From Herpetosiphonaceae bacterium (GTDB lineage Bacteria > Chloroflexota > Chloroflexia > Chloroflexales > Kallotenuaceae), in NCBI GenBank assembly GCA_036374795.1, contig DASUTC010000237.1:1-43319 (forward strand): 43,319 nt of DNA. Reading direction: 5' to 3'. The stretch's first letter is position 1, and every line of letters begins with the position of its first letter. The notes under the pieces were generated by a model, which saw nothing but the letters and a program-made list of their open reading frames with translations, was not told where the DNA came from and did not search any database. The position numbers were made by a program, and so were the translations under genes. Below, one piece after another: positions 1 to 43,319 of this stretch.

Positions 1-1545
1 GCTATTCGTCTCAAGGCGTGGCTCGCTCAGCGGCAGACCAAACAGCGCCAGACTTTGCTGATAGCTCGGCAGCTCAGGATCGTTGATCCCATGTGTCTGC
101 CAGTACGTCATAAAGCCCAGGCCAGCGCCTTGATCGCACACATTATGGCGTGTCTGCTCAAACCACAGACAGCCTGCTCTAGGGCCATCAGCTTGGGGCC
201 ACTTCCGCCAATCGATGCCTTGTCGTTGTAGCCAATCGTCGCTAAGCCGCCCAAGAATCACATTCGATGGTTTATCGTCCGGATAGACGACCGCCCCGTG
301 CAGCTCAAAGCGATTCCGCTCGAACCATTGCACCGGGTACACGTGCCCCAGATCACGGGTAGGCTCGTGGCGCTGGCGAGTAACAGGAAAGCCAAATACT
401 GCCAGTCCGCCGTTTTGCTTCCAAAACTCCAGAAAAGGACCGCTGATACACTGGCCGGTTTCGGAGAAGCAGCGACGCTCAGCCGGTCCGAGCCGTGTCG
501 AATCAAGACGTAGAATATCCAGCCCCTTTGACATACTCACAAGATAGACAAGATCGCCGACCACAGCTACATCGGTTACACCTGCCTGCGCATAGGCGGC
601 ATGCCGGGCGAAGCTATCCGCTTTGCTGACATCAAAGAGTTCCAGGCCGCCGGTCCTATTGGCAAGGTACGCGATATTATTGATCACCAGCAGCCGTCCC
701 GTACGGCTGCCCTGCGGTTCGTAGACTCGGTGTAATTTGGGCGTTTCGGGAGTGCCTGTATCGATCACGTGGATCGGCCCGCCTCCCAGATAGGTGTAGC
801 GACCGACGACGCTAAGCGCTGTGGGATAGAATGGGCTTGTGACGTACTGACCACGGAGGCGCGGCTGCTGAGGATTCTTGACATCAACGATATGCAGGCC
901 GTAGGAAGAATCAGCCAGGTATGCAAGATGACCAACAACCTGTATATCATGCAGGCTACGGCCCGGTTGATAGCTTCCACGCGCCCGTGGACGAGCCGGA
1001 TTACTGACATCGATAATCTGTAGCCCGGTTGTGTGCCCGGAGATATAGGCGAGCTTGTCGACAACCACGATCTTCATCGGGTCGATCAGCCCGCCATTCC
1101 TCTGATCGATGCCTGGGAGTGTATGGGTGACGATGACTCTGGGCTTGCTTGGATCGCGCACATCGACGATCACGAGGCCCGGCGTATTATTCACAAGATA
1201 GGCCAGACCCCCAACAACTTCAAGGTCGTGTGCATCAACCGCCAGCTTAGCAAGCAGGCGCGGCTGATCGGGAGCGCCGACATCGACGATGCGCAGCCCG
1301 GTCGAGCCTCCGGCAAGATACGCAATCGAGCCGCTGACGGCCACGGATACGATGTCGGTGTCTTCAAAGCGGCCAACGAGTCTGATAGCCCCAGCAGCGC
1401 CGGGACGTTGTGATCCCGATCGAGCAGCACGAGGCTGCTCTGCTGTGCGACTGGGCGAATGTGCGAGCGCGGCCAATGGCAGACCGTTGCACAGCAACAA
1501 AACACAGAGGACGAGCATACGGAGGCTGGAAACGCGGCGTTTCAT
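1..1545 (-). CDS. Secreted LVIVD-repeat beta-propeller protein with C-terminal FW/GGL/FG.P repeats (3' end outside window)
   Basis: The frame opens at an ATG (1545) and stays open to the window edge (515 codons), so the C-terminus is missing. Residues 1-29 form a signal peptide (MKRRVSS, hydrophobic core, ALAHS). Residues about 55-350 hold repeats of the type 'v.g..AYla....GL.ivDv.nP..P', which is the LVIVD propeller family, usually extracellular and of unknown ligand. From about residue 360 a different repeat begins: FSETGQ, then FWKQNGGLAVFGFP, then QWFERNRFE, and a second copy with FGLPLSEP. The same repeat flanks the GH5 gene at 39351-41645. I infer a cell-surface or secreted protein that binds something through the propeller and the repeats. 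No catalytic motif is visible. Confidence 0.85.
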   Translation of the reverse strand, partial: MKRRVSSLRMLVLCVLLLCNGLPLAALAHSPSRTAEQPRAARSGSQRPGAAGAIRLVGRFEDTDIVSVAVSGSIAYLAGGSTGLRIVDVGAPDQPRLLAKLAVDAHDLEVVGGLAYLVNNTPGLVIVDVRDPSKPRVIVTHTLPGIDQRNGGLIDPMKIVVVDKLAYISGHTTGLQIIDVSNPARPRARGSYQPGRSLHDIQVVGHLAYLADSSYGLHIVDVKNPQQPRLRGQYVTSPFYPTALSVVGRYTYLGGGPIHVIDTGTPETPKLHRVYEPQGSRTGRLLVINNIAYLANRTGGLELFDVSKADSFARHAAYAQAGVTDVAVVGDLVYLVSMSKGLDILRLDSTRLGPAERRCFSETGQCISGPFLEFWKQNGGLAVFGFPVTRQRHEPTRDLGHVYPVQWFERNRFELHGAVVYPDDKPSNVILGRLSDDWLQRQGIDWRKWPQADGPRAGCLWFEQTRHNVCDQGAGLGFMTYWQTHGINDPELPSYQQSLALFGLPLSEPRLETNS

Positions 1546-1587
1546 GCTAAACTCCTTGTGGTAGGAGATGCGAGGGTTCTGCGATCG

Positions 1588-1595
1588 ATTGTATA
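1588..1595 (-). promoter_or_regulatory. Possible -10 element for the LVIVD gene
   Basis: The minus strand reads CTATACAAT about 45 nt upstream of the start. Either TACAAT or TATACA could be the -10 box. No convincing -35 box is visible. Confidence 0.35.
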
Positions 1596-1651
1596 GCTTA
1601 TTTCACATCCACCGAAGTCCCTGGGCCTCATATCCGTGTGATGAGGACATG

Positions 1652-1689
1652 AAAAAAAGTGCTGCGATGGTTTCTGCCCATCACAGCAC
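1652..1689 (-). terminator. Rho-independent terminator of the FnIII gene
   Basis: A 12-bp stem (1659-1670 with 1678-1689, one mismatch) closes a loop of about 7 nt. On the minus strand it is followed directly by a run of seven T. It lies about 50 nt after the stop of the FnIII gene. Confidence 0.85.
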
Positions 1690-1741
1690 CGGCGCCTTGA
1701 TCCTGCCTGAATCAAGCGTGCTTAAGTAAGCTCCTCAGGCG

Positions 1742-2443
1742 TCAGTAGGTCTTGCCGCGTGTCCAGCTTGCCGCGCAGACACTGCCCGACTCATTATCGG
1801 CGCAGACCGTGTAGTAGTACTCGGTGCTGGGCGATAAGCCGGTATCATCCCAGGTGCGCACGTTGCCCGCAACTGTTGTGAGATACTCGACGGTGCTGGT
1901 TCCTGCCCGCTGCCGAAACACCCGAAAGCTATTGATGGCAACGCACGGCTGATTCCAGCAGGGCTGGTTCCAGCCAAAGCGGATCGATGAGCTAGAGCGC
2001 GGCGTTGCCCATAGCGCATTCGGCGCGGCAGGCGCGGCGGACGTGGTGGCGGCGGAGGTGTAGCCATCGGCGCAGACGGTGTTCGAGCCGTAGTACGAGC
2101 ACACGGTATAGTGGTAGGTCGTGCCCGGCGTGAGGTTTTTGTCGTCGTACCACGTGTTTGTGAAGCGCTCGCGGATCACCTGCCAGGACGAGCCATTCCA
2201 CCGATACAGGCGGAAGCCGTCGATGTAGGACGAGTTGGTCCACGAGACGCGAATCGAGGTATTGGAGAGCGCGCGAGACGCAAGATTATAGGGCGCTCGC
2301 TCCGGGTTAGCCGCCGCCATCGACAGCGGCACCGACCCTGATTGAGAGGCATAGGCGGACGATCCCGCCGTGACGGCGCTGATGACGAACAGAACTGCGG
2401 TGGCGACGATCAGCGTCAAGCGTTTGGAGGGCAGCACGATCAT
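1742..2443 (-). CDS. Exported protein with two fibronectin type III domains
   Basis: About 233 aa. A lysine-containing N-terminus (LPSKR) precedes a hydrophobic segment ending in SSAYAS, a clear signal peptide. Two FnIII-like modules follow. The first has SIRVSWTNS, FRLYRW and TTYHYTVCSYYG. The second has SIRFGWNQP, FRVFRQ and TEYYYTVCADN. Paired cysteines in the YTVC strands suggest disulfides outside the cell. The strong GAGGAG lies only 1 nt from the ATG at 2443 but 7 nt from an in-frame GTG at 2437, so GTG may be the real start. FnIII modules usually serve as spacers or binding modules on secreted enzymes, but here no enzyme domain is attached. A U-tailed hairpin follows the stop. Confidence 0.8.
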   Translation of the reverse strand: MIVLPSKRLTLIVATAVLFVISAVTAGSSAYASQSGSVPLSMAAANPERAPYNLASRALSNTSIRVSWTNSSYIDGFRLYRWNGSSWQVIRERFTNTWYDDKNLTPGTTYHYTVCSYYGSNTVCADGYTSAATTSAAPAAPNALWATPRSSSSIRFGWNQPCWNQPCVAINSFRVFRQRAGTSTVEYLTTVAGNVRTWDDTGLSPSTEYYYTVCADNESGSVCAASWTRGKTY

Positions 2444-2561
2444 ACTCCTCGCTGGTAGGTGGATCACGATAGAGCCAGATGACATCAATAGTGGACAGTT
2501 AACAGCGGCGGGCATGGCACACGACGGCCAGGGATCACGTGTCGCGGTTGGAGGAGTATGG

Positions 2562-2613
2562 GAACAAGGGAACAACTGGGAGAAGTATTTATTGTTGCTT
2601 TGTTCCCTTGTTC
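2562..2613. repeat. Inverted repeat built from GGAACAA octamers
   Basis: GAACAAGGGAACAA (2562-2575) is matched perfectly by its complement at 2600-2613 across a 24-nt loop. Each arm is two octamer-like units. It lies between the amidase stop and the FnIII gene start. There is no T-run, so it is not a classic terminator. It belongs to the intergenic repeat family described in the findings. Confidence 0.8.
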
Positions 2614-2637
2614 GTTCGTCTCCGGCCTAGCGGCGCG

Positions 2638-3528
2638 CTAGGGCACGAAGATCGGCCTGGTCTGAAACTCCTCGATCCAGCGCTCCTTGCCGTCGTAGAA
2701 GAAGAGCCTGGCCCAGCCGTCGAGGCGCTCGACCACGGCGTAGCGCTCCTTGCGCGAGGCACGATCGACGAGCCTGAAGTGCTTGCCGGGGCCGGTGTGC
2801 AGCGGCACGCTGTTGTTCAGCACCTCGACCTTATCGCTCCCTGGCAGCAGCGGCGGCGACGGCCAGCCCCCGGCAGGGCGCGTGCCCAGGAACCGCGCGA
2901 TACCCAGCGCGATAGCCCGCGCGACTAGATCGCGGTTGTTGGTCAGAAACGCCCGATCGGCGGGATTCGACAAGAAGCCCATCTCAAGGATCGCGCCCGG
3001 CGTATCCTCAGCGATGGTGTGCTCGTAGAGGCCGCTGTTGAAGGCGTAGTAGCCACGCATATTGTGCGTGATCCGCCAGTCTTTAGGCAGCCCGGTCTGC
3101 TTACCGTACTCATCCTCGATCTCACGCACGAGCATGCTGCTGGCGACCCAGTCGCGGTAGTAGGTGGCGACTTTATAGCCGCGCGCGCCGGTGTTGCTGT
3201 GACCGTCGGAGTGGAGCGAGACAAACGCATCGGCGCGATAGGTGGGCGGCACCGTCGAGGGCAGAACATACGCCTCGTTGCCCCATGAGCGCAGATACTC
3301 GGCGGCACGGTGCGCAATATCGACGTTGAGATCGACCTCGCGCACGCCGCCAGCGGATGCGCCCGTGTTGCCGCGCAGACGCGAGAATTCTTCCGGCAGC
3401 TCGTTGGAGCGCCAATGCCCAGCTTGGATCGCGACGACCGGTGGATTAAACGCGCGTGAGTGCTGGGGGATCGCTGCGACAGCCAGCAATCCGACCAGAA
3501 TCAGAATCAGGGAGAGTCGACGGGACAT
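2638..3528 (-). CDS. N-acetylmuramoyl-L-alanine amidase (Amidase_3) with C-terminal SH3-like domain
   Basis: 296 aa. This zinc hydrolase cleaves the bond between MurNAc and L-alanine in peptidoglycan and acts outside the membrane. A signal peptide (MSRRLS, hydrophobic core, HSRAF) precedes the catalytic domain. Zinc-ligand and catalytic positions of the family are present in order: IQAGHW, REVDLN, SLHSDGHS and ILEMGFLSN, which carries the catalytic Glu. The last 70 residues (KVEVLNNSVPLHTGPG, VVERLDGWARL) look like an SH3b wall-binding domain. The start at 3528 has AAAGGG six nt upstream. Longer in-frame starts exist up to 3591 but would put residues before the signal peptide. Its wall-remodelling role is inferred from the family. 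Confidence 0.9.
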   Translation of the reverse strand: MSRRLSLILILVGLLAVAAIPQHSRAFNPPVVAIQAGHWRSNELPEEFSRLRGNTGASAGGVREVDLNVDIAHRAAEYLRSWGNEAYVLPSTVPPTYRADAFVSLHSDGHSNTGARGYKVATYYRDWVASSMLVREIEDEYGKQTGLPKDWRITHNMRGYYAFNSGLYEHTIAEDTPGAILEMGFLSNPADRAFLTNNRDLVARAIALGIARFLGTRPAGGWPSPPLLPGSDKVEVLNNSVPLHTGPGKHFRLVDRASRKERYAVVERLDGWARLFFYDGKERWIEEFQTRPIFVP

Positions 3529-3731
3529 TGAAAACCCTTTCTGGCTTGGCGGGGGAGTCATGAAATACCGCAGACCTGACCGAGGAAACAACTACCAACT
3601 GTATTCAGGGGAAGCGTAAAGCTTCTCGCGCTCGGTGACAAGCGCCCAAGCTTACAAAATCATGTCAGCGCCGCCAGGTGCGCTCTACCTTACCACAGCA
3701 ATGCGCAGCCAGCCGGGCCTGGAGTCCTCTC

Positions 3732-4736
3732 TTACACCGAACGATGGTACTGGGCCGCCATGCGCTCGCCCTCCGCCGCGATCTGCGCGCGCAGCTCAGG
3801 CGGTGAGAGCACCTCGACATCCGCGCCCCAGCTCAGCACCCAGTTCCTGATCTCGCGAATGCCGCCGACGCTCATCGACAGGATACAGCCGCCATCGGGA
3901 AGCTGCTCGATGCGCTGCGAGTGATGCCAGACGCTCTCCTGCACGCGCCGCGCGGCGTTGGGGCTGAAGCGCAGCCGCACCTCGACCTCTTCCTCGGCCA
4001 TAATGCCCCACGAGACTTGCAGCCACTTGTAGGGATCGAAGTCTTCGGGGATGCTGTAGTGCTCGGCCAGCAGCTCGGCCTGCTGGATACGCTCGACCTT
4101 GAAGGTGCGTAGCGCGTCGCGCAGCCGATCGTGCGCCAGGACATAGCTGCCCGGCTCGAAGCGCGCAACTTCGAGAAAGTACGGCTCGATCACCCGCTCC
4201 TGCGGCTCGGCGCGATCTGCCGCCCAGTAGCGGATCGATACGACTCGCCGATCGGCCCAGGCGCGCGTCAGCGTTTCGACGATCTGGACATAGTTGGAGC
4301 GGATCGGCTTGGCGCGAATCACCTCCGCCGCCCGCGACATATGCTCCGAGAGCGTGGCATCGGGCAGCGAGGCCGCGATCTTGTCGAGCGCGCTGACCAC
4401 GTGGGGATTATTTTCGTCTGAGTGATGCGCCAGCAGACGCGCCGCAAAATACAGCGCGACCGTCTCGTTGAGGTTAAGCCGCACCGTGGACTGGTATCCG
4501 TCTCGATCGATGCCAAACTTACCATCGAACTGCCAGACCGGCACGCCCATCAGCTCCAGCGCCTCGATGTCGCGGTAGATCGTCCGCCGATCGACGCCGC
4601 AGTACTGCGACAGCTCAACTGCACCCAGCCCTTGCGGCGTGTTGTACAGCTTATGCTCGATACGGCGTAGCCGCGCCGCTTTTGATTGCGTGCGAGATTC
4701 TTCCATACGCATCCGCATTGCCCGGACGAAGCGCAT
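3732..4736 (-). CDS. WYL-domain transcriptional regulator with N-terminal HTH
   Basis: 334 aa, the normal length for the YafY/PafC-like family. The N-terminal winged helix (residues about 20-70) contains RRIEHKLYNTP and the recognition-helix region GVDRRTIYRDIEALE, followed by GVPVWQ, which is typical of HTH_11. The central and C-terminal part holds the WYL region (VSIRYWAADRAEPQERVIEPYFLE) and a C-terminal WCX-type extension (LRFSPNAARRVQE, GGIREIRNWVLSWGADVEVL). WYL domains bind nucleic acid or nucleotide-like ligands. The regulated genes are unknown, and it stands alone in the gap after the small membrane protein. The start is uncertain: ATG codons at 4736, 4718, 4712 and 4706 all lack a strong ribosome binding site. 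Confidence 0.88.
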   Translation of the reverse strand: MRFVRAMRMRMEESRTQSKAARLRRIEHKLYNTPQGLGAVELSQYCGVDRRTIYRDIEALELMGVPVWQFDGKFGIDRDGYQSTVRLNLNETVALYFAARLLAHHSDENNPHVVSALDKIAASLPDATLSEHMSRAAEVIRAKPIRSNYVQIVETLTRAWADRRVVSIRYWAADRAEPQERVIEPYFLEVARFEPGSYVLAHDRLRDALRTFKVERIQQAELLAEHYSIPEDFDPYKWLQVSWGIMAEEEVEVRLRFSPNAARRVQESVWHHSQRIEQLPDGGCILSMSVGGIREIRNWVLSWGADVEVLSPPELRAQIAAEGERMAAQYHRSV

Positions 4737-4869
4737 TCGACGCCGGGCAGAATGGACGATCGAGTCGCGATGCGATGTTGCGCTCGTGCAGAGACAAGGA
4801 GGCTCTTTGGAAAAGCGGCCCTGCGATTCTGCTTGAGACGAGGGATCTTTCCCCCGGCCTGACGGCGTG

Positions 4870-5124
4870 CTAGAGAATAGGCATGAATGACAACACGATC
4901 ATACCGACGATCAAGACCGTAGCCCACAGCAAAATCCGAAACAGGTCTTTGCGGATATAGCGGTACTCGGCGCTGTAATCGACGGGCGCGGGCTCGGCCA
5001 TGTAGGAGCGGCGAACGCTCGGCGCTGCCGCATGAGCGGGAACCGTATAGGTACGCGCGATGCCGGAGCGGCGCTCACGGCGGGTAAGGTTTTTTGTCGC
5101 ACGACGGCGGGACTGACTAGCCAT
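4870..5124 (-). CDS. Small basic protein with one C-terminal membrane segment
   Basis: 84 aa. The start at 5124 has AGGAGG about 10 nt upstream. The N-terminus is strongly basic (MASQSRRRATK, LTRRERRSG). A middle part rich in Ala, Pro and Tyr follows (VDYSAEYRYIRKDL), then one transmembrane helix at about residues 62-82 that ends the protein. The topology suggests a tail-anchored protein with a cytoplasmic basic head. I recognise no family. It lies between the SDR gene and the WYL regulator on the same strand and has its own promoter at 5177-5185. Confidence 0.7.
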   Translation of the reverse strand: MASQSRRRATKNLTRRERRSGIARTYTVPAHAAAPSVRRSYMAEPAPVDYSAEYRYIRKDLFRILLWATVLIVGMIVLSFMPIL

Positions 5125-5176
5125 GGAACGGCTTCCTCCTGGAGCTGATATTGGCAACCTTCGCAGGTCACACGCA

Positions 5177-5185
5177 ATTATACCA
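5177..5185 (-). promoter_or_regulatory. Extended -10 promoter of the small membrane protein gene
   Basis: The minus strand reads TGGTATAAT, a perfect extended -10 element. It would start RNA about 45 nt before the ATG at 5124. No good -35 box is visible, as expected for this promoter type. Confidence 0.65.
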
Positions 5186-5253
5186 TCTACGCCGCCATCG
5201 AGCAGCAGATCTGTTGCTCCCTCATCATGTGGCGGTCCGATGCCGCCGGGTGC

Positions 5254-6051
5254 CTACGATCGACGCGACATGACTCGTCCAAGGATCGGATCGAAGGCGC
5301 GCGGCAGCCAGCCATGTATCATGCAGACCACGCGCTCGATCGGGTGGAGCGCATAGACCACGCGGCGCTGGCGCTCCACTCCCCGCAGGATCGCCTGGGC
5401 AACGCCCTCGGCTGAGCCGCTGAAGGGCGAGCGACCGACGCGCTTCGAGCCGCTCACGCGAATCCGCGCCCGGTCGAAGTTAGTGTCGATCCGGCCTGGA
5501 TAGACCGTGATCACCCCGATCCGGCTGCGGTACTCTTCGCGACGCAGCGTATCGCTCAGCGAATCCAGCGCCGCCTTCGAGGCCGCGTAGCCGCCGATGC
5601 CGGGAAAGGCCATCTCCGCGACCGGCGACGAGACGTTGACGATCACGCCGCTGCGCTGGCGGCGCATCTGGGGCAGCGCTGCCTGCGTCAGATACAGCGG
5701 GCCGTAGAAATTGACGGCAAAGACCCGCTGCAACAGATCGGGCGGTAGCTCGCCCACATTGGCCTGAATGCCGATCCCGGCATTATTGATCACAATATCG
5801 ACGCGGCCCCACTCGGCAATCGCACGCTCGACCAGCGCATGCGCCGCCGCGCGATCCGCGACATCGGTCGGCACCATGAGCACCTGCGCGCCCGAAGCGC
5901 GCAGCTCTGCCGCCAGCGACTTCAGCTCGGTCGAGAAGCGCGCCGCGAGCACCACCCTGGCCCCGGCTGCCGCAAACACGCGCGCGGTCGCCCGCCCAAT
6001 CCCGCGCGACGCGCCGGTAATGATCGTTACTTTGTCCTGAACGCTCAACAT
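5254..6051 (-). CDS. Short-chain dehydrogenase/reductase (SDR)
   Basis: 265 aa, classical SDR length. The nucleotide-binding glycine motif is near the N-terminus (TGASRGIG, residues 13-20). NNAGIG follows at about residues 90-95. The catalytic Ser lies in VNVSSPV and the Tyr/Lys pair in YAASKAAL. The loop VYPGRIDTNF is typical of the family. Arg after the first strand (LAARFS) suggests NADPH, but this is weak. The substrate cannot be read from the sequence. The C-terminal stretch (YALHPIERVVCMIHGWLPRAFD) is hydrophobic and may touch the membrane. The gene lies 51 nt after DUF2203 on the same strand, so co-transcription is likely. Confidence 0.88.
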   Translation of the reverse strand: MLSVQDKVTIITGASRGIGRATARVFAAAGARVVLAARFSTELKSLAAELRASGAQVLMVPTDVADRAAAHALVERAIAEWGRVDIVINNAGIGIQANVGELPPDLLQRVFAVNFYGPLYLTQAALPQMRRQRSGVIVNVSSPVAEMAFPGIGGYAASKAALDSLSDTLRREEYRSRIGVITVYPGRIDTNFDRARIRVSGSKRVGRSPFSGSAEGVAQAILRGVERQRRVVYALHPIERVVCMIHGWLPRAFDPILGRVMSRRS

Positions 6052-6102
6052 CTGCCCCCAGCTCGCTCAACAACCACCAGCATCGCTGAGCGGATTGTCA
6101 GC

Positions 6103-6492
6103 CTAAAACGTCTCGTCGATCCGCTGCCGACCGGCAAATCCGCTATCGACATCGTGCCAGAACTGCACCGAGGGCTCGTCGTACTGCCAGCACAAATAGA
6201 TCGGCAGACCGTCGCGCTCAGCCGGAAAATCGATCAGGCCGGTGTTCACATCTTTGACCAGGATATTGAGCGCGCGCAGCTTGTAGATCGCATCCTGAAT
6301 GACGACGATATAGCGGGTGACATCCGAGGCCGTTTTGCTTCCGCCGTTGAAGACCGCCGCCTGGATCACCGTCCATAGCTCCGGTTGCAGCAGCAAGATC
6401 TGCTCGCGGGCCGTCAACATCCTTTCGACGAGGCTGCGGACGTAGGGCAGCAGGGCATTCGCCTCCGCCACAGAATAGAAATGCTCATCCAT
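6103..6492 (-). CDS. DUF2203 family protein
   Basis: 129 aa, the family's usual length. It opens with FYSVAEANALLPYVRSLVERM and ends with the conserved block GLIDFPAERDGLPIYLCW, EPSVQFWHDVDSGFAGRQ. Both are hallmarks of DUF2203, a cytosolic family without known function. The stretch between them is helical, with conserved Ile and Leu spacing. The start at 6492 has no strong ribosome binding site. It is the first gene of a probable operon with the SDR and is driven by the extended -10 promoter at 6550-6558, which diverges from the cvpA promoter. Confidence 0.85.
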   Translation of the reverse strand: MDEHFYSVAEANALLPYVRSLVERMLTAREQILLLQPELWTVIQAAVFNGGSKTASDVTRYIVVIQDAIYKLRALNILVKDVNTGLIDFPAERDGLPIYLCWQYDEPSVQFWHDVDSGFAGRQRIDETF

Positions 6493-6549
6493 GTAGGTTA
6501 TCCAGTATCACGTCCACCACATGGGCCGCACCGAGGCAGGACCAGCGGC

Positions 6550-6558
6550 ATTATAGCA
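6550..6558 (-). promoter_or_regulatory. Extended -10 promoter of the DUF2203-SDR unit
   Basis: The minus strand reads TGCTATAAT. It is identical to the element on the other strand 30 nt away (6585-6593), so the two promoters fire apart from a shared region of about 40 bp. Confidence 0.7.
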
Positions 6559-6584
6559 TCGTGTCACGGCGCGCAACAACCTTA

Positions 6585-6593
6585 TGCTATAAT
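6585..6593 (+). promoter_or_regulatory. Extended -10 promoter of cvpA
   Basis: The plus strand reads TGCTATAAT, 49 nt before the cvpA ATG. The -35 region (CACGGC) is poor, so the TGn extension probably carries recognition. Confidence 0.7.
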
Positions 6594-6641
6594 AGCCGCG
6601 CGCTATTTTGCCTCACTCATCCTCCTTGATGGAGTTGCCTG

Positions 6642-7184
6642 ATGTTTGTTGATCTCCTGCTGCTCTTCGGCTTCATCGTCATCACTGCGGTTGGCTTCTT
6701 TCAGGGCACGATCAAAATTGTGCTTGCGCTCGTCACGTTTTACGCCAGTGTGATCTTAGCCAGCCTGTACTTTAAGTTCGCCTCGCTGTACATGGTCCGG
6801 CGCGGCACCAGCGCGGTCGTCGCGGATGCCATCAGCTTTTTCCTGATCCTGGTGATCTGTTTCATCCTGCTGCTGGCCGCCGCGCTGTATACGTTTCGCT
6901 ACGTCCGTTTTCCGGGGCGGCTTGAGTTTGTCGATCGGATTATCGGCGTGATGCTCGGCGTAATCCTGGGCGTGGTCTTTATGAGCATCGTCGGGATGGT
7001 GCTGCAATTCCTGTTTATTTCCAATAGCATCGGCGATCCGTACCCGATCACGCGCTCGCTCCAGAATAGCACGCGCACCTCCACGCTGCTGCCGCTGCTG
7101 ATCAACAATATCTTGCCACAGGTCTTTAGCCTGGTCGCGCCATTCCTGCCTGAGTCCGCGCTGCCGTTCTTCAGGCCCAGGTAG
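6642..7184 (+). CDS. cvpA: CvpA family membrane protein
   Basis: 180 aa. There are four hydrophobic segments: about residues 3-22 (DLLLLFGFIVITAVGF), 25-47, 62-85 (FLILVICFILLLAAALY) and 104-127 (IGVMLGVILGVVFMSIVGMV). The sequence FFQGTIK after the first helix fits the GxxxG-K/R signature of CvpA/colicin V production proteins. The molecular role of CvpA is poorly known. In enterobacteria it is linked to envelope function. The order cvpA-mutS2 is also common in Firmicutes, which supports the call. GGAG lies 8 nt before the ATG. Confidence 0.82.
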   Translation: MFVDLLLLFGFIVITAVGFFQGTIKIVLALVTFYASVILASLYFKFASLYMVRRGTSAVVADAISFFLILVICFILLLAAALYTFRYVRFPGRLEFVDRIIGVMLGVILGVVFMSIVGMVLQFLFISNSIGDPYPITRSLQNSTRTSTLLPLLINNILPQVFSLVAPFLPESALPFFRPR

Positions 7185-7243
7185 GCAGGCATCAGGATCA
7201 CCAAAAACCGGCAAAAGACTCGTTTTTCGGCGGCAGAAGAGAG

Positions 7244-7249
7244 TATAAT
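7244..7249 (+). promoter_or_regulatory. Possible -10 box upstream of mutS2
   Basis: TATAAT lies 85 nt before the mutS2 ATG, after the cvpA stop. It is a perfect hexamer, but there is no TGn extension and only a weak T-rich -35 region. It could give mutS2 its own promoter. Confidence 0.4.
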
Positions 7250-7334
7250 GCTCCCTGCCGTCTTTTTTTGGGCAGCACCGGCACGAGTAGCCGAAAGCCG
7301 ACTGTGATCGAGCACTAGATTGTGGTAGAACAGC

Positions 7335-9809
7335 ATGACGATTGAAGCGCGCACACTTCATATTTTGGAATACGCTAAAATCCGCGAGCGGCTGGCGCAG
7401 CAGACCGCGTTCTCGGCCAGCCGCGAGCTTGCGCTGCACTTGCAGCCCGACGACGACATCGACGCGATCCGTCGCGCGCAGCGAGCCACCACTGCCGCGC
7501 GCCAGCTTTTCGACACCTATCCCGACATTACGATCGGCGGCGCGCGCGATATTCGTCCGGCGATCACCCAGGCGCTACGCGGCGGCATCCTCGATCCGGG
7601 CGTGCTGCTGGACGTGGCGGCGACGCTGGCGGCGACACGCCAGCTACGGGTGCGGCTGCTCAAGCTTCCCGACGAGCCGTACGGGCCGCTGATCGATCTG
7701 GGCTATGCGCTGCCGGAGCTGCCGGAGATCGAAGCCGCGATCGAGCGCACCGTCGATCCCAACGGCGAGATTCTGGACAGCGCCAGCCCTGCGCTCGGCA
7801 AAATTCGGGCGGAAATTCGTATCGCGCACGATCGGCTGATGGAGCGGCTGAACGGCATCCTGGGATCGTCGCAGTATGCCAGCGCGCTGCAAGAGCCGAT
7901 CATCACGGTGCGCGATGGCCGCTATGTGATTCCGATCAAGGCCAGCGGACGCAGGACGCTGCGCGGCATCGTCCACGATCAGTCCAACACGGGCGCGACG
8001 CTCTTTATCGAGCCGCTGCAAACCGTCGAGCTGAACAATACCTGGCGCGAGCTGCAAATCGCCGAGCAGCAAGAGATCGTGCGCATTCTGCAAGCGCTGT
8101 CGGCGCGCATCGCGGAGCATGGCGACGCCACGATCGCGGGCGTTGCGGCGCTGGCGGAGATCGATCTGCTCTTTGCCAAGGGCCGCTACAGCTCGATGCT
8201 CAACTGCATGGAGCCGGAGATCGTCGATCTTCGGTCGTACCAGCCCACGCCGAGCGCGCGACCGGAGGATGCGCCGCTGTATCTGCGCAAGGCCCGCCAC
8301 CCGCTGCTCAACCCGTCGACGGTGGTGCCGACCGACGTGTGGCTGGGCGGCGAGTTTCGCGTGCTGCTCGTCACCGGGCCAAACACCGGCGGCAAAACGG
8401 TCGCGCTCAAAACGACCGGGCTGCTGGCGCTGATGGCACAGTCGGGCATGCATATTCCGGCTGGCGATCGATCGCGGCTGCCGGTGCTGCGGCATATTTT
8501 CGCCGACATCGGCGACGAGCAGAGCATCGAGCAGAGCCTCTCGACCTTCTCGTCGCACATGACGCATATCATCGCGATTCTGGATGCGCTGGACGCTGCG
8601 GCGCCTACCACTAAGCCGGGAGGATGCCTGGACGCGCTGGTGCTGCTCGACGAGCTGGGCGCGGGCACCGATCCGACCGAGGGCGCGGCGCTGGCGCGGG
8701 CGATTATCGAGCGCATTCTGGACAGCGGCGCGCTCTGCATCGGCACGACGCACTACGCCGAGCTGAAGGCGTACGCGCATAACACGCCCAACGTCCACAA
8801 TGCCTCGGTTGAGTTCGACGAGGAGACGCTGCGGCCTACCTACCGGCTTCAGATCGGCCTGCCCGGTCGCTCAAACGCGCTGGCGATTGCCTCGCGTCTG
8901 GGGCTGCATCCTGAGATCATCGCGCGGTCGCGCTCCTTCCTGTCGGCGGAAACCGAGCAGGTCGAAGATATGCTGGCGTCGATCGCCCGCGAGCGCGAGG
9001 CGGCGGCGCTTGAGCAGCGTCAGGCCGAGACGATTCGGGCCGAGGCGGAGCAGGTGCGTAATCAGCTCCAGCAGGAGCTAGCCGAGCTTGAGCTTGAGCG
9101 CGAGCAGCGGCTTCAGGCGTTCGAGCGCGAGCTGGACGACGAGCTACGCAGCGTCAGGCACGAGCTGCGGCGGCTGCGCGAGGATACACGCTCGGTGTCG
9201 CTCACTCGCGAGTGGATGCAGCAGGCCGAGGAGCGGCTGAAAGCGGCGGGCGATGCGGCGGAGCAGCAGCGGCGCGAACGCCGACGCCAGCAGCAGCCAC
9301 AAGCACAGCCGCAGCAGCCACAGCAGCAAGCGCCGCGTCCGCTCCAGCCCGGCGATCAGGTGCATGTCGCCTCGGTCAAGCTCGACGGCGAGGTGCTCTC
9401 GATCGATCCCGATGCCAACGAGGCCGAGGTCCAGGTCGGCGGCTTCCGCATGACGGTCGATCTGCGCGAGCTGCGACGGCGCAAGGGCGGCGGCGAGCAG
9501 CAGCGTCCCGCAGCCGTGCAGGTGAAAGTCGCGCCCCGCGTGCCGAGCGCGCCCCGCGACGTGTCGATGCAGCTCGATATGCGCGGCATGCGGGCTAGCG
9601 AGATCGAGGCGCTTCTGGATCGCTACCTTAACGATGCGTATCTTTCCAACCTCGCCGAGGTCCGGCTGGTCCACGGCAAGGGCACCGGCGCGCTGCGGAA
9701 AATCGTACGCGAGGTGCTGGCGACACATCCGCTCGTCGCCTCGTACGCGCCCGGCGTGGACGGCGAGGGCGGCGATGGTGTGACGGTCGCGCGGTTGCAG
9801 CGGCGCTGA
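7335..9809 (+). CDS. mutS2: MutS2 family ATPase/endonuclease
   Basis: 824 aa, slightly longer than the usual 780-790. MutS2 binds branched DNA and suppresses recombination; in Bacillus and Helicobacter homologues it also acts on collided ribosomes or recombination intermediates. The N-terminal core and lever (RTLHILEYAKIRERLAQ, YVIPIKASGRRTLRGIVHDQSNTGAT) lacks the mismatch-recognition domain of MutS. Walker A is GPNTGGKT at about residues 348-355 and Walker B is LVLLDELGAGTDPTEGA at about 436-452. A charged coiled coil (about 535-645) is followed by a Gln/Pro-rich linker at about 650-672. The C-terminal Smr nuclease domain (LDMRG, VRLVHGKGTGALR) is complete. The start has a weak ribosome binding site. 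Confidence 0.95.
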   Translation: MTIEARTLHILEYAKIRERLAQQTAFSASRELALHLQPDDDIDAIRRAQRATTAARQLFDTYPDITIGGARDIRPAITQALRGGILDPGVLLDVAATLAATRQLRVRLLKLPDEPYGPLIDLGYALPELPEIEAAIERTVDPNGEILDSASPALGKIRAEIRIAHDRLMERLNGILGSSQYASALQEPIITVRDGRYVIPIKASGRRTLRGIVHDQSNTGATLFIEPLQTVELNNTWRELQIAEQQEIVRILQALSARIAEHGDATIAGVAALAEIDLLFAKGRYSSMLNCMEPEIVDLRSYQPTPSARPEDAPLYLRKARHPLLNPSTVVPTDVWLGGEFRVLLVTGPNTGGKTVALKTTGLLALMAQSGMHIPAGDRSRLPVLRHIFADIGDEQSIEQSLSTFSSHMTHIIAILDALDAAAPTTKPGGCLDALVLLDELGAGTDPTEGAALARAIIERILDSGALCIGTTHYAELKAYAHNTPNVHNASVEFDEETLRPTYRLQIGLPGRSNALAIASRLGLHPEIIARSRSFLSAETEQVEDMLASIAREREAAALEQRQAETIRAEAEQVRNQLQQELAELELEREQRLQAFERELDDELRSVRHELRRLREDTRSVSLTREWMQQAEERLKAAGDAAEQQRRERRRQQQPQAQPQQPQQQAPRPLQPGDQVHVASVKLDGEVLSIDPDANEAEVQVGGFRMTVDLRELRRRKGGGEQQRPAAVQVKVAPRVPSAPRDVSMQLDMRGMRASEIEALLDRYLNDAYLSNLAEVRLVHGKGTGALRKIVREVLATHPLVASYAPGVDGEGGDGVTVARLQRR

Positions 9810-9835
9810 CGAATCGACAAAAGGCTTAAAACAAC

Positions 9836-9865
9836 ACGGGCCGGAGCGCCATTGCTCCGGCCCGT
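9836..9865 (-). terminator. Strong hairpin between mutS2 and the S1 gene
   Basis: A perfect 12-bp stem (9836-9847 with 9854-9865) has a 6-nt loop. On the minus strand it is followed by GTTGTTTTAA, so it most likely ends the S1 gene. The plus strand side has no T-run, though the stem could still slow transcription from mutS2. Confidence 0.75.
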
Positions 9866-9889
9866 ACCGTCGTATGTGGCTGTGCCAGC

Positions 9890-11779
9890 TTACTCTTCGT
9901 CGCGCATGGCAAGCGTGCGGCGAATTGCGTCGCGGCGACCACGGTCGTTGCCGCCCTCTTCTTCTTCTTCCTCATAATCGCGGCGGTTCTTGCGGCGATC
10001 CTTGCCCGCGTTGAACTTCGACACCAGATCTTCAAGCGTCGCGTCGCCGGAGAAGCTTTCCTCTTCGGGGTCCTCAAAGGTGTACACTTCCTCCGACGGC
10101 TCGTAGATCTGCGCCTCGCGGCGACCGCGTCCTTCGGAGCGACCGCCCAGGCGACCGCCACGGCCCGACGCATCGCGATCGTCGCGGCCACGTCCGCCGC
10201 CACGGCCACCACGAGCATCGCCAGGACGACCACCACGAGCGTCGCCACGGCCTTCGCCGCGCCCGCCACCACGAGCGTCGCCACCGCGACTACCGGCACG
10301 ACTCGCGTCGGCGGGCGTGTACTCGTTGAAGCTCGGCACAGGATAGCCACCCTCGGCTGCTTCGGGCGTGTAGCCCGTCGCGCGCGGCGCTGGTGTCGGG
10401 CGCTCCCGCTCGTTCGGCAGCGGCTCCTCGACGCGCATGGTCAGGCTGATGCGCTTCGAGTTCGGATCGACCTCGATCACCTTGACCTGCACCTTGTCGC
10501 CGACCTTCACCGCCTCCTCGACGCTGCCGACGCGCTGGTCGGACAGCTCCGAGATATGGACCAGGCCGTCGCGGCCCACGCCCACATCCACGAACGCGCC
10601 AAACGGCGCGAGGCCGCTGACCGTTCCGTCGAGGATTGTGCCGGGCTCAAGCTGCTGCATGCGCTGGCTGCGCAGCGCGCGCCGCAGGCTGAGGCTGATG
10701 CGCTTGCCTTCGGGATCGACCTCCAGCACCTTGAATGTGTAGCGCTCGCCGACCTGCACCGCATCTTCGGGCTTATCGACGCGGCCCTCGGCCAGCTCCG
10801 AGATGTGGACCAGGCCGTCCTTGCCGACGCCGATGTCCACGAAGGCGCCGAACGGTGCGAGGCTGCTGATCAGGCCCTCGATCGTGTCGCCAGGCTTCAT
10901 CTGCGAAAGCCGGTCGCGATCGACTTCGGGCTTGCGCGGCCCTCGGCGCTCACGCTGCGGCTTGGGCCGGTTCGGATCACGCATCGTCAGGCTGATGCGC
11001 CGCGCCTCGGTATCGACGCTCTTGACCCAGACCGTCACCGGATCGTCGATCTGCACCAGATCGGTCGGCGCTTCGATCCGCGAGTCGCTCATCTCCGAGA
11101 TATGAACCAGGCCGTCACGGCCCACGCCCACATCCACAAAGACGCCGTACAGCGCGATGCTCGTCACCTTGCCTTCGAGCTGCATGCCCGGCTGAACGTC
11201 TTTGAACCGCCGGGGCTTGCCGCCCTTGGCCGACTCCTCGGTTGGCTCGAAGCTTGCGCCCGCCGCTTCGCCAGCTTCCGCCGTCGGCGCTGCCTGCTCG
11301 GTTTCACCGCCCTGCGACTGGTCGGCTCCAACCGTCGAGGCCACGACCCCATAGACACGGGCACCAGTGCGCCGTACCTGATCCACCGCAGCCTGCGCCG
11401 CGTCGCTGACCGTCTCGACGATCGAGGAGCCTTCATCAGCCTGGGCGCTCGGCTGCTCCGCTCCCGTCTCGCTGGTTTCGACTGTGCTGCCGTCGTCCGC
11501 ATGGGTATGCTCCTGCCCGACCAAATGCTTGGCCGCGCCGACGATGTTCTCGGCAACACTGGGAGCGCGATCAGCGACCGCTCCCGCAACGTCTTTGGCC
11601 GTCTCGGCCACGGTAGTGGCTGCGCTCCTCGCCACATCGGCGAGCTTCGACAGCATGCCCTGGCCTTCCGTCTGCTCCTGATCGCTGGCCGCCGCGGTTT
11701 CTTCTGCGTTGGCCTGCTCCGCCTGTGCCCCCTGTGCCTGCTCATCGGCCTGCGTTGGGGTCCGCTCCTCGTCCGTCAT
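9890..11779 (-). CDS. Triple S1-domain RNA-binding protein with RGG-rich tail
   Basis: 629 aa. Three S1 domains stand in a row: about residues 195-268 (GMQLEGKVTSIALYGVFVDVG), 295-365 (GDTIEGLISSLAPFGAFVDIG) and 378-448 (GTILDGTVSGLAPFGAFVDVG). Each has DGLVHISE and ends in RRISLTMR-like strands. They resemble ribosomal protein S1 modules. Before them lies about 190 residues of Ala/Glu/Gln-rich low complexity with LEA-like helices (ETAKDVAGAVADRA). After them comes a tail rich in Gly, Arg and Asp (RGGGRGRDDRDA) and an acidic block DYEEEEEEGG. The start at 11779 has GGAGG 10 nt upstream; an ATG at 11812 is less likely. It could be the S1-like translation factor or an RNA-chaperone relative. 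RGG-type tails are uncommon in bacterial S1 proteins. Confidence 0.88.
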   Translation of the reverse strand: MTDEERTPTQADEQAQGAQAEQANAEETAAASDQEQTEGQGMLSKLADVARSAATTVAETAKDVAGAVADRAPSVAENIVGAAKHLVGQEHTHADDGSTVETSETGAEQPSAQADEGSSIVETVSDAAQAAVDQVRRTGARVYGVVASTVGADQSQGGETEQAAPTAEAGEAAGASFEPTEESAKGGKPRRFKDVQPGMQLEGKVTSIALYGVFVDVGVGRDGLVHISEMSDSRIEAPTDLVQIDDPVTVWVKSVDTEARRISLTMRDPNRPKPQRERRGPRKPEVDRDRLSQMKPGDTIEGLISSLAPFGAFVDIGVGKDGLVHISELAEGRVDKPEDAVQVGERYTFKVLEVDPEGKRISLSLRRALRSQRMQQLEPGTILDGTVSGLAPFGAFVDVGVGRDGLVHISELSDQRVGSVEEAVKVGDKVQVKVIEVDPNSKRISLTMRVEEPLPNERERPTPAPRATGYTPEAAEGGYPVPSFNEYTPADASRAGSRGGDARGGGRGEGRGDARGGRPGDARGGRGGGRGRDDRDASGRGGRLGGRSEGRGRREAQIYEPSEEVYTFEDPEEESFSGDATLEDLVSKFNAGKDRRKNRRDYEEEEEEGGNDRGRRDAIRRTLAMRDEE

Positions 11780-11828
11780 GTCCGCCGTGCCTCCGTGAAA
11801 GTGAACCAACACTAAATATATGGATTAA

Positions 11829-11917
11829 GAACAATCGAGCAGGAGAACAAAAAAACGTCGCCGCCGCTGGCGTGCCAAACAGCGAGATCGTCTCGTTGTT
11901 CGCTTGCTCCAATGTTC
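11829..11917. repeat. Imperfect inverted repeat of GAACAA-type octamers
   Basis: Arms of 22 nt (11829-11850 and 11896-11917) match at 18 of 22 positions. Each arm is a row of about three octamers (GAACAATC, GAGCAGGA, GAACAA). It starts just after the stop of the VWA gene on the minus strand and may act as a transcript end. It is a member of the intergenic repeat family. Confidence 0.7.
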
Positions 11918-11920
11918 TTG

Positions 11921-12880
11921 TTAACGTGTTTGCTGTCGCACCACTTCGACGAGCGCCTGATCGCCTAAGTTGGCGATGTGATAGTATAGCGCCTGCAAAT
12001 GTTGAGCCAGCGACTGTGCAAGGCCCCGCACAAAGCTGGGATGCTCGGTATCGATCACGATCGCCTCGATGCCTGTCTCGGCGATATAGTCGGCGATCCG
12101 ATACGCCTCCTCCTGCGGACGCATGCCGGTCAATGAGACATTGGCCTGCCCGTCCGTCAAGACGACCATCAGCGGCAACACCTCCGGATCGCGTCGCCGC
12201 GCCCGATCCAGCAGCTCGAAGCCGAGCAGCAGGCCGTGTGTCAGCGGCGTCTTGCCGCCGGTCGGCATCGAGCGCAGCCGCCGCTCCGCCAGATCGACGC
12301 TGTTGGTGAGCGGTAAGAGCACGCGCGCGGCGTCGCGCTGGAACGAAACCAGCCCAACCCGGTCGCGGCGCTGATACGCATCTCTGAGCAGCGAGAGCAC
12401 CGCGCTTTTGGTTGCCTGCATCCGCTGCTCCGCCGCCATCGACCAGCTTGCGTCTACCACGAAGCAGATCGCGTTGCGGGTTCGTCGCACCCGCACCTTC
12501 TGCCGGTAGTCCGGTCGTTCCAGCAGCACGGCCCGCCGCTTCTTCGTGCGGGCGCGGCGCTGGCGCTGGTACGGTGCCGCCGCGCGGAGCGTCGCGTCGA
12601 GCGCCAGATCGGTGATCCGCTCGCTCGTCTGGCGGCTGGAAATGTACCGACCGCTCTTGCGCTTGGTGCGCGATTTCGAGCGCTTGCCGCCCGCGCGGCG
12701 CTGCTGTCGATCGGCCTGGGTGCTCAGCCGCCGCACCTTGAACGGCTGCGCCGGAGCGACCGTTTTGTCGCCTTTGTTCTGGCCGCTGGTATCGTCCTGA
12801 GCACCGGCCTCACGCGGCGCGACCGACACCGACTCAAGATCGCTCGACTCGCCCTCGCCCGAATCGTTGCTCAGCTCGTC
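11921..12880 (-). CDS. chlD: VWA half of a chelatase D-like subunit, read through -1 frameshift
   Basis: This frame has no ATG near its start and no ribosome binding site. It is open back to the A10 tract and continues the chlI frame after a -1 slip, giving an unbroken product of about 680 aa (361 + 319). After the slip comes an acidic linker ([17 protein letters not shown]), then a Lys/Arg-rich stretch ([13 protein letters not shown]) and a VWA domain. The metal-ion site is complete: DASWS, the Thr in GGKTPLTHG and the Asp in LTDGQANV. In Mg- and Co-chelatases the D subunit (AAA+ plus acidic linker plus VWA) docks the I ring to the large subunit. A separate start at GTG 12829 is the alternative. 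No large subunit (ChlH/CobN) lies in the window. Confidence 0.82.
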
Positions 12881-13962
12881 TTTTTTTTTTGCTCCTGCTC
12901 CTGGCCGTCGGTGCGCTCGGCCTCGCGCTGGATGATCGCGCCGAGCTTCTCCTCGTCGAGCTGCACATCCACGAATGGCTGACGCCGCATGCGATGCGGC
13001 AACGCCAGCTCAGCCGCGATGCGAATATCGACCGGCGTGAGCGTCACACGGCCTTCGAGCGCCGCGTGAGTTCGCGCGGCCTCCAGAATCGCCAGATCGG
13101 CGCGATGCCCGTCTACGCCCAGCTCGACCGCCAGCCGCGCGACGATGCCCATGTCCATCGAGGTCAGCTTGACGCTCGGCAGGAGCTTCGTCGCCTCTTT
13201 GATCCGCTGCGCCAGCACCAGCTCGGCGGGCTCCCACTCGGCGGCGAAGCCGATCGGATCGCGATCGTAGGCGATGCGGCGCTGGATGATCGCCACGCGG
13301 TCGTTGATCTCGCGCAGGCCGCCGATCTCGACGACCAGACCGAAGCGATCGAGCAACTGCGGTCGAAGCTCGCCCTCTTCGGGATTCATCGTCCCGACCA
13401 GGATGAAGCGCGCCGGATGCGATACCGAGATGCCCTCGCGCTCGACGGTGTTGACGCCCATCGCGGCGGCATCCAGCAGCAGGTCGACCAGATGATCATC
13501 AAGCAGGTTGACCTCGTCGACGTACAGGATGCCCCGGTTGGCCTCGGCCAGCAGCCCCGGCTCGAACCGGCGCTGTCCTTCGGCCAGCGCGTGTTCCAGA
13601 TCGAGCGAGCCGACCACCCGGTCTTCGGATGCGTTGACCGGCAGCTCGACCAGCCGCGTGGCGCGCTCGACGACCGGCAGCGTCTCGCCGGATTCCAGCC
13701 GCGACAGGCACGAGTCGCACATGCGCTGCGGATCGTCGGGCGGATCGCCAAATGGACAGTCGGCGACGACACGCAGCATCGGGAGCAGCCGCTGCAAGGC
13801 GCGCACAGCCGTGGACTTGGCGGTGCCTTTCTCGCCGCGAATCAGGACGCCGCCGACACGGGGGTTGATCGCGTTGAGCAGGAGGGCGCGCTTGAGACGC
13901 TCCTGTCCGACAATAGCTGTGAATGGATAGACCGGACGATTAGTAATTATGGTAGGCAACAA
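12871..13962 (-). CDS. chlI: Magnesium/cobalt chelatase I-like AAA+ ATPase (zero-frame product)
   Basis: 363 aa, the normal ChlI/BchI length. AAA+ motifs in order: [16 protein letters not shown] at the N-terminus, Walker [10 protein letters not shown] (about residues 43-51), the family insert with [10 protein letters not shown] and CDSC, Walker [11 protein letters not shown], the sensor/arginine-finger region [17 protein letters not shown], and a C-terminal helical lid ([18 protein letters not shown]). ChlI forms rings that drive metal insertion with the D subunit. The start is TTG at 13962, chosen because GGAGG stands 5 nt upstream. The coding part ends EQKKKTS at a slippery A10 tract, so the same mRNA probably yields both this short protein and the long fusion. 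It may serve cobalamin synthesis or an unrelated MoxR-like role. Confidence 0.88.
12880..12902 (-). promoter_or_regulatory. Probable -1 programmed frameshift site: A10-G with upstream Shine-Dalgarno-like AGGAG
   Basis: Ten T on the plus strand (12881-12890) give a run of ten A in the mRNA. In the chlI frame this reads CAA AAA AAA AAG, so it contains the heptamer A AAA AAG (12886-12880), the efficient slippery sequence of E. coli dnaX. Two AGGAG motifs (12892-12896 and 12898-12902) sit 5 and 11 nt before the heptamer, as does the stimulatory Shine-Dalgarno element of dnaX. Without a slip, a TGA follows three codons later (12873-12871). With a -1 slip, the VWA frame is entered. Polymerase slippage on A10 would give the same fusion. 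Confidence 0.78.
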
Positions 13963-14042
13963 AAAACCTCCAACCCTTTCGACGAGCCGGAGTAGCGATA
14001 TTCATTGAAAAGTGACCGAAGAAGTTCAGAACCGACACCGAC

Positions 14043-14139
14043 ACGAATCTGTTTGAATTTGAAAAGGCGTATTCCCTCTGGGATGCCGTATTGTTGCACA
14101 GATTGTCGTAAAAGTCAAACACCAATTTAACAGATTCGT
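14043..14139 (-). promoter_or_regulatory. Long-range inverted repeat in the chlI leader
   Basis: ACGAATCTGTT (14043-14053) pairs perfectly with AACAGATTCGT (14129-14139). Pairing resumes after a small bulge towards the loop. The enclosed 75 nt hold a further possible hairpin (GGCGTATTCC with GGGATGCC). The element lies about 80 nt upstream of the chlI start, inside the probable 5' leader, in sequence clearly richer in A and T than the neighbours. I see no cobalamin-box motif (GCCACTG). Function unknown. Confidence 0.5.
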
Positions 14140-14180
14140 ATCATCCGGTTGTCATTGTGCCCGGCGACTGTCGCTGCGCC

Positions 14181-14186
14181 ATTATA
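14181..14186 (-). promoter_or_regulatory. Possible -10 box of the chlI-chlD unit
   Basis: The minus strand reads TATAAT, which would give a leader of about 210 nt containing the inverted repeat at 14043-14139. No clear -35 hexamer is visible. Confidence 0.45.
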
Positions 14187-14250
14187 CATTATTTTGACTT
14201 ATTTGTATACCTTGCGTTCGACACGCGATCTTCGGTACGATCCCGCACAC

Positions 14251-15354
14251 ATGATACTCATAACCAACATCGCGCTAGGGGCGCTCTGGTGGCTGCTCGC
14301 CGCTGAGATCGCCGCAGCGCTGGCGGGCTGGCAGGGATTGGTCATCGGCGGGCGGCGCTGGCTGGTGCTCAGCGCGCCGCTGCTCGGCGGCCTGAGCTGG
14401 CTGCTCACCGGCAACACGTCGACTGATTGGCTGGCCTGGGGCATATCCGCACCGCCGGGCCTGCTGCTCTTTGCGCTTCTGGCGCTGTTGCGGCAGCGCG
14501 AGCGACGACCGGAGACGATTCTGGCTCCCGGCGAGCGCCACGGACGGCGGATTGTGGAGCTGGCGATCCCGATCGAGGGCGGGCCAATGCCCGCGCTGCT
14601 GGTCGAGCCAGCGGGCGGCTGCTCACGAGCGGTGCTGATCGTGCATGGCGCTGGCAACCATAAAATGTTCTACGCCTGGCCGCTGCTGCACGGCCTGTCA
14701 GACGCCGGTTTCGCCGCCTGCGCGATCGATGTGGACGGCCACGGCGATAATCCCCGCGTGCTCGATCTGCCCCACGTGCTCGACAATGTGGCGGCGGGCG
14801 TGGACTGGCTGCGTGAGCGCTATGCCAGCGTGGCCGTGCTCGGCATCAGCCAGGGCGGCTGTATCGGGGCGCGCGCCGTTGCGGAGGGCGTCGCCGCCGA
14901 CGCGCTGATCCTGCTAGAAGCGCCGATCACCGTCGAGGTGACAAAGGCGGTCATCCGGCGCGAGATGCTCACGCTCGCGCTGCCCGCCACCTGGGCGCTG
15001 CACCGTGATGTTGGGACGCTGGGGATCGTGCAGGGATGGCGCACCAAGCCAACGCGCGCCCGGATCGGCACCGTGGAGCTGATCCGGCGGCTGGATCTGC
15101 TCGATAGCGTCGCGCGGATCTCCTGTCCGCTGCTGCTCTGCTACGGCGGCAGCGATGCGGTCGTGCCGCGATCCCAGGCTCACGCCGTGGCCGCCGCCGC
15201 GCCGCCGGGGACCACCTTTGCGCTCGTGCCGCGCGCAACGCATCTCTCGCTGTCGATCGACGGGCGGGTTATTCGGCTGGTGCGCGATTGGCTCCATGCG
15301 GCGCTTGAGCCGACAACAGAAAGAGCACAGCCTCCTGTGCTCTTTGACGAATGA
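14251..15354 (+). CDS. Membrane-anchored alpha/beta hydrolase
   Basis: 367 aa from the ATG at 14251. The open frame runs further upstream to 14149, but that part is A/T-rich and not coding in character. Residues 1-80 hold three or four hydrophobic segments (ITNIALGALWWLLAAEIAAALAG, WLVLSAPLLGGLSWLL, GLLLFALLALL). The hydrolase domain follows: RAVLIVHGAGNHKMF (oxyanion side), nucleophile Ser in GISQGG, Asp in GGSDAVVP and His in RATHLSL, so the catalytic triad is complete. Substrate unknown; many relatives are annotated dienelactone or Ser aminopeptidase-like S33 hydrolases. The last codons overlap a perfect hairpin (15320-15345). Confidence 0.8.
   Translation: MILITNIALGALWWLLAAEIAAALAGWQGLVIGGRRWLVLSAPLLGGLSWLLTGNTSTDWLAWGISAPPGLLLFALLALLRQRERRPETILAPGERHGRRIVELAIPIEGGPMPALLVEPAGGCSRAVLIVHGAGNHKMFYAWPLLHGLSDAGFAACAIDVDGHGDNPRVLDLPHVLDNVAAGVDWLRERYASVAVLGISQGGCIGARAVAEGVAADALILLEAPITVEVTKAVIRREMLTLALPATWALHRDVGTLGIVQGWRTKPTRARIGTVELIRRLDLLDSVARISCPLLLCYGGSDAVVPRSQAHAVAAAAPPGTTFALVPRATHLSLSIDGRVIRLVRDWLHAALEPTTERAQPPVLFDE
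15320..15345. terminator. Bidirectional hairpin inside the 3' end of the hydrolase gene
   Basis: A perfect 11-bp stem (15320-15330 with 15335-15345) has a CCTC loop and is flanked by A on one side and T on the other. It lies within the last 12 codons of the hydrolase and only 13 nt from the stop of the convergent gene, so it can end both transcripts. Confidence 0.75.
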
Positions 15355-15357
15355 CGG

Positions 15358-15657
15358 TTAGTGCTGGCGCGGCCTGGGCGATGGTCTGTCTTCGGGCGAG
15401 CGCGGCGGCGGCGGATTGATCGCCATCTTGGGATCGATGTCGCCTTTGGGCGTTTTGACCATCTTGGGATCGATCGGGTCCCTGGCCGTTGTAGTTGCCG
15501 CAGGGGCGGCTGTTTCGGTGGTGGCTGGCTGCGCTGTCGAGCGCTCGGCCTGCGCCAGATATGTCGGCGCGGTTCGGCGTGCTGTGGTTGCGCGCTGAGC
15601 GGCCCACAAGCCCGCAACGCCAGCCGCGACCAGCAGGCCGATTGTGATGCCTTTCAT
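15358..15657 (-). CDS. Small exported Pro/Ala-rich protein with a DPKM motif
   Basis: 99 aa. The start at 15657 has GAGGAG 7 nt upstream; ATG 15672 is a weaker choice. Residues 1-20 form a hydrophobic signal or anchor (MKGITIGLLVAAGVAGLWAAQ). The rest is low complexity: Ala/Thr-rich, then two similar units, DPIDPKMVKTP and GDIDPKMAINP, then a Pro-rich basic tail (PPPPRSPEDRPSPRPRQH). No family is recognised. It is probably a periplasmic or surface-exposed peptide. Its stop lies 4 nt from the stop of the convergent hydrolase, and the two share a terminator hairpin. Confidence 0.65.
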   Translation of the reverse strand: MKGITIGLLVAAGVAGLWAAQRATTARRTAPTYLAQAERSTAQPATTETAAPAATTTARDPIDPKMVKTPKGDIDPKMAINPPPPRSPEDRPSPRPRQH

Positions 15658-15715
15658 GATAAAGCTCCTCATGCTGTGTCTGACGCGCTCCTTGCAGGAT
15701 CGGTTCCAGCGCGGC

Positions 15716-16669
15716 TCAATATCCGGCCTCCAGATCGACCACATTGATCAGCGGCTCGCCCTGCACGAAGCGGCGCAGGTTGCCGACAAACAGATCCACC
15801 GCGCGGCGGGTCGAGTGCGGCGATGAGCCGGAGTGATGCGGCGAGATCAGCACGTTAGGCAGCGTCCAGAGCGGGCTTTCCTGGGGCAGCGGCTCCTGCT
15901 CGAAGGTATCCAGCGCTGCTCCGGCGATAGCGCGGGCCTCAAGCGCCGCGATCAGTGCGGCCTCGTCGACGATTGCGCCGCGAGCGATGTTGATCAGCCA
16001 GGCACGTGACGGCAGCAGCGCCAGCTCGCGCTCGCCGATCATCCTGCGCGTCGCATCCGTCAGCGGCGCGGCGATCACCAGAAAATCGGTCGCGGGCAGC
16101 AGATCGCGCCAGTGCTCGCCGCTGACGATCCGCTCGAAGCCCTCGACGGCGCGACCGCTGCGGCTGATGCCCCAGACGCGCATCTCGAAGGCCGCCGCCC
16201 GCCTGGCGATCTCTCGTCCGATCCCGCCGGTGCCAAGCAGCGTCAGCGTCTTGCCCGTCAGCTCCTCGAAACGTATGTGATCGTCCCAGCGCCGCGCCTG
16301 CTGTGCCGCGAGCATCTGCGGCCCGTGCTTGACGATCATCAGCAGCGCGTGCAGCACCCACTCGGCGATCGGCGTGGCATACACGCCCGCCGAGTTGGTA
16401 AAGGTGATCTTGCGGTCGGTCAGCGCGTCCGAGAGCAGCCCATCGACGCCCGCGCTGGCGGTGTGGACCCAGCGGACCTGCGGCGCGGATGCCAGCACGC
16501 GCTCATAGACCTCGTTGGCGATGTGCGAGCGAAAGAACACCTCCGCCTGACGAGCATCGGTCGCGAGCGAGCCGTCCCTGGCGACGATCACCAGCTCGAC
16601 CGGCAATCCAAGCTCCGCCGCCCGCTCACGCACACGGTCTGCAATCGCCTGCCCCACGATGACCTGCAT
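15716..16669 (-). CDS. D-isomer-specific 2-hydroxyacid dehydrogenase
   Basis: 317 aa from the ATG at 16669, which has GGAGG 6 nt upstream. Longer in-frame starts would add 35 residues unlike the family. The cofactor domain carries TLLGTGGIGREIARRAAAF with the GxGxxG motif at about residues 150-155. The catalytic residues of the family are visible: Arg in INIARGAIVDE, Glu in FEQEPLP and His in ISPHHSG. WVHTASAGVDG is the conserved substrate-side loop. NAD(P)-dependent reduction of a 2-oxoacid is expected. The substrate (glyoxylate, hydroxypyruvate or other) cannot be told. It is transcribed away from the kinase pair. Confidence 0.88.
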   Translation of the reverse strand: MQVIVGQAIADRVRERAAELGLPVELVIVARDGSLATDARQAEVFFRSHIANEVYERVLASAPQVRWVHTASAGVDGLLSDALTDRKITFTNSAGVYATPIAEWVLHALLMIVKHGPQMLAAQQARRWDDHIRFEELTGKTLTLLGTGGIGREIARRAAAFEMRVWGISRSGRAVEGFERIVSGEHWRDLLPATDFLVIAAPLTDATRRMIGERELALLPSRAWLINIARGAIVDEAALIAALEARAIAGAALDTFEQEPLPQESPLWTLPNVLISPHHSGSSPHSTRRAVDLFVGNLRRFVQGEPLINVVDLEAGY

Positions 16670-16753
16670 AGCCTGCCTCCTCCCCGGATCTGAGCATCCA
16701 AAATATACTGGCATAAAGGTTGCACTGACCACCCCGAAGGATGGTTGCACCTT

Positions 16754-17674
16754 ATGAATCGCTATCTGATACAAGAGCCGCTCCGCTCAGGCGGAATGGC
16801 GATTATCTATATTGCCTGGGATACCGCGCTCCAGCGGCACGTCGCCATTAAGCGCCTGAAGCCGGAGCTGATCAGCGATCCTGAGGCGCTTGAGGCGTTC
16901 CGTGCAGAGGCGCGAACTCTGGCCGCGCTGCGCCATCCCAACATCGTCGAGGTCTTCGACGCACATCTCGACGATCAGCCCTATCTCGTGCTGGAGCTGG
17001 TTGACGGGCAGACCTTGAGCCAGCTCATGCCGCTGCCGCCACAGCAGGCGGTCGATTATACGCTGCAAGTGGCGGCGGCGCTGGCGCATAGCCACGCCAA
17101 CGGCATCATCCACTGCGATATTAAGCCCGACAACATCTTGATCGATCAGGCGGGCCACGTCAAGCTGCTCGACTTCGGTATTTCGACGGTTGGCGGGCAG
17201 TGCAGCGAGGGCGAGGTGCTGGGATCGCCGCACTATATCGCGCCGGAGCGGGTGATGGGCATGCCGATCACGCCCGCCGCCGACGTGTACTCGCTCGGCA
17301 TCGTCCTGTTTCAGATGATCACGGGCGTGGTGCCCTTCGACGGGCCGGACGCCGCGACGATCGCGCATCTGCACACGACCGAGCGCGTGCCGCTGATGAG
17401 CGAGGTTATCTTGAGCGTGCCGCTGACGCTGGAGCGGGTCGTCGCCAAGGCGACCGCGCCCTCGGCTATCGCGCGGTACAAGGATGGCGCCGCGATGTAC
17501 GCCGCGCTGATCGAAAGCCGCTACGAGCTGGCCGGTCTGCGCCCGCCGCCGGTCCCGATCGCGGAGCTGCCGATCGACTCGCCGGAGCGTCTCTGGGAAG
17601 TGCCGACCAGCCCGATTCCGCCCATGAAGGAGCAGGCGCGCGGCGATGGCGGATCGTACCTGACGGCAGCTTGA
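16754..17674 (+). CDS. Soluble Ser/Thr protein kinase (PknB-like)
   Basis: 306 aa from ATG 16754. A TTG at 16745 closer to AAGGATGG is possible. Complete kinase core: glycine loop LRSGGMAIIY (residues 10-19), Lys33 in VAIKRLK, catalytic loop HCDIKPDN (His120-Cys121-Asp122), DFG at about 140-142 and YIAPERV after the activation segment. Cys instead of Arg before the catalytic Asp makes it a non-RD kinase, so activation may not need activation-loop phosphorylation. There is no transmembrane helix and no sensor domain, unlike most PknB proteins. The next gene, 58 nt downstream, supplies a membrane anchor and a sensor-like domain on a degenerate kinase fold, so the two probably work together. Confidence 0.9.
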   Translation: MNRYLIQEPLRSGGMAIIYIAWDTALQRHVAIKRLKPELISDPEALEAFRAEARTLAALRHPNIVEVFDAHLDDQPYLVLELVDGQTLSQLMPLPPQQAVDYTLQVAAALAHSHANGIIHCDIKPDNILIDQAGHVKLLDFGISTVGGQCSEGEVLGSPHYIAPERVMGMPITPAADVYSLGIVLFQMITGVVPFDGPDAATIAHLHTTERVPLMSEVILSVPLTLERVVAKATAPSAIARYKDGAAMYAALIESRYELAGLRPPPVPIAELPIDSPERLWEVPTSPIPPMKEQARGDGGSYLTAA

Positions 17675-17732
17675 CAGGATCGACCGCCCGTGGCTACCAT
17701 AGAGCGCGGAGCGTGGAGCATGGGCGATCACG

Positions 17733-18938
17733 ATGATTGCTCCTAGAGCAGGTATGGCACAGCATATGTCAGCGCCGACGACGCCGGTCTTGGAAAATCG
17801 CTATCATCTCGACGCGCTCGTGTACAGCGATAGCGCCGTTGTCGCCTACCACGGTCGCGATCAACTGCTCAACCGGCCCGTCACCGTCGAGCTGCTGCGC
17901 CCCGATAATGCTCAGAACACAGCTTTCGTGCAGCGGATGCTCGACAAAGCGCGCAGCGCGGCGCTCGCCAATCTGCCGCATGTCGCCGCGCTCTACGATC
18001 AGCATAGCGTCGGGGAGCGTCCTTTTCTGGTGCTGGAGGAGCTGGCCGGTCCCGCGCTGGACGATCTCGCGCCGCTGCCGACCGATCGCGCGCTCAAGGT
18101 GGTCGAGACGATCGCCGAGACGCTAGAGGCCGCCATCGCGCGCGGCGAGATGCTGCCGAGCGCCAACGGCCAGACGATTCGCATGCATCCCGAAGGCCGC
18201 ATCCAGCTAATCGATCTGGGCCTTGAGCAGACGCCGCCCGATCAGGCGCGGGCCGCGCAGACGCTTGGCCGCCTGCTTACGATCGCGCTGGGCGGCAGCG
18301 CCGATCCGAGCCGCGCGACGCCGCCGCAGGCCATCGCCGAGCGCGCTGCGCAGGGAGCCTACCCGTCGATCGCGGCGCTGCTGGCCGATCTACGGCACCT
18401 GCGCCAGCTTGCGGACACGCCTACTACCGTGATTCCGCGCACGCACCAGACGATTCCGATCCCCGATACCGCAGCCAGGCCAGCCGTGCGCAGCGGCACG
18501 GCGGCAGCGCCGCTGCCAGCGCTCGAACCGGCACCCACGGCGAGCGGACCATCCCAGCAGCGACGGCTGCTGTGGGGCATCGCGGGCGCGGCTGGCCTCG
18601 TGCTGCTGCTCTTGCTCGGCAGCCTGGTCCTGGGCAGCGGCGACGAAACCGCCGACTCGCCCGCGCCGTCAGCCATCGCCGGAGAAAGCCCAGCGCCATC
18701 GGCCAGCGGTGCCGCAGCGCCCAGCGGCGAGCGCTACGTCGTCGCCACGAACCGACGACAATCGCTGACGGTGCGCAGCGGACCGAGCCGCTCATTCCCG
18801 CCCATCGCCTCGCTGCCGTACGGCACGCAGGTCGAGGTGATCGAAGGGCCGCAGGCGGCGGATGGCTACAACTGGGTGCGGATTCGCGCCGCCAACGTCG
18901 ACGGCTGGTGCATCAGAGAGGCGCTAAGGAAGCAATGA
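17733..18938 (+). CDS. Membrane pseudokinase with extracytoplasmic SH3b domain
   Basis: 401 aa. Residues about 20-235 align by eye with the kinase encoded just upstream (ENRYHLDALVY..., RPVTVELLRPD, FLVLEELAGP, IQLIDLGLEQ). The catalytic Lys is replaced by Glu53, the HCDIKPDN loop is deleted to TIRMHPEG, and DFG is DLG. It is therefore predicted to be catalytically dead. A Pro/Ala-rich linker follows, then one transmembrane helix at about residues 280-302 and a Ser/Ala/Pro-rich stalk. An SH3b domain fills about 330-400 (RQSLTVRSGPSRSFPPIASLPYGTQVEVIEG). This looks like a wall-sensing partner of the soluble kinase. The start is uncertain (17733, 17754 or 17766). Confidence 0.82.
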   Translation: MIAPRAGMAQHMSAPTTPVLENRYHLDALVYSDSAVVAYHGRDQLLNRPVTVELLRPDNAQNTAFVQRMLDKARSAALANLPHVAALYDQHSVGERPFLVLEELAGPALDDLAPLPTDRALKVVETIAETLEAAIARGEMLPSANGQTIRMHPEGRIQLIDLGLEQTPPDQARAAQTLGRLLTIALGGSADPSRATPPQAIAERAAQGAYPSIAALLADLRHLRQLADTPTTVIPRTHQTIPIPDTAARPAVRSGTAAAPLPALEPAPTASGPSQQRRLLWGIAGAAGLVLLLLLGSLVLGSGDETADSPAPSAIAGESPAPSASGAAAPSGERYVVATNRRQSLTVRSGPSRSFPPIASLPYGTQVEVIEGPQAADGYNWVRIRAANVDGWCIREALRKQ

Positions 18939-18977
18939 TCATCCTGTGTCAGGACCACGAAACGTCATAACAGCGTA

Positions 18978-19017
18978 GGGCGGATTGTTGAACCTTTCGA
19001 CCATCATCAATCCGCCC
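18978..19017. terminator. Hairpin between convergent genes
   Basis: A 10-bp perfect stem (18978-18987 with 19008-19017) is extended by 3 bp after one mismatch. It lies between the pseudokinase stop and the stop of the convergent hydrolase. There is no T-run on either side. Confidence 0.55.
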
Positions 19018-19035
19018 CCGACAACCTCTGGAGTC

Positions 19036-19803
19036 CTACGCCCCCAGATTATCGCCGACCGCCGCGCTCGCCTGCTTGCCGACCGTCGTGCTCTGGCCGG
19101 GATCCAGCGTGACCACCTCGATATTCTGGCTCGACAATTCCTGCTGCAACTCTGCCGGAGTGCCCGCCAGGATCGGGAAGGTGCCGTAGTGCTCAGGGAT
19201 CACCCGCTTGACGCCGAGCAGCTTCGCGGCGTACGCAGCCTGCCTGGGGTCCATCGTGAACCAGCCGCCGATCGGCAGGATCGCCACGTCGGGCGCGTAC
19301 AGCTCGCCGATGATGCGCATATCGCCGAAGACGCACGTATCGCCGGAGTGATAGACGACCGTACCGTCCTCGAAGGTCATGACGTAGCCCACGGGATTGC
19401 CCAGATAGACAATGTTGCCGGAATCATCGACGATGCTCGACGAGTGAAGCGCCGGAGTCATGGTGAACTTGACGCCCGCCGCCTCGACGGTGCCGCCCAT
19501 GTTGAAGCCCATGCAGCGATCTTCGGCCAGGCCCTGGCGCGTGAGCCAGGGTACCACGTCGAACATGCACAGCACGGGAGCCGACGTGCTCTGCGCAATG
19601 CTAAGCACATCCTGAACATGATCGAAGTGGCCGTGTGTGATCACAATCGCGTCGATGTTCTGGGTCGCGTCGCTCTTGAGTGCCTGCGGAAACTTGGGAT
19701 TGCCCTCGATCCAGGGATCGAGCAGAATGCGCTTTCCGCCGGGACTCTCGAACAAGAACGTGCCATGTCCTAGCCAGGTGATCGTCACATTGCCATTTGC
19801 CAT
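19036..19803 (-). CDS. Metal-dependent hydrolase, UPF0173 (metallo-beta-lactamase fold)
   Basis: 255 aa. The N-terminal ITWLGHGTFLFESP and the metal motif THGHFDHV (HxHxDH) identify the fold. Further ligand regions are TPALHSSS, YHSGDT and IPEHYGTFP. This pattern fits the UPF0173/YtkL group, related to UlaG lactonases. The biological substrate is unknown. AGGAGG lies 5 nt before the ATG. It follows the dienelactone hydrolase on the same strand after 39 nt, so an operon is likely. It ends in a stretch of Ala with no added domain. Confidence 0.88.
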   Translation of the reverse strand: MANGNVTITWLGHGTFLFESPGGKRILLDPWIEGNPKFPQALKSDATQNIDAIVITHGHFDHVQDVLSIAQSTSAPVLCMFDVVPWLTRQGLAEDRCMGFNMGGTVEAAGVKFTMTPALHSSSIVDDSGNIVYLGNPVGYVMTFEDGTVVYHSGDTCVFGDMRIIGELYAPDVAILPIGGWFTMDPRQAAYAAKLLGVKRVIPEHYGTFPILAGTPAELQQELSSQNIEVVTLDPGQSTTVGKQASAAVGDNLGA

Positions 19804-19842
19804 GATCTCCTCCTGTTGTGTAGCGGATCGATCCTCACTATT

Positions 19843-20532
19843 TTATGCCGACTGAAGCTGTTTGTGAAAGAAGGCCAGCACGCGCTGCCAGGCATCGGCG
19901 GCGGCTGCCGGATCGTAGTGCTCAGGGCGCGTATCGTTGAAGAAGGCATGGTCCGCCTGCTCATAGACCACGATCTCATGCGGCACGTCGGCGCGCTGCC
20001 AGACCTCGCGCTTGTGCTCGATCACTTCCGGCAGAATGCCCTGATCGCGGCCACCGTACAGCGCCAGGACCGGACAGCCGATCGCCATCAGCAGCGCGTC
20101 GTCCAGCCGTCTGCCGTCGTAGAACGCAACCACCGCGTCGATGCGCGGCGTTTTGGAGCCCAGCACCAGCGCGAGCGATCCGCCCATGCAAAAGCCGACC
20201 GCGCCGATGCGCTGTACCTCCGCGCGACCGCACAGATAGTTGACCGCCGCGACGATCTCCTGAACGGCACGCGACATATCCAGGCCCATCGCCAGCTTGC
20301 GCGCCTCGTCGGGCTCGGTTGCCACCTGTCCATGATACAGATCCGGCGCAAGCGCGACAAATCCGGCGGCGGCAAAGCGATCGGCAATCGCTTTGATGTC
20401 GTCGGTCAGGCCCCACCACTCCTGAATCACGATCACCGCCGGAACCGAGCCGCTCCCGGCGGGCCGAGCCAGGTAGCCGCTGCCCTGCGTCTCATCCGAC
20501 GTAAACGCGATCATCTCTCCTATCTCTGCCAT
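19843..20532 (-). CDS. Dienelactone hydrolase family protein
   Basis: 229 aa from the ATG at 20532, which has GGAGG 6 nt upstream. The longer open frame upstream is made of heptamer repeats and is not coding. The alpha/beta hydrolase fold shows IVIQEWWGL (the Glu-Trp-Trp motif of dienelactone hydrolases), a Cys nucleophile in GFCMGG, Asp in YGGRDQGI and His in ADHAFFND. The Cys-Asp-His triad and length match the family, which opens cyclic lactones. The true substrate is unknown. It is the first gene of a two-gene unit with the UPF0173 hydrolase and is divergent from the Dps cluster. Confidence 0.9.
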   Translation of the reverse strand: MAEIGEMIAFTSDETQGSGYLARPAGSGSVPAVIVIQEWWGLTDDIKAIADRFAAAGFVALAPDLYHGQVATEPDEARKLAMGLDMSRAVQEIVAAVNYLCGRAEVQRIGAVGFCMGGSLALVLGSKTPRIDAVVAFYDGRRLDDALLMAIGCPVLALYGGRDQGILPEVIEHKREVWQRADVPHEIVVYEQADHAFFNDTRPEHYDPAAAADAWQRVLAFFHKQLQSA

Positions 20533-20545
20533 CTGGCACCTCCGT

Positions 20546-20601
20546 GTTCCAAGTTTCGAGTTCCAAGTTTCAAGTTCCAAGTTCCAGGCTTCGAGTTCTC
20601 C
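20546..20601. repeat. Tandem heptamer array GTTCCAA/GTTTCAA
   Basis: Eight consecutive 7-nt units: GTTCCAA, GTTTCGA, GTTCCAA, GTTTCAA, GTTCCAA, GTTCCAG, GCTTCGA and GTTCTCC. The array starts 14 nt upstream of the dienelactone hydrolase ATG, on the leader side of its ribosome binding site, and ends about 80 nt before the first dps gene. Confidence 0.85.
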
Positions 20602-20678
20602 TGTTCTCTCGTCCTCGCGATGTGGCATACAAGTTGCTGCTGAAATCGAGAGCCTCTAGCGCAAAGGAGTGTGCATGT

Positions 20679-21269
20679 ATGGTCATGCGCCAGTATGAAA
20701 TTGAGCAAGAATTCGACACGGTTGAGTCCAACGCGCTGATGATCGACACGGACGTTGCCAGGCAGGTGATCGCTGCGCTCAACCAGCATCTCGCCAGCTT
20801 GTACGCGCTACATCATCAATACCACAAACACCAGTGGGTTGTCGAGGGGCCGCAGTTCCGCGAGCTGGAGCAGCTTTTCTCGATGCACGCCGAGCAAGTC
20901 GAGCTGGCGGCGGTCGAGATTGGCGAGCGCGTGAACGCGCTGGGCGGCGTGCCGGCGGCGACGATGCGCAAGCAGGTTGAGCTGTCGTATCTGCAAGAAG
21001 AGCCCGATGGCATCCTGGGCATTCGCGACATGCTGGCGCGCGATGTCGAGGCCGAGCGGACCATCGCCACGAAGCTGCGCGAGCATATCCGCCTCGTCAC
21101 CGATCTGGGCGAGTACGGCACCGAGGATCTGCTGAAGCAAACGCTGCAAGACACCGAAAAGCGCGCCGCGTTCGTCCAGAAGCACCTGGAGCGCGAAAGC
21201 CTGGATCGCGGCCTGGTGGGATCGCAGCCCGACGCGCGTAAAGTGGACGCGACGATCGACAAGCAGTAG
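20679..21269 (+). CDS. Dps-like protein with degenerate ferroxidase site (paralogue 1)
   Basis: 196 aa from ATG 20679, with AAGGAG 9 nt upstream. The four-helix Dps pattern is clear (LYALHHQYHKHQWVVEGPQF, ERVNALGGVP, LREHIRLVTDLGEYGTEDLL). Aligned with E. coli Dps, four of the five ferroxidase ligands are replaced: His51 by Gln52, His63 by Glu64, Asp67 by Ser68 and Asp78 by Val79. Only Glu82 (Glu83 here) remains. Iron oxidation by this subunit is therefore unlikely. The two downstream paralogues keep the site. It may bind DNA or mix into hetero-oligomers. The basic C-terminal tail (DARKVDATIDKQ) is short. It is the first gene of a three-dps row with gaps of 16 and 11 nt. Confidence 0.85.
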   Translation: MVMRQYEIEQEFDTVESNALMIDTDVARQVIAALNQHLASLYALHHQYHKHQWVVEGPQFRELEQLFSMHAEQVELAAVEIGERVNALGGVPAATMRKQVELSYLQEEPDGILGIRDMLARDVEAERTIATKLREHIRLVTDLGEYGTEDLLKQTLQDTEKRAAFVQKHLERESLDRGLVGSQPDARKVDATIDKQ

Positions 21270-21285
21270 CAAGGAGCCTCGTACG

Positions 21286-21852
21286 ATGACTCAAGCAGAG
21301 CGTATGCCGGAGATTCGGCAGCAACCGAACGAAATCATCGACAATCCGCTCAGGCTCAACCGCGACACCGCCCAGCAGCTCATCGAGGCGCTCAACAGCG
21401 ATGTCGCCAGCCTGTTCGTGCTGTTCCACCAATACCAGAAGCACCACTGGGTGGCTGAGGGGCCGCAGTTCCGCGACATTCACCTGATGCTGGAAGAGCA
21501 CTACACCGCCACCCAGATACAGGCCGACGCCTTTGCCGAGCGGATCGTCACCCTGGGCGGCGTGCCCGTCAGCGGCCCGACCGCGCAGCTTAAGCGCGGC
21601 TATATCGCCGAGGAGCCGGAGGGCATTCTGGATCTGCGCCAGATGCTATCGAACGATCTCAAGGCCAACCAGCAGATTTTGATCAGGCTGCGCGAGCATA
21701 TCAAGCTGGCGCGCGACCTCGGCGATTACGGCACCGAGCAGATGCTCAAGCGCCACCTGCGGGAGCAGGAGTTCCGCACGCAGGACATCATGCACCTGCT
21801 TGAGCACGAGACGCTCGACGAGGTGCTGGCGGGCGGCAAAAAGCAGCAGTAA
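21286..21852 (+). CDS. dps: Dps family DNA-binding ferritin-like protein (paralogue 2)
   Basis: 188 aa. The Dps signature HHWVAEGPQFRDIHLMLEEHY and FAERIVTLGGVP is present. The ferroxidase ligands by alignment are His54, His66, Glu70 (Asp in E. coli), Asp81 and Glu85, so the site looks functional with one conservative change. Dps proteins form 12-mers that oxidise Fe(II) with peroxide and shield DNA. AAGGAG stands 10 nt before the ATG. The gene begins 16 nt after paralogue 1 and ends 11 nt before paralogue 3. The N-terminal 20 residues are polar (MTQAERMPEIRQQPNE) and may contact DNA. Confidence 0.92.
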   Translation: MTQAERMPEIRQQPNEIIDNPLRLNRDTAQQLIEALNSDVASLFVLFHQYQKHHWVAEGPQFRDIHLMLEEHYTATQIQADAFAERIVTLGGVPVSGPTAQLKRGYIAEEPEGILDLRQMLSNDLKANQQILIRLREHIKLARDLGDYGTEQMLKRHLREQEFRTQDIMHLLEHETLDEVLAGGKKQQ

Positions 21853-21863
21853 GCGGAGGATCT

Positions 21864-22409
21864 ATGGCAACGCAACGCGAAGTGCGCCAGGAGTCCAACG
21901 TCGTGCGCGATAATCCGTTTGGCCTGCCGCAGGGCACGGCCAGCCAGATCGTCGCGGCGCTGAACGAGGACCTGGCGAGCATGTTCACGCTCTATCACCA
22001 GTATCATAAACATCACTGGATCGTCGAGGGCGCGCAATTTCTGGAGCTGCATCTGCTGCTGGAAGAGCACTACACGCAGCTTCACACCCAGTTCGACGCG
22101 GTCGCCGAGCGGCTCGTCGCGCTGGGCGGGCTGCCCGTCAGCGGCCCGACCGAGATCGAGCGGCATGCGTACATCAAGCACGAGCCGGAGGGCATGTTCG
22201 ATCTGCGCGAGATGATCAGGCATGATGTCGAGGCGGAATGCGAGATCGCCACCAGGATGCGCGAGCATATCGGCCTCGCCAACCGGCTGGGCGACTACGG
22301 CACCGAGTCGCTGCTCAAGCAGTTCCTCGAAGAGGGCGAGAAGCGCGCGGCCTTCCTCGAAAAGCATCTGATGCGCGAAAGCCTGAGCCGACATATTCCT
22401 ACCGAGTAG
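21864..22409 (+). CDS. dps: Dps family DNA-binding ferritin-like protein (paralogue 3)
   Basis: 181 aa. HHWIVEGAQFLELHLLLEEHY and VAERLVALGGLPVSGPTEI give the family. Ligands by alignment are His51, His63, Glu67, Asp78 and Glu82, the same set as paralogue 2. GCGGAGGAT precedes the ATG. It is the last gene of the dps row. Thioredoxin follows after 93 nt with its own promoter. Sequence similarity to paralogue 2 is higher than to paralogue 1, which suggests an early split of paralogue 1 and a later duplication. Confidence 0.92.
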   Translation: MATQREVRQESNVVRDNPFGLPQGTASQIVAALNEDLASMFTLYHQYHKHHWIVEGAQFLELHLLLEEHYTQLHTQFDAVAERLVALGGLPVSGPTEIERHAYIKHEPEGMFDLREMIRHDVEAECEIATRMREHIGLANRLGDYGTESLLKQFLEEGEKRAAFLEKHLMRESLSRHIPTE

Positions 22410-22443
22410 GCTAAACGGCTTACTTTTGGTAAGCAACGGATAA

Positions 22444-22452
22444 TGGTACAAT
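22444..22452 (+). promoter_or_regulatory. Extended -10 promoter of trxA
   Basis: TGGTACAAT ends 50 nt before the trxA ATG. The small palindrome CTTAC-TTTTG-GTAAG (22419-22433) lies just upstream, in the -35 region, and could be an operator. A -35 hexamer is not clear. Confidence 0.6.
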
Positions 22453-22502
22453 AGATGCGTAGCTGTGAGTCGCTGGAAGATCCACAGCTTGAGGAGGTAA
22501 CA

Positions 22503-22832
22503 ATGGCAGGCAAAACGGTCGCAGTGACCGACGCGGATTTTGAGCAGACTGTGCTGAAATCGGACAAGCCCGTAATCGTCGATTTTTGGGCACCCTGGTG
22601 CGGCCCATGCCGCGCGGTAGCGCCGATCCTCGAAGAGCTTGCGGGCGAATACGATGGCAAAGTGGTGATCGCCAAGGTCAACACCGACGAGCAGCAGCGC
22701 TACGCCTCGCAGCTCGGCATCATGGCGATCCCGACGCTGATTATGTTCAAGAACGGCAAGGAAGTCGATCGCATCCAGGGCGCGGGTCCGAAATCATACT
22801 ACGTGCCGCGCATCGAGAAGCTCCTGGGCTAG
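22503..22832 (+). CDS. trxA: Thioredoxin
   Basis: 109 aa, standard thioredoxin length. The active site WCGPC is at residues 32-36 (VDFWAPWCGPCRAVAPILEEL). The cis-Pro lies in MAIPTLIMFKNGKEVD. It reduces protein disulfides in the cytosol, recycled by thioredoxin reductase, which is not in the window. The start at 22503 has AGGAGG 5 nt upstream, so the 16 extra residues from 22455 are not used. Next to three Dps genes it fits an oxidative-stress neighbourhood. The transcript is probably ended by the GAACAAA inverted repeat. Confidence 0.95.
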   Translation: MAGKTVAVTDADFEQTVLKSDKPVIVDFWAPWCGPCRAVAPILEELAGEYDGKVVIAKVNTDEQQRYASQLGIMAIPTLIMFKNGKEVDRIQGAGPKSYYVPRIEKLLG

Positions 22833-22857
22833 ACCCACCGCCAACCTCGCCAGAGAC

Positions 22858-22904
22858 GAACAAAGAACAAAGAACAAAGGGCTTAAATCCGCTGTTCTTT
22901 GTTC
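22858..22904. repeat. GAACAAA heptamer array with inverted arm
   Basis: Three perfect GAACAAA heptamers (22858-22878) are followed 16 nt later by GTTCTTTGTTC (22894-22904), which can pair with them over 11 bp in two registers. It lies 26 nt after the trxA stop and could end its transcript. Confidence 0.8.
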
Positions 22905-22951
22905 TGTTTGTTTCTGGGTTTGGTTTCGAGCTCTGAGTTTTGAGCAGCAGC

Positions 22952-23434
22952 ATGACAACACAACCATTTGAAGTCGTCGGCCTCGACCATGTGCAGCTTG
23001 CCGCGCCCGCGGGCTGCGAGGATGCCGCCCGCGAGTTTTACGGCGGGCTGCTGGGCCTGCCGGAGCTACCCAAACCGGCGACTCTCGCGGGCCGGGGCGG
23101 CGTCTGGTTTCAAGTCGGCGCGCAGGGATTGCATATCGGCGTGGAGCAGCCATTCGCGGCGGCGCGCAAGGCGCATCCCGCGCTGCTCGTGCGCAACCTC
23201 GACGCCCTGGCCGAGCGGCTAGAAACCGCCGGTGTGCCCGTCACCTGGGACGCGGATCTGCCCGGATACCGGCGCTTCTACGCCTACGATCCGTGGGGCA
23301 ACCGGCTGGAGCTGCTGTGGCCGGATGACGCAGAACCGAGGCGCGGGGTACCCATGCCGGGTGCCCATGCCCAGAGGGCACCCGCCTGGCACCCGCCTGG
23401 CACCCGGAACCAAGAACCAAGAACCGAGAACTGA
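22952..23434 (+). CDS. VOC/glyoxalase-family protein with repeat-derived C-terminal tail
   Basis: 160 aa from ATG 22952 (22940 is possible; neither has a good ribosome binding site). Residues 1-127 form one VOC domain: VVGLDHVQLAAP, AAREFYGGLLGLPEL, GVWFQVG, HIGVE and FYAYDPWGNRLELLW. The putative metal residues His (LDHV), His (LHIGVE) and Glu (RLELLW) are present. Such proteins include glyoxalases, dioxygenases and resistance proteins; the substrate cannot be told. The last 33 residues (from EPRRGVPMPG) are encoded by tandem 13-mers, 11-mers and GAACCAA heptamers, so the tail looks like repeat sequence read into the frame. Confidence 0.82.
   Translation: MTTQPFEVVGLDHVQLAAPAGCEDAAREFYGGLLGLPELPKPATLAGRGGVWFQVGAQGLHIGVEQPFAAARKAHPALLVRNLDALAERLETAGVPVTWDADLPGYRRFYAYDPWGNRLELLWPDDAEPRRGVPMPGAHAQRAPAWHPPGTRNQEPRTEN
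23346..23406. repeat. Tandem 13-mers and 11-mers inside the VOC gene 3' end
   Basis: Two 13-mers (GGGTACCCATGCC, GGGTGCCCATGCC; 23346-23371) are followed by 2.7 copies of GGCACCCGCCT (23377-23406). GGGTGCCC and GGGCACCC are complementary and can form an 8-bp hairpin. Confidence 0.85.
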
Positions 23435-23492
23435 ACAAAAGAACAAAGGAACAAAACGCAGACCTTCTTTGTTCCCTTGTTCCCTTGTTCCT
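23407..23492. repeat. GAACCAA heptamers and inverted TTGTTCCC octamers
   Basis: Heptamers GAACCAA, GAACCAA, GAACCGA and GAACTGA (23407-23434) run across the VOC stop codon, then GAACAAAGGAACAAAA. After 10 nt comes the opposite arm, TTTGTTCCCTTGTTCCCTTGTTCC. It ends 6 nt before the stop of the convergent CoxE-type gene and may serve as a shared transcript end. Confidence 0.8.
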
Positions 23493-23497
23493 CCGGC

Positions 23498-24901
23498 TTA
23501 CCCCCCAGTCAAGAGGCGATCGATCGCGTTGGCGAGCTGTTGCAGCGTGGACACATGATGCACGGCGTCCATCCTGGGCGCGTACAGCGGCATATCGCTG
23601 TCGCCGGTGCCCCACAGCCGCTCATGCTCCGGCGTCAGCCAGATCACCCGCCGCGCGTGGCGCTTGATCACGTCGATACAATCCAGGCGGGGATCGTTGT
23701 AGTTGTTGCGGCCATCGCCCAGCACGATCACCGTCGTGCGGCGATCGACCATGCTGAGATGATCGCGGCAGAACGTCGCCAGACTATGGCCCAGGTCGGT
23801 CGAGTAGTAGCCCGGCGGAATACGATGCAGCACCTCGGAGATCGCCACCTGGGGCCGCTGGCCGACGAAATCCTGCGTGATGTCGTGAATATCGTCGATG
23901 AAGGCGAACGAGTGCGTGCGCGCGACAATATCTTGCAGCTCGTACATCATCGTCAGCATAAACGTCGCGTGGGGCCGCATCGAGGTCGAGATGTCGCAGA
24001 TCACCGCCAGCTTGGGCTTCAGCCGCTTGCGCCGAAACTTTAGCTCGATCGGCACGCCGCCGTAGCGCTGAGCGCTGCGCACCGTCGCCTTGGCATCCAG
24101 CGTGCCCGCCCGGTGACGACGATTGCGCAGCGCCGCGCGGGTGCGCAACCGCGCCGCCATGCGCCGCACCTCGTCGCGCAGCATCTCGATCTCGCGGGCA
24201 CTAAGCTGATCGATCGGTCGATTCGCCAGATCGTGAATCGGATCGCGCTTCATCTGCTCGGCAAGCTGTCGCGCAAGGCCCTGCCCGACATACTGCTCGA
24301 TCTGCTGCTCCAGCGTCTCGGCGTTGCCCTCGGCCATCTCCTGCACGCGCTGGCGGCCCTCGCGGCCCATACCCTGCTGTTGCAGCGCCGCCTCAAGCTG
24401 CTGAAGCAACTGCTGCAACTGGTGCAGGCCAAGCTGCCGCTGCATATGGCCCTCGACATAGCGCCGCGCGTAGGGCGTGATGTTCGACATCCGCTGCATG
24501 CCCGCCTGCTGCGCCAGCCGCTCAAGCTCCTCGCGCGACAACTGCTGGCCGTTCATCAGGCGCTGCAGCAGCTCGCGGAGCTTCTGGCTAAGCTGCTGCA
24601 TCATCTGCTGCATTGCCTCCGAGAGCTGCTGCTGCTGCTGCTCGTCGAGGCCGCTGCCCGCGCCCTGCATCTGCTGCATCGGCGGCGTGCCCACGTTGAA
24701 AAAGAGCGGGAACAGCTCGTCAAAGGTCGGAAAATCCGCGTGCTCTTTCACCAGCGTCGTGCGCAGCGCGGACTTGAAGCCCTCGCGATCTTGCACGCCG
24801 ATCGTTTCGAGCGCCCGCATACAGTCGGCGCTCTCCGCCAGCGACACGCGCACGCCAGCGCCGCGCAGCGCCTGCACAAATTCGACAATCCGATCATCCA
24901 T
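23498..24901 (-). CDS. VWA domain protein, CoxE-like
   Basis: 467 aa. The N-terminal part (VEFVQALRGAGVRVSLAESADCMRAL) is typical of CoxE/VWA-CoxE proteins. A Gln-rich coiled region (DEQQQQQLSEAMQQMMQQL, residues about 88-160) follows. The C-terminal VWA domain has a complete metal-ion site: CDISTSM, the Thr in YYSTDLGHSL and the Asp in VLGDGRNN. Such proteins act with a MoxR-type AAA+ ATPase, here the upstream gene (25057-25983), to insert metals or mature enzyme complexes. No client such as a CO dehydrogenase is in the window. The short gap upstream holds a U-tailed hairpin, so its expression relative to the ATPase may be damped. The ribosome binding site is weak. Confidence 0.88.
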   Translation of the reverse strand: MDDRIVEFVQALRGAGVRVSLAESADCMRALETIGVQDREGFKSALRTTLVKEHADFPTFDELFPLFFNVGTPPMQQMQGAGSGLDEQQQQQLSEAMQQMMQQLSQKLRELLQRLMNGQQLSREELERLAQQAGMQRMSNITPYARRYVEGHMQRQLGLHQLQQLLQQLEAALQQQGMGREGRQRVQEMAEGNAETLEQQIEQYVGQGLARQLAEQMKRDPIHDLANRPIDQLSAREIEMLRDEVRRMAARLRTRAALRNRRHRAGTLDAKATVRSAQRYGGVPIELKFRRKRLKPKLAVICDISTSMRPHATFMLTMMYELQDIVARTHSFAFIDDIHDITQDFVGQRPQVAISEVLHRIPPGYYSTDLGHSLATFCRDHLSMVDRRTTVIVLGDGRNNYNDPRLDCIDVIKRHARRVIWLTPEHERLWGTGDSDMPLYAPRMDAVHHVSTLQQLANAIDRLLTGG

Positions 24902-24912
24902 AGGCGTTTACC

Positions 24913-24964
24913 AAAAAAGAACGATCGATGCCGGGTATCGTCGCAGGCTATTACGCATCGATCG
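24913..24964 (-). terminator. U-tailed hairpin between the MoxR and CoxE-like genes
   Basis: A perfect 10-bp stem (24922-24931 with 24955-24964) has a 23-nt loop. On the minus strand it is followed by TTCTTTTTTGG. It ends about 12 nt before the CoxE-like start codon, so it is an intercistronic terminator or attenuator. Confidence 0.7.
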
Positions 24965-25056
24965 CTCGCGCAAACGTAGCATCGCTACCAAAACGTCAGC
25001 CACCCTGGTTCCGAGTGTCACATTTCGTGTTCGTCGAATATTGAACTGTCGGCATG

Positions 25057-25983
25057 CTAGCGTCCGAGCCGCCCCGCATCGCGACCGGGCTGCATCGCCC
25101 GCCGCGCGCGCTGGACATCGCTCTCGTGCTTGAGCAGCACCGTCAGCGTATTGTCGAGCGTCTCGCGATCAAGCGACCGGGCGTTGAGCATCACCAGCGC
25201 GCGCGCCCAGTCCAGCGTCTCGGAGACACTCGGCGATTTCTTCAGATCCAGGCCGCGCAGCTTCTGCACCAGCTCAACCGCCTGCTGGGCGATCTTGGGC
25301 GCGAGATCGGGAACTTTGAGCCGCACGATCCGTAGCTCGGCCTCCTCGTCGGGATAGTCCACGAAGAGATACAGGCAGCGGCGCTTGAGCGCCTCCGACA
25401 GCTCGCGGGTATTGTTGGAGGTCAGAAACACGGCGGGATGATGCCTGGCGCGAATCGTGCCCAGCTCCGGCACCGATACCTGAAAATCGCTGAGCACCTC
25501 AAGCAAGAACGCCTCGAACTCGCTGTCAGCGCGATCGATCTCGTCGATCAGCAGCACCACCGGCTCAGGCGACAGGATCGCCCGCAGCAGGGGGCGCTGC
25601 AACAAAAAGCGCATCGAGAAAAAGACATCCTCCTCGGCAGCCAGCCGGTCGGCGGCCTCGGTCAGCGACGAGGCATTTGCCAGCGTTTCGCGGAGCTGAT
25701 CGCGCAGCAGTTGCGTGTAGAGCATCTGCTTGGCGTACTCCCACTCGTACAGCGCCTTCGTCTCGTCCAGGCCCTCGTAGCACTGAAGGCGGATCAGCTC
25801 GCGCCCGGTAGCGGCGGCCCAGGCTTTCGCCAGCTCTGTCTTGCCGACACCGGCGGGGCCTTCGGCCAGCAGCGGCTTGCCGAGCTTCTCGGCTAGAAAC
25901 ACAACCGTCGAGATGTCATCGGTGGCGATGTACTGCTGAGACGTTAACGCGCTGCGAACGTCGGTCATCGTCGTAAACGTCAT
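25057..25983 (-). CDS. MoxR-type AAA+ ATPase
   Basis: 308 aa from ATG 25983, with AAGGAG 5 nt upstream; the longer frame to 26067 is not supported. Walker A is GPAGVGKTEL (about residues 39-46). The MoxR/CoxD-specific stretch LQCYEGLDETKALYEWEYAKQML follows. Walker B is VVLLIDEIDRAD. Sensor 1 is FLTSNNTRELSEALKRRCLYLF. The C-terminal lid ends GLDLKKSPSVSETLDWARALVML. MoxR ATPases act as chaperones with VWA partners, and the CoxE-like gene follows on the same strand. The promoter at 26070-26097 is well placed. Confidence 0.93.
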   Translation of the reverse strand: MTFTTMTDVRSALTSQQYIATDDISTVVFLAEKLGKPLLAEGPAGVGKTELAKAWAAATGRELIRLQCYEGLDETKALYEWEYAKQMLYTQLLRDQLRETLANASSLTEAADRLAAEEDVFFSMRFLLQRPLLRAILSPEPVVLLIDEIDRADSEFEAFLLEVLSDFQVSVPELGTIRARHHPAVFLTSNNTRELSEALKRRCLYLFVDYPDEEAELRIVRLKVPDLAPKIAQQAVELVQKLRGLDLKKSPSVSETLDWARALVMLNARSLDRETLDNTLTVLLKHESDVQRARRAMQPGRDAGRLGR

Positions 25984-26069
25984 GGCGGCTCCTTCTACCA
26001 ACGGGAGGAACGGGAGGCGGGGTGTGAGCATCGCTGTCACATCGGCGCGACAGGGACCGCTCTGCAATC

Positions 26070-26097
26070 ATTGTACCAGCCTTCGCAACTTTGCAAA
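26070..26097 (-). promoter_or_regulatory. Promoter of the MoxR-CoxE unit
   Basis: The minus strand reads TTTGCA, 16 nt, then TACAAT with the TGG extension (26070-26078). RNA would start about 80 nt before the ATG at 25983. Confidence 0.65.
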
Positions 26098-26199
26098 GAG
26101 GTACCCTCACAAGGACGAGCCAGGAGCATGGAAAGGTGCTGCGCGGATCGCACGTCTTTAACGCAAAGCCCTGTTCTTGCAACAAGGAGTATGTGGAGT

Positions 26200-27003
26200 A
26201 TGCTGATGCCTCATCTGCATCTTCGTCCACTCGGCCTCAAGCCGAAACGTCCGCTCCTGTCGGCGCTCGTGCTTGGCCTCGCGCTCTCGGTCACGGCCAT
26301 GGGCCAGCCCGTCGGCGCGGCGACCACCGACCCGGATCTTGGTGACGCGCCCGCCAGCACCAACAACTTTGGCGTCGTGATGCAATATTATCCGGGCAGC
26401 CCCCCGGCGAACTTCCCGACGGTCTTCTTCGCGGGCGCGCAGCCGACCGGACCCAAGCACTTCAACAGCCCAACGGTCATGTACCTGGGCAACGGCAACG
26501 TCGGCGGCACGATCACTGCCGAGGGCCAGGCCGATGTCGGCGGCGATGCCGATGGCATAAACAACATCAGCCCGCCCGCCAACACCGCGAACCAGGACAG
26601 GGGCGATGATGGGCCGGACTGGACGCCGATGGGCGGTATCACCTTCTGCCAGCAGAAGCAGTTCCGCTACTGGGTAACAGTCCTGCCGGGAGCGCCCACA
26701 ACCGCCTATGTCAACTCGTGGGTTGACTTCAACAATAGCGGGCGCTGGGGCGATGTCTTTGCCTGCGGTGGGCTGAACGTGGACGAGTGGATCGTCAAGA
26801 ACCAGGCGATCACCTTGCCGGGACCGGGCGTGTACCTCTTCTCCACACCGCTGTTCAACGCCTCGCCCAATCCGATCACCCAGCGCAGATGGGCGCGCAT
26901 CACCCTGAGCGAGACGCCCGCTACCTGGAACGCAGCGCGCGTCGGCAGCGGCCCGATGAATGGCTGGAAGTCCGGCGAGACGGAGGATTATGTTCTGCCG
27001 TAG
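26200..27003 (+). CDS. Secreted GEVED-domain protein 1
   Basis: 267 aa from ATG 26200, 10 nt after AAGGAG (ATG 26191 and 26206 are alternatives). A basic start (LGLKPKRP) and a hydrophobic core ending GQPVGAATT form a signal peptide. The mature part opens with DLGDAPASTNNFGV and ends with the GEVED signature: WVDFNNSGRWGD, DEWIVKNQAITLPGPG, RRWARITLSE and GETEDYVLP at the very C-terminus. Asp/Asn clusters (GGDADGINNISPPANTANQ) suggest calcium binding. GEVED domains are found in surface and adhesion proteins; function unknown. There is no sorting signal or membrane anchor. A paralogue follows 79 nt downstream. Confidence 0.82.
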   Translation: MLMPHLHLRPLGLKPKRPLLSALVLGLALSVTAMGQPVGAATTDPDLGDAPASTNNFGVVMQYYPGSPPANFPTVFFAGAQPTGPKHFNSPTVMYLGNGNVGGTITAEGQADVGGDADGINNISPPANTANQDRGDDGPDWTPMGGITFCQQKQFRYWVTVLPGAPTTAYVNSWVDFNNSGRWGDVFACGGLNVDEWIVKNQAITLPGPGVYLFSTPLFNASPNPITQRRWARITLSETPATWNAARVGSGPMNGWKSGETEDYVLP

Positions 27004-27082
27004 CTAGCCGCCACACGTACGCGCGACGCCTCCCCCACGTCGCGCCGCCCACGATCACCTCTTTAGCCCGAAGGAAGCGCCT

Positions 27083-27841
27083 ATGTTCAGCCTACCGAGT
27101 CGTCGGTTCACAACGCTTTTCCGCCCGCTCTCGCTCGTGCTTGCTCTGGGCCTTGCCGTTGGTGTCGCCGGTAGTCAACCGGCCTACGCCACACCCGGCG
27201 GCGACCTGGGCGACGCGCCCGCCAGCACCAACAACTTTGGCGTCGGCATGACCGCATGGCTTGCCGGGCCGCCCGCCAACTACCCGACCGTCTTCTTCGG
27301 CGGCGTGCAGCCGACCGGACCGTTCCATCAAAACCTGTCGCTGCTCTTCCACCTCGGCCCGGCGATCTCATGTGAGAATCAGGCCGATATAGGCGGCGAT
27401 TGTGACGGCGCGAACAACATCAATCCGCCCGCCAACACCGCCAACAACGACAAGTTCGACGACGGAATCAACTGGCCGCTCTTCGGCACCTGCCAGAGCA
27501 TGCCGGTGAACTACGTCGTCAACGTGCTGCCGGGAGCTCCTACCAACGTCTTCGTCAACGTTTGGGCCGACTGGAACAGCAACGGCAGGTGGGGCGACAC
27601 GCCAGGCTGCAACGGGATGGTCGCCGATGAGTGGGCCGTCAAGAATCAGATGATTGCGCTGCCCGGTCCCGGCACGTTCGTCTTCACCACGCCCAACATC
27701 CTGCCGATCCGCAGCGGACGACCGCAGTGGGCGCGCATCACGATCAGCGAGACACCCGCCACCTGGCCTGCCGCGCGCGTTGGCAGCGGCCCGGCTGGGA
27801 GCTGGAAGTACGGCGAGACAGAGGATTATATTCTGCCGTAG
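27083..27841 (+). CDS. Secreted GEVED-domain protein 2
   Basis: 252 aa. AAGGA stands 7 nt before the ATG. The signal peptide runs to QPAYATPGG. The mature protein matches its upstream neighbour over its whole length (DLGDAPASTNNFGV, PPANYPTVFFGGVQPTGP, NINPPANTANND, WADWNSNGRWGD, DEWAVKNQMIALPGPG, GETEDYILP). The pair arose by tandem duplication. The middle parts differ most (SLLFHLGPAISC against TVMYLGNGNVGG), and this copy has extra cysteines (AISC, GDCDG, GTCQS). A strong palindromic hairpin follows the stop. Role unknown, probably extracellular binding or structural. Confidence 0.82.
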   Translation: MFSLPSRRFTTLFRPLSLVLALGLAVGVAGSQPAYATPGGDLGDAPASTNNFGVGMTAWLAGPPANYPTVFFGGVQPTGPFHQNLSLLFHLGPAISCENQADIGGDCDGANNINPPANTANNDKFDDGINWPLFGTCQSMPVNYVVNVLPGAPTNVFVNVWADWNSNGRWGDTPGCNGMVADEWAVKNQMIALPGPGTFVFTTPNILPIRSGRPQWARITISETPATWPAARVGSGPAGSWKYGETEDYILP

Positions 27842-27858
27842 CGACCCGTAAACGCAAC

Positions 27859-27882
27859 CGGGCGACTCGATCGAGTCGCCCG
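27859..27882. terminator. Perfect 24-nt palindrome after the GEVED genes
   Basis: CGGGCGACTCGA is followed directly by its complement, so the stem is 10 bp or more with a 4-nt GATC loop. It lies between convergent genes (GEVED 2 and the GT20 gene). There is no T-run. Confidence 0.7.
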
Positions 27883-27903
27883 TGCATTATTGCCTCTCGA
27901 AGC

Positions 27904-29550
27904 CTACAGATCGGCAGCGCCAGCCGTGTGTACGGAACCCACCTCGGATAGATCTTGCGCCCCGTTCCTGTCGACGGCGATCTCCGGCGGCTGCTCCTGG
28001 GCGGTGCTGCCCACCTCGTCCGCGCCGAGCAGCCGCTGAAAATCCTCGAACTGATGGTACAGCCACATCGCAATATCTTCTTCGGCCACCAGCCGCCTGA
28101 GCTCGCCCGATCGGCGGTAGCGCTCGGCCAGCGGCATCACCAGCGCCGCGTGGAGCGCCTCTGCCGTCCCGACAATATCGCTGGGCGAAACCATCAGCGC
28201 CGCAGAGCCGAGCTGCTCGGCAGCGCCCGCGCCCTCCGACAGGATCAGCACGCCGCCGGTAGGATTGACCGTGACGCCCTCCTTGGCGACAAGGTTCATG
28301 CCGTCGATGATCGGATTGACCAGCAGCACATCGTAGAGCTGCATCGCCGCAACGCCGCGCTCGTAGTCGTCGCCGACGAACAGCTCGATCGGACTCCACT
28401 CGCCGGTGCCGTAGCGCGTGTTGATCCAGCCCATCGCAATCATGATCTCTTCCAGATAGCGGCCATACTCCTCGACGCCCAGCCGCGACGGCACCAGAAA
28501 CGCCAGAAAGCGCACCCGCCCGCGATGCTCAGGATACTTCTCCAGCATCAGCTCGAATGCCTGAAAGCCGCGCACAATATTTTTGCTTGGCTCGACCCGA
28601 TCGATGCGCACGATCGTTTGATCGCCGAGCCGCCCACGCAGCCGGTAGCGATGATCGCGGACCACGGGCGAAGTCTCGGCCAGATGTTGCAGCGCGGGCA
28701 CGTCGATCGAGATCGGATACACGCCCGCGTAGACGGTATGCCCATTCAGCTCGACCGTCTGCTCGTTATAGCCGATCCTGGCATCGGGCAGATAGGCCAA
28801 GCAGGTATTCAAAAAATTGCGCCGGTAGCGGTTGGTCTGGAAGCCGATCACGTCGAGCGCGCAGCACGACCGCAGGATCGCTTCGCGCATCTGCTGCGGC
28901 AGTAGCGCCCAGTAATCCGGCCCCGGCCAGGGAATATGCACGAACAGGCTCAGCAGCGTGCGCGAGTCGATGCGCTCGCGGAGTATGCCGCCCACCAGAT
29001 ACAGGTGATAATCATGCAGCAAGACCAGCGCCTGACGGTCGGCGCGCTCGATCTCCTGCATGATCGTCTCGGCAAACTCCGCGTTCACCCGCTCATAGGC
29101 GCGCCAGGCATCCCACATACTCTGCGTGATATTCGGCGTGCGCGGCGCGTCCCACATGTAGTGCTGCAAAAACCACAGCAGCGGATTGGCGATCTCGTTG
29201 TAGTACTGGCGGTAATCGTCGGGATCGGGCGTGACAAAGCGCAGATCGAAGCGCGCGTCGTCGGTCTGCCAGTGGATCAGCTCGCCGCTGGCCTGCGCCG
29301 CCTGCTCGCGGTCGGCATCGGTCATCGCCGCAGCGATCCAGATCGGCGCGGTCAGCCGGCTGACCGCCGAGATCGCCGTCACCAGGCCGCCTGAGCCGCG
29401 CGATCCTTCGATCTGCCCCTGCTCGTTATGGCGAAACTCAACCGGCCCGCGATTCGAGGCCAGGATCAACGCGCGCTGTGCCAGCAGCCGCTCGCTGAGT
29501 AGATTAAGATGGCCCTGGTGCTCCAGAGATAGTTGTTCAACATCAGCCAT
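27904..29550 (-). CDS. otsA: Trehalose-6-phosphate synthase-like glycosyltransferase (GT20)
   Basis: 548 aa from ATG 29550. GT20 motifs are in order: SNRGPVEF and GSGGLVTA at the N-terminus, WFLQHYMWD, LLHDYHLYLVG (the active-site His region), VHIPWPGPDYWALLP, IGFQTNRYRRNF, and the donor-binding DGMNLVAKEG. OtsA joins UDP-glucose and glucose 6-phosphate to trehalose 6-phosphate. The E. coli RLDYSK motif is RIDRVEPSKN here, with three extra residues between Arg and Lys, as I recall from a bacterial subfamily that also contains related synthases. The acceptor is therefore less sure. The matching phosphatase (OtsB) is not in the window. The C-terminal 50 residues (STAQEQPPEIAVDRNG) are non-conserved. 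AGGAG lies 13 nt upstream, rather far. Confidence 0.85.
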   Translation of the reverse strand: MADVEQLSLEHQGHLNLLSERLLAQRALILASNRGPVEFRHNEQGQIEGSRGSGGLVTAISAVSRLTAPIWIAAAMTDADREQAAQASGELIHWQTDDARFDLRFVTPDPDDYRQYYNEIANPLLWFLQHYMWDAPRTPNITQSMWDAWRAYERVNAEFAETIMQEIERADRQALVLLHDYHLYLVGGILRERIDSRTLLSLFVHIPWPGPDYWALLPQQMREAILRSCCALDVIGFQTNRYRRNFLNTCLAYLPDARIGYNEQTVELNGHTVYAGVYPISIDVPALQHLAETSPVVRDHRYRLRGRLGDQTIVRIDRVEPSKNIVRGFQAFELMLEKYPEHRGRVRFLAFLVPSRLGVEEYGRYLEEIMIAMGWINTRYGTGEWSPIELFVGDDYERGVAAMQLYDVLLVNPIIDGMNLVAKEGVTVNPTGGVLILSEGAGAAEQLGSAALMVSPSDIVGTAEALHAALVMPLAERYRRSGELRRLVAEEDIAMWLYHQFEDFQRLLGADEVGSTAQEQPPEIAVDRNGAQDLSEVGSVHTAGAADL

Positions 29551-29690
29551 ACGACGTAGTATGCTCCTACACGGGCGAAGCAGCCACCCAGGCCGCACAC
29601 CGCTTCATCCAGCATGCTTGAGAAGATCAGGGCACGACGATCGCAGCAGGATCAAGACCAAGGATTGGCACCAGCACGCGCTCAAGGCGC

Positions 29691-29711
29691 ACGTTCAACG
29701 TTTCACGTTCA
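29691..29711. repeat. Three heptamers ACGTTCA/ACGTTTC
   Basis: ACGTTCA, ACGTTTC and ACGTTCA stand in tandem, a variant of the GTTCCAA array at 20546. The surrounding gap (29551-29869) has no gene; besides these repeats it holds a CCCTC...GAGGG imperfect inverted repeat at about 29732-29785. Confidence 0.6.
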
Positions 29712-29805
29712 AAGTATGGAGTTTGGAGGCCCTCACCCCGCTTCGCTGCGCTCAGCACTCCGCTCCCATTGTCATAGGAGAGGGCGAATCGGTGCCCAAT
29801 TCCGC

Positions 29806-29860
29806 GTTCTTTGTTCCCCTGTTCTTTTGACCCCTTGTTCCTTCGGTTTGTTCTTTGTTC
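29806..29860. repeat. GTTCTTTGTTC-type repeat cluster
   Basis: Several GTTC-based units lie in one orientation (GTTCTTTGTTCCCC, GTTCTTTTGACCCC, TTGTTCCTTC, TTGTTCTTTGTTC). The cluster ends 10 nt before the stop of the membrane protein gene. Confidence 0.65.
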
Positions 29861-29869
29861 TATCGGCCT

Positions 29870-30436
29870 TTAGCGTCGATCGCGGTGCATCACCCGATCG
29901 AGCACATACACATCGCCGCCCTGCGTCTCGACCGGCAGCTCGATCATATGCTGCGGCTGTGAAGCCAGCGTGGTCACGTCGGACTTGTTACGGCCCGACA
30001 CGGTGTAGGTTGTCTGCGAGCAATCGTCGATAAACTCCTCGTTGCGCCAGTTGAGCTTACAGCCGGTCTTGGGATCGAGCGCCAGAAAGGCGCGGTACGA
30101 GTCGTCGCGCTGCCGGATCACGAAAATAATATCCTGGCTCCACTGCGGGCTGTTCGGCATCAGCTTGCTCAGCTCAAGCCGCTTCACCGGCACCTGCGCG
30201 ACCTCGCCGACCACGAACTCGGTTTCTTCGCCGAGCAGCCGCTTTCCCTGGGCGGGCGCGAGGATCGAGAACAGGATCAGGCCACAGATGACCGCCGAAA
30301 TCAGCATGCTGGCGGCGAACAGGAGATACAGGAGACGGCGGGTGCGTTCTTCCCGCAGATCGGCTTCGGTTTGATACATAGCGTCAATCAAGATGGCACG
30401 CGACAGGTTGCCGAGAGCCGACAGCGTCGTCGTCAA
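29870..30436 (-). CDS. Single-pass membrane protein with a ligand-less Rieske-like motif
   Basis: 188 aa. The N-terminal part is cytosolic. One transmembrane helix spans residues about 35-59 (LLYLLFAASMLISAVICGLILF). The outer part contains DPKTGCKLNWRNEEFIDDCSQTTYTVSG, which follows the Rieske pattern CTHLGC...W....F.CPCH....G. The four cluster ligands are replaced: Cys to Asp121, His to Lys123, Cys to Asp137, His to Ser140. The two disulfide Cys (126 and 139) remain. I infer a Rieske-like fold without an iron-sulfur cluster. Family identity is not proven. The TTG at 30436 overlaps the methyltransferase stop in TTGA, while ATG 30379 is an alternative start close to the membrane helix. Confidence 0.6.
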   Translation of the reverse strand: MTTTLSALGNLSRAILIDAMYQTEADLREERTRRLLYLLFAASMLISAVICGLILFSILAPAQGKRLLGEETEFVVGEVAQVPVKRLELSKLMPNSPQWSQDIIFVIRQRDDSYRAFLALDPKTGCKLNWRNEEFIDDCSQTTYTVSGRNKSDVTTLASQPQHMIELPVETQGGDVYVLDRVMHRDRR

Positions 30437-31212
30437 GTCCCGCGTGCAGTAACAATCAACTGAGGGCTATCGCTGGTATACGGCTCAAGATCATAATCGC
30501 CATAGACCGCTTCGACGTTAAGGCCTACGCACGCCAGCAGATGTTGGACCTCAAAGCGATACAACCAGCGCATCACAAACGGCATCACCGAGCGCACAAC
30601 CCGCCCATCGGCCTGAAGCTCGTCGTAGATGAACGCGACCGTCTGCCGCTGCTCGGCCCAGTCGGTGCGACGCACGACATATTTTTGCACGGCCAGCCCC
30701 TCGGCGCTGGTGAAGGTATGCTCATAGACCAGCGCGCCCTGATCGGCCATGATGTCGCGCGGATCGGGGTTGAAGAGATCGAGGACCAGCATGCCGCCGG
30801 GCTGGAGATGGCGTTTGATCGAGCGCAGCGCCGCGAACTGATCGTCGACTGTCTCAAGATGCATAAACGAGTTGAGCGGCACCAGGATCAGGCCGAAGCG
30901 CTCGGCCAGCTCGAAGCTGCGTATATCGCCCTGCACCACCCGCAGCCGCTCGCCAAGTCGTCGCCGCGTCAGCTTGCGCTCGACCGCCGCAACCATTGCG
31001 GGCGCGATGTCGAGGCCGACGCTTTGAAAACCGGCCTGCGCCAGCGGAACGATCACCCGCCCGGTGCCGCACATCGCGTCGAGGATCGGGCCGTCGCTGC
31101 GCCGCGCCAGCTCACGGTAGAACGGCAGATCATCCGCGAAGCTGCCCATGTCGGCATCGTAATAGCGCGCAAAACGATCGAAATCTGGCATCTGGTCTAA
31201 CATCTCCGGCAT
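30433..31212 (-). CDS. Class I SAM-dependent methyltransferase
   Basis: 259 aa. The SAM-binding motif I is ILDAMCGTGRVIVPLAQAG (residues about 43-61), motif II is VGLDIAPAMV, and motif III is VQGDIRSF. FGLILVPLNSFMHLETVDDQFAALRSIKRHLQPGGMLVLDLFNP is the typical post-motif region of Methyltransf_25-like enzymes. The N-terminal DFDRFARYYDADMG fits small-molecule methyltransferases. Substrate unknown. Starts at 31212, 31203 and 31191 are all possible. The stop overlaps the start of the membrane protein gene, which suggests translational coupling. Confidence 0.88.
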   Translation of the reverse strand: MPEMLDQMPDFDRFARYYDADMGSFADDLPFYRELARRSDGPILDAMCGTGRVIVPLAQAGFQSVGLDIAPAMVAAVERKLTRRRLGERLRVVQGDIRSFELAERFGLILVPLNSFMHLETVDDQFAALRSIKRHLQPGGMLVLDLFNPDPRDIMADQGALVYEHTFTSAEGLAVQKYVVRRTDWAEQRQTVAFIYDELQADGRVVRSVMPFVMRWLYRFEVQHLLACVGLNVEAVYGDYDLEPYTSDSPQLIVTARGT

Positions 31213-31282
31213 AGCCTGTAGCGGCGGCGCTCGTCCATGCGTCTGAGCCCTGCGGCGCGCAGCTCAATCTTTCAGTCTGCTC

Positions 31283-31313
31283 CAAAAAGGGTCTTATTTG
31301 GGGGACAACCCCC
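31283..31313 (-). terminator. GGGGG-CCCCC hairpin after the membrane protein gene
   Basis: Stem 31300-31304 with 31309-31313 has an ACAA loop. On the minus strand it is followed by AAATAAGACCCTTTTT. A second C5 run at 31316-31320 offers an alternative pairing. Confidence 0.4.
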
Positions 31314-31337
31314 GACCCCCGGCTTCGCACGCAAGGG

Positions 31338-31769
31338 CTAGCTCAGCCACATCAGCAGCAGGCCGATGCCGCCAAAGATCCAGAATAACATGATTCCGGC
31401 CAGCACCACCTTGCCGGTGATGATCGGCTCGAAGCGCGGCGCGGACGGCATGAACGGCTCGCTCGGCACTTGAAGCTGCCGGTAGCTCTTCGCGAGAGTC
31501 GACGGCGGCGTGTAGGATGGCGGCAGGCTGGCAGCGCTGCCCTGCCGCGAGCGATTCACCCGCTGCACGATGAGCGCCAGCACCACCAGCGCGACCACGC
31601 CGCCGACAATAATCAAGAGCTGCTGATCGGAGATCCGCCCGTTGACGACGCTGCGGATCATGTTGTAGAGCGGACGCCAAAAGAAGACCAGCAGAAAGAT
31701 CAACCATCCGCAGCCGGAGCCTTTGGATTCTTTGGCAGGCTTGGGATCATTCCCGGCGACAATCGGCAT
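31338..31769 (-). CDS. Small membrane protein with three transmembrane segments
   Basis: 143 aa from ATG 31769, preceded by GGAAGG. Hydrophobic segments lie at about residues 22-40 (GWLIFLLVFFWRPLYNMI), 52-72 (LLIIVGGVVALVVLALIVQRV) and 119-142 (VVLAGIMLFWIFGGIGLLLMWL). A polar loop with SLPPSYTPPSTLAKSYRQL separates the second and third. No family recognised. It stands alone, about 125 nt before the methyltransferase on the same strand, and is driven by the extended -10 promoter at 31883-31891. Confidence 0.7.
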   Translation of the reverse strand: MPIVAGNDPKPAKESKGSGCGWLIFLLVFFWRPLYNMIRSVVNGRISDQQLLIIVGGVVALVVLALIVQRVNRSRQGSAASLPPSYTPPSTLAKSYRQLQVPSEPFMPSAPRFEPIITGKVVLAGIMLFWIFGGIGLLLMWLS

Positions 31770-31882
31770 CGTCGTTTCCTTCCGGCTAACCACATCGGCA
31801 CTATCGAGGCGGCAGAGGCTCAGGCGCAGCGCGATTCGTCGCTGTACCCGGCTGCGCTGCCGGTTCCCAATCGGCTGAGACT

Positions 31883-31891
31883 ATTGTACCA
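31883..31891 (-). promoter_or_regulatory. Extended -10 promoter of the three-TM protein gene
   Basis: The minus strand reads TGGTACAAT followed by AG, the same ten letters as in the trxA promoter. It lies about 115 nt upstream of the ATG at 31769. Confidence 0.55.
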
Positions 31892-32019
31892 TCTACGCAT
31901 CTCGGCGCTCAGCCCCGTCGATCGCGTCGGCTCGAAGACAGCCTCCCGATCCAGCGCGAAGCGTCGCGCAGGCTCCCGCATTGGCATGCCTTCAGTTTTG
32001 CGGAGACTTTGTACTATTC

Positions 32020-32049
32020 TTTACAATCCAAGCAGATATATGCTAAAAT
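32020..32049 (+). promoter_or_regulatory. Promoter of hppA with long leader
   Basis: TTTACA (32020-32025), an 18-nt spacer and TAAAAT (32044-32049) with the TGC extension. It is the best sigma-A-type promoter in the window. The RNA would start at about 32056. Confidence 0.7.
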
Positions 32050-32055
32050 CCGGTG

Positions 32056-32410
32056 CGCACAAAACGATGCCGCCGACAGGTGGGATCATCCCCTGTTGCG
32101 TCAGCCCAGGCCAGCCGTGAGCGCCGAGGCGACGCCGGGATTGTGCGTATCCGACAGCGCGTAGTACTCACAATTTGCTACAACTGGTTTTGATGTAACG
32201 ATCGCCGGTGGCAGCTTCAGAGCATGAGCACTGCCGCTGGGGACGTTTTGTTGAAACATATAGCGCACAGACAGGAACAACCGACGCAACCGATTAACGC
32301 TGGCGCGCTCATCGCGCCACGGTTTCTATCACGTGCAGGTTTTCTCGGCGACAACGCCGTCGTCGTACACATATAACCATCCTGAAAGAACAGGACGACA
32401 AGGAGTAGGT
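32056..32410 (+). other. Untranslated leader of hppA (about 355 nt)
   Basis: No convincing gene lies here. Hairpins include one at about 32080-32099 (ACAGG.GGGA with TCCC.CTGT) and GGCAG/CTGCC at about 32213-32245. The leader may regulate hppA, but I match it to no known riboswitch. The stretch before it (31794-32019) contains no gene either. Confidence 0.45.
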
Positions 32411-34732
32411 ATGTTGGACGTTTTTCGTGGGCTGCACGGCTTGAGCGGTTTCGAGCAAACTGCAATCTGGATCGTGCTCGCGCTGGCGGTGGCCGGTCTG
32501 GTCTATGCCGCGTGGCTGCGCGGCCAAATTCTGGCGTATGAGACTGGCACTGAGCGCATGCGTGAGGTCTGGGGTTGGATCAAAGCAGGCGCGAATGCGT
32601 ATCTAGCGCGCCAGTTCCGCACGATTGCCATCGCCATCGGTGTGCTGTCGGTCTTGTTGTTCCTGAGTGTGTATCTGATCCCGCCGACGCCTGAGGCGAT
32701 CGAGGTCTGGGGCGAGGAGAACGCAGGGCTGGCGATCGGCGTCGGTCGCACGATCGCCTTCTTAATGGGCTCGCTCTTCTCGTACGCGGTCGGCTACGTC
32801 GGCATGACCGTCGCCGTCGAGGCGAACGTGCGCGTCGCGGCGGCCTCGCGCAAGAGCTACAGCAAGTCGCTGGAAGTCGCGTACCGCTCCGGCACCGTCA
32901 CCGGCATGCTGACGGTGGGCCTGGGCCTGCTCGGCGGCACGCTGATCTTCCTGTTCTATGGCATCTCTGCCCCCGACGCGCTGCTCGGCTTCGGCTTCGG
33001 CGGCTCGCTGATCGCGCTCTTTATGCGCGTGGGCGGCGGCATCTACACCAAGGCCGCCGACGTGGGCGCGGATCTCGTGGGTAAGGTCGAGGCCGGTCTG
33101 CCGGAGGACGATCCCCGCAACGCGGCGGTGGTCGCCGACCTCGTGGGCGATAACGTGGGCGATTGCGCGGGCATGGCCGCCGACGTCTTCGAGTCGTTCG
33201 AGGTGACGATCGTCGCGGCGATGATCCTCGGCATCGTGCTCGGCACCGCCGAGGCGGCGGCGGGCGGCGGCTTCAATCCCTACTACCTGATCTTCCCGCT
33301 GCTGGCGCGTGGCGTCGGCGTCGTGGCGTCGATCATCGGCACCTACGTCGTCAGGACCACCGAAACCGAGCGCAATGCGATGAAGGCGATGAATCGCGGC
33401 TTCTACCTCTCGGCGGCGGTCGCGGTCGCTGGCACGCTGCTGATCGCGTTCGTCTATCCCAACGCGGGCACTGGCGGCGTGGACTTCCGGCCCTTCCTGG
33501 CGATCGTGTCGGGCGTGGTGCTGGCAATCGCGCTGGACCGGCTGACCGAGTACTTCACCTCGACGCACTTCGCGCCGGTACGTGAGACGGCGCGCGCCTC
33601 GCAGACCGGCTCCGCCACCAACATCCTGTCGGGCCTGGCGCTGGGCTACGAGTCGAGCGTCTACGCGGCGCTGGTGATCGCCGCGTCGATCTTCGCCTCG
33701 GTGCTGATCTTCAGCGGCGCTGGCTTCATCGCCGTGCTCTACGGCGTCTCGCTGACGGGCATCGGCATGCTGTCGCTGACCGGCAACACGATCTCGATGG
33801 ACGCCTTCGGCCCGATCTCGGACAATGCCAACGGCATCGGCGAGATGTCGAACCTGGAGAAGTCGGCGCGCGACGTGATGGACGATCTGGACGCGACCGG
33901 CAACACCACCAAGGCCGTCACCAAGGGCGTGGCGATTGGCTCGGCGGTGATCGCGGCGGTGGCGCTCTTCGGCTCGTTCTTCGCCGACGTGAACCGCGCG
34001 CAGACCCAGGCGGGTATTCCTGTGCTGAGCGGCATCAACGTGGCGCTGCCGAATGTCTTTATCGGCCTGCTGATCGGCGGCGCGCTGCCCTTCCTCTTCT
34101 CGTCGCTGACGATCCGCGCCGTGGCTCGCGCCGCCGCGATGATCGTGAACGAGGTCCGTCGCCAGCTGCGCATTCCGGGCCTGATGGAAGGCCGCGTCCA
34201 GCCCGACTACGCCCGCGCGGTGGCGATCTCGACTACTGCGGCGCAGCGCGAGCTGCTCTCGCTCGGCGTGATCTCCGTGCTCTCGCCGATCGTCGTCGGC
34301 TTCCTGCTGGGCGTCGAGGCGCTGGGCGCGTTCCTGGCCGGTACGATTCTGACGGGCCAGTTGCTAGCAGTGTTCATGTCGAACGCTGGCGGCGCGTGGG
34401 ACAACGCCAAGAAGTACATCGAAGAGGGCAACTACGGCGGCAAGCGCTCCGAGCCGCATAAGGCGGCGGTCGTGGGCGATACCGTGGGCGATCCGCTCAA
34501 GGACACCTCCGGCCCGGCGCTCAACCCGCTGCTCAAGGTGATCAACCTGGTAGCGCTGATCGTCGCGCCGATCGTGGTCAGCGTCAACGGCGCGACAGCG
34601 CCCGGCGCAATGACGGTAATCGCGATGGTCGCGCTGATCGCGGGTATCGCCTGGGCGGTCATGCGCTCCAAGCGCGAGGCCGACGAGCTGGCCGAAACGC
34701 CAACCGTCGCGCCCGTGGGCGAGCAGGCGTAA
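32411..34732 (+). CDS. hppA: Membrane-bound proton-pumping pyrophosphatase, K+-independent type
   Basis: 773 aa with about 16 membrane segments, the usual size. The enzyme hydrolyses pyrophosphate and pumps H+. The substrate-binding signature GGGIYTKAADVGADLVGKVE, then EDDPRNAAVVADLVGDNVGD, is intact, and so is the C-terminal KAAVVGDTVGDPLKDTSGP. GNTTKAVTKG carries Lys (about residue 501) where K+-dependent enzymes have Ala, so it should be the K+-independent type. AAGGAG lies 5 nt before the ATG; the open frame upstream is leader. A 13-bp hairpin follows the stop. It probably recycles biosynthetic PPi and supports the membrane potential under stress. Confidence 0.96.
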   Translation: MLDVFRGLHGLSGFEQTAIWIVLALAVAGLVYAAWLRGQILAYETGTERMREVWGWIKAGANAYLARQFRTIAIAIGVLSVLLFLSVYLIPPTPEAIEVWGEENAGLAIGVGRTIAFLMGSLFSYAVGYVGMTVAVEANVRVAAASRKSYSKSLEVAYRSGTVTGMLTVGLGLLGGTLIFLFYGISAPDALLGFGFGGSLIALFMRVGGGIYTKAADVGADLVGKVEAGLPEDDPRNAAVVADLVGDNVGDCAGMAADVFESFEVTIVAAMILGIVLGTAEAAAGGGFNPYYLIFPLLARGVGVVASIIGTYVVRTTETERNAMKAMNRGFYLSAAVAVAGTLLIAFVYPNAGTGGVDFRPFLAIVSGVVLAIALDRLTEYFTSTHFAPVRETARASQTGSATNILSGLALGYESSVYAALVIAASIFASVLIFSGAGFIAVLYGVSLTGIGMLSLTGNTISMDAFGPISDNANGIGEMSNLEKSARDVMDDLDATGNTTKAVTKGVAIGSAVIAAVALFGSFFADVNRAQTQAGIPVLSGINVALPNVFIGLLIGGALPFLFSSLTIRAVARAAAMIVNEVRRQLRIPGLMEGRVQPDYARAVAISTTAAQRELLSLGVISVLSPIVVGFLLGVEALGAFLAGTILTGQLLAVFMSNAGGAWDNAKKYIEEGNYGGKRSEPHKAAVVGDTVGDPLKDTSGPALNPLLKVINLVALIVAPIVVSVNGATAPGAMTVIAMVALIAGIAWAVMRSKREADELAETPTVAPVGEQA

Positions 34733-34761
34733 TCCCTCGCACAATTCAAACTTGAGGTTTT

Positions 34762-34798
34762 GCGCGGCTCCCGTACACCATCGGCACGGGAGCCGCGC
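34762..34798 (+). terminator. Strong hairpin after hppA
   Basis: A perfect 13-bp GC-rich stem (34762-34774 with 34786-34798) has an 11-nt loop, followed by GCTGTTTCAG. It lies 30 nt after the hppA stop. Confidence 0.7.
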
Positions 34799-34984
34799 GC
34801 TGTTTCAGGCACAGGGATGCTCAGGAAGGCATTGGATGAACGCAGGATGGATCACCGCAGGATGTGTCGGCGTCGCGGCGCTCGGCACGCTGCTCTACCG
34901 CACGTACAGGCAGGAGACGGGCGCTGCGCGCTGGAGGCCATCGATCCGGCCCCGCAGCGTCGCAGCCAGGTTGGCGCAGCCGCG

Positions 34985-34993
34985 TGGTACAAT
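34985..34993 (+). promoter_or_regulatory. Extended -10 promoter of uppP
   Basis: TGGTACAAT ends 52 nt before the uppP ATG at 35046. It lies within the in-frame extension from 34836, which argues that the short uppP form is the main product. Confidence 0.55.
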
Positions 34994-35045
34994 GCCGCCG
35001 GTTCTTAAGCCAACGACTACCAGCCTGAACGATAAAGGAACAGCG

Positions 35046-35975
35046 ATGAATAGACCGACGACGATTAACAACACCGATGCTGCGGCCCATCCACCGCGCG
35101 TTTCGCGCTTCTTCTCGACGCTGCCGGTGGCGATTCTGCTCGGCCTGATCGCGCTGGCGCTGGTGCTGCGCGGCGATCATCGCATCGCGGCGACGCTCGG
35201 CATCGTACAGGGCCTCGGTGAGTTCCTGCCGATCTCGTCGTCGGCGCACCTGATCCTGACGCCCTGGCTCTTCGGCTGGAACGATCCCGGCTCCTTCTTC
35301 AACTCGCAGGCCTACGACGTAGCGCTCCACGCGGGCACGCTGCTGGCGCTGGTCGGCTTCTTCTGGCGCGACTGGATCAGACTGGTGCTGCACGCGCCGC
35401 GTCCGCAAACGCCCGACGGACGGCTCTTCTGGCTGCTGGTGGTGGCCTCGCTGCCCGGCGCGGCGATCGGCTTTGTGCTCGACACGTACGCGGCGGACTT
35501 CTTCCGCGACAAAGAGCTGATCATCGCGGCGGCGCTGGCGACGATGGGCGTGATCCTGTATATCGTGGATCGGAGCGCGCCGCAGCGCGACGATCTGGAG
35601 CATATCGACGGGCGCAAGGCGCTGCTGATCGGCCTGGCGCAGGCGCTAGCCTTTATCCCAGGCGTGTCGCGCTCCGGCTCGACCATGACGATGGGCCGCG
35701 CGATGGGCCTCCAGCGCGAGACGGCGGCGCGCTTCTCGTTTCTGATGTCGATGCCGATCACCTTTGGCGCGATCCTGGTCAAGCTCAAGGACATCGACGC
35801 GGCGGCGCTGCAATCGTCGGCCTTCTGGCTGGGCATCGGCATGTCCTTCGGCGTCGGCGTGCTGGCGATCGGCTTCTTGCTGCGCTACCTTAAAAACAAT
35901 AGCTTCCTGCCCTTCGTCGTCTATCGCATCGGCCTTGCCGCGCTGGTCGTCGCGGTCTATCTGCTGCGCGGATAG
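35046..35975 (+). CDS. uppP: Undecaprenyl-diphosphatase UppP (BacA family)
   Basis: 309 aa from ATG 35046 with AAAGGA 6 nt upstream. UppP removes a phosphate from undecaprenyl diphosphate to recycle the lipid carrier of wall synthesis, acting on the outer membrane face. Motif 1 is IVQGLGEFLPISSSAHLIL and motif 2 is IPGVSRSGSTMTMGRAMGL. About eight membrane segments are visible. Compared with the usual 270 aa it has an N-terminal extension of about 35 polar residues before the first helix. The frame is open further upstream to an ATG at 34836 with its own weak Shine-Dalgarno, which would add a further membrane helix (ITAGCVGVAALGTLLY). It is followed after 5 nt by the next gene. Confidence 0.93.
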   Translation: MNRPTTINNTDAAAHPPRVSRFFSTLPVAILLGLIALALVLRGDHRIAATLGIVQGLGEFLPISSSAHLILTPWLFGWNDPGSFFNSQAYDVALHAGTLLALVGFFWRDWIRLVLHAPRPQTPDGRLFWLLVVASLPGAAIGFVLDTYAADFFRDKELIIAAALATMGVILYIVDRSAPQRDDLEHIDGRKALLIGLAQALAFIPGVSRSGSTMTMGRAMGLQRETAARFSFLMSMPITFGAILVKLKDIDAAALQSSAFWLGIGMSFGVGVLAIGFLLRYLKNNSFLPFVVYRIGLAALVVAVYLLRG

Positions 35976-35980
35976 TCGCC

Positions 35981-36538
35981 ATGATGAAGGCGCTATTGGG
36001 CCAAAGGTTGGTCATGGCACAGTTTGGACTTGGCCTGCTCGTCGGTGGGCTGCTGACGCTGCTGGTGCTGACGATCACGCTGCGGCTGCTGATGCGCGCT
36101 CCTGAGCAGAAGCTACTCGCGGCGTCCGGCGAGCTGCCCGACCTGACGCTCTCGCTGACCCGCGACCTGTTGCAACGGCTGATCGATGAGGGGCTGCGCG
36201 ATGTCTCGCTGCCGCTGGTGACGCTCCGCGACCCGTATGTTCAGCTTGATCCGGGCGCGCTGCTGATCGTCCGGCTGCGCGGCGATACGGTGCTGCTCGG
36301 CGGCCAGACGATCGTGCTGCGTATGCGGATCGTGCCCGCCCAGAGCGGCGTGCAGGTAGTCACGGAGGCGGCGGATGTCAGCGGGCTAGTGAATCTGGCA
36401 GGGCCGCTGACGCAGCGACTCGATCAGCGCATCAACGCCGAGCTGGCTCAGCGCCTCGATTTCGCCGGTCAGTTCGAGGTGCTCGACGTGGGCGGCTCGA
36501 CCCAGGAAGTGACGGTCACTGCGCGAATGCGGGAGTGA
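35981..36538 (+). CDS. Membrane-anchored protein of unknown family
   Basis: 185 aa. One N-terminal membrane helix lies at about residues 15-37 (FGLGLLVGGLLTLLVLTITLRLL). The rest is an exported beta-rich domain with alternating hydrophobic strands (DPGALLIVRLRGDTVLLGGQTIVLRMRIVPAQSGVQVV) and an amphipathic helix (LTQRLDQRINAELAQRLDF). The pattern resembles DUF2993/LmeA-like lipid-binding proteins, but I see no diagnostic motif. It starts 5 nt after uppP and is very likely co-transcribed with it, so an envelope role is likely. The ribosome binding site is weak; ATG 36014 is an alternative but would cut into the helix. Confidence 0.75.
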   Translation: MMKALLGQRLVMAQFGLGLLVGGLLTLLVLTITLRLLMRAPEQKLLAASGELPDLTLSLTRDLLQRLIDEGLRDVSLPLVTLRDPYVQLDPGALLIVRLRGDTVLLGGQTIVLRMRIVPAQSGVQVVTEAADVSGLVNLAGPLTQRLDQRINAELAQRLDFAGQFEVLDVGGSTQEVTVTARMRE

Positions 36539-36542
36539 GCGG

Positions 36543-36574
36543 GGGACGAGGGAACAGCGGAGCAAGGTAACAAA
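36543..36574. repeat. Four tandem octamers of the GGAACAA family
   Basis: GGGACGAG, GGAACAGC, GGAGCAAG and GTAACAAA follow each other directly after the stop of the membrane-anchored protein. Confidence 0.65.
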
Positions 36575-36619
36575 CGTTCGGCCTCGGTATTCCCACTCCC
36601 TCCTCGGAGTCTCGTTTTA

Positions 36620-36628
36620 TGTTATGCT
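36620..36628 (+). promoter_or_regulatory. Possible extended -10 promoter of the DUF433 gene
   Basis: TGTTATGCT lies 35 nt before the start codon. The hexamer TATGCT has four of six consensus letters plus the TG extension. No -35 box is clear. Confidence 0.4.
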
Positions 36629-36663
36629 GTTGAGGTGACTTGGAGGGCTGCGCACGGAGAGCG

Positions 36664-36891
36664 ATGATGGCAAATCTTCTGGAACGCATTAATGTCAACC
36701 CTGCCCAATGTGGTGGACGCCCATGCATTCGTGGTATGCACATCCGCGTCATAGATATGCTCGATCTCTTAGCTGCCGAATCAAGCACTGAACACGTGCT
36801 GGCAGAACTGCCGGATCTTGAGCCGGAAGACATCCTGGCTGCGCTCCGCTATGCTTCACGCCGCCTGGATCATCCCGTGCTGGCTGCCTGA
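36664..36891 (+). CDS. DUF433 antitoxin-like protein
   Basis: 75 aa. INVNPAQCGGRPCIRGMHIRVIDMLDLLAAE and LPDLEPEDILAALRYASRRLDHP are the DUF433 signature. DUF433 is a small helix-turn-helix family that often precedes a DUF5615 PIN-like toxin, and a degenerate DUF5615 follows here with overlapping stop. ATG 36664 or 36667 may start it; GGAGAGCG precedes. The gene itself is intact. Because the toxin partner is broken, the antitoxin is now probably solitary, though it may still bind DNA. The region between 36539 and 36663 holds only repeats and the promoter. Confidence 0.85.
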   Translation: MMANLLERINVNPAQCGGRPCIRGMHIRVIDMLDLLAAESSTEHVLAELPDLEPEDILAALRYASRRLDHPVLAA

Positions 36892-37150
36892 GCATCTGGA
36901 TTGATGCCCACCGTTCGCCTGCTATTGCGGCTGGATCACCACGACCTTGGGTGTACCTGCGGTTGCGTTGCGCGATCTTGGTTTACGCGATGCCACCGAT
37001 CATGAGATCTTCATGGCTGCGCGGCGAGAGCAGGTAATTGTGCTGACGAAAGATAGCGATTTTCCACAACTTCTGGATCGCTATGGAACGCCACCACATG
37101 TGATCTGGGTGACGTGCGGAAATACGTCAAATGCCCATCTCAGCGGATAG
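36888..37150 (+). pseudogene. DUF5615 PIN-like toxin, broken by a frameshift and lacking ATG
   Basis: The start of the family is read in one frame (IWIDAHRSPAIAA, 36894-36932), the rest in the next (WITTTLGVPAVALRDLGLRDATDHEIFMAARREQVIVLTKDSDFPQLLDRYGTPPHVIWVTCGNTSN, to 37150). The change occurs at about 36930-36933, where one base is missing relative to a continuous Ala-Trp-Ile-Thr. The expected overlap ATGA with the antitoxin stop is CTGA here, so the start codon is also lost or is a rare CTG. PIN-like acidic residues (IDA, RDAT, TKDSDF) are present. Two lesions support a decayed gene, but a single-base sequencing error could explain the frameshift. Confidence 0.78.
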
Positions 37151-37248
37151 CGGTGAACCTGGCGAAAATTCGCGTTTTCCTCTATGATGCTTGTGTGGTA
37201 AAGCTTAGAGCTGACTTTATGGAGTGCCGCTAAACTCAGACCGTCGCT

Positions 37249-37779
37249 ATGCTTGTTCATCTTCAACATCGCTGCGCTGAGCTGCACCGCCGGAGCCTCG
37301 TGCTTCTGGACGATGTGGCTGCGCTCTCGCTCGCACAACTGAGCTTCAAGCCCGCGCCGACCGAGTGGTCGATTCTGGAGGTCGTACAGCATCTCGTGCT
37401 GTCGGAGCGGTCCGTGATGTGCGGTATGCCCGACCTCGGCGCGCTGATCGAGCGGCGACCCACCCTGCGCCAGTACATGAGCTATCCCGTGGTGCTGCTG
37501 GTGCTGGGCTATAGCATACCGTTTCGCACGCCGTCGCCTGAGATGGTGCCGGATGGCCGGCCGACGTTGCCTGAGCTACGAGCGCAGTGGGCGGAGAACC
37601 ACCGCTGGTTGCAGCGCTATATCGATAGTCTCACGCCGCGCAGCGCCAGACGAGCGGTGTTTTATCACCCGATAGCGGGACCGATCAGCGTACGGCAAAC
37701 GCTCACGATGGCCCATCTGCATCTGACGACACACACGCGGCAGATCGAGGCGCTCAAACAGGCCGTGACGACGCTATAA
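37249..37779 (+). CDS. DinB-like (DUF664/DinB_2) family protein
   Basis: 176 aa. The four-helix bundle family is recognised by FKPAPTEWSILEVVQHLVLSE (with the metal-ligand His) and the C-terminal TMAHLHLTTHTRQIEAL (HxxxH). The three His form the usual metal site. DinB_2 proteins include thiol-dependent transferases and stress proteins; no substrate can be given. The N-terminal HRRSLVLLDDVAALSLAQL fits. The start at 37249 has no strong ribosome binding site, and the region before it (37151-37248) contains no gene. It converges with the FAD oxidoreductase, stops only 28 nt apart. Confidence 0.78.
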   Translation: MLVHLQHRCAELHRRSLVLLDDVAALSLAQLSFKPAPTEWSILEVVQHLVLSERSVMCGMPDLGALIERRPTLRQYMSYPVVLLVLGYSIPFRTPSPEMVPDGRPTLPELRAQWAENHRWLQRYIDSLTPRSARRAVFYHPIAGPISVRQTLTMAHLHLTTHTRQIEALKQAVTTL

Positions 37780-37807
37780 GCCCAGACGGACGCGCCGACC
37801 ACAGCCC

Positions 37808-39091
37808 TCAACCTTTTCGCCCGTGGTAGGCGATCGTCGGCGCGCGCTGCCGCCGGGGCACGGGCGTGAATGCAAGCCGCAGCGCCTTCCACAGATTAAA
37901 GTTCTCCTCGGCAGGAGTCGCGCCGTTGGCCGTGCCAAAATAGTACGTGGCGAGCGCGGGATCGGCGGCCATGTGCTTGAGCAAGCGCCGCGACAGCCAG
38001 GGCTGCGGCGTGAGCTGGCTCTGGACGGCGGCAAAATCGTAGGCGGCCTTGCTATGAGCATCGCGCAGACGCTGGAACTCACTCATGGCCTGCCCCCACG
38101 GCCTGCCGTCGCGCACCTGAACCAGCGCGTCCGCCAGGAGCTCGGCGGTGTGCAAGCCCTGATAAATGCCCTGGCCTGTCACCGGATCGAGCCGCACGCC
38201 CGCATCGCCCACCAGCGCCCAGCCTGGACCGTACGCCTGCCGCCGAAACATGCCGAAGGGTGCCAGGCCCACGATCGGCGTCGCCCGCTCGGCCTGCTCG
38301 AAGCGCGCCGCGACCTCCGGCACCTGTCGCAGCACGCGCTGCATGGCGGCCTCTGGATCTTTGCGCGCCTGCTCGAACGGCGGATCGACCGCCGCGATCG
38401 ACAGCACGGTCAGCTCTTGATCGGCGTCGAAGACCAGCAGAGCCGTACCTGGCCGGTTGCGATAGACCATCGCGCTCGGCTCGTCCAGCGGCGTGACGTT
38501 GCGATAGTACGCATAGTACAGGTAGGAGTGCGCGGGCTTCGTATCGTAGGCGCGCGCCCCGACCATCCGCGCCACCGCGCTGTTGCGCCCATCCGCGCCG
38601 ATCACTGCCAGCCGCGCGTGGATCGTTTCGATCGCCCCGCCCTGCTCGCGCCCGCGTACCCCGACCACCCGCCCCGACTCGTGCAACAGCTCGGTGACGC
38701 TAAAGCCCTCGCGCAACGTCACGCCGGGAAGCTGCTCGACGTGTCGTGCGACGGCCTCGTCCAGCCGCTCGCGCTGGATCGAGTAGGCGTAGTCGCGGCC
38801 TTTGTAGGGCGGCAGATGAGCGGCTACGCGCACAAACCCATAGTCGGTGCCGTACAGCCGCAGCTTGGGAGCGCCCAGCCGATCGACCACCTCTTCCGCC
38901 CCGAAGCGGCTCAGCACTTCGAGCGCGTTGCCGAAGACAACCGGACATGAGACGGTTGGGCTGGGAAAGGTTGTTTTTTCGAGCAGCAGCACCTTAAAGC
39001 CTTCCTGCGCCAGCAGGGCTGCTGTTGCCGTGCCCGCAATCCGCGCACCGACGATAATCACATCATACGTGGCCGTGCCGTTCATACTCAT
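37808..39091 (-). CDS. FAD-dependent oxidoreductase (geranylgeranyl reductase/PHBH-like)
   Basis: 427 aa. The dinucleotide-binding N-terminus is YDVIIVGARIAGTATAALLAQEGFKVLLLEK; the second Gly of GxGxxG is replaced by Arg (GARIAG). The second FAD motif is VIGADGRNSAVARMVGA and the third is WALVGDAGVRLDPVTGQGIYQGL. This arrangement fits group A flavin monooxygenases and geranylgeranyl reductases. The substrate is unknown. The C-terminal part (SRRLLKHMAADPALATYYFG) resembles halogenase/hydroxylase-like ends. Two starts are possible: ATG 39091 directly after GGAG, or 39085 with better spacing of 6 nt. Confidence 0.87.
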   Translation of the reverse strand: MSMNGTATYDVIIVGARIAGTATAALLAQEGFKVLLLEKTTFPSPTVSCPVVFGNALEVLSRFGAEEVVDRLGAPKLRLYGTDYGFVRVAAHLPPYKGRDYAYSIQRERLDEAVARHVEQLPGVTLREGFSVTELLHESGRVVGVRGREQGGAIETIHARLAVIGADGRNSAVARMVGARAYDTKPAHSYLYYAYYRNVTPLDEPSAMVYRNRPGTALLVFDADQELTVLSIAAVDPPFEQARKDPEAAMQRVLRQVPEVAARFEQAERATPIVGLAPFGMFRRQAYGPGWALVGDAGVRLDPVTGQGIYQGLHTAELLADALVQVRDGRPWGQAMSEFQRLRDAHSKAAYDFAAVQSQLTPQPWLSRRLLKHMAADPALATYYFGTANGATPAEENFNLWKALRLAFTPVPRRQRAPTIAYHGRKG

Positions 39092-39300
39092 CTCCGATTC
39101 CCGAAGCGGCAGCCGCTCTCGGTCGCTTCTCTATACAGAAGCGCATGGACGGCTGTTCAAACATGCGCCCTGGTGCTGCGCCAGGATAGCAAATCCAATG
39201 CAACCAGTATACAAAGCTGTGATTAATTTCTCAATGGTCTTTTGGCGTATGTGAAGAAAAACTCAATCTTCCTCGATCCGCGCCTCACAACCATAAGCAA

Positions 39301-39329
39301 AGCGCGACGGCGCAAGCATCCGTCGCGCT
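39301..39329 (-). terminator. Hairpin after the GH5 gene
   Basis: A perfect 10-bp stem AGCGCGACGG/CCGTCGCGCT has a 9-nt loop. On the minus strand it is followed by TTGCTTATGG. It lies about 20 nt after the stop of the GH5 gene. The rest of the gap 39092-39350 holds no gene. Confidence 0.6.
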
Positions 39330-39350
39330 GCATCGATCGAGCGCTGTGGG

Positions 39351-41645
39351 CTACGGCTGCGGGTTGAGCGGCGTCGGGCACTTGCGCGTTTTGAGCAGAT
39401 CCTTGCCCAGCGGCGTGTACTGGATCGGGCCGTCGCCGCGCCGCTCGAAGCGCCAGTTGGTAAAATACTGCACCCGCACACGCTGCCCGTTATGCAGCTC
39501 CTCGAACTCCTCCGAGATCGGCGGGCCGTAGAAGCGCTCGCCGTGGGTTTCCCAGAGTGCCCGAAACGCGCCGCGCAGCGTGTGCCCGGTCTGCGGAAAG
39601 TAGCGCACGCCCGGCAGGCCGGGATCGGTAACGCGGGGCACGGTCTGCTCGCCGAGCGATTGTCGGCCCAGCGGCGACAGGTGGACACGATCGAGATAGA
39701 TGTCGGGCGTCTGTCCCTCGGCCCACAGCGGATCGAGCGGCGGCAGATCGTCCTCCTCGTTCAGCTCGAAGCGTGCCCGCTCGAAATACTGCACGACGAT
39801 GCCGCGATGATCGCGATAGGCCAGCGTCAGTGGCCGACCAAAGACGGCCTCGCCGCCGAAGAAATCCCAGAAGTACTTGAAATCGCCGCGCAGGACGATC
39901 CCATCGTCGAAGGTGCGCGGCTGGTGCGCGGGCGGGAACGGCGGATACTGAACTTTCGTCAGGTCGTGGGCGCTGGTCGTGGTGCTGTGCAGCGCGGGAA
40001 CCCGCAGCGTCCGAAACGCGGCAAGCGCCGGTTTGGGGCTGCCGTCGCGGCGATACAGACCGAAGTGGCCCTGCTCGTCCACCGAGTAGGGCAGCGTGGC
40101 GGGCGGATCTTGCAGCCACCACCCGACGACGCCGACAAAGCCGCTGCTCGTGGCGATCTCCAGCGCCCGCCGATAGACCTCGTGCTGGCTCGGCTCGTCG
40201 TAGTACAGGTAGAGCTGGTAGCGCGTATCGAAGAAGATATTACGGCACTCAGGGCCGCTGGCCCAGCCAAACTCTTCGAGCAGGACCGGCTTGGTGGTGC
40301 GCGCGCGGATCGACTCAGCGATCGCCGTCAGGTTGCCGGGCGTGTACTCGTGAACGCTGATGATGTCGCTGATCTGAGCGATCGTGCGTCCGCTCGGCGC
40401 AGCCTGCCACAGGCTCTCGTACCTGCCCACGCCGACCGTGATCGGATGGTGCCGGTCGAGCACGCGGATTGCGTCGGCCATGCGGCCCAGCCAGTCCACC
40501 ACCGCCGGAGCCTTGCCTTCGAGCCAGGAGCCGTAGTTATCGGGCTCGTTGTGCAGGTCCCACGCCAGCACGCGATCGTCGTCCTTGAACGCGGCGACGA
40601 TCGTGCGCAGGTAGCGCAGATCGTAGGCCTCCTCAAGCGAGCCTGCCGCCGCGATGCTATCGTGCCAGTCGAAGAGCGTGACGATCACCTTGAGCTGGTG
40701 GCGGCCCGCGATCTGGACGAACTGGCGCAGCCGCTCCAACATCTGCGGCGGAATATTGCCCTGGCCGTCGGTCCAGCCCTCGCTGGTGCGGTAGGGCACC
40801 AGGGCGCGCACGGTGTTGATGCCAAGCTCTCGTCGGGCACGGCCAAGCTCGCGATCGACGGCGGGACCGTCCCACTCGGTCCACATCAGGCCCCAGGGAT
40901 GCTCGGCGGGATAGTAGTTGGTGCCCTTCAACAGCACCGGCTGTCCATGCAACTCAAGCCGGTTGCCGCTGATCGTCACAAAGCCGGGCGGCGGCGATGG
41001 AGGCGTGAGCGCCGCCCGCGCCTCGACGTTGAGCAAGCCCTGCAAGATCGTGCCGCCGTGATCTTCCAGCCGGGCGCGCTCGAACCACTGCGTCAGCACA
41101 CGGTCGCCGGAGCTATTGGTTTCCAGCGTTGGCTCCGTCAACGGCAGGCCAAGCAGCGCCAGGCTCTCGCGCTCCGACATCCCCGCATCGTCCAGCTCCA
41201 GCCCGTGGCTGCGCCAGTAGGCCAGGAACGTGCCGCACACATTATGTCCGGTCTGCGAGAAAAAGCGGCAGCCGGACACAGCTTTGACCACAGGCTGCGT
41301 CGGGCGGCCCTGCTGCGCCAGACGTTCCGCGCCCAGCCGCCCAAGCTGCACGGTGTAGGGCACTGGCAGATCTGGATGGGCCTCAAGACGATAGCGCTCG
41401 AAGTGCTGGCTGGTGCGCGGCCCGCGCTCCGTCTCATCGGGCAGGGCCGGGCCGATGGGATAGCCAAAGACCGGCAGCCCGCCGCTGCGCAGCCAGAAGT
41501 CACGAAACGCCGCGTCGACACAATCGACGATGGTGGGCACGCCCGGAAAGCAGATCTGCTCGGCGCTTGGCCGGAGCTGCTGGCCCGCCGAGACAGGAAC
41601 CAGAGACAACACGAGTGGAAATAGAGCCAGGAGACGGAGGAGCAT
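39351..41645 (-). CDS. Secreted GH5-like glycoside hydrolase flanked by FW/GGL/FG.P repeats
   Basis: 764 aa with a signal peptide (LLRLLALFPLVLSLVPVSAGQ). Two surface repeats come first (about residues 30-115 and 128-215: FRDFWLRSGGLPVFGYPIG, FSQTGHNVCGTFLAYW, LLGLPLTEP, QWFERARLE). The catalytic TIM barrel covers about 225-540: GFVTISGNRLELHGQPVLLKGTNYYP, acid/base Glu367 in DLHNEPDN and nucleophile Glu458 in LLEEFGW. The pattern is that of GH5/clan A enzymes acting on beta-glucans or mannans. Two further repeats follow (about 580-660 and 680-755: YFWDFFGGEAVFGRPL, QYFERARFE, FPQTGHTLRGAFRALW). The repeats are probably surface or substrate binding. The same repeat ends the gene at 1-1545. 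Confidence 0.86.
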   Translation of the reverse strand: MLLRLLALFPLVLSLVPVSAGQQLRPSAEQICFPGVPTIVDCVDAAFRDFWLRSGGLPVFGYPIGPALPDETERGPRTSQHFERYRLEAHPDLPVPYTVQLGRLGAERLAQQGRPTQPVVKAVSGCRFFSQTGHNVCGTFLAYWRSHGLELDDAGMSERESLALLGLPLTEPTLETNSSGDRVLTQWFERARLEDHGGTILQGLLNVEARAALTPPSPPPGFVTISGNRLELHGQPVLLKGTNYYPAEHPWGLMWTEWDGPAVDRELGRARRELGINTVRALVPYRTSEGWTDGQGNIPPQMLERLRQFVQIAGRHQLKVIVTLFDWHDSIAAAGSLEEAYDLRYLRTIVAAFKDDDRVLAWDLHNEPDNYGSWLEGKAPAVVDWLGRMADAIRVLDRHHPITVGVGRYESLWQAAPSGRTIAQISDIISVHEYTPGNLTAIAESIRARTTKPVLLEEFGWASGPECRNIFFDTRYQLYLYYDEPSQHEVYRRALEIATSSGFVGVVGWWLQDPPATLPYSVDEQGHFGLYRRDGSPKPALAAFRTLRVPALHSTTTSAHDLTKVQYPPFPPAHQPRTFDDGIVLRGDFKYFWDFFGGEAVFGRPLTLAYRDHRGIVVQYFERARFELNEEDDLPPLDPLWAEGQTPDIYLDRVHLSPLGRQSLGEQTVPRVTDPGLPGVRYFPQTGHTLRGAFRALWETHGERFYGPPISEEFEELHNGQRVRVQYFTNWRFERRGDGPIQYTPLGKDLLKTRKCPTPLNPQP

Positions 41646-41735
41646 GTGCTGCTCTTTCTAGGCGACGGCACGCCGTACATGGGAGAAGATGGGCAATGAT
41701 CGCTGGCGGATGACAGGCGAACAGATGTGTGCCGA

Positions 41736-41744
41736 AGTATACCA
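41736..41744 (-). promoter_or_regulatory. Extended -10 promoter of the GH5 gene
   Basis: The minus strand reads TGGTATACT, 90 nt upstream of the ATG at 41645. ATGGCA 17 nt further upstream may be a weak -35 box. Confidence 0.5.
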
Positions 41745-41819
41745 TACCTGCTGGCATATGCCATGCAGAGTCCAGGCTGAATGCGCTCGTTCAAAGCTGG
41801 CGCTATACTAAAATAAGCT

Positions 41820-41825
41820 TATAAT
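41820..41825 (+). promoter_or_regulatory. Possible -10 box of the PPOX gene
   Basis: TATAAT lies about 70 nt before the ATG at 41896, in an A/T-rich stretch. A second candidate, TATACT, is at 41804-41809. No -35 box is clear. Confidence 0.45.
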
Positions 41826-41895
41826 ATTAGTTAAGTTATATGTGGGAGCGGTGATAGACGGTGATCGCCGTCGCCGCGAGCATGAGGAGGAGACA

Positions 41896-42309
41896 ATGCC
41901 GAAGATCGACAAGCTTTCGCCAGGTGGGATCAAGCTCTTACAGGAGCCGCAGCTTGCTCAGTTTGCGACCGTTATGACCGACGGCTCGCCGCAGATCACG
42001 CCCGTCTGGGTCGATGTCGAGCCGGATGGTAGTCATATTTTGATCAACACCGCCGAGGGGCGGCTCAAGACGAAGAACACCAGCCGCAATCCCAAGGTCG
42101 CCGTGAGCGTCGTCGACTCGCAGAACCCGTGGCGGTATGCCGTTGTGCGCGGCACCGTCGTCGAGCAGCGCCACGAGGGAGCCGACGAGCATATCGATCG
42201 TATGGCCCAGAAGTATCTGGGAAAAGAATCGTATCCGTTCCGCCGCGCCGACGAGACGCGCGTGATTCTGCGTATCAAGCCGCACTATGTGCTGGAGCAG
42301 GGCGTGTAG
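41896..42309 (+). CDS. PPOX-class flavin/F420-dependent oxidoreductase
   Basis: 137 aa from ATG 41896 with GAGGAGGAGACA directly upstream. The split-barrel fold is shown by LAQFATVMTDGSPQITPVWVDVEPDGSHILINTAEGRLKTKNTSRNPKVAVSVVD. WRYAVVRGTVVE and DRMAQKYLGKESYPF, then RVILRIKP, complete the family. It resembles the Rv1155-like group that binds F420 or FMN, rather than true pyridoxamine phosphate oxidase. The substrate is unknown. It stands alone between the GH5 promoter region and a 13-bp terminator. Confidence 0.9.
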   Translation: MPKIDKLSPGGIKLLQEPQLAQFATVMTDGSPQITPVWVDVEPDGSHILINTAEGRLKTKNTSRNPKVAVSVVDSQNPWRYAVVRGTVVEQRHEGADEHIDRMAQKYLGKESYPFRRADETRVILRIKPHYVLEQGV

Positions 42310-42332
42310 CGCGAACCGCCGTCAACGACCGC

Positions 42333-42362
42333 ACCCAGGATGATCGCGTGATCGTCCTGGGT
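42333..42362 (+). terminator. Terminator of the PPOX gene
   Basis: A 13-bp stem (42333-42345 with 42350-42362, one wobble pair) has a GCGT loop, followed by GTTTCC. It lies 23 nt after the stop. Confidence 0.75.
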
Positions 42363-42413
42363 GTTTCCTGTGAAGCGCGCCATTAAACAGCTATCAGACC
42401 TGGTTCCAACCGC

Positions 42414-42863
42414 TCACGTAAGATGCCGGATCTCGACATTGCCCCATTTCTGGCTCAGGTACTCCGCGACGAGGCGGCGATGGCAGTGATGCGGTTTATC
42501 CTCGCTACAGAGCAGGCACGCGCCGTCGAGCAAATCTTGAGATAGCGTAGCCTCGATCTGTCTTTGAGCGATCAGATCCAGAAACTTTCGCTCGTACACC
42601 GCCCAAACGCCCTTCTGCTTCTTGTAAGATTCCAGAATCTCGGCAGTAGGCGCAAGTTCGGGCAGATGCACGTAATCTATGCCGCAAATCGCTTTCAGGA
42701 AGTAGGCCAGATCCTCTTTCTTGGCAAACCCGGCAAGCTGCGACGTGTTGTTGAGCCGCACGTCAATCAGCCGTCTAACACCCGCGCGGCTGAGCCCGTT
42801 AAAGAATTGTTCTGCTGATTTCTTGGTAAAGCCGATCGTGAAGAGTTGAATCCGATCCATCAC
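42414..42863 (-). CDS. DUF488 family protein
   Basis: 149 aa. LFTIGFTKKSAEQFFNGLSRAGVRRLIDVRLNN at the N-terminus and ACLLCSEDKPHHCHRRLVAEYL near the C-terminus are the DUF488 hallmarks, including the CxE..p..CHR motif. The family is cytosolic and of unknown function; members occur in defence and stress contexts. ATG codons at 42863 and 42860 are both possible; the ribosome binding site is weak (GAGGCGTG). No partner gene is next to it. Confidence 0.88.
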   Translation of the reverse strand: MMDRIQLFTIGFTKKSAEQFFNGLSRAGVRRLIDVRLNNTSQLAGFAKKEDLAYFLKAICGIDYVHLPELAPTAEILESYKKQKGVWAVYERKFLDLIAQRQIEATLSQDLLDGACLLCSEDKPHHCHRRLVAEYLSQKWGNVEIRHLT

Positions 42864-42904
42864 GCCTCTACTTCTTCTGAATCAAAATCCGTCACCTTAA
42901 GCAA

Positions 42905-42931
42905 ACAGGACGGCCTGTGCGGTCGTCCTGT
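42905..42931 (-). terminator. Hairpin after the acyl-CoA dehydrogenase gene
   Basis: An 11-bp stem (42905-42915 with 42921-42931, one wobble) has a 5-nt loop. On the minus strand it is followed by TTGCTTAAGG. It lies 30 nt after the stop of the dehydrogenase. Confidence 0.6.
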
Positions 42932-42960
42932 CCGCGCCGATGGATTGTCCCGCCGAGCGA

Positions 42961-43319
42961 CTAGCCCTTAGGCTTGTAGCCGACCTGTTTCAGCAGCTCG
43001 CGGGCGATCACGTGCTTCTGGATCTCGTTGGTGCCCTCGAAGATGCGCGTCACGCGCGCGTCGCGGTACATGCGCTCCAGCGGCAGCTCGCGGCTAAAGC
43101 CCATGCCGCCATGGATCTGGATCGCCTCGTCGATCACCTGCGACGCCGACTCGGTGCAGTAGAGCTTGACGATCGACGATTCGATCGTGGCCGGCTTGCG
43201 GGCGTCCACCAGCGCGGCGCAGTGATAGACGATCTCTTCCATCGTGTAGATCTTGACTGCCATCTCGGCCAGCTTGAACTGGATCGCCTGGAACTCGGCG
43301 ATGGGCCGACCAAACTGCT
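42961..43319 (-). CDS. Acyl-CoA dehydrogenase, C-terminal part (5' end outside window)
   Basis: About 119 codons are visible; the gene begins beyond the right edge. The first readable residues are QFGRPIAEFQAIQFKLAEMA, the conserved C-terminal helical domain. IHGGMGFSRELPLERMYRDARVTRIFEGTNEIQKHVIARELL follows. It contains the conserved FAD-contact region and the EGTNEIQ segment; in many family members the Glu of this segment is the catalytic base. The enzyme would oxidise acyl-CoA in fatty-acid or amino-acid breakdown, using electron-transfer flavoprotein. Chain-length preference cannot be told. Confidence 0.93.
   Translation of the reverse strand, partial: QFGRPIAEFQAIQFKLAEMAVKIYTMEEIVYHCAALVDARKPATIESSIVKLYCTESASQVIDEAIQIHGGMGFSRELPLERMYRDARVTRIFEGTNEIQKHVIARELLKQVGYKPKG

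Follow-up and report, generated by a model that had tools for sequence, protein, structure and literature searches.

The cages of Dps proteins are held to be homo-12-mers. Their ferroxidase site, in E. coli numbering, is built from His51, His63 and Asp67 of one subunit together with Asp78 and Glu82 of the partner subunit. A paper from 2026 states that all members of the Dps family possess ferroxidase centres (PMC13319912). One Dps that has no ferroxidase centre, Dgeo_0257 of Deinococcus, has been described (PMC9820295), and mixed cages are already known for ferritin and bacterioferritin, the nearest tested precedent for the locus described here being Bfr1 and Bfr2 of Magnetospirillum gryphiswaldense. 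Several ferroxidase residues are mutated in one of these two proteins, which together form a mixed 24-mer, and Bfr1 requires Bfr2 for stable cages (PMC6529640). SoBfr12 of Shewanella oneidensis is likewise a hetero-bacterioferritin, and tandem-type pairs are present in over 200 genomes (PMC12120770). In animal ferritin, the L-chain is thought to seed the mineral by means of acidic residues on helix B (PMC12532284). For Dps, the literature searched, which was thin in subscription journals, yielded no description of a mixed cage.

The window analysed here, a stretch of 43,319 nucleotides from a Herpetosiphonaceae bacterium, carries at positions 20679-22409 of the forward strand a tandem row of three co-oriented dps genes, named P1, P2 and P3 in order. 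The open reading frames lie 16 and 11 nt apart, in agreement with the spacing given in a preliminary description of this DNA. P1 (20679-21269) encodes a protein of 196 amino acids with a Dps fold and without the canonical ferroxidase site (Q52, E64, S68, V79 and E83 in its own numbering), and a ribosome-binding site recognised from its sequence, AAGGAG, is located at 20664-20669, 9 nt upstream of the gene. P2 (21286-21852, 188 amino acids) and P3 (21864-22409, 181 amino acids) follow on the same strand. All three proteins match the Pfam family Ferritin (PF00210) with E values of about 1e-29 or better (4.8e-30 for P1), and the 170-bit cut-off of the NCBIfam DpsA model NF041388 places P1 (162.4) under and P2 (191.2) and P3 (184.0) over the threshold. 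P1 is 43% identical to P2 and 47% identical to P3. Two more ferritin-family genes are found elsewhere in the genome and are, as judged from their translations, presumably one typical ferritin-like and one YciE/DUF892-type-like gene. A sigma-70 scan of the coding strand from 20400 to 22950 found no promoter, so that the operon structure of the row is a presumed one.

Upstream of P1, at 20547-20600, there are short imperfect repeats of the GTTCCAAGTTTC type, which also span the 5' end of the longest opposite-strand open reading frame, a dienelactone-hydrolase-like one whose true start is probably internal.

At positions 51, 63, 67, 78 and 82 (E. coli numbering), P1 has Gln, Glu, Ser, Val and Glu, whereas P2 and P3 both have His, His, Glu, Asp and Glu, just as the preliminary description had read them. 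The three-way alignment is free of gaps through the ferroxidase region, and P1 also aligns without gaps to solved Dps structures. Codon 52 of P1 (20832-20834, forward strand) specifies Gln at the His51 position, replaced by Arg in two orthologues, while codons 64-83 (20868-20927, forward strand) make up a remodelled helix B ferroxidase stretch that holds E64, S68, V79 and E83 and within which E72, E75 and E80 are invariant. The same description had counted four of the five ligands as lost in P1; this stands for His51, His63 and Asp78, but position 67 varies in intact Dps, being Gln, Gly, Asn, Ser or Arg in many sampled proteins with the other ligands in place, and the telling losses are therefore those of the three near-invariant residues. 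Many Dps of the order to which the window's genome belongs have Gln at the Asp67 position and keep the other four ligands, so this ligand is loosely constrained there, and in NpDps4 an Asn at position 67 binds no metal (PMC6675082). The sequences support the view that P1 has lost the canonical ferroxidase site: the set of inter-subunit ligands (His, His, Asp/Glu, Asp, Glu) is complete in P2 and P3 and incomplete in all four P1 orthologues described below.

A single-chain AlphaFold model of P1 had a mean pLDDT of 78.5, with blocks around residues 61-90 at 89-94 and low predicted confidence in a C-terminal tail of about 20 amino acids. The model superposes on solved Dps with Z scores of 20-26 (5hjh, 25.6; 1moj, 24.6; 1f33, 20.7) and with an rmsd of 2.5 over 170 residues to 5hjh, as is expected of the Dps fold, a ferritin-like four-helix bundle with a short BC helix, and the closest solved structures are the His-type cyanobacterial proteins NpDps4 (5hjf) and TeDpsA (2vxx). 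The offsets at the start and end of the superposition fit the sequence register. A structural alignment that put other P1 residues into the site was named at the outset as the outcome that would overturn the loss; as far as the register of a single-chain model can indicate, other residues would not come to lie there. Chance or misalignment as the source of the missing ligands was ruled out by the ungapped alignment and the superposition that agrees with it.

The row is present in four genomes: that of the window, two from the same genus, and one from a different genus of the family. Two additional members of this family, one with a genome completeness of 80%, gave no match to it. Gene order and strand are the same in all four rows, and the conservation of the trio, a point raised in the preliminary description, was borne out by its joint retention in two genera. 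The intergenic gaps measure 62-134 nt in the three relatives, the short spacing being peculiar to the window's genome. The flanking genes are largely conserved as well, with a thioredoxin downstream in all three relatives and a metallo-beta-lactamase-fold protein upstream in two of them, the contig of the third beginning inside P1. Among the four P1 orthologues, which have no internal stops, position 51 is Gln or Arg, position 63 is Glu, position 67 is Ser, Ala or Thr, position 78 is Val and position 82 is Glu. Nei-Gojobori dN/dS ratios, for which synonymous sites are near saturation in several pairs, ranged from 0.07 to 0.28 for P1, from 0.07 to 0.28 for P2 and from 0.05 to 0.32 for P3; those of P1 were mostly near 0.1 and comparable to those of the other two, and the identity of P1 between rows is as high as that of P2 and P3. 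Of 169 alignment columns, 27 carry a residue that every P1 shares and that no P2 or P3 has, and 9 of these 27 fall within the 20 columns of E64-E83 (Fisher p = 0.0009, to be taken as a guide since neighbouring helix columns are not independent); the same stretch holds 1 of the 27 diagnostic residues of P2 and 2 of the 21 of P3. Because the ligands are absent in all four orthologues and the gene is under purifying selection, neither chance nor decay accounts for the pattern: the loss of the ferroxidase site in P1 is conserved evolution.

In the gap between P3 and the thioredoxin gene (22418-22452), the sequence GCTTAC-N5-GTAAGC precedes GGTACAATA. This combination of an operator-like inverted repeat and an extended -10 box looks like a dedicated trxA promoter. 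The element is conserved in two relatives, the repeat being imperfect in the relative G005, and its exact pattern occurs a single time in the window's genome. Directly 3' of P3 in G005 (L062, reverse strand) there is a strong inverted repeat, GGTGGGGAGG TCTTA CCTCCCCACC, and the dps row there probably ends before the thioredoxin gene.

Within the collections searched, a Dps that lacks both histidines proved to be rare. In a set of about 99 distinct Dps, mostly of the same class, both His and Glu82 are kept except in the P1 clade and in two proteins of Halarchaeum. Searches of 158 genomes from the class and of a sample of 400 from the phylum brought up no further P1-like protein, and a scan of the whole collection returned two relatives only, 78% identical and evidently the same as the related genomes G002 and G003. 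The Halarchaeum proteins are encoded on a plasmid of Halarchaeum sp. CBA1220 (L075:3992-5674) by a tandem trio of genes, all annotated dpsA, with a gap of 1 nt and then an overlap of 4 nt. At the five ligand positions, the first of the trio has His, His, Gly, Asp and Glu, the second Tyr, Ala, Lys, Asp and Glu, and the third Tyr, Val, Glu, Asp and Ile. In the tree, the ferroxidase-less pair falls within haloarchaeal DpsA (support 100/98), apart from the P1 clade (100/100), so complete and ferroxidase-less members have come together in a tandem row on at least two separate occasions. A scan of viral contigs for the Halarchaeum paralogue gave no match. A caution for annotation is that the name dpsA on a gene does not imply iron oxidation.

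The reading put forward here, to which we would assign a probability of roughly one half, is that P1 is a non-catalytic mini-ferritin subunit, comparable to the ferritin L-chain or to the Bfr2 of hetero-bacterioferritins, kept to work with the catalytically complete P2 and P3. The three proteins would be co-translated, and P1, probably in the form of P1:P1 dimers, would join P2 and P3 dimers in mixed 12-mers. A P1:P2 or P1:P3 dimer would have one site without Asp78 and another without both His, which makes the mixing of whole dimers likelier. Fe(II) would be oxidised by P2 and P3, with P1 diluting the number of ferroxidase sites per cage, and the P1 dimer interface would be metal-free and filled by Gln or Arg together with Glu. 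The extra helix B glutamates E64, E72 and E75 of P1 may serve in iron transit or in mineral seeding of the L-chain kind, perhaps binding iron that leaves P2 and P3. Subunits with and without ferroxidase ligands are encoded together, as in the H/L and Bfr1/Bfr2 hetero-ferritins, and a conserved inactive copy that always stands beside active ones fits a shared-cage subunit. The role of P1 in such a cage would most likely be structural or modulatory. The gaps of 62-134 nt in the relatives leave room for separate expression, which counts against co-assembly. Halobacterium DpsA, with both His as well as Asp78 and Glu82 in place, shares the acidic residues E72 and E75, which are therefore by themselves no mark of an L-type subunit; the L-chain analogy drawn from charge alone is a weak one for this reason and is kept as a possibility. 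The mineral-seeding residue of the Halobacterium protein is E154 (PMC12532284), and the alignment of P1, P2 and P3 has no counterpart of it. The fuller proposal, that there are hetero-12-mer Dps whose shells consist obligately of three subunit types with P1 as the L-chain-like one, and that these have arisen separately in Halarchaeum, is more tentative, and the odds are somewhat against it.

The alternative that survives best, though we hold it to be unlikely, is that P1 builds a homo-12-mer of its own with a ferroxidase-free job, such as metal holding or buffering or partner binding, and is merely co-regulated with P2 and P3. The model retains the whole Dps fold and P1 is conserved; Dps 2bjy of Listeria, in which both His are replaced, was deposited as a solved Dps structure, so the fold is independent of the ferroxidase site, and Dgeo_0257 forms multimers despite having no ferroxidase centre (PMC9820295). 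However, P1 was found solely alongside P2 and P3 in the genomes searched, and this speaks for a shared function.

The preliminary description also offered the option of a DNA-only Dps. Such a protein would compact or shield the chromosome but oxidise no iron; for P1, this is now disfavoured and quite improbable. Dgeo_0257 does bind DNA, and more tightly than its ferroxidase counterpart in the same species (PMC9820295), and other modes of DNA binding exist in Dps without tails (PMC10536872), but P1 is acidic, with a net charge of about -13 and a pI of 5.0. Strongly DNA-binding Dps tails usually have three to seven lysines (PMC9103930), whereas the 22 N-terminal residues of P1 include one Arg, no Lys and five acidic residues, and the 25 C-terminal residues are five basic and five acidic, in a tail that is poorly conserved and not conserved as basic. 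P1 thus has no lysine-rich flexible tail.

There is a similarly small chance that iron oxidation persists in P1 at an altered metal site, to which E64, the partner's E83 and nearby His or Glu would contribute. All P1 sequences retain E64 and E83, and atypical centres do exist: the cyanobacterial His-type centre has His in place of Asp78 and adds His164 of a third subunit (PMC6675082). Against such a site, P1 lacks His51 and His63, has Val at position 78 and, where His164 would align, Phe165; none of its orthologues contains the E-x-x-H motif of the intra-subunit site of bacterioferritin-like Dps (DpsL/BrnD), and position 52 drifts between Gln and Arg, unlike a metal ligand; a replacement site of the bacterioferritin or His type was ruled out, the ligands being absent. 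That P1 is a decaying duplicate being lost is very improbable, for although several of its ligand positions hold residues that bind no iron in canonical Dps, the four stop-free orthologues in two genera, with dN/dS mostly about 0.1 and identity equal to that of P2 and P3, rule out a pseudogene.

The trio suggests a bacterial mini-ferritin shell of working and non-working subunits. If this is true, the division of labour of H/L-ferritin and hetero-bacterioferritin extends to the smallest ferritin cage. The number of ferroxidase sites that a 12-mer needs could then be studied in a natural system, and there would be a route to mixed nanocages.

Several known systems can be set beside the row. Bfr1 and Bfr2 of Magnetospirillum gryphiswaldense are, like it, encoded by tandem co-oriented ferritin-family genes, 11 nt apart (PMC6529640). 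The subunits of hetero-bacterioferritins share at most 45% identity (PMC12120770), against 43-47% for P1 and its neighbours; they form 24-mers with haem and an intra-subunit site from two genes, whereas the row is of the Dps type, with an inter-subunit site and three genes, and its co-assembly is a proposed one. Animal ferritin H and L are isostructural subunits with and without the catalytic site (PMC7762939), as would be P2 and P3 on the one hand and P1 on the other, and the extra helix B glutamates of P1, with a putative seeding role, resemble the L-chain; unlike the row, these are eukaryotic 24-mers with an intra-subunit site.

Among Dps, Dgeo_0257 is similar to P1 in being a Dps-like protein without a conserved ferroxidase centre in a genome that also has a ferroxidase Dps (PMC9820295). 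It differs in that it is 11.5% identical to this partner, lies at a different locus number (0257 versus 0281) and binds DNA strongly, while P1 shares 43-47% identity with P2 and P3 and lacks a basic tail at the N terminus. The His-type proteins NpDps4 (5hjf) and TeDpsA (2vxx) depart at positions 67 and 78, as P1 does, but they keep His51 and His63, add His78 and His164 and hence oxidise iron (PMC6675082), and P1 has none of these four histidines. Haloarchaeal DpsA (1moj) and the Halarchaeum sp. CBA1220 trio belong, like the row, to the DpsA branch, and the trio likewise combines a His-keeping member, one in its case, with members that lack both His, two in its case. The ferroxidase-less Halarchaeum pair keep Asp78, and one of them also Glu82, whereas P1 keeps Glu82 only; the degenerate gene stands first in the window's row and the degenerate genes last in that of Halarchaeum, the two rows being of independent origin.
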